Shown here: in pieces, positions 1 to 41,614 of the stretch
Layout of the letters: every line of letters starts with the position of its first letter
Numbering within the stretch: position 1 is the stretch's first letter
Assembly: GCA_015063395.1 (NCBI GenBank)
Contig: SVUF01000004.1
Location: forward strand, 1-41,614
Reading direction: 5' to 3'
From: Oscillospiraceae bacterium
GTDB taxonomy: Bacteria > Bacillota > Clostridia > Oscillospirales > CAG-272
DNA: 41,614 nucleotides
Position numbers and translations under genes: made by a program
The notes under the pieces: generated by a model
Seen by the model: the letters and a program-made list of their open reading frames with translations, nothing else
Told to the model about the DNA's origin: nothing
Database searches by the model: none

Positions 1-28
1 GTTCTCATAAGGATGTTTTCGGAACACG

Positions 29-76
29 GTAGGGGCGAACTGTGTTCGCCCGCGGGAGACCGCAGGTCTCCCCTAC
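29..76. repeat. 48-bp double-hairpin palindromic repeat, copy 1
   Basis: GTAGGGG and CCCCTAC close the element. Inside are two hairpins with 8-bp perfect stems and 3-nt loops: GGGCGAAC-TGT-GTTCGCCC and GGGAGACC-GCA-GGTCTCCC. A second copy with the same length and plan but different stem sequences lies at 9412-9459. I infer a dispersed, non-coding cruciform element; similar GTAGGGGCG palindromes are, from memory, common in gut clostridial genomes. Confidence 0.8.
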
Positions 77-82
77 GGATAC

Positions 83-154
83 ACATATAAATTTCGGCAG
101 AGAACTTGTCTTCTCTGCCGATTTGTGTTATAACGAGGCTAACGAAAAGCCTCT
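83..154. repeat. 72-bp dispersed repeat with terminator-like hairpin, copy 1
   Basis: This segment is nearly identical to 8571-8640. It carries a strong hairpin (CGGCAGAGAA, loop, TTCTCTGCCG) followed by a TATAAC/TATAAT box and the shared tail CTAACGAAAAGCCT. It lies downstream of the minus-strand gene ending at 175, so it may serve as that operon's terminator. Only the matching copy and the hairpin are directly seen. Confidence 0.75.
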
Positions 155-174
155 CCCATTACAGTCTTTTTTAT

Positions 175-753
175 TTAGTTCTGGTCTGCTTGGTCTTTAT
201 CGTTTTCGCCAACGGAATTTGCCTCCACAAGCTTATCAAGGGCGATCTGAACCGCCTTTATCGGTACAGCTTCAAGATGGAAGCTTCCTCCCGTATATCC
301 CGAATAGGTTCTTCCGTTTCTTCTGTACACCATATTTTCTCCGAAATATATATTGCCAAATCCGTCCGAAAATCCGTTGATATTGATCTGCGGCAGGTTT
401 CTTCCGTCAATCGTATCCACCTTGTTATTATAAAGGCGCATGATCTTCATGTTTGTTATAACATAATATGTATTCTTTCTTTTATATGCATTGTAGACAG
501 GAGCCCCAAACACAAGGTATATACCAATGGCAACAAAGGGCAATCCAGGGATCCACATAAGGTTAGCTCCTCCCATACTTGCTCCAAAGCACCAAAAAAT
601 TGAAAATCCCAACCAAAACAAACCGAAAAACGAATGGGTAATATTTTCCTTGAATCTGATCTTACTGCTGGGTTGTCCCTTCCATATTATGTACTCATCC
701 GCGATCATGTACGAATTCAGCACATCGTATTTTTCCTTCTGCTTGTAATCCAT
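175..753 (-). CDS. Bacterial PH-like domain membrane protein
   Basis: This 192-residue protein is probably membrane-anchored. Two hydrophobic segments at about residues 40-62 and 67-88 form a hairpin. They are followed by a strand-rich stretch (YYVITNMKIMRLYNN, then SGYTGGSFHLEAVP) typical of bacterial PH domain (YdbS/YdbT-like) proteins. The N-terminal IIWKGQP is also a common motif in that group, where proteins start with a 'ExxLWxGxP' segment before the membrane hairpin. The start has a good ribosome site (GGGAGAAT). It follows the cell-wall-binding gene by 13 bases on the same strand and is probably co-transcribed. The C-terminus (about residues 175-192) is hydrophilic and acidic. The molecular role is unknown. 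Family assignment is by pattern, not by alignment. Confidence 0.6.
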   Translation of the reverse strand: MDYKQKEKYDVLNSYMIADEYIIWKGQPSSKIRFKENITHSFFGLFWLGFSIFWCFGASMGGANLMWIPGLPFVAIGIYLVFGAPVYNAYKRKNTYYVITNMKIMRLYNNKVDTIDGRNLPQININGFSDGFGNIYFGENMVYRRNGRTYSGYTGGSFHLEAVPIKAVQIALDKLVEANSVGENDKDQADQN

Positions 754-766
754 GTTTATTCTCCCA

Positions 767-2596
767 TTAAAAAATTATAATGTCGCTCCAATCTCCGTCA
801 CTGATGTCAAATCCGCTTCCGCTGCTTGTTGAGGAAGAACCGATGACCGTTGCCCCCTCATATTCAGGACCGAGAAGAACACCCTTACTTGTAAAGGTAT
901 ATCTGACACCGCCGATCGCCTTTTCACCGGTGATCATGTTTCCCTGCTCCTTGGTAAAATAATAGGTGTTGCCGTCGATCTTATACCAGCCCTTGAGCAT
1001 TTCGGAATAATGATAGTAGTGGACGTTTCCGTCGCTGTCTCCCACAAATCCCGAATTTATAGTTCCGTCGGAATTGAAATAGTACACTCTTGATGAGATG
1101 ATCTGACGTCCTGTCACCATTCTGCCGTATTTTTCCGTGCCGTAACGGTAGAAATAGTAAACATCTCCGCCAATGCTTGTCCAACCCGATGCCATAGCGC
1201 CGTAGGCATCATCGGATTTCTTGAAATAATATGTATATCCGTCGATCTTCTTAAATCCCGTTACACATTCCCCGTTTTCGAAATAATATGTAACTCCCGC
1301 CTTTGTCTGCCAGCCCGTAATGGGTCTTATGGAGTGGTCGGAATTAAACTGCCTTTTGTAGCCTCTGATCGTGTAGCTTTCCGCAGTGATCATCTTCTTG
1401 CTTTCGCTGAGGAAATAATAGGTCTTTCCGTTGTCCTCGATGAAGCCCGATGCCTTGACGCCGTCCTTATAGTAGTAAAAGTCTCCGTTTTCCTCAAAAA
1501 GCCCCTGGCGAAGCACCAAAACACCGTCGGTATAATCATAAAACCTTCCGCCGATCTTACGTGACTGGGTCACCATTACTCCGTTTGCAGAAAGGAAATA
1601 TGATTCCTTGACGCCGTCGGTGTCAACATCGATCCAACCGATCTTATATTCGCCCTTCACATAATAGCGCTTGGTCACACCGTCGTCCTCTGTGACAAGA
1701 CCCTCCTTTACGGAAAAGTCATCGTTGAAGTATCTTACAACTCCCCCTATCTTGAGGCTGGGTTTTTCGTTGAATTCTCCGCTGACAAGGCTGACATAAT
1801 AGGTTTTGCCCATAAACTCAACCCAACCGCGCTCTTTGCTGTCCAAAACGGAATTCTTCACTGCGATTTTATCATAAATAGGTCCTTCTGTCAATACCCC
1901 GTTTTCATTAAATCGGTACAGAAGACCGTCAATTCTGACCTCATTGTCAAAATTGATCCGCCCATCCTCAAAGGCATAGTATGTTGATCCCTCAAGGTTG
2001 AAAAATCCGTTATAAGCCTCTTTGTCCTCATATATGTAGGCGTCATAATCACCGTCTGCAGACAGGTCAGTGATGATCCTGCCGTAGCCGCTCCAAGCTG
2101 ACTCAAGCACCGTGTTCTTTATATCAAGGTTCAGCGACACCATAAGAATATCCGCCTTGGTGTCCCCTTCAAATATCAGCTCATAGTCCATGCTCCTCAC
2201 TTGGCCAAAATCAATGATTTCCGCCGTGTTTGTCAAGGTCAAAGCCTCAAGCTCCGTCATTTTGTTGAGAAATGCACCGTCAATAAAGGAGGCATCCTGA
2301 ACATACAGAGATCTTACAAGAGGGTAGAATTCCTCAAAGAAGCTGTAGTGCTCAACAGCTTCAATGCCCACGCATACGGCACTGTAGTCGGATCTCAGGT
2401 AGGCATAGCCGTTTGCAAGCTTAACCCCCGCAATAAGCTCCACTCCGTTTTCATCATGAGTGGGATTTCCATTTTCATCAAATGTAAGGGCATCAACATC
2501 GCAATATGCGCCCGCTGTCTCTTCTCCGTAGCTGACATTAAACAAAGCTACGGTCAAGATCATAATAAATGCAATACAAAACAAACCTTTTTTCAT
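767..2596 (-). CDS. Secreted cell-wall-binding repeat protein
   Basis: This 609-residue protein has an N-terminal signal peptide (MKKGLFCIAF followed by a hydrophobic run, cleavage near residue 25). Residues of about 30-190 form an N-terminal domain with a short leucine-rich-repeat-like stretch (LYVQDASFIDGAFLNKM). From about residue 190 to 585 there are tandem repeats of about 20 residues built on 'GWxxIDGxxYYF', as in choline/glucan-binding (CW_binding) modules. The tail is Ser/Gly-rich. Such modules bind wall polymers or polysaccharides; no catalytic domain is visible, so this is probably a surface adhesin or structural protein. I chose the ATG at 2596, which has AAAGGAA about 8 bases upstream; an in-frame TTG two codons earlier is less likely. 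A perfect promoter lies at 2636-2664. Confidence 0.8.
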   Translation of the reverse strand: MKKGLFCIAFIMILTVALFNVSYGEETAGAYCDVDALTFDENGNPTHDENGVELIAGVKLANGYAYLRSDYSAVCVGIEAVEHYSFFEEFYPLVRSLYVQDASFIDGAFLNKMTELEALTLTNTAEIIDFGQVRSMDYELIFEGDTKADILMVSLNLDIKNTVLESAWSGYGRIITDLSADGDYDAYIYEDKEAYNGFFNLEGSTYYAFEDGRINFDNEVRIDGLLYRFNENGVLTEGPIYDKIAVKNSVLDSKERGWVEFMGKTYYVSLVSGEFNEKPSLKIGGVVRYFNDDFSVKEGLVTEDDGVTKRYYVKGEYKIGWIDVDTDGVKESYFLSANGVMVTQSRKIGGRFYDYTDGVLVLRQGLFEENGDFYYYKDGVKASGFIEDNGKTYYFLSESKKMITAESYTIRGYKRQFNSDHSIRPITGWQTKAGVTYYFENGECVTGFKKIDGYTYYFKKSDDAYGAMASGWTSIGGDVYYFYRYGTEKYGRMVTGRQIISSRVYYFNSDGTINSGFVGDSDGNVHYYHYSEMLKGWYKIDGNTYYFTKEQGNMITGEKAIGGVRYTFTSKGVLLGPEYEGATVIGSSSTSSGSGFDISDGDWSDIIIF

Positions 2597-2635
2597 GGTC
2601 AAAGTTCCTTTCGTTTACTTATTTCATACAATTTG

Positions 2636-2664
2636 ATTATATCATTTATTTCATTTGGTGTCAA
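2636..2664 (-). promoter_or_regulatory. Sigma-A-type promoter for the cell-wall-binding operon
   Basis: On the minus strand, TTGACA (2664-2659) and TATAAT (2641-2636) are separated by exactly 17 bases, a full consensus match. It faces away from the plus-strand promoter at 2680-2709, so the two -35 boxes are only 15 bases apart. Confidence 0.8.
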
Positions 2665-2679
2665 TTATTTAAGAACCAC

Positions 2680-2709
2680 TTGACAATTTTTCGCATGAAA
2701 GGTTATAAT
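2680..2709 (+). promoter_or_regulatory. Sigma-A-type promoter for the radical SAM gene
   Basis: TTGACA (2680-2685) and TATAAT (2704-2709) are separated by 18 bases. The expected start of transcription, near 2716, would leave a leader of only about 16 bases before the TTG start codon. Confidence 0.75.
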
Positions 2710-2731
2710 TATTGCAAGGAAGTGATGTTTT

Positions 2732-3562
2732 TTGTTTTCAAACGTATATATAGAAATTACAAATATCTGTAATCTTGGCTGTTCCTTTTGCCACGGAACA
2801 AAAAGGAAGCCATATACAATGACCCCCGATGAGTTCTACACAGCGCTTGAAAGGGTCAGCCCCTATGCAAAAAGCGTATTTTTTCACCTCATGGGCGAGC
2901 CAACGCTGCACCCCCATTTGCCAAGCTTTATTTCCCGTGTGCGTGAAATGGGAGCAAAGCCGATACTCACCACCAACGGCACACTTTTGTCAAGGGTCGG
3001 AGATGAGATTGTGAGGGCACAGCCATACCGTGTAAACATCTCCCTTCACAGCTTTGAGGCAAACTGCAAGGGGGATTTCAGAAATTACATAGAAAGCTGT
3101 TTTGAATTTGCGGAAAAAGGAGCAAAAAACGGGATATTCTGCATATTCAGACTGTGGAATGAAGGCGGACTTGACTCCAGAAACAAAGAGATCCTTGAGC
3201 TTTGCAGGGCTCATTTCAACGGCGATTGGCTTGAAACCAAAAAGGGCTACCGTATTGCCGACAGGATATTTCTTGAATGGGACCGAAAATTTGATTGGCC
3301 CGATCTTGAAGCCCCATGCTACGAGGGTGAGTCCTTCTGCCTTGGAGTCCGCGAGCAGATCGGAATTTTATGCGACGGAACGGTTGTTCCATGCTGTCTT
3401 GACAGCGACGGGGTAATTTCCCTTGGAAATATTTTCACAAGCAGCATTGAGGATATTCTAAAGGACAAAAAAGCCATGGATATTCTCCACGGCTTCAATC
3501 AGCATATTGCAGTTGAGGAGCTTTGTAAAAAATGCTCCTACAGAACAAGATTCAATAGGTAG
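2732..3562 (+). CDS. Radical SAM/SPASM-domain protein
   Basis: The 276-residue product has the radical SAM cluster motif C13-x3-C17-x2-C20 (CNLGCSFC), a 'HLMGEPTLHP' GGE-like motif near residue 50, and a C-terminal SPASM-type cysteine set (APCYEG, ESFCLG, VVPCCLDSDG, LCKKCSYR) for auxiliary Fe-S clusters. The family performs radical chemistry on peptides, proteins or small molecules; the substrate cannot be told. The start is a TTG at 2732 with a near-perfect ribosome site (AAGGAAGTGAT) 9 bases upstream; no ATG or GTG is available in frame because of a TGA at 2723. Its 3' end overlaps the convergent histidine kinase by 11 bases. No small precursor peptide gene is obvious beside it. Confidence 0.85.
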   Translation: MFSNVYIEITNICNLGCSFCHGTKRKPYTMTPDEFYTALERVSPYAKSVFFHLMGEPTLHPHLPSFISRVREMGAKPILTTNGTLLSRVGDEIVRAQPYRVNISLHSFEANCKGDFRNYIESCFEFAEKGAKNGIFCIFRLWNEGGLDSRNKEILELCRAHFNGDWLETKKGYRIADRIFLEWDRKFDWPDLEAPCYEGESFCLGVREQIGILCDGTVVPCCLDSDGVISLGNIFTSSIEDILKDKKAMDILHGFNQHIAVEELCKKCSYRTRFNR

Positions 3563-4628
3563 TAAGATTGTAGGTCTCTGTGTGTATGGGTAGCTTTACC
3601 GTAAAGGTACTGCCCTCTCCCACCTTGCTTTTCACCTCCAAAATTCCCTCGCAAAGCTGAACGATGCGCTTTACAAGGGGCAGACCAAGCCCATTTCCTT
3701 GAGTTGATCTTGACGGGTCGGCTTGATAAAACCTATCAAATATGCGCTCCAAGGTAGCCTCGTCCATGCCACATCCCGAATCGGTAACGGTGACACATAT
3801 ATATCCCCCATCCCTTTTTGCGCTGATGTATATTTTCCCGCCGTCATTTGTAAATTTCACCGCATTGGAAAGAAGATTGATCCACACCTGACGGAGCATC
3901 TCGTCGTTGCTGTAGTATTTCAGCTCCTCAAGCTCAATGTCAAATTCGATATTCTTCCTTGACCACATCCGCTCAAGCACAAGTATGCACTGCCGTATCT
4001 GCTCATCAAGGTCGATTACGGTTTCCCCCGTGATATATTGCTGATTTTCCAGCCTTGACAGAAGAAGCACATTGCTTGACATGTTGGAAAGACGCTCAGC
4101 TTCGGCGGCAATTATGGATATATATTCCCTTTTCTTTGCTTCGTCAAGACCGGTGTCCTTTTCAAGCTGCTTTGCAAAGCCTCTGATGGATACTATGGGA
4201 GTTTTGAATTCGTGGGAAAAATCATTGATGAAATCACGTCTGAACATTTCTGTTTCGCCAAGCTGCTCAGCCATTTTATTAAAGCTCTCGTAAAGCTCCA
4301 TGAACTCGCGAGGGCCTTTTTTTACGTCAACTCTCACGTCAAAATTACCCTTGGCAATCTCGTCGGCACTGTTGCTGAGTCTTTGAATGGGAGTCAGAAT
4401 AAACTTTGATATGGGAATTGCGGCAATAATTCCCACAAGGGTCGAGGCAACAATGGAAAGCCAAGCCACCATAAAGCCCTCTCTGCCAATTGACATTTTC
4501 ATTCCCGCAAAATAAGCAACCGTAAAAAACAGCGCGGTCAACACACCCGACACCGTAACAACGATCATCAGCCACCGCAGAACGATCTTTCGTATACTCG
4601 CAATATTAATCTTTAAAAAATTTTTCAT
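3552..4628 (-). CDS. Sensor histidine kinase (two-component system 1)
   Basis: This 358-residue protein has two membrane segments (about residues 18-42 and 53-75) with only a very short external loop, so there is no classical extracellular sensor. A HAMP linker follows (about 76-130). The HisKA box is FSHEFKTP with H139 as phospho-acceptor. The HATPase domain has N (NLLSNAVKF), G1 (DSGCGM), F (IFDRFYQ) and G2 (GNGLGLPL) boxes. The gene lies 5 bases after the OmpR-type regulator at 4634-5308 and is surely its partner. Kinases without an external domain often sense signals within the membrane or through a partner protein. The last 11 bases overlap the convergent radical SAM gene. Confidence 0.93.
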   Translation of the reverse strand: MKNFLKINIASIRKIVLRWLMIVVTVSGVLTALFFTVAYFAGMKMSIGREGFMVAWLSIVASTLVGIIAAIPISKFILTPIQRLSNSADEIAKGNFDVRVDVKKGPREFMELYESFNKMAEQLGETEMFRRDFINDFSHEFKTPIVSIRGFAKQLEKDTGLDEAKKREYISIIAAEAERLSNMSSNVLLLSRLENQQYITGETVIDLDEQIRQCILVLERMWSRKNIEFDIELEELKYYSNDEMLRQVWINLLSNAVKFTNDGGKIYISAKRDGGYICVTVTDSGCGMDEATLERIFDRFYQADPSRSTQGNGLGLPLVKRIVQLCEGILEVKSKVGEGSTFTVKLPIHTETYNLTTY

Positions 4629-4633
4629 ATCCT

Positions 4634-5308
4634 TTATTGCTTTGCCACCGCCTTGTAGCCAAGCCCCCTTACCGTAATGATCTCAAAATCGGTGTTGTTC
4701 TTAAATCTTTCCCTAAGTCTGTTTATATGCACGTCAACGGTCCTCTCGTCACTGTCACTGTCCATTGACCAGATCTCATCCATAAGGCTTCTTCTTGTAA
4801 ATATCTGATTACTGTTTGAAAGAAGCTTGAATATCAGCAAAAACTCCTTTTGGGGAAGCTCCATCGTCTCTCCCATAACTGTACAGGTAAAGCCGTTATA
4901 ATCAAAAACACTTTGCCCCACCGTAAGCTTTTTTTCGCTGACGATCTTTGCGCGTCTGAGAAGCGCCGATATCCTCAAAAGCATTTCCTCCTCATCAACG
5001 GGCTTGACCATATAATCATCCGTGCCGGACATGAAGCCTTCCTTGATGCTTTCGTGCCCCTGCTTTGCTGTGACCATAAGAATGGGGGTCTCGTCCCCCC
5101 CTTGACGCAGTATTTTTGTAAATTCATAACCGTCCATTACAGGCATCATAACGTCAAGGACAATAAGATCCACATGTTCATGTGCAAGGACCTCAAGAGC
5201 GTCGGAGCCGTTTTCCGCAGTTATAACATTGTAGCCGCCGCCCTCAAGCACAGCTTTCATCAAAAGTCTTGTTCCGCGGTCATCCTCGGCAACAAGTATA
5301 TTAAACAT
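4634..5308 (-). CDS. OmpR-family response regulator (two-component system 1)
   Basis: This 224-residue protein has a receiver domain at about residues 1-118, with the acidic pocket AEDD near residue 8, phospho-acceptor D52 (LDVMMP) and the conserved K (VKPVD) near 104. A winged-helix DNA-binding domain follows, with the typical 'DERTVDVHINRLRERF' recognition region and 'VRGLGYKAV' at the end. It is a transcription factor controlled by the adjacent kinase. It lies 39 bases after the dehydrogenase gene, so it is probably transcribed from further upstream with the RluA and dehydrogenase genes. Target genes cannot be told. Confidence 0.93.
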   Translation of the reverse strand: MFNILVAEDDRGTRLLMKAVLEGGGYNVITAENGSDALEVLAHEHVDLIVLDVMMPVMDGYEFTKILRQGGDETPILMVTAKQGHESIKEGFMSGTDDYMVKPVDEEEMLLRISALLRRAKIVSEKKLTVGQSVFDYNGFTCTVMGETMELPQKEFLLIFKLLSNSNQIFTRRSLMDEIWSMDSDSDERTVDVHINRLRERFKNNTDFEIITVRGLGYKAVAKQ

Positions 5309-5347
5309 AATTTTTACCGTTCCTTTATTTGATTTCTGTTTTCATCA

Positions 5348-6115
5348 TTATTTTTTCTGCTGACGGCACCATATGCTCATGACAAGTCTGTGGGGCAAAA
5401 GCTTTGTTGCAAGAACCTGTGCTCTCACAGAAAATCCGCAAACAGACAGATCCCGTCCCTTTTTCATATCGGAAAAAGCGCGTTTTACAACCTCACTTGA
5501 TGTGAAAAACTTGTTGTAATAGCTGATGGTATTGTCCTTGACAGCTCGGTTGAAGAACTCGGTCTTCACCCAACCGGGACACACAGCCATAACCTTGATG
5601 CCTCTCTTCTTTCTGATCTCTCGGTTGAGCGCCCTTGAAAACGAAAGCACGTACGCCTTGGTGGCGCCGTATACCGCTATATACGGTACGGGCTGAAATG
5701 CAGAAAGAGAGCCAAGCTGATATATCTCCCCGCCCCTTTTCATATATGGCAGCACCGTATATGTCATGGCAACAAGTGCCTTGGAATTAAGCTCCGTCAT
5801 GTTCATATAGTCATCAAGCTCAACGGACATAAATTCACCGAATTTTCCGAACCCTGCGGCATTTACAAGAACACTTACATTTGGCTTTTTTCTTTGTAGG
5901 AGTTCTCCAAGGTCCTCAATGCTGTCATCGTCGGTAAGGTCAAGAGCAAGGACCCTGAGCCTTTCTCCAAGCTCCTTTTTAAGAGCCTCAAGGAGCTTTT
6001 CCCTTCTTGCTATGACCCAGATCTCATCAACAGAGTATTCAGCGGCAATAAGTCTTACAAAATCCCTTCCCATTCCCGAGGAAGCTCCCGTTACGATTGC
6101 AATATTTTTTTCCAT
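5348..6115 (-). CDS. Short-chain dehydrogenase/reductase (SDR)
   Basis: This 255-residue classical SDR has the NAD(P)-binding motif TGASSGMG near residues 9-16, the NAAG motif near 85-88, and the catalytic Ser plus YGATK (Tyr-x3-Lys) near 150-155. Length is normal for the family. The C-terminus (FTSSEVVKRAF and onward) resembles SDRs annotated as cytoplasmic ketoacyl-reductase-like enzymes (DltE/YqjQ type). The substrate is unknown. It follows the RluA gene by 10 bases on the same strand, and its neighbours give no pathway. Confidence 0.88.
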   Translation of the reverse strand: MEKNIAIVTGASSGMGRDFVRLIAAEYSVDEIWVIARREKLLEALKKELGERLRVLALDLTDDDSIEDLGELLQRKKPNVSVLVNAAGFGKFGEFMSVELDDYMNMTELNSKALVAMTYTVLPYMKRGGEIYQLGSLSAFQPVPYIAVYGATKAYVLSFSRALNREIRKKRGIKVMAVCPGWVKTEFFNRAVKDNTISYYNKFFTSSEVVKRAFSDMKKGRDLSVCGFSVRAQVLATKLLPHRLVMSIWCRQQKK

Positions 6116-6125
6116 CAGTATTTCC

Positions 6126-7094
6126 TCAATGCTTTTTAAATTCTTCCAAAAACCATATGTTTTTCTTGTCCACAGAAAAGCTCTTTCCCGTAAGATATTC
6201 CAAAATTCCGCTGTTTTCCTTAAAGCTGAAGGTCAAATGGTAGGAATACAGAGCTTGGAACTTATATCCCCTTTTTTTGTCATCACGGTTGATCCCATAT
6301 TTGCCGTCACCAAGAAGGGGATGACCGATTGATGAAAAATGAGCTCTGATCTGGTGGGTACGTCCCGTTACAAGCTCCACCTCGCAAAGTGACAAGCCGT
6401 CCTTTTCATCAATCACCTTATATTTTGTAATGATCTCCTTGGCATCCCGAATATTTGGCTTTTTTTCAAATACCTTCACTGTATTTGTGCGGGAATCCTT
6501 CACAAGCCAACCCCTGAGAGTTGCGGATTTTTTTTCAAAAATACCGTGGGCGGCGCAAAGATATTTTTTTGTGATCTCGTTGTTTTTGATCTTTTCGTTG
6601 ATGATCCTCAGTGTCTCGGCATTTTTTGCGGCAATTACAATTCCCCCTGTGTTTCTGTCGATCCTGTTGCAAAGAGCGGGAGCAAAGGTATTTTCTGCCG
6701 CGGGATCCCACTGACCGTTTTTGTAAAGATATGCCTTGATGTGATCAATGAGGGTATCCGTCTCCTGCTCGTCATCGCTGTGAACGATCATTCCCGAACG
6801 CTTTTCGGCAAGAAGAATATTTTCGTCCTCATAAACAATGTCAAGCCTTGGCGTCAGCTTCATGAAAGCATATTCCGCCGCTTTTTCATCAAAAAACTCC
6901 TCGGGTATGAAAAGCCTTATGACATCACCCTCCGAAAGCATGGTGTTGACCTCAGCCCTTTTGCCGTTGACCTTGATCTTCTTTTGCCTGATGTATCTGT
7001 ACATAAGCGGCATGGGCATTGTCTTGAATTTTTTTGAAATAAACTTGTCAAGACGCTGTCCTGAATCGTTTTTATTAATTGTCAGCTCCCTCAT
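6126..7094 (-). CDS. RluA-family RNA pseudouridine synthase
   Basis: This 322-residue protein has an S4 RNA-binding domain at the N-terminus (about residues 1-62, 'GQRLDKFI' and 'KVNGKRAEVNT') and the pseudouridine synthase domain after it. The catalytic motif is NRIDRNTGG with D146, a variant of the usual HRLDxxTSG. The motif 'VTGRTHQIRAHFSSIGHPLLGDGKYG' region is also present near residues 240-270. It converts uridine to pseudouridine in 23S rRNA or tRNA; the exact site cannot be told. The gene heads the four-gene minus-strand cluster and has a GGAGG ribosome site. Confidence 0.9.
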   Translation of the reverse strand: MRELTINKNDSGQRLDKFISKKFKTMPMPLMYRYIRQKKIKVNGKRAEVNTMLSEGDVIRLFIPEEFFDEKAAEYAFMKLTPRLDIVYEDENILLAEKRSGMIVHSDDEQETDTLIDHIKAYLYKNGQWDPAAENTFAPALCNRIDRNTGGIVIAAKNAETLRIINEKIKNNEITKKYLCAAHGIFEKKSATLRGWLVKDSRTNTVKVFEKKPNIRDAKEIITKYKVIDEKDGLSLCEVELVTGRTHQIRAHFSSIGHPLLGDGKYGINRDDKKRGYKFQALYSYHLTFSFKENSGILEYLTGKSFSVDKKNIWFLEEFKKH

Positions 7095-7285
7095 TTTTCC
7101 TCCGATGGACCAAAAATGGCATGACGCCGTTAAGATCCTTGGTATATCTTTAAATTTTATCTTTTTCTATTGTGAAAAGCAGGTTTCCATGTGTACATTT
7201 TATCACAAATATTTCGGAAATACAAGGGATTTGTTATATCAAAACACAAAAATGCAAATTGATTTATTTTTTTGTCGAATTACTG

Positions 7286-7313
7286 TTGATTTTTTTTATT
7301 TTTATGGTAGAAT
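7286..7313 (+). promoter_or_regulatory. Candidate promoter for PRPP synthetase
   Basis: TTGATT (7286-7291) and TAGAAT (7308-7313) are separated by 16 bases, 45 bases before the start codon, within a T-rich stretch. It matches the consensus at nine of twelve bases, so this is a moderate call. Confidence 0.45.
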
Positions 7314-7357
7314 TATAGATAGAAAATACTATAACACTATATTCGGAGGACAAAACA

Positions 7358-8476
7358 ATGGCGGAATTTTTCGGAGATCTCAGTATTTTTGGCATGAAAG
7401 GCAGCGAGGCATTTACAGAGGTTGTTGATAACTACATCAAAACATCAAGAGGCAGTGACAAGAGCTACATCATCAACGCAAGCTGCGAACGCTTCGGCAG
7501 CGGCGAAGGTAAGGGACTGATCAAGGAATCCCTCAGAGGACACGACCTTTTCATTATTGCCGATGTATTCAACCACGGCGCAACCTACAAGATGTATGGC
7601 AAGGAATACCCAATGAGCCCCGACGATCACTTCTGTGACATCAAGAGAATCATCGGAGCAGTTGGAGGAAAAGCAAGAAGAATTTCTGTCATTATGCCCA
7701 TGCTCTATGAGGGCAGACAGCACAAGCGTTCCACAAGAGAATCCCTTGACTGTGCGCAGGCACTCCAGGAGCTTGTTGCAATGGGTGTTACCAACATCAT
7801 CACCTTTGACGCACACGACGCAAGAGTTCAGAACGCAATCCCGCTTCACGGCTTTGACAACGCTCAGCCCACATACCAGATGATCAAGACATTCATTAAC
7901 ACAGTACCGGATGTTACACTCAACTCCGACAATGTGGCAATCGTTTCCCCCGATGAAGGCGGTATGTCCCGTTGTATGTATTATTCATCAGTTCTTAAGC
8001 TTGATCTCGGCATGTTCTATAAGCGCCGCGACTACTCAAGAATCGTAAACGGAACAAACCCCATTGTTGAGCATAGATATCTCGGTAACTCCGTTGAGGG
8101 CAAGGACGTAATCATCGTTGACGATATGATCTCCTCAGGCGGATCAATGATCGACGTTGCCCAGAAACTCAAGGCTATGGGCGCAAAGAGAGTATTTGCA
8201 TTTGCAACCTTCGGTCTTTTCTGTAACGGACTTGAAATTTTTGATAAGGCTTATGCTGAAGGAACAATTTCCAAGATCTTCACAACAAACCTTACATACC
8301 GTACACCCGAGGTTCTTGCAAGCCCCTGGTATCAGGAGGTTGACCTTCGCAAGTATGTTGCCCTGCTCATCGACCAGATCAACCGCGACGGCACCATCAG
8401 CACACTTCTTGATCCCAAGGACAAGATCTACGCTTACATCGACAAGGCAGTTGCAGAGGGCAAAATCAAGATTTAA
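7358..8476 (+). CDS. prs: Ribose-phosphate pyrophosphokinase (PRPP synthetase), divergent long form
   Basis: The product (372 residues) makes phosphoribosyl pyrophosphate from ribose-5-phosphate and ATP for nucleotide, His and Trp synthesis. Family motifs seen are the flexible-loop KRRDYSRI near residue 225, TFDAHD near 148, and the PRPP-binding loop VIIVDDMISSGGSM near 250. It is longer than the usual roughly 315 residues, with insertions in the N-terminal half and a C-terminal extension. The usual DxxDTGGT loop reads DDMISSGGS, so the second acidic residue is Ser. This fits a clade I recall from clostridia, still annotated as PRPP synthetase. The start has GGAGG 8 bases upstream, and the gene stands alone with its own terminator at 8506-8549. 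Confidence 0.87.
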   Translation: MAEFFGDLSIFGMKGSEAFTEVVDNYIKTSRGSDKSYIINASCERFGSGEGKGLIKESLRGHDLFIIADVFNHGATYKMYGKEYPMSPDDHFCDIKRIIGAVGGKARRISVIMPMLYEGRQHKRSTRESLDCAQALQELVAMGVTNIITFDAHDARVQNAIPLHGFDNAQPTYQMIKTFINTVPDVTLNSDNVAIVSPDEGGMSRCMYYSSVLKLDLGMFYKRRDYSRIVNGTNPIVEHRYLGNSVEGKDVIIVDDMISSGGSMIDVAQKLKAMGAKRVFAFATFGLFCNGLEIFDKAYAEGTISKIFTTNLTYRTPEVLASPWYQEVDLRKYVALLIDQINRDGTISTLLDPKDKIYAYIDKAVAEGKIKI

Positions 8477-8505
8477 TATCATAGCCCCAAAGACATCTTA
8501 AAAAT

Positions 8506-8549
8506 ACAACAGAGCAAGAGTAAAAGGATATGATTCCTTTCTCTGTTGT
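8506..8549 (+). terminator. Hairpin terminator after PRPP synthetase
   Basis: ACAACAGAG pairs with CTCTGTTGT, and an inner stem AAAGGA/TCCTTT is also present. A short T-containing tail (TCTT) follows. It lies 30 bases after the stop codon. Confidence 0.6.
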
Positions 8550-8570
8550 TCTTAACGGAGAAATTACGGG

Positions 8571-8640
8571 CACATAAACTTCGGCAGAGAACTTGTTTTC
8601 TCTGCCGATTTGTGTTATAATGAAACTAACGAAAAGCCTC
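8571..8640. repeat. 72-bp dispersed repeat with terminator-like hairpin, copy 2
   Basis: This segment is nearly identical to 83-154, including the hairpin CGGCAGAGAA/TTCTCTGCCG. Here TTGTTT (8593-8598) and TATAAT (8616-8621) are separated by 17 bases, so the repeat also carries a promoter-like pair pointing to the orphan gene at 8895. Whether that promoter works cannot be told. Confidence 0.75.
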
Positions 8641-8772
8641 CCTCCGAGAGGGAGGTGGCACGGCGTAGCCGTGACGGAAGGAGCTTGCGTGACTTTAGAG
8701 TTGTAGTATCTTCCTTGTTACGCACTCTCCCTCAGTCAGCTTCGCTGACAGCTCCCTCCCGGAGGGAGCCTT
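8637..8772. repeat. Multi-hairpin palindromic repeat element
   Basis: The stretch is built from perfect hairpins with 3-nt loops: CCTCCCTC-CGA-GAGGGAGG (8637-8655), CACGGC-GTA-GCCGTG (about 8658-8672), GTCAGC-TTC-GCTGAC (8735-8749) and CTCCCTC-CCG-GAGGGAG (about 8752-8768). The outer arms are complementary to each other. It fills the gap upstream of the orphan gene. I recall this type of repeat as widespread in gut Firmicutes. No gene is supported inside it. Confidence 0.75.
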
Positions 8773-8894
8773 TGGGTGCGCGCAACCTTAGGGGGATGGG
8801 CTTTGCCTGATGCCTTTGTAATACAAAGGAGAAACTTGCGATAAACAGAACGATAAATATGAATTTGTCTAACTGGTTTTTGGAGGAAACACCA

Positions 8895-9296
8895 ATGAAA
8901 TATCAGCTTCATGATTATGAGATAGATTCCTTTACTCTTGAGAAAGATTCGATTATTCTTTCGTTTCCCAATGGCTTTTATGTCGAGGATGATAACGGCA
9001 ACGAAATAAAGCCGTTAAGGCATAAACTTGTATTTACTGTCGACCGAACCTGCTGCCCTAATGAACCGTTAGAATCTTTTGTATCTATTAGGCGAATCAA
9101 TCATCGTTATACTGGCTGGAGAGATATTTCTTTTAAGCAATTTATTTCTCTTTTCAAAAAAGGAAATATGGTTATACATGATGAATACGACAGCAAGCTA
9201 ACAAACTGGAAAATGATCCAGCTTAATACAAGCACGAGCCGGTCAAATATTGAACTGTTCATAACGGACATTCTTGATATAGCCTGTTACGAATGA
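8895..9296 (+). CDS. Hypothetical protein, orphan inside repeat patch
   Basis: I do not recognise this 133-residue protein. It is soluble, with no signal peptide or membrane segment, and appears to be a mixed alpha/beta fold with alternating hydrophobic strands near the N-terminus (YEIDSFTLEKDSIILSF) and a DDNGNEI turn. It contains a few cysteines (about residues 54, 55 and 131), which are not in a metal-binding pattern. The ATG at 8895 has GGAGG 8 bases upstream, so it is preferred over an in-frame ATG at 8859. The gene is bracketed by repeats on both sides and by a 16-bp hairpin terminator, which suggests an accessory, possibly acquired gene. It resembles the size and style of orphan proteins used as immunity partners, but nothing in the sequence proves this. 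Confidence 0.7.
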   Translation: MKYQLHDYEIDSFTLEKDSIILSFPNGFYVEDDNGNEIKPLRHKLVFTVDRTCCPNEPLESFVSIRRINHRYTGWRDISFKQFISLFKKGNMVIHDEYDSKLTNWKMIQLNTSTSRSNIELFITDILDIACYE

Positions 9297-9338
9297 TATA
9301 GACGATGGGAGTCATAATCAAATACCAAATCATCGAAT

Positions 9339-9379
9339 AATTAACGCCGACAGACCCTGAAAATCTGTCGGCGTTAATT
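9339..9379 (+). terminator. Perfect 16-bp hairpin after the orphan gene
   Basis: AATTAACGCCGACAGA pairs over its whole length with TCTGTCGGCGTTAATT around a 9-base loop, followed by ATTTGG. It is a likely intrinsic terminator for the orphan gene, although the T-tract is short. Confidence 0.65.
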
Positions 9380-9411
9380 ATTTGGTTACTGCGGAGCAAA
9401 TTTCCCTATCC

Positions 9412-9459
9412 GTAGGGGCGTTCTGTGAACGCCCGCGGGCGAACACAGTTCGCCCCTAC
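9412..9459. repeat. 48-bp double-hairpin palindromic repeat, copy 2
   Basis: This copy has the same ends (GTAGGGG/CCCCTAC), length and double-hairpin plan as 29-76. Its stems are GGGCGTTC-TGT-GAACGCCC and GGGCGAAC-ACA-GTTCGCCC. The stem bases differ between copies while pairing is kept. Confidence 0.8.
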
Positions 9460-9540
9460 CGTGTGTCAGGTCAATGTATTATGATTTCTCCGCTAAGAAC
9501 ATCACCCATTCTATTCTTGCTCTTTTTTCTTTGGTTTTAA

Positions 9541-10980
9541 TTACGGCGCTTGAAGTATCACAGTAAAGCGGCACCATTTTCCTTCTTCGCTGTCAACGCT
9601 GATTTTTCCGTTCATGGCTTCAACGATGGTTCTTGAAATGTAAAGTCCAAGACCAACGCCCGATTTGTCAAGCCCGCGGCTCTTGTCAGCTTTATAAAAT
9701 CTGTCAAATACATATTTCAGCTCGTCCTTGGGAATTCCCTTACCCTCGTTGTAGACCTCGATCTTCACCTTTTTGGATTCGGGCTGTGTAATCTTAACTC
9801 TTAAAACACCCTTGTCATACGAAAACTTTATGGCGTTGTCAACAAGGTTATATAGCACTTGATGTATTGAATCGGAGTCGGCAAGAACGGGAATCTTTTC
9901 GTTTTCAAGGTCTATGTCCACCTCAAGCTCCTTTGCCTCGATCCTTGACTCATTGGACAGCATTACCTCAACTGCCTTTTGGCATATATCAAATTCTCTG
10001 ATATTGAATTTACGGTCACCTGCCTGTATTCTTGATATATCAAGCAGTGTTCCCACAAGTCTTGAAAGACGTCTGACCTCCGTTGCAACGATGCCGAGAT
10101 AATAGTCCTGCTTTTCCTTCGGGATCGCACCGTCAAGTATACCGTCTATATATCCCGAAATTATGGTCATGGGCGTTCTCAGATCATGGGAAACATTGGC
10201 AAGAAATCCGCTTCTCAGCTTTTCAAGCTCGGCGAGAGACTCCGCCATGCTGTTCATGGTGGCGGCAAGCTCTGCGATCTCGTCCTTTCCAACGACCTGA
10301 ACCCTTACGTCAAAATTACCTGCCGCAAAGCTTTTTGCCGCTTTGTCGATGTTTTTGAGGGGCACAACGATCCTTTCCGAAATGAAATAGCAGCCGATCA
10401 TTCCCGCAATCAGCACAAGAGTGGCAATTCGGGACATGGTACCGATCATTCCCGCAACAAAGCTTGACATTACATTCATGGGAGTTGCCGCAACAACGAT
10501 TCCGTGGTTATCCCCTGTGGAAAGCTCAATTGCCTTGAGACAGTATTCCTCGTCAAAAAGCCCTTCAACTTCTCCGACAAATGTATATGCCTGATCCGAT
10601 GTCAGAACATTGTTCATTATAAATCCGGGAACGGATTTGTTTCTCAGCTTGGATCCGCTGCTGCATACACTTATATCCCCATTGGGATTGGCTATAAATA
10701 TTACCGTATTGGTGCAATCCGCAATGCCCGATATCTGCACCTCAAGGGATTCCCTTTCGTCGTTTATAAAGGAAAAATAGTCCCTTACGACACCGTCACC
10801 GATATACACCGCATATGCTCTGTCCACCATTACCTTCACGGATTCTGCCGCGTGAGTTACACTGTTGGTTCTTTCATTTGTGGAAACCGTTCCAACAAAT
10901 ATAAAGAACAAAACCGAAAAGCTCACCGCAAAGATCAGCAGGAAGCATACCATATATTTTACAAATACGCTTTTGAACAC
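9541..10980 (-). CDS. Sensor histidine kinase (two-component system 2)
   Basis: Counting from the GTG at 10980, the product has 479 residues. A membrane segment at about 8-30 is followed by an external sensor region of about 140 residues, a second membrane segment (about 175-202), a HAMP linker (FAAGNFDVRV), the H-box NVSHDLRTP with the phospho-acceptor His at about residue 265, and N, G1, F and G2 boxes (NLVDNAIKF, NEGKGI, VFDRFYKAD, GVGLGLYIS). The start was chosen because AGAGG lies 8 bases upstream of it; the in-frame GTG at 10989 overlaps that ribosome site. The matching regulator is upstream at 11298-11990, but a repeat array lies between the two genes. The signal is unknown. Confidence 0.92.
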   Translation of the reverse strand: MFKSVFVKYMVCFLLIFAVSFSVLFFIFVGTVSTNERTNSVTHAAESVKVMVDRAYAVYIGDGVVRDYFSFINDERESLEVQISGIADCTNTVIFIANPNGDISVCSSGSKLRNKSVPGFIMNNVLTSDQAYTFVGEVEGLFDEEYCLKAIELSTGDNHGIVVAATPMNVMSSFVAGMIGTMSRIATLVLIAGMIGCYFISERIVVPLKNIDKAAKSFAAGNFDVRVQVVGKDEIAELAATMNSMAESLAELEKLRSGFLANVSHDLRTPMTIISGYIDGILDGAIPKEKQDYYLGIVATEVRRLSRLVGTLLDISRIQAGDRKFNIREFDICQKAVEVMLSNESRIEAKELEVDIDLENEKIPVLADSDSIHQVLYNLVDNAIKFSYDKGVLRVKITQPESKKVKIEVYNEGKGIPKDELKYVFDRFYKADKSRGLDKSGVGLGLYISRTIVEAMNGKISVDSEEGKWCRFTVILQAP

Positions 10981-11040
10981 CTTGTTCACCTCTCAATTGA
11001 ACACTTTATACACTGTTACTGAAATATACCGAAACTAAAA

Positions 11041-11085
11041 AGGGGCTGTAAAAAACTCAAAGAGTTTTTATGCAGCTCCTTTTAC
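11041..11085. terminator. Bidirectional terminator-like hairpin between regulator and kinase genes
   Basis: AGGGGCTGTAAAAAACTC pairs with GAGTTTTTATGCAGCTCCT around an AAA loop, flanked by AAAA on the left and TTT on the right. It can act in either direction. In the minus direction it stands between the response regulator and the histidine kinase. The same stem type (GGCTGTAAA and so on) recurs at 20131, 31281 and 38531. Confidence 0.6.
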
Positions 11086-11110
11086 TGTGGGTGACTGAAA
11101 CCCTTTTTGA

Positions 11111-11297
11111 TATTATGGAAAAATACTCGTTTTTGGAGTAATTCAAATTTATAAAGTCGCACTGTTGTATGGTGCAGCTTTCCCTGCAGCCGTGGGCTGC
11201 TTATTTACATTATGGGAAATTACTCGGTTTGGGAGTAATTCAAATTTATAAAGTCGCACTGTTACAGAGTGCAGCTTCCCCTGCAGCCGTGGGCTGC
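11111..11297 (+). repeat. Structured intergenic repeat family, two tandem units
   Basis: Unit 1 is 11111-11200 and unit 2 is 11201-11297. Each has a 5' stem (AATTACTC/GAGTAATT, perfect in unit 2), the core TCGCACTGTT, a CTGT/GCAG hairpin, and the terminal hairpin GCAGCC-GTG-GGCTGC. The terminal hairpin of unit 2 ends at 11297, directly against the stop codon of the minus-strand response regulator (11298-11300). The other members of the family lie at 17371, 24733, 31319 and 38438. Confidence 0.85.
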
Positions 11298-11990
11298 TTA
11301 TTCAAATACCTCAAACTTGTAGCCAACGCCCCAAACAGTTTTCAGAGTCCATTTGTCAGACACACCGTCAAGCTTTTCGCGGAGTCTCTTTACGTGTACG
11401 TCAACTGTACGGGAGTCGCCAAGATAATCAAATCCCCAAACCTTGTCAAGAAGCTGATCTCTTGAAAAAACTCTGTTGCAGTTTGATGCAAGGAAATACA
11501 GAAGAACAAGCTCCTTGGGAGGAATGTCCACGCTCTTGCCCTTAAGCTTAAGCTCATATTTCTGCTTGCTGATCTCTATATTGTCAAATCTTACGACCTC
11601 ATCGGACTCAGTTGTTTCTCTGGGGTTTGAACGGCGAAGCACTGCCTTGATTCTTGCTGAAAGCTCCTTCATGTCAAAGGGCTTGACAATGAAGTCATCA
11701 GCTCCAAGCTCAAGACCGAGAACCTTGTCAAAGGTCTCTCCCTTTGCTGTGATCATGATGATGGGCTTTGATGAAACCTCTCTGATCTGACGGCAAACCT
11801 CCCAGCCGTCCTTTCGAGGAAGCATAATATCAAGAAGTACAATATCGGGATCATAGGACTTGAAGAAGCTAACTCCTTCAACACCGTCGTTGGCAGTCTT
11901 AACCTCATATCCGCTGTTTTCGAGATAAAGCTTGATCATCTCGCATATATTTACGTCATCATCAATGACAAGAATTTTTGTATCCATCAT
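11298..11990 (-). CDS. OmpR-family response regulator (two-component system 2)
   Basis: This 230-residue protein has a receiver domain with the acidic pocket DDD at residues 10-12, phospho-acceptor D54 (LDIMLP) and KPFD near 103, then a winged-helix DNA-binding domain with 'SRTVDVHVKRLREKL' and 'VWGVGYKFEVFE' at the end. It resembles regulators of the YycF/PhoP group. A ribosome site (AGGAGG) and a good promoter (12045-12073) lie upstream. Its stop codon touches the terminal hairpin of the repeat array that separates it from its kinase gene. Confidence 0.93.
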   Translation of the reverse strand: MMDTKILVIDDDVNICEMIKLYLENSGYEVKTANDGVEGVSFFKSYDPDIVLLDIMLPRKDGWEVCRQIREVSSKPIIMITAKGETFDKVLGLELGADDFIVKPFDMKELSARIKAVLRRSNPRETTESDEVVRFDNIEISKQKYELKLKGKSVDIPPKELVLLYFLASNCNRVFSRDQLLDKVWGFDYLGDSRTVDVHVKRLREKLDGVSDKWTLKTVWGVGYKFEVFE

Positions 11991-12044
11991 AATATTAACC
12001 TCCTAAAATCAAACAATAATTATAATTATTCAGATTACACAACT

Positions 12045-12073
12045 ATTTTACACCATTTCTACCCCTTTGTCAA
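12045..12073 (-). promoter_or_regulatory. Promoter for two-component system 2
   Basis: On the minus strand TTGACA (12073-12068) and TAAAAT (12050-12045) are separated by 17 bases. They lie 55 bases upstream of the response regulator start. Confidence 0.65.
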
Positions 12074-12135
12074 CAGAATTCCGATAAACATTTATACATA
12101 AGTGAAAATAATTTTTAAATAATTAATAAATAAAC

Positions 12136-12164
12136 TTGATTATTTTCACTTTTTGTATTATAAT
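12136..12164 (+). promoter_or_regulatory. Promoter for ychF
   Basis: TTGATT (12136-12141) and TATAAT (12159-12164) are separated by 17 bases and lie 43 bases upstream of the start codon. Confidence 0.65.
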
Positions 12165-12206
12165 CTCTACGATATTATTATTTTTACATTATTATGAGGT
12201 GCATTT

Positions 12207-13304
12207 ATGAAACTTGGTATTGTAGGACTTCCCAACGTTGGAAAAAGCACTCTGTTCAATGCTCTTACAAACGCAGGAGCAGGAGCTGCCAACTATCCCT
12301 TCTGCACAATTGAGCCAAACGTAGGAGTTGTAACAGTCCCTGACTCAAGACTTGACTATCTTGCTGAAATTTATAGTCCCGAAAAATATACTCCTGCAAC
12401 AATTGAATTTGTGGACATTGCAGGACTTGTAAAAGGCGCTTCCAAGGGTGAAGGGCTTGGAAACAAATTTCTTTCCCACATCCGCGAGGTAGATGCCATC
12501 ATTCACGTTGTCCGTTGCTTTGAGGACGGAAATATTATTCATGTTGACGGATCCGTAAATCCTCTTCGCGACCTTGAAACCATCAATCTTGAGCTTATCT
12601 TCTCCGACATTGAGCTGATCGAACGCCGTATCGACAGAACAAAGAAAATTCTCAAGGGCGACAAAACCAAGGAGGCTGAGGTTGCTTTCCTTGAGCGTCT
12701 CCACGGGGAGCTTGAGGAGGGTAAGCCTGCAAGAGCCGTTGCCATGACGGACGACGAGCGCGAGATGATCGCTGACATGCCCCTTCTTTCAGCAAAGCCC
12801 GTAATTTATGCCGCAAACATTTCCGAGGATGATGTTGCCGACGGCGGACGCTCATCTGAGCTTTTCCTCGCACTTGAAAAATATGCTCTTTCCGAAAATT
12901 CGGGAATTCTTCCCGTATGCGCATCCATTGAGGCAGAGCTTTCAGAGCTTGACCGCGAGGACAAGGAGGCATTCCTTTCCGACCTTGGAATTACCGAGTG
13001 CGGACTTGACAAGCTCATTAAGGAAAGCTATTCCCTTCTCGGACTCATCAGCTTCCTCACAGCAGGACCCAAGGAGGTCAGAGCGTGGACTATCACAAGA
13101 GGCTCAAAGGCTCCCAAAGCGGCAGGTAAGATCCACAGCGATTTTGAGCGCGGATTTATCAGAGCAGAGGTTATTGCATATGACGATCTTGTTGAGTGCG
13201 GAGGAAATATGGTTTTTGCAAAGGAAAAAGGACTCATACGAAGCGAGGGTAAGGACTACGTTATGAACGACGGAGATATCGTTGTGTTCAGATTTAACGT
13301 TTAA
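12207..13304 (+). CDS. ychF: Ribosome-associated P-loop NTPase YchF (OLA1 family)
   Basis: This 365-residue protein is a full-length YchF. The P-loop is GLPNVGKST (residues 6-14), G3 is [10 protein letters not shown] (about 70-79) and the family's NxxE motif is NISE (about 203-206), typical of its preference for ATP over GTP. A coiled-coil helical insert and a C-terminal TGS domain ([19 protein letters not shown]) follow. YchF binds ribosomes and acts in translation and oxidative-stress control. The gene stands alone with its own promoter and terminator. Confidence 0.97.
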
Positions 13305-13325
13305 GCCTATTTATAGCCATTTTAT

Positions 13326-13395
13326 AGCCGTTTTTGTTTGTAAGGTAAATTTTATTCACTTTTTTGCTTTACAATCCTAAAACGGCTGTTTTTTT
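13326..13395 (+). terminator. Terminator after ychF
   Basis: AGCCGTTTT pairs with AAAACGGCT, with a long partly paired interior, and is followed by GTTTTTTT. It lies 21 bases after the stop codon. Confidence 0.7.
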
Positions 13396-13487
13396 GTACC
13401 TTTCTACCATTGACACCGATATATATAATATTATATAATATACACGGTGAGAAAATAAAAGACACAAATTGAATCGAGGCGATTAAA

Positions 13488-14039
13488 ATGGAGGACAAAA
13501 ACATCAAGGTCATAAGATCCGCCTTGCCCGAGGATCACGAGGTTCTTGATCTTTATGACGAGGATGCAAACCCCACAGGCAAAACAATTGTCCGCGGCAC
13601 TCCCATTAAAAACGGCGAGTATTCCCTTTCCGTCCACATGTTTATCTACAATTCCAAGGGAATGTTCATTCTGCAAAAGCGCTCCAAAAAGAAAAAATCC
13701 CTTCCGGGTGTCTGGGGTGTCACCTGCGGAGCAGTATCCTCAGGCGAGGACAGCATTGCCGCAGGAATCCGCGAAGCCAAGGAAGAGCTTGGACTTGACC
13801 TCGAAAGAGATCAATTTGACTTTATAAAGAAGATCAAACGAAGATACAGCTTTATAGATATTTATTTCATAAAGGCTAAATTCGACATCAATAAATGTGT
13901 TCTCCAAAGCGATGAGGTAGAAAGCATCAAGCTTTCCTCTCCAAAGGAGCTTCTCAACATCATCATGTCCTCACCAAACATCAACAGCTCCTATTCCGCC
14001 GCTGTCAAAAGGGCAATGGAGGAGCGGGGCTTGATCTGA
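13488..14039 (+). CDS. Nudix hydrolase
   Basis: This 183-residue protein has a complete Nudix box, G-x5-E-x7-REAKEELGL (starting GAVSSGE, about residues 83-105). The N-terminal segment 'EVLDLYDEDANPTGKTIVRG' matches the group that includes isopentenyl-diphosphate isomerase-like and YfcD-type enzymes, which usually start 'ExxDvvdenNxxtG'. The substrate is probably a nucleoside or other diphosphate derivative; it cannot be told. The gene has its own terminator at 14063-14103. Confidence 0.88.
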   Translation: MEDKNIKVIRSALPEDHEVLDLYDEDANPTGKTIVRGTPIKNGEYSLSVHMFIYNSKGMFILQKRSKKKKSLPGVWGVTCGAVSSGEDSIAAGIREAKEELGLDLERDQFDFIKKIKRRYSFIDIYFIKAKFDINKCVLQSDEVESIKLSSPKELLNIIMSSPNINSSYSAAVKRAMEERGLI

Positions 14040-14062
14040 TCGCTTTTCTCTTCGGCTATAGC

Positions 14063-14103
14063 AAAAGCACTTATGGCAAGTAATTTCCATAAGTGCTTTT
14101 TTT
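14063..14103 (+). terminator. Terminator after the Nudix gene
   Basis: AAAAGCACTTATGG pairs with CCATAAGTGCTTTT around a 10-base loop and is followed by TTT, a classic intrinsic terminator. Confidence 0.8.
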
Positions 14104-14153
14104 GAAGGCGCAATGTTTCAGAATACTACTTTGGTTTGAAAAGGGTCTAACAA

Positions 14154-14843
14154 TCACTTTGATATATAGAACGGCTCGCCAAATGCACCGTTATATTTTT
14201 CAAAGGAATATACATCCCCTTTTTGGAAGCTTTCATACTCATCGTAAGAAACCTTGATGTCAAAGCTCTCGCCATGGATTTCAACACAGAACATATACTC
14301 ATCAGGTCCTTTTCTGCGTCTTTGAACATCCTTTTCAACAATTACGGTCTTGACAGTCACGGGATCCGACACATCGAGAATGTAGTTTAAATGGGAGATA
14401 TACATCGATGCCAAAAACATGAAGAGTGCCGAAAAAACAATTCCCACAAGTATCTCAATGCCTTTTCTTTTTGTCTTTCTGATATTTTTGACTGTAAAAA
14501 GAATTCCCAAGCTCAAGCCGATCACAAGAGAAATGCCCCAAAAAGGAAACCATGGACGGTTTATAAAGGTATAAACAAAGCCTGTCATCACAGAACCCAA
14601 TAAGCATCCGAGTCCCAGCGATATAATTATTTTGTTGAATACCAACACCGACTTGCTGCACTTATCCTTCAAAAGCATTTTAGAGGTTGCAAAAAATCCG
14701 ATCACACATACGATGGTTCCCAAAACGCATATGGTTATAAACTGTCTTTGTGTGAAGATCGATCTTCCAAAGTACACCGCCACCACTGTCAAAACGGCGG
14801 GAATCCAGGAGGTCCATGGATTTTTATTCTTATTTTTTGCCAT
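14154..14843 (-). CDS. Membrane protein with C-terminal soluble domain
   Basis: I do not recognise this 229-residue protein by family. It has about five membrane segments (about residues 12-25, 30-50, 65-85, 95-110 and 125-145). A soluble C-terminal domain of about 80 residues follows, with strand-like segments (VKTVIVEKDVQ, DEYMFCVEI, EPFYISK). That plan resembles DUF3592-type membrane proteins, a low-confidence guess. It follows the polysaccharide deacetylase by 12 bases and is probably co-transcribed with it. Confidence 0.7.
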   Translation of the reverse strand: MAKNKNKNPWTSWIPAVLTVVAVYFGRSIFTQRQFITICVLGTIVCVIGFFATSKMLLKDKCSKSVLVFNKIIISLGLGCLLGSVMTGFVYTFINRPWFPFWGISLVIGLSLGILFTVKNIRKTKRKGIEILVGIVFSALFMFLASMYISHLNYILDVSDPVTVKTVIVEKDVQRRRKGPDEYMFCVEIHGESFDIKVSYDEYESFQKGDVYSFEKYNGAFGEPFYISK

Positions 14844-14855
14844 ATTTATCTCCTT

Positions 14856-15569
14856 TTACAGTAATACCTCTTTGTTTGTTCCGTAAAAAATATCATCATG
14901 CCCCGAAATAAGCTTGAAAAATTCCTCAAGACGAGCCCAATAATCACTTTCAAAGTCCATTTCATAGGAATGTCCCCAGATATAGAATACTTGCGGCTTA
15001 TCGGGAGTCATTTCCACAAATTTTTTGCCCATTTCCATCATTCTGTCAAATTCAAGAACGTGATATACATTGGGGTTGAATCTATACAGATTTTCTTGAA
15101 TATCGAAGCTGTCTGTATTGGTTATGGTCCTGCAGTATTTTATGCTTGTATTATTCTTTATTATTTCCGCAACCCTGTCATCGTTGTTGACGCCTCCGCA
15201 GGGGTAAGCCATGCCAACAATGGGATATCCCACAAGCTCTTCAAGATTTTTTCGGTCCTCCTCCACCTGACGAATGATCTCCTCCTTGGAAAGAGAAGTG
15301 AGATTTGGGTGGTCAAGGGTATGCACTGCCACCTCATGTCCTTCATACAGCATTTTTACGTGAGCGGGATCTACTTTATAGTGGGAGATCTTCATTCCGT
15401 TTCTGATGAGTCTTCCGCATGTTCCCAAAAGCTCCGAATTTATATTGAACGTGCATTTTAAGTTATACTTGTTGAGAAGCTCCACAAGTCTGAAATCCTG
15501 TGTAACACCGTCATCATAGCTGAATGTGACGGCTTTTTTCTTTTTCTTTGTCCACTCAGGATACATCAT
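14856..15569 (-). CDS. Polysaccharide deacetylase (NodB homology)
   Basis: This 237-residue protein has NodB motif 1 TFSYDDG with catalytic and metal Asp (D19, D20), motif 2 HTLDH (H83, H87) and a motif 3-like MAYPCGG. The family removes N- or O-acetyl groups from chitin, peptidoglycan or xylan. No signal peptide is seen at the start, which is unusual for wall-acting members, so a cytoplasmic or small-molecule substrate is possible. The start has a strong ribosome site (AAGGAGATGAT); two adjacent ATG codons make the exact start uncertain by one residue. It is divergent from the spore genes. Confidence 0.85.
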   Translation of the reverse strand: MMYPEWTKKKKKAVTFSYDDGVTQDFRLVELLNKYNLKCTFNINSELLGTCGRLIRNGMKISHYKVDPAHVKMLYEGHEVAVHTLDHPNLTSLSKEEIIRQVEEDRKNLEELVGYPIVGMAYPCGGVNNDDRVAEIIKNNTSIKYCRTITNTDSFDIQENLYRFNPNVYHVLEFDRMMEMGKKFVEMTPDKPQVFYIWGHSYEMDFESDYWARLEEFFKLISGHDDIFYGTNKEVLL

Positions 15570-15633
15570 ATCATCTCCTTATCAGCTCTTTTCACCATTA
15601 TACCACATTAATTATCAATTGTAAATAGTGCAG

Positions 15634-15663
15634 TGAATAAACCACTAAAAATTGGGAATTTTA
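15634..15663 (+). promoter_or_regulatory. Possible sigma-G/F-type promoter for spoVAD
   Basis: TGAATA (15634-15639) and AATTTTA (15657-15663) are separated by 17 bases. These resemble the forespore -35 (GNATA) and -10 (CATNNTA) boxes with one mismatch in the -10. Known spoVA operons are forespore-expressed, so this is a plausible but weak call. Confidence 0.35.
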
Positions 15664-15693
15664 TAAAAGAAACAGATTATTTGAGGTGATGAT

Positions 15694-16704
15694 ATGCAAA
15701 AAGGAATTATTAAGCTACATGATCCGCCGTCAATTCACTCATGGGCTTGTGTGGGCGGTGAAAAGGAGTGGGAAGGTCCCCTTGGAAAATATTTTGATCA
15801 CATCGACCTTTCGGGAAGGTTTTCCATGGACACTTGGGAACAGGCAGAAAATGAGGCTCAGCGCCTTTCCTTTAATTTTGCGCTGAAAAAAGGAGATCTT
15901 TCTCCCGATGACATCGACGCTCTTTACGCAGGGGATCTGATCAACCAATGCACAGGCTCTGCCTACGGTCTTTTATCCTTTGATATTCCCTTCTTCGGAA
16001 TATACGGAGCATGCTCCACATCCGCAGAGGCTCTCACCCTTGGAGCAATTGGCATAGATTCGGGACATTTCAAAAAATGCGGTGCTGTATGCTCCTCCCA
16101 CTTTTGCTCCGCCGAGCGTCAGTTCAGATACCCTCTTGAATACGGAAACCAACGCTCACCCACATCCCAATGGACTGTAACAGCGGCAGCATCCTTTATT
16201 TTGTCAAAGGACGGCGAAGGCCCCTATATCACACATGTACTTCCCGGCATCGTCCGTGACGGAGGCATAAACGACGCCAACAACATGGGCGCGGCAATGG
16301 CTCCTGCGGCAGTGGAGACCCTCTCCCGATATTTTGCTTCCTCGGGAAAAAAGCCCTCATTTTTTGACGGCATTTTCACAGGGGATCTTGGATATGAGGG
16401 ACACTCAATTGTAATCGACCTTATGCACCGCAGTGGGTACACACTATTTGACAACTACTACGATTGCGGTATGCTTATCTATGACCGAAAGCGTCAGGAT
16501 ATGCACGCGGGAGGCTCGGGTTGCGGTTGCTCTGCCTCGGTTCTTTGCACTCATATACTGCCAAAGCTTAAAAGCGGTCAGTGGAAAAATGTACTGTATA
16601 TCGCAACTGGGGCAATGATGAGCCCTGCAAGCGTTCAGCAGGGACTTTCAATCCCCGGAATTGCCCACGCCATTCATATATCAAGCAGAAAGGATAACAA
16701 ATAA
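15694..16704 (+). CDS. spoVAD: Stage V sporulation protein AD (SpoVAD)
   Basis: This 336-residue protein matches the length and thiolase-like layout of SpoVAD, including 'GDLINQCTGSAYGL', 'FGIYGACSTSAEAL', 'THVLPGIVRDGGINDANNMGAAMAPAA' region and 'GGSGCGCSASVL'. SpoVAD is a peripheral inner-membrane protein that binds dipicolinic acid for uptake into the forespore. A strong ribosome site (GAGGTGAT) precedes the ATG. The last base of its stop codon is the first base of spoVAE. The usual upstream spoVAC is absent here. Confidence 0.95.
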   Translation: MQKGIIKLHDPPSIHSWACVGGEKEWEGPLGKYFDHIDLSGRFSMDTWEQAENEAQRLSFNFALKKGDLSPDDIDALYAGDLINQCTGSAYGLLSFDIPFFGIYGACSTSAEALTLGAIGIDSGHFKKCGAVCSSHFCSAERQFRYPLEYGNQRSPTSQWTVTAAASFILSKDGEGPYITHVLPGIVRDGGINDANNMGAAMAPAAVETLSRYFASSGKKPSFFDGIFTGDLGYEGHSIVIDLMHRSGYTLFDNYYDCGMLIYDRKRQDMHAGGSGCGCSASVLCTHILPKLKSGQWKNVLYIATGAMMSPASVQQGLSIPGIAHAIHISSRKDNK

Positions 16705-17066
16705 TGGACTTCACAAACTATATTTCATCATTTATAATCGGCGGTACCCTGTGCCTTGTCGCTCAAGTGCTGATTGACAGAACCAAGCTGACTCCCGCAA
16801 GAATTCTTGTTGGATATGTGGTAGCAGGAGTGATTCTTTCCGCTGTTGGAATTTATGACAAGCTTATAGAGATCGGAAAAGCAGGGGCAACAGTGCCCCT
16901 GACGGGCTTTGGACATACTCTTGCAGAGGGAGTCCGCAATGCCGTTGACAAGGAAGGTCTTATTGGAGCCCTCAAGGGCGGCATCAGCGCCGCATCTGCA
17001 GGAATCACCGCCGCAATAATATTCGGATTTTCCACAGCCTTGGTGTTCAAAAGCCGAATGAAATGA
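16704..17066 (+). CDS. spoVAE: Stage V sporulation protein AE (SpoVAE)
   Basis: This 120-residue protein has four or so membrane segments. It matches SpoVAEb in size and in motifs such as 'LTPARILVGYVVAGV' and 'VPLTGFGHTLAEGV', and ends KSRMK. It forms part of the channel that moves dipicolinic acid. It overlaps spoVAD by one base (TAATG), so the two are translationally coupled. Confidence 0.95.
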   Translation: MDFTNYISSFIIGGTLCLVAQVLIDRTKLTPARILVGYVVAGVILSAVGIYDKLIEIGKAGATVPLTGFGHTLAEGVRNAVDKEGLIGALKGGISAASAGITAAIIFGFSTALVFKSRMK

Positions 17067-17129
17067 TCATTACGTAAAATATAGCATATTATATTTTAAG
17101 AAGCTATTATACGTTCAATAAGGAGAAAT

Positions 17130-17369
17130 ATGCAAACAATTACAGTTTATTCCGCCTCAAGCCCCGACATGATGGCGGCGGCAATTGCGGGAATACTCAG
17201 AAACCAAGGTGAAGTTGCAGTGAAAACCCAAGGTCATGAAGCCCTTGACCGTGTATTTTCAAGCGTGGGCATTGTCAAGGAATGTATGTCGGGACACAGT
17301 GTAGATCTTGTCAGCGCCACAATAAATGACGGAAACGGCATATTCATCATAAAAGCCAAAAGAAAATAA
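17130..17369 (+). CDS. SpoVS-like small protein
   Basis: This 79-residue protein fits the SpoVS/Alba-like pattern: a 'ITVYSASSPDMMAAAIAGIL' start, then a 'GxxA' turn (TQGHEALDRVFSSVGIV) and a strand-rich end. SpoVS is about 86 residues and affects sporulation and septation. The match is by pattern and is divergent, with an AAGGAG ribosome site 6 bases upstream. It lies 63 bases after spoVAE and is probably in the same transcript. Confidence 0.65.
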   Translation: MQTITVYSASSPDMMAAAIAGILRNQGEVAVKTQGHEALDRVFSSVGIVKECMSGHSVDLVSATINDGNGIFIIKAKRK

Positions 17370-17370
17370 A

Positions 17371-17465
17371 AGCGGTCGCGGACCACTTTTCAAGTTGTAT
17401 GAAATTGCTCGGTTTTGATGTAAAACAAATCTAAAAAGGCGCACTGTTATAGAGCACAGCTTTTA
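17371..17465 (+). repeat. Structured intergenic repeat family, one split unit
   Basis: A terminal-hairpin remnant (GCGGTC-GCG-GACCAC, 17373-17387) is followed by a unit with the core GGCGCACTGTT and a CTGT/ACAG hairpin, ending without its own terminal hairpin. It begins within 2 bases of the SpoVS-like stop codon. Confidence 0.7.
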
Positions 17466-17525
17466 AAAACTCCATTTTCATGGGAGGTTATATCACCGTA
17501 CATTTTTTTCATTGTCAAAACGGTG

Positions 17526-17554
17526 TTGACATAGAAAAAACAGTATGCTATAAT
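17526..17554 (+). promoter_or_regulatory. Perfect sigma-A promoter for the Rnf-like operon
   Basis: TTGACA (17526-17531) and TATAAT (17549-17554) are separated by 17 bases, a full consensus match. The transcript would start near 17561, about 23 bases before the start codon, and the ribosome site AGAGG is present. Confidence 0.85.
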
Positions 17555-17583
17555 GGGGGTATGAAATTCTAAGAGGTCAAGCT

Positions 17584-18744
17584 ATGCAGTACACCATAAT
17601 CGGCGGAATCAAATATAAAAACAAAGCCGCAAAAAAACTGAATATTCCCGCGTTTGAGCCCTCCAAGGCAGAAATATATATATCCGACGCAACCCCCGTT
17701 TGTCAGGTTGGTGACAAGGTATCTAAAGGAGATCTTATTGCCAAGAGCATAAACGGATTTTGCGTATATGCATCGCTCAGCGGTGATATTTCCCGCATTT
17801 CCGAGGATTTCATAACCGTTTGCGGAAAGACGAGCCAAGAAGCAAAGCCAATTGAGGAGTATTCCGGAGGCTTTGACGCAGAAAGCCGTCATGAGCTGAT
17901 TTCATATATGCTCTTGGCAGGTCTGCCCGACAGCACGGAAATACTTTTGAGACAGGAAATGGGAAACACCAGAAGGGTCATAATAAACTGCATGTATGAT
18001 CCCTCAAAGGAACATGCTGAAAAAATTATAAACGGCGCAAAGATCATATTGCTTGCCCTTGGCATCCGCTCGGCAGTCATTACAATTCCAAAATCAAGCA
18101 AGGGTCTTGCAAAAGCAATTGAAAAAACGACCTATGACAGAGAAATGTTTTTGATCGCCATGCTTCCGAAAATTCACCCTCTTGAAGCACCCGAAGCAAT
18201 TTCAAGAGCAGTCTACCCCTATACCCCCTTTTCCGATGTGTATGTTCTCTCGCCCCTGTCTTGCATGGCGGTATATGACGCCTTCAACGAGTCAACTGCA
18301 TATACAGGTCACAGGATAAGAGTACGGTACAAAAAATACTATGAAGACATATTCTGCCCCGCAGGTACAAGCTTTGGCGATTTGAAGAAACACTTTGCCG
18401 AAAATGCTCCTGCAAAAGCATCAAAATGGCAGGTCGTTGTTGGTAATTCGGGCATTGGATTTCCGCAAGAGGACGAAAGGATCATTGGAAGCGATATCGC
18501 CTCGGTAACCTTTAAAAAGGGGTATTTATCCCTTGCCGAGAAGCACAGCTCATGCATCTCCTGCGGAAAATGCCGCAAGGTTTGTCCCGCAGAGCTTTCG
18601 CCGTATATGATAGTCTCAGGTGCCGCAATGGATGGCACCTTCAAATGCATGTCCTGCGGCTGTTGCTCAAATGTCTGCCCTGTGGGAATTCCCCTTGCAG
18701 AGAAAATCGACAATTATCTTAGGGGGTGCAATAATGATAAATAA
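17584..18744 (+). CDS. RnfC-like Fe-S protein lacking flavin/NADH motifs
   Basis: This 386-residue protein follows the RnfC order. The N-terminus is the barrel-sandwich 'CQVGDKVSKGDLIAKSINGFCVYASLSGDISRI'. A Rossmann-like middle and a C-terminus with two 4Fe-4S motifs follow: C324-C327-C330-C334 and C355-C358-C361-C365. RnfC normally carries NADH and FMN in a loop like GLGGAGFPT and a following NGAECEP; here those places read AGLPDSTEIL and NCMYDPS, so both are lost. It is shorter than typical RnfC (about 440). I infer an Rnf-related electron carrier with a different donor, or a non-redox role. It overlaps the next gene by 11 bases. Confidence 0.8.
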   Translation: MQYTIIGGIKYKNKAAKKLNIPAFEPSKAEIYISDATPVCQVGDKVSKGDLIAKSINGFCVYASLSGDISRISEDFITVCGKTSQEAKPIEEYSGGFDAESRHELISYMLLAGLPDSTEILLRQEMGNTRRVIINCMYDPSKEHAEKIINGAKIILLALGIRSAVITIPKSSKGLAKAIEKTTYDREMFLIAMLPKIHPLEAPEAISRAVYPYTPFSDVYVLSPLSCMAVYDAFNESTAYTGHRIRVRYKKYYEDIFCPAGTSFGDLKKHFAENAPAKASKWQVVVGNSGIGFPQEDERIIGSDIASVTFKKGYLSLAEKHSSCISCGKCRKVCPAELSPYMIVSGAAMDGTFKCMSCGCCSNVCPVGIPLAEKIDNYLRGCNNDK

Positions 18745-19627
18745 ACTGCTTTCAATTTTGCCCCGTTATCCTGCCCGCAGTCTTGGATATACAATCGATT
18801 ACCTTATAGCATTTTTACCCGCAATCATCATATCCTGTATTTACCTTACAACCAATATAGCCACGGGGCTGGCAGTGGCACTTCTTGCTTCATTTGTCCT
18901 TGAAGCCTGTCTGTGCATATTCATGAAGAAGGAATTTGACCTGACAATTGCAGTAAGAGTATTGGCTCTCTGCATTTGTATTCCATGCGATACCCCTCTC
19001 GGCTTCTATCTGCTTGGAGGCGCACTCATTTTCGCTTTCAGTAATTTACGCAGATTTACGGATAAATATATAAGCCTTGAGCCTGTTGTTTTCACTGTGA
19101 TCATACTTCTTTTGATGATCCCAAGGGTATATTCCCCAACTCACAGCGTTGTTGAGGGCTTGAAGTTTGGAAGCGTCTCGGTATGGGATCTTCTCATGGG
19201 TTATAAAAGCAGATTTTTCGGTGCAGGAAACTTGTTCGCGCTTTTCTTTGCATATGTTTATCTGTCCTTAAGAAAAAGAATACATTTTATCCATGGCGCG
19301 CTGTTTTATGCAGTGCTTATTGCCGTTCTTGCATTTCTTTATGAGGGCACGGAGCTAAACGCCATATACTATGTCAGCTTCATTGCTCTTGACGCAAATG
19401 TATTCTTCCCATCTCTTTTCCTTTTAGGCTTTGGCACACTTCCCTTTGAAAAGAAGGGGGCATATGTATTCTCGATCCTCGGCGGTGCCGCCCTCGGATT
19501 TGTAACACTAAAGCTTGGGCTTGACTACGGCGCTTATTATGTCCTTGGTCTTATGTCAATTCTTTCCCGTCCCACAGAGCTTCTTGTTTGTAAGCTCAAG
19601 CACAGGAAAAAGGCGGCATCCCTATGA
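18734..19627 (+). CDS. RnfD-like (NqrB/RnfD) membrane protein
   Basis: The 297-residue product has about eight to ten membrane segments and follows the RnfD plan, with the region 'YSPTHSVVEGLKFGSVSVWDLLMG' aligning to the 'SATPLAALK...LFLG' segment in which the Thr holds covalent FMN; the Thr is kept in SPTHS, but the neighbours differ. The usual 'ATDPVTSPVTPKG' segment reads GFGTLPFEKKG. It probably spans the membrane as a partner of the RnfC-like protein. I chose the ATG at 18734 (AGGGGG 7 bases upstream); a longer in-frame version overlaps RnfC heavily. Overlap with the next gene is ATGA. Confidence 0.75.
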   Translation: MINKLLSILPRYPARSLGYTIDYLIAFLPAIIISCIYLTTNIATGLAVALLASFVLEACLCIFMKKEFDLTIAVRVLALCICIPCDTPLGFYLLGGALIFAFSNLRRFTDKYISLEPVVFTVIILLLMIPRVYSPTHSVVEGLKFGSVSVWDLLMGYKSRFFGAGNLFALFFAYVYLSLRKRIHFIHGALFYAVLIAVLAFLYEGTELNAIYYVSFIALDANVFFPSLFLLGFGTLPFEKKGAYVFSILGGAALGFVTLKLGLDYGAYYVLGLMSILSRPTELLVCKLKHRKKAASL

Positions 19628-20091
19628 TAAAGCTTATACTCACCAAATTTAGCGGGACTCCAAAGGACATCAGCAACAGGGCATACAGCATTGTCAGATC
19701 CATGGCACTTGACAAAAATGCAATAATACTTAAAACAAGCATGGGTAAGCCGTACCTCGAAGGCGGAGAATTTCACTTTTCCATATCCCATACCGAGTCC
19801 ATGATCGCCATAGCAATCGCCCCGTTCAATGTGGGAATTGACATTGAAAAGGCGGACAGACAGATATCCGAAGGCGTGGCAAAAAGATTTCTTGATGGCA
19901 ATAAAAGCATTTCCGAATGGGTACATTTTGAGTCATTTTCCAAGCTCCATGGGGACGGAATTACAGTTGGCTACAGTAAAATGAAATCAACTCCCCACAA
20001 TTTCTGTGAGCTTGAGCTCTTTGGGCATAAGCTATGTGTTTGCTCTTTCGGTGACTTGACCTTGCAGATGATACAGTGTCCGAAGCTTTAG
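19624..20091 (+). CDS. 4'-phosphopantetheinyl transferase-like protein, degenerate
   Basis: The 155-residue protein has the Sfp/AcpT signature 'GKPYLEGGEFHFSISHTESM' and the metal-binding GIDIE (D73, E75). The third motif is EWVHFESFSKLHG, where the usual WxxKE-S/A-xxK has Phe (F102) in place of the first Lys. It is shorter than Sfp (about 225) and AcpT. A functional PPTase would attach phosphopantetheine to a carrier protein; with the missing Lys, activity is uncertain. Overlap by ATGA with the RnfD-like gene indicates translational coupling in a three-gene operon. No carrier protein lies in this window. Confidence 0.65.
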   Translation: MIKLILTKFSGTPKDISNRAYSIVRSMALDKNAIILKTSMGKPYLEGGEFHFSISHTESMIAIAIAPFNVGIDIEKADRQISEGVAKRFLDGNKSISEWVHFESFSKLHGDGITVGYSKMKSTPHNFCELELFGHKLCVCSFGDLTLQMIQCPKL

Positions 20092-20125
20092 AAATTCATT
20101 TATTATACAATAATTTTTACACAAC

Positions 20126-20173
20126 AAAAAGGCTGTAAACAACTCATTTTCCGAGTTATTTACAGCCTTTTTT
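20126..20173. terminator. Bidirectional terminator between the Rnf-like operon and the murA operon
   Basis: GGCTGTAAACAACTC pairs with GAGTTATTTACAGCC, flanked by AAAAA and TTTTTT. It can terminate the plus-strand Rnf-like operon and the minus-strand murA cluster. Confidence 0.85.
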
Positions 20174-20202
20174 AAGGTTTATAAATTATAAATGCTTTTC
20201 CA

Positions 20203-20577
20203 TTATTCAAAGAATACGTCGTTGTAGCTGTTCCAAGGGATCTGTACGTTTGTACCCCATGAACTTGAACCGTATATTGACACATCGCTGTCATTGGTTG
20301 CGCATTTCTTCTTGGAATAATCGATCATGGCACGGGTGCCCATGCACTCGATAAAGAGCTGTCCGTATCTTTCTCTGATCTTTATGGGCATGTTTCTCAA
20401 GTTCTTTTCCGCACCGAGAAGAATACAGCAATAAATTTCATCATGTCTGTAGTTAGTGCAAAAAACAGAAACAACTCCGTCCTTGCCATCAACAACAAGT
20501 CCGCAATAATCTGTTTCATACATGAAAACCTTTTTAAATAAGCTTAATTTACATTCCGCACGTTCGTCAAGATACAT
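20203..20577 (-). CDS. Hypothetical protein
   Basis: I do not recognise this protein. It has 124 residues from the ATG at 20577, which has AGAGGTG 7 bases upstream; an in-frame GTG three codons earlier overlaps that site. It has no membrane segment or signal peptide, contains seven cysteines (for example TDYCGLVV, VFCTNY, YCCILL, FIECMG, KKCATN), and is strand-rich. It follows murA by 15-24 bases and is probably co-transcribed, with a terminator at 20126. Its cysteine content is unusual for a soluble protein and might indicate metal or redox sensing, but no standard motif is visible. Confidence 0.65.
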   Translation of the reverse strand: MYLDERAECKLSLFKKVFMYETDYCGLVVDGKDGVVSVFCTNYRHDEIYCCILLGAEKNLRNMPIKIRERYGQLFIECMGTRAMIDYSKKKCATNDSDVSIYGSSSWGTNVQIPWNSYNDVFFE

Positions 20578-20601
20578 GTTTTTCACCTCTGTATTTTTTA
20601 T

Positions 20602-21867
20602 TCAGCAATCTATATATTCAATATCTGCGCCAACATTTTTCAGCTTGCCAACGATATCGTCATATCCGCGCTCGATTATATGTACATCCTCAATATATGT
20701 TACTCCGTCTGCGCAAAGCCCCGCAAGTACAACTGCCGCGCCCGCTCTTAAATCAGTTGCTCTCACCGTCGCTCCATGGAGCCTTGCAATTCCCTTGAAT
20801 GAGGCTCTTTCGTTCTGTACAGTGATCCTTGCTCCCATACGCGCAAGCTCGTCGGCATATTTAAATCTCTTTTCATAAATACCCTCAATTACAGTGCTTT
20901 CACCGCTGGCAATTGACAAAAGAGTTCCAAACTGAGGGTGCATATCCGTTGGGAATCCGGGATACGGTCTTGTTTTAATCGCCACAGGCTTCAAAACAAC
21001 TTCCCTTCCGTCAGCAATTACGCTTTCACCCTCTTCAATGATCTTTACACCCATTTCCTCCAGCTTTGCAACAGTGGATTCAAGATGCTTGGGAATTACG
21101 TTCGTGATCTTGATACATCCCTTTGTTGCCGCCGCGGCAATGAGATATGTCCCTGCCTCGATCATATCGGGAATTATGGTATACGAGCATCCCCTCAGCT
21201 CCTTCTTGCCGTTGATCTTGATGGTCTCCGTTCCCGCGCCTCTGATGTCAGCTCCGCAGGTATTGAGGAAGTTTGCAAGGTCAACTATATGGGGCTCACG
21301 GGCAGCATTATCTATAATGGTAGTACCCTCAATACATGCAGCTGCCAAAATCGCGTTGATAGTTGCTCCCACGGATACAAGATCAAAGAATATATTTGCA
21401 GAATGGAGTCCATCGGGAGCCTCTCCCACAACATACTCGTCGCTTGATGCGTCCATTACCGCGCCAAGAGCACGGAATCCCTTCAAATGCTGATCTATAG
21501 GGCGGCTTCCGAAATTACACCCCCCGGGAAGTGTTACCTTTGTCTTGCCAAATCTGCCAAGCTCCGCGCCCAGAAGATAATAGGATGCTCTGATCTTTGA
21601 AACAAGCTCAGAAGGCGCGCTTCCGCCAACAGCGCCGTCACAGTTGATCTTTACAGAGCTTTCATTCAAGCGTTCAACCTTGGCACCCATATTTTCAATG
21701 ATCTCAAGACATATACGAACATCCCTTATATCAGGAAGGTTATCTATATAACAGTCTCCCTTAACAAGAAGACAGGCATATATTATAGGCATAGCGGCGT
21801 TTTTCATTCCGCTGATGGCAATTTCGCCGTTGAGAGAATTGCCGCCGATTATCTTAATTTTCTTCAT
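20602..21867 (-). CDS. murA: UDP-N-acetylglucosamine 1-carboxyvinyltransferase MurA
   Basis: This 421-residue protein carries out the first committed step of peptidoglycan synthesis, joining phosphoenolpyruvate to UDP-GlcNAc. The catalytic residues K22 and N23 (SGMKNAA) and the mobile-loop cysteine C117 (PGGCNFGSRPIDQH) are present; this cysteine is the usual site of fosfomycin action. Length and the EPSP-synthase fold repeats fit. The ribosome site is weak, with AAAGG 14 bases upstream of the ATG. Confidence 0.96.
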   Translation of the reverse strand: MKKIKIIGGNSLNGEIAISGMKNAAMPIIYACLLVKGDCYIDNLPDIRDVRICLEIIENMGAKVERLNESSVKINCDGAVGGSAPSELVSKIRASYYLLGAELGRFGKTKVTLPGGCNFGSRPIDQHLKGFRALGAVMDASSDEYVVGEAPDGLHSANIFFDLVSVGATINAILAAACIEGTTIIDNAAREPHIVDLANFLNTCGADIRGAGTETIKINGKKELRGCSYTIIPDMIEAGTYLIAAAATKGCIKITNVIPKHLESTVAKLEEMGVKIIEEGESVIADGREVVLKPVAIKTRPYPGFPTDMHPQFGTLLSIASGESTVIEGIYEKRFKYADELARMGARITVQNERASFKGIARLHGATVRATDLRAGAAVVLAGLCADGVTYIEDVHIIERGYDDIVGKLKNVGADIEYIDC

Positions 21868-21959
21868 AACAAAGGAATTGACCTTTCACAAAATTAGTAA
21901 TATTTATCCTTATACAAATGATTATATGCAAAATCCGCAAAAATGAACACGAAAAAGAC

Positions 21960-22175
21960 TCATCTTCTTCTGGCAAACCAATATCCCGCGCCAACTCCTA
22001 TGGCAGCGGCAAAAATCAATATTGCAAATACAATGGAGGAATCCAGAACAATCCCCTGAGGAACTGCTGTTGATGTAGGCACAGGTGCCTCCGTTGCTGT
22101 ATCTCCAAATACGGTAACAGCAAGACTTACTGACAAGATCGCTATTATAAGCATTACCACTGCAGTTTTTTTCAT
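21960..22175 (-). CDS. Small secreted or membrane-anchored protein
   Basis: This 71-residue protein has an N-terminal signal or membrane segment (MKKTAVVMLIIAIL), a Thr/Pro-rich linker (TEAPVPTSTAVP) and a second membrane segment (VFAILIFAAAIGVGAGYWF) followed by ARRR. The layout is a hairpin with its linker outside the cell, or, if the first segment is cleaved, a type I anchor. There is no LPxTG motif. The ATG has GGAGG 6 bases upstream, so translation is well supported. A likely promoter (TTTTCA-17-TATAAT) lies upstream. Function unknown. Confidence 0.75.
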   Translation of the reverse strand: MKKTAVVMLIIAILSVSLAVTVFGDTATEAPVPTSTAVPQGIVLDSSIVFAILIFAAAIGVGAGYWFARRR

Positions 22176-22298
22176 AATTTGCCTCCAAGCTCAATAATCC
22201 ATATCATTATATCATACTTTTTTCGTTTTGAAAATACTTTTTTTGAAATTTATATAAATTTTTATTTACAAAACTTATTAATATTTTTTAAAAACCCC

Positions 22299-22328
22299 TT
22301 GATACGCAGGGGGTGTTCATGTTATAAT
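22299..22328 (+). promoter_or_regulatory. Promoter for dnaD-dnaI with a long leader
   Basis: TTGATA (22299-22304) and TATAAT (22323-22328) are separated by 18 bases. The start of DnaD at 22631 would leave a leader of about 295 bases. Confidence 0.6.
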
Positions 22329-22334
22329 TAAGTG

Positions 22335-22630
22335 AAGATCATTTTACCGATTTTTGTATGATCACAAATGTACAACAAAGGTTTTTGTGGGCGTTTTTAC
22401 GTCGGTTTTCGGCACGTTCTCAACATTCGAGTTTTCAACACTGTGCAAAACTCTGTGCAAAAGTTGTGAAACTCGTTGTTTTTTCCCATAATATAGCCTT
22501 TTTCAACATTGGACTCCCCAAAAAAATGTTCAAAACCCTGTGCGAAATGTGTGTAACCTCACATTTATGTCATAAATCATACAATAAAAGTCTTATAGAT
22601 CAAAAAACTTTTAAAATTACGGAGCTTATA
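22335..22630 (+). promoter_or_regulatory. Long 5' leader of the dnaD operon with DnaA-box-like repeats
   Basis: The leader contains TGTGCAAAA at 22442-22450 and 22454-22462, and TGTGCGAAA at 22539-22547, each close to the DnaA-box complement TGTGNATAA, plus TTTTCAACA elements (22432 and about 22499). An inverted repeat (CGAGTTTTCAACA, 22428-22440, against TGTGAAACTCG, 22465-22475) brackets the first pair. An in-frame open stretch covers part of it but has the composition of non-coding sequence and no ribosome site. Function is an inference. Confidence 0.4.
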
Positions 22631-23629
22631 ATGAAAGTCACTATAAACTATACCGAGGGCGTCCTTTCTCTGCCACTTGGTGTTCTTGACAAGATCGAAG
22701 CCATTGGAGAAAATGAGCTGAAGCTTCTTCTTTACATATGCAGTAACATGGGCAAGACCCTCACTGATTTTAAATCCGAATCTGCCGCAACCGCTCTCGG
22801 ATTTTCAAGAGTTGAGGTAGAAAACGCACTTGCATTTTTGCGAGGCGCGGGATTTGTGAAGATCTCCGGCAAGGGTGCGCCCTCAAAGGAAGATGAAGCT
22901 CAACAAAAAGCCCCTGCAACAAAGGAAGAACCCCAAAAGCAGCATAAGGTCACAGTAGTTTCAAATGCACCGCCCCAATATTCAGGTCCCGAGCTTGACC
23001 GCATCGTCACCGAAAATAAAGCCCTTGACAGACTGCGCAACGAGTGCGAAAGCTCTTCATTCTTTGCAAGACCTCTTCGTCCTGCAGAGCTGAATATGCT
23101 TGTCACCATGTATGATTATTTCAGATTTGATGAGGCATATATACTTCAGCTCCTTGCCATGTCAAAGGACAAAAGCCAGCCCATGAAATTTGCATATTCC
23201 GTGGCGGTTGCAAATTTTGAAAAGAATATCGTCACATACGAGGGGCTTCTTGAAGAGCTTGCAAGGATCGAGGAAAAGAACAGCTTTGAGGCAAAAATGA
23301 AAAAGCTGTTTGGCATTGAAAAAAGAACCCTCACCACCCGCGAAAAGCGATTCTTCGAGGAGTGGCAGGGCTATGACTACGAACTTATCCACTACGCCTA
23401 CGAGCTTACCGTGGATTCCACAGGCAATGCATCAATGCCATATATGAACAAGATCATCACGTCATTTGCAGAACAGGGTATACGTTCCGTCGAGGAAGCA
23501 AAGGCAAGTAATGAAAAGCACAGAGCTGAAAAAAAGGATCAAAAAACCCAAAGCAGCTTCGACGAAACGGAATTCTTCCAAATTGCCCTTGAAAGCACAT
23601 ATAAGAAAAAATCCGCAAAAAAAGACTGA
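22631..23629 (+). CDS. DnaD-domain replication protein
   Basis: The 332-residue product starts at the ATG at 22631 (GGAG 7 bases upstream). It has an N-terminal winged-helix part, a charged linker (EDEAQQKAPATKEEPQKQ), and two DnaD/DnaB_2-type domains (about residues 140-205 and 235-305, the latter with 'FEEWQGYDYELIHYAYELT' and 'MPYMNKII'). DnaD proteins help load the replicative helicase at origins and restarted forks. It is followed 64 bases later by the DnaI-like loader, the usual pairing. Confidence 0.9.
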   Translation: MKVTINYTEGVLSLPLGVLDKIEAIGENELKLLLYICSNMGKTLTDFKSESAATALGFSRVEVENALAFLRGAGFVKISGKGAPSKEDEAQQKAPATKEEPQKQHKVTVVSNAPPQYSGPELDRIVTENKALDRLRNECESSSFFARPLRPAELNMLVTMYDYFRFDEAYILQLLAMSKDKSQPMKFAYSVAVANFEKNIVTYEGLLEELARIEEKNSFEAKMKKLFGIEKRTLTTREKRFFEEWQGYDYELIHYAYELTVDSTGNASMPYMNKIITSFAEQGIRSVEEAKASNEKHRAEKKDQKTQSSFDETEFFQIALESTYKKKSAKKD

Positions 23630-23693
23630 TGCTGAAGAAATAATTTGAAAAGAACAATAAATATTTTAACTAAACATAAGGAAGGTAACTGAA

Positions 23694-24671
23694 ATGAAAG
23701 CATTCCCAGGAGTTATGACAAAGCTTAAACGGGAATATGAAAGCCGCAGACAAATCGCTTTGGAAAAAGCTGAAGAAAAAACAAAAAGTCTGCATGCCAT
23801 GCTCCCGGAAATTAAAAAAATAGATGAACGTCTTTCCATGACGGGAATGATGATCATGGATGAGATCACAAAGGGAAAGGAAAACCTCGAAAGACGCCTC
23901 AAGGTGATCGAGGAGGAAAACTACCGCCTTATTAAAAGAAGAGCCGAAATTCTTGCAAATTACGGCTTGCCGGAAAATTATACCGACCCTGTTTTCACCT
24001 GTAATGATTGTCAAGACTCCGGATATCACGATGGAAAGATGTGTCACTGCCTAAAAAAAGCCATTGCAACAGAATCTCTGACCCTTTCCGGACTTGGCAG
24101 TCTTGCAAAAACACAGGATTTTGAAAGCTTCAACACATCATACTATGATATCAAGTTCCGCGAAAGAGCTGAAAACAATTTGCAGATCTGCAAGGATTAT
24201 GCCGATGACTTCGGAAACGAGGACAACGCAAATCTTCTTTTCATTGGAGGCACAGGACTTGGGAAAACCCATCTTTCCACATCAATTGCCAAAAAGGTTA
24301 TAGAAAAAGGCTATTATGTAGTATATGTTTCCTCACAGACAATGATCTCTGACTTCTCAAGCCTGCGGTTTGGTCAGGGTCAGGAGGACGAGGACAGCCC
24401 CAGCGCAAAGTATTTTGACGCAGACCTTCTCATTATCGACGACCTTGGAACAGAGCTTAATACTCCATACTCGGTTTCCGTCATCTATAACGTGATCAAC
24501 ACAAGACTTTGCAGGGACAAGGCAATGATCATCAGCACAAACCTCACATCTACAGAGCTGAAAAGTGTTTACGCTGAACGCATTACAAGCCGCCTTTTCG
24601 GAAATTTCTATGCCCTGCTTTTTGAAGGACGCGACAACAGAATGGTCATCAAGCAAAGCAAGCTTGATTGA
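23694..24671 (+). CDS. dnaI: DnaC/DnaI-type helicase loader ATPase
   Basis: This 325-residue protein has an N-terminal helical region, then a zinc-binding-like cysteine set (CNDCQDSGYHDGKMCHC, about residues 102-118), then an AAA+ domain with Walker A GGTGLGKT (about 184-191) and Walker B LLIIDDLG (about 243-250). The family loads the replicative DNA helicase. Its pairing with DnaD supports this. The C-terminal R-rich end is DNRMVIKQ. A terminator follows at 24695-24725. Confidence 0.93.
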   Translation: MKAFPGVMTKLKREYESRRQIALEKAEEKTKSLHAMLPEIKKIDERLSMTGMMIMDEITKGKENLERRLKVIEEENYRLIKRRAEILANYGLPENYTDPVFTCNDCQDSGYHDGKMCHCLKKAIATESLTLSGLGSLAKTQDFESFNTSYYDIKFRERAENNLQICKDYADDFGNEDNANLLFIGGTGLGKTHLSTSIAKKVIEKGYYVVYVSSQTMISDFSSLRFGQGQEDEDSPSAKYFDADLLIIDDLGTELNTPYSVSVIYNVINTRLCRDKAMIISTNLTSTELKSVYAERITSRLFGNFYALLFEGRDNRMVIKQSKLD

Positions 24672-24694
24672 TTTAATTTTATAAATGAACCAAA

Positions 24695-24725
24695 GCCCCG
24701 AAGGTATCGCTCCTCGGGGTTTTTG
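24695..24725 (+). terminator. Terminator after dnaI
   Basis: AGCCCCGA pairs with TCGGGGTT around a 12-base loop, followed by TTTTG. Confidence 0.75.
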
Positions 24726-24732
24726 CTTTATA

Positions 24733-24812
24733 GTAAATTTCTCAGTTTTGAAAAAATTAAAAAGGCGCACTGTTGCAGGGTATGGCTTTTCCCTGGGGTC
24801 GTGGACCGCATA
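24733..24812 (+). repeat. Structured intergenic repeat family, one unit
   Basis: It has the core GGCGCACTGTTGCAGG and a terminal hairpin GGGGTC-GTG-GACCGC with one mismatch, and its CTGT/ATGG hairpin pairs only through two G-U pairs in this strand. It lies downstream of the dnaI terminator. Confidence 0.7.
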
Positions 24813-24880
24813 TGTCATAAGAAATTAACAGAATAATCAATAAAAAAGCATATAAATATTCAAAAAAACAATTCTTATTC

Positions 24881-24909
24881 TTGATTTGTTTAAAAAAATG
24901 TGCTATAAT
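24881..24909 (+). promoter_or_regulatory. Promoter for the Gld-type ABC operon
   Basis: TTGATT (24881-24886) and TATAAT (24904-24909) are separated by 17 bases, 65 bases before the first start codon. Confidence 0.65.
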
Positions 24910-24973
24910 ATAATGAATTATTTTGAAATACTGTAAGGAGAAATTTCGTTTTTAGTACGAAAACATATTTGCC

Positions 24974-25966
24974 ATGATAAACATAGAGCATTTAGTCAAA
25001 AATTACGGAAAGATCGAAGCCCTGAAGGATGTATCCTTCTCAATTCAGCCGGGCGAGATCGTTGGATTCCTCGGCCCCAACGGCGCAGGAAAATCCACAG
25101 CCATGAATATTCTCTGCGGTTATCTTTCTTCCACATCGGGCAGTGCAAAGATCAACGGAATTGATATTCTTGAAAACCCCATTGAAGCCAAAAAGCTTAT
25201 AGGATTTCTTCCCGAAATACCTCCTCTCTACCTTGATATGACGGTTATTGAGTACCTTAAGTTTGTTTACGAGCTTAAGGGTTGTACCCTCAACCGTGAA
25301 AAGCATCTTGACGAGGTCTGCTCCGTTGTTGAGATCAATGAGCATCGCAACAGACTTATCCGCAACCTTTCCAAAGGATACCGTCAGAGAGTTGGAATTG
25401 CACAGGCTCTTGTGGGAAATCCCCCTGTAATCATTTTTGACGAGCCCACGGTAGGCCTTGACCCCAAGCAGATCGTTGAGATCCGCGATCTTATCCGCCG
25501 CCTCGGCGCTCATCACACTGTAATTCTCAGCACTCATATTCTCGGTGAGGTTCAGGCAGTTTGCGACAGGATCATCATCATCAACAAGGGAAAGATCGTT
25601 GCTGACGAAAAAACAGAAAACATTTCAACAGTTCTTTCAGGCGGACGTGATGTTACGGTTAAGATCTGCGGTCCTGAGAAAGAGGTGCTTGATACACTTT
25701 GCGGTATGTCCGGAGTTGCATTTGCGGAATCTCTTGGACGTCAGGACATGGACAGTATATCCTATCATGTAAAAAGCTCACCGGGAATTGATATCCGTAA
25801 GGCTCTTTTCAACACAATATCACATAGGGGTTGGCCTGTAATCGGTATGGAATCAACGGGCGCAAACCTTGAGGATATTTTCATTTCCGCTGTCAGCGAA
25901 AACGATGAAAGCAGCGAGACTTCCTCAAAATCCAAAAAAACAAAAAAGGAGAGATCTAAGAAATGA
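24974..25966 (+). CDS. ABC transporter ATP-binding protein, GldA-like
   Basis: This 330-residue ABC ATPase has Walker A GPNGAGKST (about residues 36-44), signature LSKGYRQRVGIAQ (about 133-145) and Walker B IIFDEPTVGLDP (about 157-168), then an extra C-terminal domain and a Lys-rich tail. It follows the GldA subfamily order, with a permease and a GldG-like protein downstream. It powers transport by the next two genes. It overlaps the permease by ATGA. Confidence 0.93.
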   Translation: MINIEHLVKNYGKIEALKDVSFSIQPGEIVGFLGPNGAGKSTAMNILCGYLSSTSGSAKINGIDILENPIEAKKLIGFLPEIPPLYLDMTVIEYLKFVYELKGCTLNREKHLDEVCSVVEINEHRNRLIRNLSKGYRQRVGIAQALVGNPPVIIFDEPTVGLDPKQIVEIRDLIRRLGAHHTVILSTHILGEVQAVCDRIIIINKGKIVADEKTENISTVLSGGRDVTVKICGPEKEVLDTLCGMSGVAFAESLGRQDMDSISYHVKSSPGIDIRKALFNTISHRGWPVIGMESTGANLEDIFISAVSENDESSETSSKSKKTKKERSKK

Positions 25967-26670
25967 AGGCAATTTTTAAAAGAGAACTCAGATCCTATTT
26001 CACAACTCCCATAGGATATGTATTTCTGGCAATCTTTCTTGCAGTAAACGGAGTGCTTTTCTCCATATCAACAATACTTGCGGGAGCAGACAGCTATGTG
26101 CAGAACTATTTTTCATTTCTTCTGCTTTCGTTCATTCTCATAATTCCGATTTTGACAATGAAGGTTTTTGCAGAGGAGCGTAAAACAAAGACAGAGCAGC
26201 TTCTTCTCACCTCTCCCGTATCCCTTTTCGGAATCGTAATGGGCAAATATCTTGCGGCATTTTCAGTGTTCGCATCGGGAATTTTGGTTTCATGCTTTAA
26301 TTTTGTTCTTCTTTATGAATACGGCAGTGTTGCAACTGCAACCCTCATCGGATCTGTGATCGTGGTACTCCTTATCGGAGGCGCTTGTATTGCAGTGGGC
26401 GTGTTTGTATCATCTCTTACAGAAAATCAGTTCGTATCATGTATCGTTACAATGTCAATTCTTCTTGTTCTTGTGGGTACAAGCATTATTGAAGGTTCAG
26501 TTTCTGCAACATGGCTCAAGACAATCCTCAGCTGGATCTCAATTCTTTCCAGATTTACAAACTTCACCTACGGTATTTTTGATATCCCCGCGGTGATCTA
26601 CTATATCTCACTCAGCTCCATTTTTGTGTTCCTTACAGTGCGTGTTCTTGAGAAGCGCCGTTGGAACTGA
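25963..26670 (+). CDS. ABC-2-type permease, GldF-like
   Basis: The 235-residue protein has six membrane segments and the ABC-2 family's 'TMKVFAEERKTKTEQLLLTSPVSLFGIVMGKY' element at about residues 65-98. It is the membrane partner of the GldA-like ATPase. In Bacteroidota GldF pairs with GldA and GldG for gliding, but this Gram-positive cell is unlikely to glide; a role in export is inferred. Confidence 0.9.
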   Translation: MKAIFKRELRSYFTTPIGYVFLAIFLAVNGVLFSISTILAGADSYVQNYFSFLLLSFILIIPILTMKVFAEERKTKTEQLLLTSPVSLFGIVMGKYLAAFSVFASGILVSCFNFVLLYEYGSVATATLIGSVIVVLLIGGACIAVGVFVSSLTENQFVSCIVTMSILLVLVGTSIIEGSVSATWLKTILSWISILSRFTNFTYGIFDIPAVIYYISLSSIFVFLTVRVLEKRRWN

Positions 26671-26688
26671 TAGACAGGAGGTAGCAAA

Positions 26689-28260
26689 ATGAAAAACAAT
26701 ACAAAAAAATTCAAATACGGATCAATGGCGGTGGTATATACTGCCCTTGTTATCGCCGCTGTATTATTACTCAACATAGTTGTTTCGGCACTTGGAAATA
26801 ATTTTTATTCATTTTTCCACATTGACATGACAAAGGAGCAGCTTTTTGAAATCTCCGACACAACAAGAGTCCTTTTTGACAACATGAAATCATCTCTTCC
26901 CGAGGAAGAGGCAAAGGATCTTAAGGTAAAGATCGTATTCATGTCAAGTGAAACCGTTCTTTCCAACACATCATATGTAATGCTGAAGCAGGTTTATGAA
27001 ATGGCAAAGCAGTATGATGAGGAATTTGACTTTATCGACCTTGAGTTCATTGAACCCAACAAAACTCCCGAAAAGGTTCAGAAGTATCTTTTGCACTCTG
27101 TTGACAAAACCTCACAGACCATCTCAGCAACAGATATTTATTTTGAAGGTCCCGACGGAAAATATATTTCAGTTCCCTACACTCTTTTCTATCTCACAGA
27201 CTCAAGCCTCTCCTCAGGAGACAAATATACACTTTTCAATATTGAAAACAAAATGACAAGCAGTATCCTTCAACTTTTCTCCACTGACTCAATTGCATAT
27301 ATTACAACCGGTCACGGAGAGGACACAGAGCTTTCCGAGCTTCGCGAGCTTCTTGCTATCGCAGGATACACTGTAAAGGAGATCGACCTCACAAAAGAGG
27401 ATTTCGACTACGAAAAGGGTAAGCTTGTAATCATCAACTCCCCCAAAACAGATTTTGGCGGAATCAACAGCGATGTAAATGAAGTCAAAAAAATCAGTGA
27501 TTTTATTGACTATGACAAGATCCCCCACCACATGCTCACATTCATCGACCCCGAATTCTCTCTCAACGGAAAGCTTTCCGAGCTTGTTTCTCTTATGCAG
27601 GATTACGGAATCTATTATTCTGCAAGCTCAGTTACAGAGGGTGCATCCAATGCCCTTAGCGATGACAAAAAGACCATTGTGGGAACATATATCACCAGCG
27701 ACGAAAGCAACAAGAACTCACAGGGGCTTGGATATTCATTTATAAAGACCATCAAGGAGCTTGAGATCAAGACACTTATCAAGAATGCATCCGCTCTCAA
27801 GATCGAGGCAACAAAATCGTCATCTCTCAGCGATGCCTACTATGTTGACTCCATTATTACAATTTCAAACTCCGCAACAGTAACAAATCTTGAAAATGCT
27901 TCCCAGTCATATGACACAGGCTACAAAACACTTCTTGCAATTTCAGGAAGAGATATCATCGTGGACAACGCCAGCACATATACATCATATGTTCTTGCAG
28001 GATCCTCCTCAAGCTTCATTTCAGATGAATATTTGAAGAGCTTTGGAAACAGAGACATCATTTATGCCGCTCTTCGTGCCATGTCTCTTAACAGCATTGA
28101 CCCCGATGTTGTAAATATCAGCTACAAGCAGTACCTCTCCGAAGGTCTTACAATTACAGAGGGTCAGCAAATCATTTGGACTATTGCCGTTACAGCGCTT
28201 TTACCCGTAGCACTTTCTGTTGTCGGCGTTATTGTCTGGGTAAGGAGAAAGAACAGATAA
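26689..28260 (+). CDS. GldG-like ABC transporter accessory protein
   Basis: This 523-residue protein has an N-terminal membrane segment (about residues 14-36), a large external domain with GldG-type features (KIVFMSSETV, FDFIDLEFIEPNKTPE, SIAYITTGHGEDTE) and a C-terminal membrane segment (about 494-517). GldG is a companion of the GldA/GldF ABC transporter. It starts 18 bases after the permease with a strong AGGAGG ribosome site, and its last base is shared with the start of the DUF4340 gene (TAATG). Confidence 0.88.
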   Translation: MKNNTKKFKYGSMAVVYTALVIAAVLLLNIVVSALGNNFYSFFHIDMTKEQLFEISDTTRVLFDNMKSSLPEEEAKDLKVKIVFMSSETVLSNTSYVMLKQVYEMAKQYDEEFDFIDLEFIEPNKTPEKVQKYLLHSVDKTSQTISATDIYFEGPDGKYISVPYTLFYLTDSSLSSGDKYTLFNIENKMTSSILQLFSTDSIAYITTGHGEDTELSELRELLAIAGYTVKEIDLTKEDFDYEKGKLVIINSPKTDFGGINSDVNEVKKISDFIDYDKIPHHMLTFIDPEFSLNGKLSELVSLMQDYGIYYSASSVTEGASNALSDDKKTIVGTYITSDESNKNSQGLGYSFIKTIKELEIKTLIKNASALKIEATKSSSLSDAYYVDSIITISNSATVTNLENASQSYDTGYKTLLAISGRDIIVDNASTYTSYVLAGSSSSFISDEYLKSFGNRDIIYAALRAMSLNSIDPDVVNISYKQYLSEGLTITEGQQIIWTIAVTALLPVALSVVGVIVWVRRKNR

Positions 28261-30248
28261 TGAAAAAAGATAACGAATACAAAAGCTTTCTTGACGAGGG
28301 ATATGACTATTCTGTGGAAAAGCCCTCCGAAAAGACGGGCAACAAAAAGAAAAGCTCCGTAATTTCCCGACAGACCAAGCTTATTATCGTCCTCGCGGCG
28401 TTTCTTGCGGTGGTCATTCCGATCTACATCTTTGTGCTTATCCCCAAGCTTTCCACAGAAGATCCTCAAACCAACTCAAACACACTTGAGCCCCACAACG
28501 GAGAAGTGCTTTTGCAGGGCGGAAGCATTGGAATGATGCCCATGCTTTCCGAAAATGACATTGACCGCGTGGACATTAAAAATAAGGTGCCTGTAAAAGA
28601 GGACGGCTCAGTGGTTGACAAATACGAGGAATGGGCAATGTTCTTTGATTCAAAGAGCAAGCTCTGGGGTATTGAGAATTACACAGGCATCAGCTATGAC
28701 ACCTCATCCCTTATCACAATTCTCGGCTACTTTACACAAATGAAGGTCCAGGATCGAATTGAATTTAATTCTGTAGATGAGATCACAATGTCAGCATACG
28801 GCTTTGATGAAGCATCAATGCCCACAAAATATACAGTTACAACAAGAGACGGAAAAAAATATACCGTTACGATGGGTAATCAGATCCCAACAGCAACGGG
28901 CTACTATGCTTATTATACCGACGCTGAGGGCAAAATGAGGCCCACAGTGTACATCATCAGCAACTACTATGCATCACTTATCAACGGATCTGTTTACAGC
29001 CTGATGGCTCCAACCATTACACAGCTTCTTGACCAAAGGGATTATGTTCCCAAGAAATTTGCCATCTACAAGGGACTTGAGCCATACTTTGAGATCAAAA
29101 AGCTTGAAGGCGATGCGCTGAACGAAACCGCAAAGACCAGCCACCTTTATACAAAGATCAATGGAGTGATCCACGAATACGATGCAAGTGCAGACTACAG
29201 TAATCTTCTTTATGAGGTTCTCCAAAAAGGAATTACAGGATCAAAGGTAGTTTATGCAAAGCCCGACAGTCTTGAGGATATGCCCGAGGACATCCTCCTC
29301 AAATACGGAATTGACAAGAAAAATCCCTACCGTCAGCTTCTTTTTGAAGCAAAAACAATGTTCGCTTCAAACGAATCCCACATGGCTGAACAGTGGGTAA
29401 TGTTCAGTGAAAAAACAACAAATGTTTCCGACAACGAAATTTATTACGCTTGGAACGTGGCTTACAACATAATCGTTGAAGTCAGAGCAGAGGCAGTTGA
29501 GTTCATTGAGCATAACCTTTCCTTCTACTATGAATCATATATCTTCCTTACACCCTTCTACAGCGTTGATTCAATTACAATTGACAGCACAAAGCTTCCC
29601 GCTGAATATGTAAGTTCAGGCTTAAGCGCACTGAAGGAAACATTTAAACTTAAGGTAGATACAGTAAATAAGCTTCTTGACGACGTAATTGTTGAGTCCC
29701 TGGGCACTTCACCCATATCACCGACAAAGAAGATCACAGGACTTAAAAACTTCTCAAATTACTATAAGGTTCTGCTTTCAATCTCCACACAGGTTGAGGT
29801 TCCCGAGGATATAATTTCCAAGATCGATCTTACAAAGCCCCATATAACCATTACGGTAAAGACACTCGGCGGAAATACCCGTGTTCTGAATTTCTACCTT
29901 TATAACTCAAGACACGCTTACTATACCCTTGACGGTCTTGGAGTTTCATATGTAAGGTACACAGACCTTGTAAGACTTCTCAACGCCACAGAAAACCTTA
30001 TTGAAGGTAAGGTGGTTACAACGGAATACTCAACAGATGACCCCAACGTAGATGTTCCGCAAACCGAACCCAAGCCAAACGGCATTTCATCTACAGAGAT
30101 AATCCTCATTGTTGTTCTTGTTGCTGTAATTCTTGTGGGCGGTGCCATCGCAGCATTTGTTCTTATAAAATCAAAGAAAAATGATCCTGAGAAAAAAACT
30201 GCCACGGCAAAAAAATCGGAAACCAACAATAAAAATAAAAAGAAATAA
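28260..30248 (+). CDS. DUF4340-type membrane protein
   Basis: This 662-residue protein starts at the ATG at 28260. It has an N-terminal cytoplasmic tail and membrane segment (about residues 41-62), a long external region with features of the DUF4340 family ('WGIENYTGISYDTSSLITILGYF' and 'TVTTRDGKKYTVTMGNQIP' type beta repeats), a C-terminal membrane segment (about 617-640) and a Lys-rich tail. It sits at the end of the GldAFG-like operon, and DUF4340 proteins are known beside GldG in other bacteria. It may form a scaffold with the GldG-like protein. Longer in-frame starts overlap the GldG gene and are rejected. Confidence 0.8.
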   Translation: MKKDNEYKSFLDEGYDYSVEKPSEKTGNKKKSSVISRQTKLIIVLAAFLAVVIPIYIFVLIPKLSTEDPQTNSNTLEPHNGEVLLQGGSIGMMPMLSENDIDRVDIKNKVPVKEDGSVVDKYEEWAMFFDSKSKLWGIENYTGISYDTSSLITILGYFTQMKVQDRIEFNSVDEITMSAYGFDEASMPTKYTVTTRDGKKYTVTMGNQIPTATGYYAYYTDAEGKMRPTVYIISNYYASLINGSVYSLMAPTITQLLDQRDYVPKKFAIYKGLEPYFEIKKLEGDALNETAKTSHLYTKINGVIHEYDASADYSNLLYEVLQKGITGSKVVYAKPDSLEDMPEDILLKYGIDKKNPYRQLLFEAKTMFASNESHMAEQWVMFSEKTTNVSDNEIYYAWNVAYNIIVEVRAEAVEFIEHNLSFYYESYIFLTPFYSVDSITIDSTKLPAEYVSSGLSALKETFKLKVDTVNKLLDDVIVESLGTSPISPTKKITGLKNFSNYYKVLLSISTQVEVPEDIISKIDLTKPHITITVKTLGGNTRVLNFYLYNSRHAYYTLDGLGVSYVRYTDLVRLLNATENLIEGKVVTTEYSTDDPNVDVPQTEPKPNGISSTEIILIVVLVAVILVGGAIAAFVLIKSKKNDPEKKTATAKKSETNNKNKKK

Positions 30249-30265
30249 TTAAGCGGTAAAGCTGC

Positions 30266-30308
30266 AAAAAGGGACTGCGTTGTAAATCCAATCAGTCCCT
30301 TTTCTCAA
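30266..30308 (+). terminator. Terminator or attenuator before the foldase gene
   Basis: AAAAGGGACTG pairs with CAGTCCCTTTT, followed by TCTC. The T-tract is part of the stem. It lies between the DUF4340 gene and the foldase gene and may reduce read-through. Confidence 0.6.
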
Positions 30309-30318
30309 AAGGTAAATT

Positions 30319-31248
30319 ATGAAAAGAATTATATCATTTTTGTTATTATCAGTTTTAGCGATCTTATGCCTTGCTTCCTGCAAGACGGTATATCACTCAA
30401 ACAACGAAAAAACTGCTCTTACTGTAGGAGACACAGAGATCTCCTATGATCTCTTCAGATATTTTTACTGCTCATATAAATACGCAGAGGGCAACGAAAA
30501 CAAGACCCACGAGGAAATTGTTGAAGAAGCCATTACAAGACTCAAGGAGCTTGTCGCCATTGAAGAAATGGCAGATACCTATGATCTTGAGGTTGGAAAA
30601 GATACCCTCAAGCTATTAAAGCAGGAAATGGAAGCAATGAGAGCTTCCTACAAAACTGAGGAGGAAATGATCGAAAGCCTCAACAAAGGTTATGTTTGCG
30701 AAAAGGTATATTACGATATTTATTACTTCATCGAGCTTGAATATGTTGTTTCCTCATATTTTTCGGATGTTGCAAACAGGCTTACAACCGATGAAGAGAT
30801 AAAAAAAGAGGTAAAGGACACCTTCCTTGCCGCCATGAACATTGTAATTTACCCCGATACAGAGCATGACGGACTTCGGGGTGAGGCTCTTGCCAAGGCT
30901 TTGAGACAGCGTATTCTTGACGGTGAGGACATGGCGGCTCTTGCCAAGGAATACAGCGATGACAAAAACATAGAGCCGCGGTATTTTGCACCCATGACCA
31001 TGCAAGCCTACTTTGAGGAAAAGGTCGGATCCTTGAAGATTGGTGAGGTCTCCGAGGTTTACGAAACGGAGCTTGGCTACTCAATTACAAAAAGAATTGA
31101 GATCACCGATGACTATATCAAAAATAATATTGATTCCTTGAGAGAGGAATTTGTATATAGCGAATACTTAAAGGTCATGACCCAGCACACCTCCTCATAT
31201 GAGGTCGTGTTTGCAGATGATTTTGATATGACCTTGGTGGACTATTAA
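30319..31248 (+). CDS. PrsA/SurA-type peptidyl-prolyl isomerase lipoprotein
   Basis: The 309-residue protein has a lipoprotein signal peptide ending LASC (Cys at about residue 21). It then has a SurA-N-like helical region and a parvulin/PPIC-type domain (about 160-265), then a C-terminal helix. PrsA proteins fold exported proteins outside the membrane. The gene follows the ABC system closely, which suggests that the foldase helps with its substrate or with the large external domains of the GldG-like and DUF4340 proteins. Confidence 0.82.
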   Translation: MKRIISFLLLSVLAILCLASCKTVYHSNNEKTALTVGDTEISYDLFRYFYCSYKYAEGNENKTHEEIVEEAITRLKELVAIEEMADTYDLEVGKDTLKLLKQEMEAMRASYKTEEEMIESLNKGYVCEKVYYDIYYFIELEYVVSSYFSDVANRLTTDEEIKKEVKDTFLAAMNIVIYPDTEHDGLRGEALAKALRQRILDGEDMAALAKEYSDDKNIEPRYFAPMTMQAYFEEKVGSLKIGEVSEVYETELGYSITKRIEITDDYIKNNIDSLREEFVYSEYLKVMTQHTSSYEVVFADDFDMTLVDY

Positions 31249-31280
31249 AAAGCTGCATTTATTATAATTCAAGTCAAAAA

Positions 31281-31319
31281 AAGGGCTGAAAACTCATTTT
31301 AAAGTTTTCAGCTCTTTTT
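31281..31319. terminator. Bidirectional terminator after the foldase gene
   Basis: AGGGCTGAAAACT pairs with AGTTTTCAGCTCT around an 8-base loop, flanked by AAAAAAA and TTTTTA. It stands between the foldase gene and the repeat array. Confidence 0.75.
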
Positions 31320-31591
31320 AAATTATTCAATTTCAGAGTAAAACGAATTCAGAAAGGCGCACTGTTGTAGGGTACAGCTTTCCCTGCGGTCGTGGACCGA
31401 TTTTTACTTTGCGGAAATCACTCAATTTCAAAGTAAAACAAATTTTAAAAGATGCACTGTTGTAGGATACAGCTTTCCCTGCGGTCGTGGACCGCTTATT
31501 TACCTTGTGGAAATCACTCAATTTCGGAGTAAAACGAATTCAGAAAGGCGCACTGTTGTAGGATACAGCTTTCCCCGCGGTCGTGGACCGC
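31319..31591 (+). repeat. Structured intergenic repeat family, three tandem units
   Basis: Units are 31319-31400, 31401-31495 and 31496-31591. All three have the core GCACTGTTGTAGG, a CTGT/ACAG hairpin, and the terminal hairpin GCGGTC-GTG-GACCGC (the last base of unit 1 is A). The terminal hairpin of unit 3 ends at 31591, directly against the hprK stop codon at 31592-31594 on the minus strand. Confidence 0.9.
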
Positions 31592-32545
31592 TTAGCTGTT
31601 TTCGTTCTGCTCTTTTTCAAGCCTTTCAGCCTGATCTATAGTTCTTTGATAGAATTCCTCTGCGGTATTGTAGCCCATGTGCTTTTCACGGTGGTTCATT
31701 GCGGCAACCTCAATTATAATGGAAAGGTTACGTCCGTGGGTAACGGGTATTGATATTTTTGGAACCTTGATTCCAAGGATTTCCATTTCCTCCTTTTCAA
31801 GTCCCAAGCGATCATAGAACTTGTTGGGGTCCCACTCTTCAAGATAAACGACCATGTCAATTCTTTGAGTATTCTTTACTGCCTCAAGACCGAACAAGCG
31901 GCGCACATCTACAATTCCGATGCCTCGAAGCTCAGCATAATATTTTATAAGCTCAGGAGCAGTTCCAACAAGAGTTTTTGAGGACACTCTTGCAATTTCA
32001 ACTGCATCGTCGGCTATCAATCTGTGTCCGCGCTTTACAAGGTCAATTGCAGTTTCACTTTTTCCGATTCCGCTGTCTCCCAAAATCAGTACTCCTTCAC
32101 CGTAAAGCTCCATGAGAACGCCGTGTATGGTGTCGGTAGGTGCAAGAGCAACCTGAAGATATCCCAAAAGAGATGCCACAAATTCAGATGTTGTAGTGGG
32201 AGTTCTGAGAACGGGCACAGAGAATCTCACCGCCTCCTCAAGAAATTCGGAATATATGGGAAGGCTGGTTGTAAAGATTACTGCCGCAGGCGAACGCGCC
32301 AAGAATTCCTTAATTCTTACCTTTCTCATTGAGGGCTTCAACGAGCTGAGATATGAATGCTCTGCGTTACCAATGATCTGTATTCTGTCCTTCTCAAATT
32401 GATCAAAAAATCCTGTAAGAGCAAAGGCAGGGCGGTTCGTATCGGCACGGTGAATCAATGTATTACCGTTCTTTGGAAGATAAACCGCTTCCAAGTGCAT
32501 TTCCTCTATTAAGCTGCTGATCTTTATTGTTCTGCGTTCCGCCAT
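31592..32545 (-). CDS. hprK: HPr kinase/phosphorylase
   Basis: This 317-residue protein phosphorylates Ser46 of HPr in carbon-catabolite control. The P-loop GDSGIGKS is at residues 166-173, the conserved HG of the catalytic loop is at 151-152, and the HPrK signature region 'ELRGIGIVDVRRLFG' is at about 226-240. It follows alaS by 39 bases on the same strand and is probably co-transcribed. The repeat array abuts its stop codon. Confidence 0.96.
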   Translation of the reverse strand: MAERRTIKISSLIEEMHLEAVYLPKNGNTLIHRADTNRPAFALTGFFDQFEKDRIQIIGNAEHSYLSSLKPSMRKVRIKEFLARSPAAVIFTTSLPIYSEFLEEAVRFSVPVLRTPTTTSEFVASLLGYLQVALAPTDTIHGVLMELYGEGVLILGDSGIGKSETAIDLVKRGHRLIADDAVEIARVSSKTLVGTAPELIKYYAELRGIGIVDVRRLFGLEAVKNTQRIDMVVYLEEWDPNKFYDRLGLEKEEMEILGIKVPKISIPVTHGRNLSIIIEVAAMNHREKHMGYNTAEEFYQRTIDQAERLEKEQNENS

Positions 32546-32584
32546 ACCTTTTCTCCTTTATTTTTATATTTTAGTAATTATCGA

Positions 32585-35215
32585 TTATTTTACGTCTCTT
32601 GCAATAATTTCGGGAAGACGTGCTTCTGCCTCGGGATACTTGGAAATATCCTTAATACCCGCTGTAGCGCTGTCAGGACGTCCGCCGCCGCCACCACCGC
32701 AAATGGAAGCCATTTCCTTGACGATCTTTCCTGCGTTCATTCCCTTTGCAACTGCTTCCTTACCGCAAGCGCAAACAAGGTTTGCCTTGCCGTCGTTTAC
32801 AATTGCAAATACTGTTACACTCAAGGGATTCTCGGACTTGATGTCGTCGCAAAGTCCTCTTGCGGCATCAAGAGTGATACCGTCAACCTTGGAAACGATT
32901 ACGGAAACACCGGATATTTCAACTGCGCTTGACTTGATGGACTCAAGCTTTGCATTGGCGATCTTTGCTTCAAGTGACTCGATTTCCGAATTTGCACTCT
33001 TAAGCTCTGACTGAAGCTGTGATGCCTTCTTGGCGATGTCAAGGGGATTTGCAACCTTCATTTCCTTGGCGGTCTTTTCAATAAGGCTTTGCTTTTCAGC
33101 AAGAAGCTCAAGAATTCCAAGACCTGTAGCCGCCTCAATTCTACGAACACCTGCCGCAACCGATGACTCGGAAACGATCTTGAAAAGTCCAACACATGAT
33201 GTATTCTTTACATGTGTACCGCCGCAAAGCTCTGTGGAGAAGTCTCCCATCTTGACCATACGTACATACTTTCCGTATTTCTCTCCGAAAAGAGCCATTG
33301 CTCCTTCCTTACGGGCTGTCTCAATGTCTGTAACAACTGTATTTACATCTATTGCCTCAAAAATTGCGGCATTTACTATATCCTCAACCGCCTTGATCTC
33401 CTCTGGAGTCAGGGCAGCATAGTGACTGAAGTCAAATCTCGCTCTGTTTGCGTCAACATATGATCCCGCCTGCTCAACGTGGTTGCCGAGAACCTTACGG
33501 AGAGCCGCCTGAAGCATATGACATGAGGAGTGGTTTCTTGCAATTGCCATACGGCGAAGTGTATCGATGCTTGCAGTAAGCTCCTCGCCAACAAAGATCT
33601 CTCCCTCATCAACTGTACAGAAGTGGAGGAACACTCCATCCTGCTTTTTAACATCATTTACAGTGATCTTAACACCCTCAGCAGTAATTACACCGGAATC
33701 TCCAACCTGTCCGCCGCTTTCTGCATAAAAGGGAGTTTTGTCAAGAATCAGTGTAAAGTCACCTTCACTGATCTTTTCCTGATTGATCTCATCTGCAATT
33801 ATGCCAAGAACCTTGACCTTTGATGATGTCTCTGTATATCCTGTAAACTCTGTTTCGGCAAAATCAGAAAGAAGATTTTTGGAATTCTCGCTCCAACCGC
33901 TGATGTTTGCTCTTGCAGCTCTTGCTCTTGTTCTCTGCTCTGCCATAAGAGCTGTAAATCCGTCCTCATCAAGACCGAGTCCTGCTTCCTTGGCGATCTC
34001 GCGGGTAATGTCCACAGGGAATCCAAATGTGTCGTAAAGCTTGAAGATATCCGCACCGTCAATGACAGTCTTTCCATCTGCCTGACATTTTTCGCAAATT
34101 CCCGAAAGGATTGCAAGTCCTGCGTCGATGGTTGTTGCAAATCTTTCTTCTTCAATTCTTACAACCTTCTTGATGTAATCAAGCTTTTCTGTAAGCTCGG
34201 GGTATTCTGTATAATTCTCCTTGGCAACAACTTCAACGATATCGCTGAGGAATGTTCCCTTGATGCCAAGCATCTTGCCGTGACGTGCGGCACGTCTGAG
34301 AAGTCTGCGAAGAACATATCCTCTTCCCTCATTGGAAGGAACAACACCGTCACAAACCATAAATGTTGTGGAACGAATGTGGTCTGTAACTACACGGAGA
34401 GAAATATCTGTTTTTTCGCCTTCACCATAGCTTACTCCTGCCTTTGCGCTGATGGAAGCCATGATATTTCGTACAGTATCAACTTCAAAAAGGTTGTTTA
34501 CTCCCTGCATGATACAAGCAAGTCTTTCAAGTCCCATTCCTGTATCAATGTTGGGATTTGCAAGACGGGTATATGTGCCCTTTCCGTCAGAATCAAACTG
34601 TGTGAATACAAGATTCCAGAATTCCATGAATCTGTCGCAGTCACAGCCGGGCTTACAGTCGGGCTTTCCGCAACCAAATTTTTCACCTCTGTCAAAGTGG
34701 ATCTCAGAACAAGGTCCGCAGGGTCCGGAGCCATGCTCCCAGAAGTTATCCTCCTTGCCAAGTCTTACGATCTTTTCGGGGTCAACTCCGATCTTGTTTG
34801 CCCAGATATCATAAGCCTCATCATCATCAAGATAGATCGTTACCCAAAGCTTATCCTTGGGAAGCTTTATAACCTCTGTGATGAACTCCCACGCCCATGT
34901 GATCGCCTCTTTTTTGAAATAGTCTCCAAAAGAGAAGTTTCCAAGCATTTCAAAGTAGGTACCGTGACGGGCAGTAATTCCAACTCTGTCAATATCGGGT
35001 GTTCTGATACATTTCTGGCAAGTTGTCATTCTACGTCTTGGCGGCTCAATTTCCCCTGTAAAATACTTTTTGAGGGGAGCCATTCCGGCATTTATAAGAA
35101 GCAAGGATTTGTCTCCCGAGGGCACAAGTGAAAAGCTCTTGTGACGCAGGTGATCTTTGCTTTCAAAGAAAGAGAGATACTGCTCTCTTAAATCATTAAC
35201 GCCTGTCCATTCCAT
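32585..35215 (-). CDS. alaS: Alanyl-tRNA synthetase
   Basis: This 876-residue protein has the expected layout: a class II catalytic domain (motifs such as GMAPLKKYF and FWEHGSGPCGPCSEIH), tRNA-binding region, editing domain (HSSCHMLQAAL and CGGTHVKNTS, which bind zinc), and a C-Ala/DHHA1 domain with ICGGGGGGRPDSATAG near the end. A perfect promoter (35267-35295) lies upstream; no T-box is visible in the 111-base gap. Length is normal. Confidence 0.98.
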   Translation of the reverse strand: MEWTGVNDLREQYLSFFESKDHLRHKSFSLVPSGDKSLLLINAGMAPLKKYFTGEIEPPRRRMTTCQKCIRTPDIDRVGITARHGTYFEMLGNFSFGDYFKKEAITWAWEFITEVIKLPKDKLWVTIYLDDDEAYDIWANKIGVDPEKIVRLGKEDNFWEHGSGPCGPCSEIHFDRGEKFGCGKPDCKPGCDCDRFMEFWNLVFTQFDSDGKGTYTRLANPNIDTGMGLERLACIMQGVNNLFEVDTVRNIMASISAKAGVSYGEGEKTDISLRVVTDHIRSTTFMVCDGVVPSNEGRGYVLRRLLRRAARHGKMLGIKGTFLSDIVEVVAKENYTEYPELTEKLDYIKKVVRIEEERFATTIDAGLAILSGICEKCQADGKTVIDGADIFKLYDTFGFPVDITREIAKEAGLGLDEDGFTALMAEQRTRARAARANISGWSENSKNLLSDFAETEFTGYTETSSKVKVLGIIADEINQEKISEGDFTLILDKTPFYAESGGQVGDSGVITAEGVKITVNDVKKQDGVFLHFCTVDEGEIFVGEELTASIDTLRRMAIARNHSSCHMLQAALRKVLGNHVEQAGSYVDANRARFDFSHYAALTPEEIKAVEDIVNAAIFEAIDVNTVVTDIETARKEGAMALFGEKYGKYVRMVKMGDFSTELCGGTHVKNTSCVGLFKIVSESSVAAGVRRIEAATGLGILELLAEKQSLIEKTAKEMKVANPLDIAKKASQLQSELKSANSEIESLEAKIANAKLESIKSSAVEISGVSVIVSKVDGITLDAARGLCDDIKSENPLSVTVFAIVNDGKANLVCACGKEAVAKGMNAGKIVKEMASICGGGGGGRPDSATAGIKDISKYPEAEARLPEIIARDVK

Positions 35216-35266
35216 AATTTTTATATTCCTTTCATATTAAAAAATCAATTATAATTATTCAAGGCA

Positions 35267-35295
35267 ATTATATACAATCACCGCTGATTTGTCAA
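35267..35295 (-). promoter_or_regulatory. Perfect sigma-A promoter for alaS-hprK
   Basis: On the minus strand TTGACA (35295-35290) and TATAAT (35272-35267) are separated by 17 bases, 52 bases upstream of alaS. Confidence 0.8.
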
Positions 35296-35326
35296 TCAAA
35301 TTATTTAATTTTTATTACCATAAAAA

Positions 35327-36658
35327 TTAAATATCATCAAAATCCTCAAATTCAACATCTCCGTTGTCAGCCTCGCTTGAAGCCAAGTTGACCTTTTCTC
35401 CGCTTTCTCCAACAACGTCCTTAAAGCTTGTTTCAGGATTTTGAAGCATAACGTCAAGAAGGGATATATACTCTCGAATTATCTCTCGAGGTGTGATCAA
35501 TGTATCCGCTCCGGCACGGTCCGAGCATATTTTTACAAATCGTATCATTTCCTCGGAGGTGATCCTTGCTTCCTCCTTATAATACTGACTGTGAAGAATT
35601 GTAATACGCTTCACAAGTGCCAAAAGCTCGTTGTCAGACATACGGCGAAGTCGGATTATGGGTCCCATAAAGTTTTTAAGCTCCGTTTTTACAGCATATC
35701 CACGGTCATTGAGACGGGAGCGCAAAGCCTCGTAGCTATAAACACCCCTTCGTGTATCCTCAAGGAACTGTGGTGTTCCCCCCATAAATATGGCAAGTCC
35801 CGGGGCTCTGCCTCCAAGGGAATCATTAAACATGGAAAGGAGCTTTTCGTAGTTCTTCTCCCTTGAAATACGGTTGGATATTTTATAAAGGTTTACACAT
35901 TCATCAATGAATACACAGAATCCGCTGTAACCGATCTTTTTGAAAAATGCGCACCAAAGCTTAATGTAGTCATACCAATTCTCATCGTCAATTATATCGG
36001 ATACATTGAGCATCATTTTTGCCTGTGTTTTGGTGGTGAACTCACCGCGGAACCACCTCATGCACGCGCTTTTTTTGTTTTCGTCACCGTTAACAGTGGC
36101 AGAATAATAATTTGAAAGCACCAGTGCAAAATCAAATCCGCCAACATGATTTTCAAGCTCACGGCAAAAGCTGAAGACCTCATTTCTCACTGCCTTTTCA
36201 AAAACGGGGCTTTCGGGATCAAGTCCCTCTGCTGCAAGCTCCATTGATATTGATGAAAGCCACTTTGAAATGATCTGCCCCAAGGCACCGCCCTCGGGAG
36301 ATGATTTCACTGAAAGATTGCGGATAAGCTCACGGTAGGTTGCAATTCCCGCTCCGTTTGTTCCGCAAAGCTTACGTTCAGGGGACAGATCCGCATCTGC
36401 GCAGACAAAGCCATGCTCCATGGCATATCCCCTTAAAAGCGTCAACAAAAAGCTTTTTCCGCTTCCGTATTTACCTATAATAAATCTCATGCATCCGCCA
36501 TCGTCCTTGACAAAATCAAGATCCTTCACAAGGGAGGCAATTTCCTCGGTTCTGCCAATGGCAATATATGACGCTCCGACTCTCGGAACAACTCCTGCGC
36601 TGACTGATGAAAGTATCAGCCCCAAAATTCTTCTCGGTATCTTTATTTCTTCAGCCAT
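35327..36658 (-). CDS. BREX-type (DUF2791) P-loop ATPase
   Basis: This 443-residue protein starts MAEEIKIPRRILGLILSSV, then has Walker A GKYGSGKS (residues 62-69) and Walker B FCVFIDE (about 247-253), with 'MGGTPQFLEDTRRGVYSYEALRSRL' further on, as in DUF2791/BrxC-BrxD-type ATPases. Its C-terminus is acidic. The family is linked with BREX defence and with TerB-type loci. It overlaps the TerB-N/TerB-C gene by 16 bases and surely acts with it. No helicase, methylase or nuclease gene lies next to it. Confidence 0.8.
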   Translation of the reverse strand: MAEEIKIPRRILGLILSSVSAGVVPRVGASYIAIGRTEEIASLVKDLDFVKDDGGCMRFIIGKYGSGKSFLLTLLRGYAMEHGFVCADADLSPERKLCGTNGAGIATYRELIRNLSVKSSPEGGALGQIISKWLSSISMELAAEGLDPESPVFEKAVRNEVFSFCRELENHVGGFDFALVLSNYYSATVNGDENKKSACMRWFRGEFTTKTQAKMMLNVSDIIDDENWYDYIKLWCAFFKKIGYSGFCVFIDECVNLYKISNRISREKNYEKLLSMFNDSLGGRAPGLAIFMGGTPQFLEDTRRGVYSYEALRSRLNDRGYAVKTELKNFMGPIIRLRRMSDNELLALVKRITILHSQYYKEEARITSEEMIRFVKICSDRAGADTLITPREIIREYISLLDVMLQNPETSFKDVVGESGEKVNLASSEADNGDVEFEDFDDI

Positions 36659-38175
36659 TGGCTAACCTCCTGGGCGTATTCCTCTATGACCTTATAGTTT
36701 TCTCCGTCGGATTCCAAAACTATGTCGCCAATTGTAGTGAAGGCAAAATAGTTTATCTCCTCAATTACCGCTTCGGGCATCAATCGCTTTATTGTACAAT
36801 AAGTGCTGAATTTAAGATAATCCTCCTCAAATATAAAGCCAAGAGGAAATCTGACGCTGTCGGGAACCTTCAATCTGTTCTCGTCCTCTTCTTTAGCCTT
36901 TTTCTCCGAGGCTTTTTCCTTTTTCTTTTGAGCTTTGGGCTTCTCTGCAGCTTGCTTCATTTCCTTATTGTCCTCTGCTGATTCTCCCTCTATAAGCTCT
37001 GCCGTAGCTCTTGATTCAAGCTCGATCTTCTTTGCCTCCTCCTCGGAAAACCCCTTGGTAGCAGGCTCATATCTTTTCTCGCCAACCTCACGGAGCTTTG
37101 AAGTTGGATTCTTAAAGCCGTTTATTTCGCCCATGAAATATTCGTCAATACGGTCCTTAATTTCCGGGGCAAGATTGGTCTTTATATATTTGGATCTTAA
37201 TCCAAGACCCGATTTTACAAGGCTTTCCGCATATTTAACCGCTTCCGTGGCATCAACGGTATCGATCTCCGCCCTTTCAAGCTTGTAATAGCTTACGGTC
37301 ATACGTCTTTTGTTTTCATACGGACACAGAGCGCCCATGTAGCTGTCTCTTATAACGCTGACAACGGGCGGCTCGCCAAACTCTCGGTTGGAAAAGCACT
37401 TCTTCAAAGCCATATTTATGTGCCTTCTAAAGATCTCTCGATTTTCTTCGTTGACACAGCTTGCGTTGTTGAAGTCATATTCAGAGCTTGTTCTCATAAG
37501 CTCTGCTTCTGCATTTTTTATATCGTATTTGTTAAGATAAAATTCGGGAAATGTGGTAATTTTTAGGATCTCGGGTAAAAAGCTCTTGATTGTATCAACG
37601 GGATAATCAACTCCGTGGATCAGACAGTAATCGGGAATCCATTCACTGAAATATTTGTCAAGCTGGCTGTACTGCTTTCTGTATCTCGCCCATAAATAAC
37701 AGAGATACTTTATTCCAAGCTTTGGCGAAAGCACCTCTTCCGGCAAGTTGAGGACCTCATATACAAACAGCATGATATAACTGAAATCAGTCTTTATACA
37801 CTGTCCGTTTCTGAATTTATATCTCCAATAGAGATAATACTTCATTTGTCTTTGATTGAGCTGTGTATACTGGGGCGTGAAAGAAAAGAAGGGAATGTAT
37901 TCTGCCTCCTCAACATTTTCGTTGAAAAAATTCACAGCGTACCACACAAAGCCGTCATAAAAATCAAATTCTGCTCCCCAAGCACGAATCTCAAGACCGC
38001 AGATCAGTCCCGTAGGATATTCATGCTTTTCCAAAAGCGCACCAAGGGGCGGCGCCTTTACAGCCTCAGACCATTGCTTCCTGTTGATATTTTCAGTTTT
38101 CGGTTTATGCTCTATCTTTGGCGGCATTATGCTTCCAAGATCGCCAAGGATATCAAGAATCTTATCTTTTTTCAT
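36643..38175 (-). CDS. TerB-N/TerB-C domain protein
   Basis: The 510-residue protein fits the TerB-N pattern at about residues 55-250 (IPFFSFTPQYTQLNQRQMKY region, with 'YYLYWRYKFRNGQ' and 'SYIMLFVYEVLNL'). After a middle domain, a Lys/Glu-rich linker (about 400-435) leads to a TerB-C-like domain (about 440-505, 'FPLGFIFEEDYLKFSTYC' and 'AVIEEINYFAFTTIGD'). TerB-N and TerB-C are linked in published comparative work with AAA+ ATPases and helicases in predicted stress or phage-defence systems. It begins the two-gene operon with a perfect promoter. Confidence 0.75.
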   Translation of the reverse strand: MKKDKILDILGDLGSIMPPKIEHKPKTENINRKQWSEAVKAPPLGALLEKHEYPTGLICGLEIRAWGAEFDFYDGFVWYAVNFFNENVEEAEYIPFFSFTPQYTQLNQRQMKYYLYWRYKFRNGQCIKTDFSYIMLFVYEVLNLPEEVLSPKLGIKYLCYLWARYRKQYSQLDKYFSEWIPDYCLIHGVDYPVDTIKSFLPEILKITTFPEFYLNKYDIKNAEAELMRTSSEYDFNNASCVNEENREIFRRHINMALKKCFSNREFGEPPVVSVIRDSYMGALCPYENKRRMTVSYYKLERAEIDTVDATEAVKYAESLVKSGLGLRSKYIKTNLAPEIKDRIDEYFMGEINGFKNPTSKLREVGEKRYEPATKGFSEEEAKKIELESRATAELIEGESAEDNKEMKQAAEKPKAQKKKEKASEKKAKEEDENRLKVPDSVRFPLGFIFEEDYLKFSTYCTIKRLMPEAVIEEINYFAFTTIGDIVLESDGENYKVIEEYAQEVSQWLKK

Positions 38176-38211
38176 TACAAAACACCTATAAATTACCTAA
38201 ATCAATAAATC

Positions 38212-38240
38212 ATTATACCATACATTATTATTTTTGTCAA
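38212..38240 (-). promoter_or_regulatory. Perfect sigma-A promoter for the TerB-N/DUF2791 operon
   Basis: On the minus strand TTGACA (38240-38235) and TATAAT (38217-38212) are separated by 17 bases, about 37 bases before the start codon. An inverted repeat TTTACT/AGTAAA with a 2-base gap (about 38243-38256) sits just upstream and could be an operator. Confidence 0.8.
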
Positions 38241-38292
38241 CTTTACTTTAGTAAATACTTTATCCTTTTTAACTATTTTCCTATAAAGCAAA

Positions 38293-38422
38293 AACATCAT
38301 CCGCTTCATAAAAGGATGATGCTGTCTTTGTCTTGTCTTTGTCTTGTCTTTGTCTTTGTCTTTTGGGATAAATTCGCATATGCCGCCGCATTCCCACCGC
38401 AGATGCGAAATATATGCGAATT
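38293..38422. repeat. Repeat-rich gap: short-tandem array and hairpins
   Basis: A GTCTTT/TCTTG-type simple repeat fills about 38324-38361. Near it are GCATCATCC-type pairing (CATCATCC and GGATGATG at about 38297-38322) and an 11-bp inverted repeat AATTCGCATAT/ATATGCGAATT (38371-38381 and 38412-38422) with an inner CGCAT/ATGCG. No gene is supported. It lies upstream of the TerB-N operon promoter. Confidence 0.6.
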
Positions 38423-38437
38423 AAATATAAAAAAAGC

Positions 38438-38525
38438 GGTCCACCACCGCAGTGGAAGCTGTCCCCCTCAACAGTGCGCAATTTTAAATTCGTTTTACTC
38501 CGAAATTGTATAATTTTCCATAAAG
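38438..38525 (-). repeat. Structured intergenic repeat family, one inverted unit
   Basis: Reading the minus strand, the unit has the same core (TGCGCACTGTTGAGG), a CTGT/ACAG hairpin and the terminal hairpin GCGGT-GGTGG-ACCGC. It is the only unit in the window on the minus strand. The adjacent hairpin at 38531-38565 lies on the same side as in the other loci. Confidence 0.75.
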
Positions 38526-38530
38526 AAAAT

Positions 38531-38565
38531 GAGCTGTAAAAACTCCAACCAAGTCTTTACAGCTC
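38531..38565 (-). terminator. Terminator-like hairpin after the RsuA-type gene
   Basis: GAGCTGTAAA pairs with TTTACAGCTC around a partly paired loop, followed on the minus strand by ATTTTC. It lies just after the minus-strand pseudouridine synthase gene. Confidence 0.55.
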
Positions 38566-38578
38566 AAAATTAAAAATT

Positions 38579-39286
38579 CTATCCATTCCTTTTTTGGAGC
38601 ATTTGCTCCTCGCTCTTTGAAAGGTATCTCCACTGCCCCTCTAAAAGCTCATTTTCGTCAAGCACTATATTATCAAATCTGATTCTTTTCAGCTTCATAA
38701 CCTGATTATGCACTGCACCGAGCATCAGCTTTATTTGATGATATTTGCCCTCCGTAAGTATTATATTTGCCTCTTTCTGACCTTTTCTGATAAGACGGCA
38801 TTTCGCGGTTGTATATCCTCCGATATCCACTCCGTTTTCCAGTTTTTCGATGTCCTCGTCGGAAAGGGGGAATTTCACCTCGAAATAATATTCCTTCTCA
38901 ACATGGGTTTTGGGCGCAAGAAGTCTGTGAGCAAGAGGTCCGTCATTGGTGAGCATCACAAGACCCGTGGTGTTCTTGTCAAGTCTTCCGCATGGGAAAA
39001 GCCCAAGCTTTCTTTCTCTTTCAGGCAAAAGATCTATTACAGTCTTTTCGTTTGGGTCATCAGTTGCACTGACATATCCCTGAGGCTTATTTAAGATAAT
39101 ATATACATATTTCTTATAATTAATGATATTTCCGTCAAGTGTCACGGAATCCTTTTCGGGATCAATATGGGTCTCGGGCTTTTTAATTACCTCACCGTTT
39201 ACGGTAAGTCTGCCGCTTCTTATGGCTTTTCCCGATTCCTTTCTGCTTAAAACGCCCGTTTCGGACAAAAATTTATCAATTCTCAT
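38579..39286 (-). CDS. RsuA-family rRNA pseudouridine synthase
   Basis: This 235-residue protein has an N-terminal S4 domain (MRIDKFLSETGVLSR) and the catalytic GRLDKNTTGL with D103. It is in the RsuA/RluB/E/F family. RsuA itself modifies 16S rRNA U516, while RluB acts on 23S. The overall length suggests RsuA, but the site is not certain. It starts 7 bases after ribU and so is under the riboswitch. Confidence 0.88.
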   Translation of the reverse strand: MRIDKFLSETGVLSRKESGKAIRSGRLTVNGEVIKKPETHIDPEKDSVTLDGNIINYKKYVYIILNKPQGYVSATDDPNEKTVIDLLPERERKLGLFPCGRLDKNTTGLVMLTNDGPLAHRLLAPKTHVEKEYYFEVKFPLSDEDIEKLENGVDIGGYTTAKCRLIRKGQKEANIILTEGKYHQIKLMLGAVHNQVMKLKRIRFDNIVLDENELLEGQWRYLSKSEEQMLQKRNG

Positions 39287-39293
39287 GCTTTCC

Positions 39294-39908
39294 TCATAAA
39301 TGAAGTATCGGCGATACCTTTTTATACAGTAAAAATGAAATCACGGAGCACAAAACTCCCTTGACAAGATTAAACGGTATGACACATATCAGAACAAATT
39401 TAAAAAGTGAATTTACCGCAGGGTTTACCTGTGCGCCTGTCATAATTATATTGTCAATTCCTCCGAACATCGAAGCGTAAGCAGGTACAACTATAAAATA
39501 ATTTATACATGCTCCCACTAAAGCGAGGCTTACACAGCCAACTAAGCATGATATCAGTGCGCCCTTCTTTGTTTTTATGAATTTATAAACGATGGAAGCG
39601 CTGACAGTAAAGGAAGCACCGATGAGGAAATTGGCAAGCTCACCAACTCCGCCTGTAACACTGCCGTCAATAAGCAGATTTATTAGATTTTTTATAAATT
39701 CCATAATAAGAGCTGCTGTTGGACCCATGGAAAAACCGCCGATCAATATGATGACCTCTGAAAAATCAAGCTTATAAAATCCCGGTGCTAAAAACGGTAT
39801 TGGAAATTCCAGAAGCATAATTACAGAAGAAAGAGCGGATAAAATTGCAATTTTCACAAGATTGTAAAGTGCCCTTCTTCTTTTTGTATTATTAGATTTT
39901 ATACTCAT
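39294..39908 (-). CDS. ribU: ECF transporter substrate-binding subunit RibU (riboflavin)
   Basis: This 204-residue protein has five to six membrane segments and RibU features (FYKLDFSEVIILIGGFSMGPTAALIMEFIKNLI region, TGGVGELANFLIG). It binds riboflavin in the membrane for ECF-type uptake and uses shared energising subunits encoded elsewhere. An FMN riboswitch upstream supports the substrate. A ribosome site (AAGGAG) precedes the ATG. Confidence 0.94.
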   Translation of the reverse strand: MSIKSNNTKRRRALYNLVKIAILSALSSVIMLLEFPIPFLAPGFYKLDFSEVIILIGGFSMGPTAALIMEFIKNLINLLIDGSVTGGVGELANFLIGASFTVSASIVYKFIKTKKGALISCLVGCVSLALVGACINYFIVVPAYASMFGGIDNIIMTGAQVNPAVNSLFKFVLICVIPFNLVKGVLCSVISFLLYKKVSPILHL

Positions 39909-39982
39909 AACTACTCCTTCAAAAGAGGACCGTCGCTTTTAGGATCTCTTTTATTTTCTGCTTCATAATCAAGCAGTTGCCT

Positions 39983-40010
39983 AAAAAGAAAAAAGACGGC
40001 TGACGCCGCC
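39983..40010 (-). terminator. Riboswitch expression-platform terminator
   Basis: On the minus strand GGCGGC-GTCA-GCCGTC is followed by a T-tract (TTTTTTCTTTTT). It lies between the FMN aptamer and ribU, so FMN binding would favour it. Confidence 0.75.
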
Positions 40011-40026
40011 ATATATGATCCGCGAC

Positions 40027-40134
40027 ATCTTTTCTCATCCGGACTATACCGTCGGTACAGGAATTTCACCTGTTCGGCACTTTCGTGTTAGCGGACTTTA
40101 CCGCCGGTGTGGATTTTCACCAACCCCCAAAGAT
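40027..40134 (-). ncRNA. FMN riboswitch (RFN element)
   Basis: On the minus strand the sequence has the RFN hallmarks in order: ATCTTT closing stem, GGGGGTTGGTGAAAATCC, CACCGGCGGTA, AGTCCGC, a TGCCGAACAGGTGAAATTCC arm and CCGACGGTATAGTCCGGATG. The outer stem pairs ATCTTT with AAAGAT. It senses FMN and controls ribU and the downstream pseudouridine synthase gene. The sequence directly upstream is the tuf terminator; I saw no clear separate promoter. Confidence 0.95.
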
Positions 40135-40160
40135 ATTTAGATTTCTTAACTATTTAAAAC

Positions 40161-40190
40161 ATGCCATTCCGACCGAAGACGGAATGGCAT
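40161..40190 (-). terminator. Terminator after tuf
   Basis: ATGCCATTCCG pairs perfectly with CGGAATGGCAT around an 8-base loop, followed on the minus strand by GTTTTAAA. Confidence 0.75.
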
Positions 40191-40228
40191 ATCTTATTTT
40201 ATGTGGTTATTATTAACGATTATTCAGA

Positions 40229-41434
40229 TTATTCCTGGATCTCGATAACAACGCCTGAACCAACTGTTCTACCACCCTCACGGATAGCGAAACGAAGTCC
40301 CTTTTCAATAGCGATAGGTGTGATAAGCTCAACAGTCATATCAACGTTATCGCCGGGGCGGCACATTTCAACGCCTGCGGGAAGCTCGATTACGCCTGTA
40401 ACGTCAGTTGTTCTGAAGTAGAACTGAGGTCTGTAACCAGCGAAGAAGGGCTTCTTACGTCCGCCTTCTTTTTCTGTAAGAACGTAAACCTGTCCTACGA
40501 ACTTTGTGTGGGGCTGGATGGAGCCGGGCTTACAAAGAACCTGTCCACGCTCGATCTCGTTCTTAGCAACACCACGGAGAAGCGCACCGATGTTATCGCC
40601 TGCTTCAGCCTGGTCAAGAAGCTTGTGGAACATTTCAACACCTGTAACAACAGTTGTCTTCTTCTCATCTGTAAGACCAACGATTTCGATTGTATCAGAA
40701 ACCTTAACTGTACCACGCTCTACTCTACCTGTAGCAACTGTACCACGTCCGGAAATGGAGAATACGTCCTCTACGGGCATAAGGAAAGGAAGGTCTGCCT
40801 TTCTTTCGGGAGTAGGAATGTAGCTGTCAACTTCTGCCATGAGCTCAAGGATAGGAGCATACTCGGGAGAAGAGATGTCTGTGCTTGTGGATTCAAGAGC
40901 GTTACGAGCAGATCCACGAACGATAGGTGTATCGTCGCCGGGGAAGTCGTACTGAGAAAGGAGGTCACGGATCTCCATCTCAACGAGGTCGAGAAGCTCC
41001 TCGTCATCAACAAGGTCTGTCTTGTTCATGAATACAACGATTGCGGGAACGCCAACCTGACGAGCGAGAAGTACGTGCTCTCTTGTCTGCTGGAGAGGTC
41101 CGTCTGTACCAGCAACAACGAGGATAGCGCCGTCCATCTGAGCTGCACCTGTGATCATGTTCTTAACATAGTCAGCGTGGCCGGGGCAGTCAACGTGAGC
41201 GTAGTGACGGTTTTCTGTCTCGTACTCAACGTGTCTTGTGTTAATTGTAATTCCTCTTGCTCTTTCTTCGGGAGCGTTGTCGATCTGGTCATACGCAAGG
41301 AACTCTACGTTTCCTGTTGTAAGAGAAAGTGTCTTTGTAATAGCAGCTGTAAGAGTTGTCTTACCGTGGTCAACGTGACCGATTGTACCGATATTAACGT
41401 GGGGCTTGTTTCTTTCAAATTTTGCCTTTGCCAT
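40229..41434 (-). CDS. tuf: Elongation factor Tu
   Basis: This 401-residue protein is full-length EF-Tu. The GTPase motifs are GHVDHGKTT (residues 19-27), DCPGHAD (about 81-87) and NKTD (about 136-139), with the C-terminal barrels ending in VVIEIQE. EF-Tu delivers aminoacyl-tRNA to the ribosome. It has a strong AGGAGG ribosome site and lies after fusA in the usual str operon order. Confidence 0.99.
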
Positions 41435-41495
41435 GGGTAAATTCCTCCTGAATTATAAAATTTTTTATTTTGTATTTTATTTTTTTATTTCTTTT

Positions 41496-41530
41496 AGCGT
41501 CTTTCGGGGATCGCTCCCCGAGGTGACGCT
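41496..41530 (-). other. Intercistronic hairpin between fusA and tuf
   Basis: On the minus strand an outer stem AGCGTC/GACGCT encloses a 7-bp inner stem TCGGGGA/TCCCCGA with the stable tetraloop GCGA. No T-tract follows, so it is more likely a processing or stability element than a terminator. Confidence 0.6.
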
Positions 41531-41561
41531 TACCATTTGTTTTTAATTATTTTGTTTTTAA

Positions 41562-41614
41562 TTATTTCTTGCGACCTGCGATGATGTCTTCAGAAATGGA
41601 CTTGGGAACCTCTT
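41562..41614 (-). CDS. fusA: C-terminal end of elongation factor G (partial)
   Basis: Only the last 16 residues lie in the window (EVPKSISEDIIAGRKK, then stop at 41564-41562). This matches the C-terminus of EF-G, and the position directly upstream of tuf fits the str operon. The rest lies beyond the right edge. Confidence 0.9.
   Translation of the reverse strand, partial: EVPKSISEDIIAGRKK

What the first reader, a model, noticed from the sequence alone, without database searches (positions are those of the whole stretch)
35327..38240. Two-gene TerB-N/DUF2791 module: reduced or novel putative defence system
The TerB-N/TerB-C protein and BREX-type ATPase are fused by a 16-base overlap under a perfect promoter, between alaS and a repeat-rich gap. 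Related loci in other bacteria usually carry a helicase beside them. Here only two genes remain, so this may be a minimal version, a partial system, or one whose helicase is encoded elsewhere.
Basis: partly seen in the sequence, partly recalled or inferred. Interest (0 to 1): 0.65.

Follow-up and report, generated by a model that had tools for sequence, protein, structure and literature searches.

The report
Shango phage-defence genes, helicase encoded elsewhere
The two genes are two of the three parts of a known bacterial anti-phage system called Shango, and the third part, a helicase, turned up at a separate place in the same genome, so the system is complete but split in two, an arrangement that recurs in related bacteria.

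Summary
The ATPase (35327-36658, -) scores 534 bits to the Shango SngB model (BrxD 161) and the TerB-N/TerB-C protein (36643-38175, -) 117 bits to SngA. The helicase is not missing: one SngC homologue (758 aa, 776 bits; nearest solved structure Lhr helicase) lies inside another contig of the same genome, after cysS and a lipoprotein gene. In 245 genomes of the order SngB and SngC occur together in 52, SngB alone in 2 (fragmented assemblies), SngC alone in 1. SngABC is together in about 40 of the 52; at least 10, in four families, carry sngC away from sngAB. The pair sits beside alaS in four genera and one further MAG. SngB and SngC trees agree with each other far better than with alaS, so the separated genes look like one co-inherited unit. 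Best reading: a split-locus Shango acting in trans. Phage defence by this copy is inferred from homology; nothing here tests it. What is new is the recurrent split, which gene-adjacency searches would probably miss. The patchy distribution argues against a housekeeping role but does not exclude a domesticated one.

The parts
36643..38175 (-). sngA: TerB_N/TerB_C protein, 510 aa, first gene of the pair
   Evidence: Pfam TerB_N 1e-13, TerB_C 3.3e-7; PADLOC SngA 117.5 bits, residues 85-508 on model 90-527 of 528, the only PADLOC hit; orthologues in all 28 relatives with SngB; only TerB_N protein of the genome
35327..36658 (-). sngB: BrxC/BrxD-family ATPase, 443 aa; Walker A GKYGSGKS at residues 62-69, Walker B VFIDE from residue 249
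   Evidence: PADLOC SngB 534 bits against BrxD 161 bits; Pfam BrxC_BrxD 1e-150; NCBIfam BrxD 162 bits, below its 350-bit cut-off; motifs conserved
36643..36658 (-). 16-base overlap of sngA and sngB reading frames (translational coupling inferred)
   Evidence: ORF coordinates
38212..38240 (-). consensus sigma-A-type promoter TTGACA-17-TATAAT with extended TG, upstream of sngA
   Evidence: conserved in relatives
38530..38566 (-). intrinsic-terminator-like hairpin after the upstream pseudouridine synthase gene, separating it from sngAB
   Evidence: 16 pairs, T-rich tail; consensus match only
32585..35215 (-). alaS, next gene downstream with its own consensus promoter (35295-35267, -); flank, not part of the system, but conserved neighbour of split sngAB in four genera and of sngAB in MAG locus L112

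Best explanation
The pair is the sngA-sngB half of a complete Shango anti-phage system whose third component, the Lhr/BrxHI-like helicase SngC, is encoded at a second chromosomal locus and acts in trans. Shown: family identity of all three proteins, intact genes and motifs, single copies in the genome, near-strict co-occurrence, co-inheritance of SngB and SngC, and recurrence of the split. Inferred: sngAB is expressed from its own strong promoter and translated in a coupled way; sngC is expressed with the cysE-like/cysS/lipoprotein gene run. SngB, an AAA+-type ATPase related to BrxD, probably assembles on DNA with SngA as adaptor or sensor and loads or licenses SngC, which then unwinds or tracks along invading DNA and blocks phage replication. 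Expression in trans would suffice because the proteins assemble after translation.
For: SngB 534 bits and SngA 117 bits; single SngC of 776 bits on contig C90, positions 18204-20477 of 23832, away from the contig ends. SngC model resembles mycobacterial Lhr (Foldseek E 1.5e-27). Co-occurrence of B and C: 52 both, 2 B only, 1 C only, 190 neither. Robust splits in large contigs: G009 (AB at 32 kb of a 364-kb contig, C at 184 kb of a 276-kb contig) and G012. SngB and SngC tree distances: Mantel r 0.89 over 22 genomes, partial r 0.90 given alaS, against r 0.36 and 0.16 of each with alaS; 28 of 53 bipartitions shared, including G000+G007, G011+G012, G004+G025. A third dispersal pattern, sngA alone and sngBC together, in G016. 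Shango of PA14 (TerB-like, ATPase, DEAD/DEAH helicase) gives 10-100-fold protection (PMC10250203). BrxD is classed as an ORC/Cdc6 AAA+ ATPase and proposed to load BrxHI (PMC12839542).
Against: No experiment: neither phage defence by this copy nor function in trans is shown. Within the seven split genomes of the window's own family the B-C distance correlation is weaker (r 0.45, p 0.005). The window's SngA lacks the FW of the N-terminal 'DxFWDIDxLLP' motif that most close relatives keep, and its SngC sits on a long branch (0.97 against 0.43 in its sister), so some loss or change of function is possible. The loci lie among housekeeping genes, not in an evident defence island (one search gave only scattered single hits).
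Confidence: 0.8

Rival explanations
1. The trio has been recruited to a chromosomal role such as DNA repair, replication restart or stress response in this lineage; separation into housekeeping neighbourhoods and stable synteny with alaS reflect that domestication.
For: Conserved sngAB-alaS order in four genera and one further MAG; neighbours are core genes such as cysS and alaS; codon usage and GC like the host's; Lhr is a DNA-repair type helicase (own knowledge).
Against: Patchy presence (24 of 36 in the family, 4 of 23 in other families of the order) and SngB/SngC histories that do not follow alaS closely fit a mobile defence system; SngB-like genes are on 681 plasmid records, mostly conjugative (this count may include true BREX BrxD).
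Confidence: 0.13
2. A reduced two-gene system that works without a helicase.
For: Only two genes are present at the locus.
Against: SngC is in the same genome; SngB without SngC was seen in none of 59 relatives and in only 2 of 245 genomes of the order, both poor assemblies.
Confidence: 0.03
3. A decaying remnant: genes separated by rearrangement and no longer functional.
For: N-terminal motif of SngA changed; SngC on a long branch.
Against: All three frames intact; ATPase and helicase motifs intact; strong promoter kept; the split state persists across a whole genus, e.g. three genomes of genus g81 in family f16.
Confidence: 0.04
4. A fragment of a Type-2 BREX system (BrxD plus BrxHI).
For: SngB belongs to the Pfam BrxC_BrxD family; SngC scores 412 bits to BrxHI|BrxHII.
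Against: SngB and SngC models score far higher (534 and 776 bits); BrxD is under NCBIfam's cut-off; TerB protein present; no PglZ in the genome.
Confidence: 0.01

Closest known systems
Shango (SngABC), Millman et al. 2022 and Johnson et al. 2023 (PMC10250203)
   Same: All three proteins, single copies, sngA before sngB, overlapping or tightly packed frames; helicase of the SngC type.
   Different: Canonical Shango is one three-gene operon, often in defence hotspots or on plasmids; here sngC is at a separate locus and both loci lie among core genes.
BREX Type 2 (Pgl) BrxD-BrxHI dyad (PMC12839542)
   Same: Homologous ATPase and helicase; the same loader-plus-helicase logic may apply.
   Different: There the two are a tightly linked dyad and come with PglZ, PglX, PglW and BrxC; here they are unlinked, PglZ is absent and a TerB_N/TerB_C protein is present.
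Lhr-type SF2 helicase (Mycobacterium smegmatis Lhr, 5v9x)
   Same: SngC model matches over most of its length (E 1.5e-27, TM 0.66).
   Different: SngC is not a stand-alone repair helicase by distribution: it goes with SngA and SngB.

Membership tests
Shango | SngA, TerB_N/TerB_C-type protein | tested here: met
   PADLOC SngA 117.5 bits, E 3e-34; Pfam TerB_N and TerB_C above cut-off
Shango | SngB ATPase | tested here: met
   PADLOC SngB 534 bits, E 6e-161
Shango | SngC DEAD/DEAH helicase in the same genome | tested here: met
   776 bits, E 1e-233, G000:C90:18204-20477
Shango | Three genes adjacent in one operon (usual arrangement and, as I recall, required by detection tools) | tested here: not met
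   sngAB on C51, sngC on C90; not adjacent. The same split is found in at least nine further genomes of the order set. Judged an arrangement and not a component requirement, hence 'variant'.
Shango | Recognisable central TerB domain PF05099 in SngA | tested here: inconclusive
   No PF05099 match in any of 22 SngA relatives; predicted structure has no confident PDB match; the PADLOC SngA model nevertheless aligns across that stretch
Shango | Anti-phage activity | not testable with these tools
   needs a plaque assay
BREX Type 2 | BrxD above curated cut-off | tested here: not met
   162 bits against a 350-bit cut-off
BREX Type 2 | PglZ in the genome | tested here: not met
   no match in G000, 91% complete

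The most novel reading that the evidence does not exclude
In this order of Clostridia Shango has been broken up repeatedly (sngAB/sngC, and once sngA/sngBC) and kept as a dispersed, chromosomally settled system, possibly with a second cellular role in DNA maintenance, so that the three proteins are a true trans-acting complex and not an operon-bound module.
Probability: 0.25. Interest if true: 0.6.

Novelty: new variant of a known kind. Interest (0 to 1): 0.42.

Why it matters
Defence systems are usually found and counted by gene adjacency. Here a three-part system is retained with its parts unlinked in at least 10 of about 50 carriers of the order, so adjacency-based surveys would probably score it as absent or partial. 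The split also suggests that SngC functions as a separable subunit, and gives paired phylogenies for mapping the SngB-SngC interface, useful because I found no published mechanism for Shango.

Tried and rejected
Two-gene minimal system: rejected by SngC in the genome and by co-occurrence. Assembly break: rejected, both loci are internal and bounded by intact genes. BREX fragment: rejected. Solved structures for SngA and SngB by sequence: none. Foldseek of the SngA model (pLDDT 82): no match below E 1; weak LysR-type winged-helix hits (prob up to 0.6) for a small part, not used as evidence. Phage records: no SngB relative. PADLOC scan of 40 neighbouring window and C90 proteins: four single hits (mad3, PDC-M43B, pVip, AriA), not followed up and not read as a defence island. 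A first alaS tree had two wrong-frame sequences and was redone. The split looked confined to this order (10 split of 50 resolvable inside, 0 of 16 outside), but that contrast is not significant (Fisher p 0.10). The pattern tests for the SngA N-terminal motif and for SngC motifs across all loci undercount (longest-frame starts, narrow patterns) and only the G000 and G007 rows are used.

Full report
On the minus strand of the window lie two intact, overlapping genes, 36643-38175 (510 aa) and 35327-36658 (443 aa), sharing 16 bases. A perfect extended promoter stands 36 bases before the first. A hairpin terminator separates the pair from the upstream pseudouridine-synthase gene, and alaS downstream has its own perfect promoter. 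The promoter is a real feature of the family: 10 of 51 sngA loci in relatives have 12/12 and 23 have at least 11/12, whereas sngB and sngC almost never do. A perfect promoter is not special to defence, since alaS has one too.

Identity. Pfam gives TerB_N plus TerB_C for the first protein and BrxC_BrxD for the second. Among defence models the second protein is SngB (534 bits, BrxD 161) and the first is SngA (117 bits, no other hit); NCBIfam's BrxD model stays far under its cut-off. These are two of the three Shango proteins. Shango of Pseudomonas aeruginosa PA14 consists of a TerB-like protein, an ATPase and a DEAD/DEAH helicase and lowers plating 10-100-fold for many phages (PMC10250203).

The helicase. 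A search of the window's own assembly (1.96 Mb, 143 contigs, 91% complete, 0.09% contamination) with the SngC model found one match of 776 bits, E 1e-233, at C90:18222-20471; the full gene is C90:18204-20477. The scan of that 758-aa protein confirms it: SngC 776 bits, BrxHI|BrxHII 412; helicase motifs are intact. The gene starts 14 bases inside the end of a lipoprotein gene, downstream of cysS and a hexapeptide acyltransferase gene, cysE-like. Its predicted structure (pLDDT 74.5) is nearest to Lhr helicase bound to single-stranded DNA. There is one SngB, one SngC and one TerB_N protein in the genome, and no PglZ, so BREX is excluded as far as the assembly goes. GC content and codon usage of all three genes fit the host.

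Distribution. Of 59 relatives, 28 have SngA, SngB and SngC, one has SngC alone, none has SngB alone. In 245 genomes across the order: 52 both, 2 SngB only (a 60%-complete and a 410-contig assembly), 1 SngC only, 190 neither, Fisher p 1e-49 (p ignores relatedness; one very weak SngB match, G136, is not counted). alaS is in 57 of 59, so this is not a housekeeping distribution.

Arrangement. Reading the coordinates together with the fetched loci: among the 52, about 40 have sngB and sngC together, 10 are clearly split (window genome, G009, G040, G063, G082, G090, G105, G119, G130, G193, in four families), and 2 are ambiguous at contig ends. In the window's family G004, G007, G012, G013 and G025 are split as well. 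Splits in long contigs (G009, G012) cannot be assembly breaks. In G016 it is sngA that is apart. In G000, G007, G009 and G013 and in the MAG locus L112 the order is sngA-sngB-alaS, which suggests an old split locus. On the SngB and SngC trees the split state needs seven changes after ambiguous genomes are left out; gain and loss cannot be told apart. Outside the order the genes were together in all 16 resolvable cases, a contrast that is not significant (p 0.10).

Co-inheritance. Distances on the SngB and SngC trees correlate at 0.89 in 22 genomes; controlling for alaS leaves 0.90, while each correlates only weakly with alaS (0.36 and 0.16). Without the three most divergent genomes the B-C correlation is 0.67 and the partial correlation 0.72. 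Split genomes mostly pair with the same sisters on both trees. The distant helicase is thus the cognate partner and not an unrelated helicase. For the seven split genomes of the own family alone the correlation is 0.45 (p 0.005), weaker but present. The trees are quick searches with SH-aLRT support only.

Mechanism (inferred). BrxD, the nearest described relative of SngB, is classed as an ORC/Cdc6-type AAA+ ATPase and was proposed to load BrxHI helicase; the two are described as a tightly linked dyad in Type-2 BREX (PMC12839542). SngC groups with BrxHI, DruE and DpdJ in a potentially defence-specific helicase clade (PMC12278908). I therefore favour SngA as adaptor or sensor, SngB as loader or switch, SngC as the DNA motor that interferes with phage DNA. 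No step of this was tested here.

Verdict. A known system in an uncommon, recurrent arrangement.

Noticed in passing
window 40023-40138 (-): FMN riboswitch (Rfam RF00050, 106 bits) upstream of an ECF-type transporter gene (39294-39908), so that gene is probably a riboflavin transporter.
   Followed up: partly
window 38323-38363: 41-bp TGTCTT-type tandem array between the sngA promoter and the upstream pseudouridine synthase gene; no link to the pair found.
   Followed up: partly
L079 and L080 (genome G016): A different dispersal: sngA alone on one contig, sngB-sngC on another, both well inside long contigs.
   Followed up: partly
L145 (genome G147), 6351-10827: Two SngC-like helicase genes in tandem after sngB, 680 and 596 bits to the window genome's SngC.
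   Followed up: no
L076 (G019) and L133 (G188): SngC homologues in genomes without detected SngB; either losses or incomplete assemblies.
   Followed up: no
L184, Sulfitobacter faviae plasmid: Plasmid-borne TerB/ATPase/helicase trio followed directly by a PD-(D/E)XK nuclease and a UvrD-type helicase gene.
   Followed up: no
SngA alignment A1, N-terminus (window 38116-38175): Short conserved N-terminal motif DxFWDIDxLLPxK in most close SngA relatives, altered in the window's SngA (DILGDLGSIMPPK); a possible partner-binding peptide.
   Followed up: no
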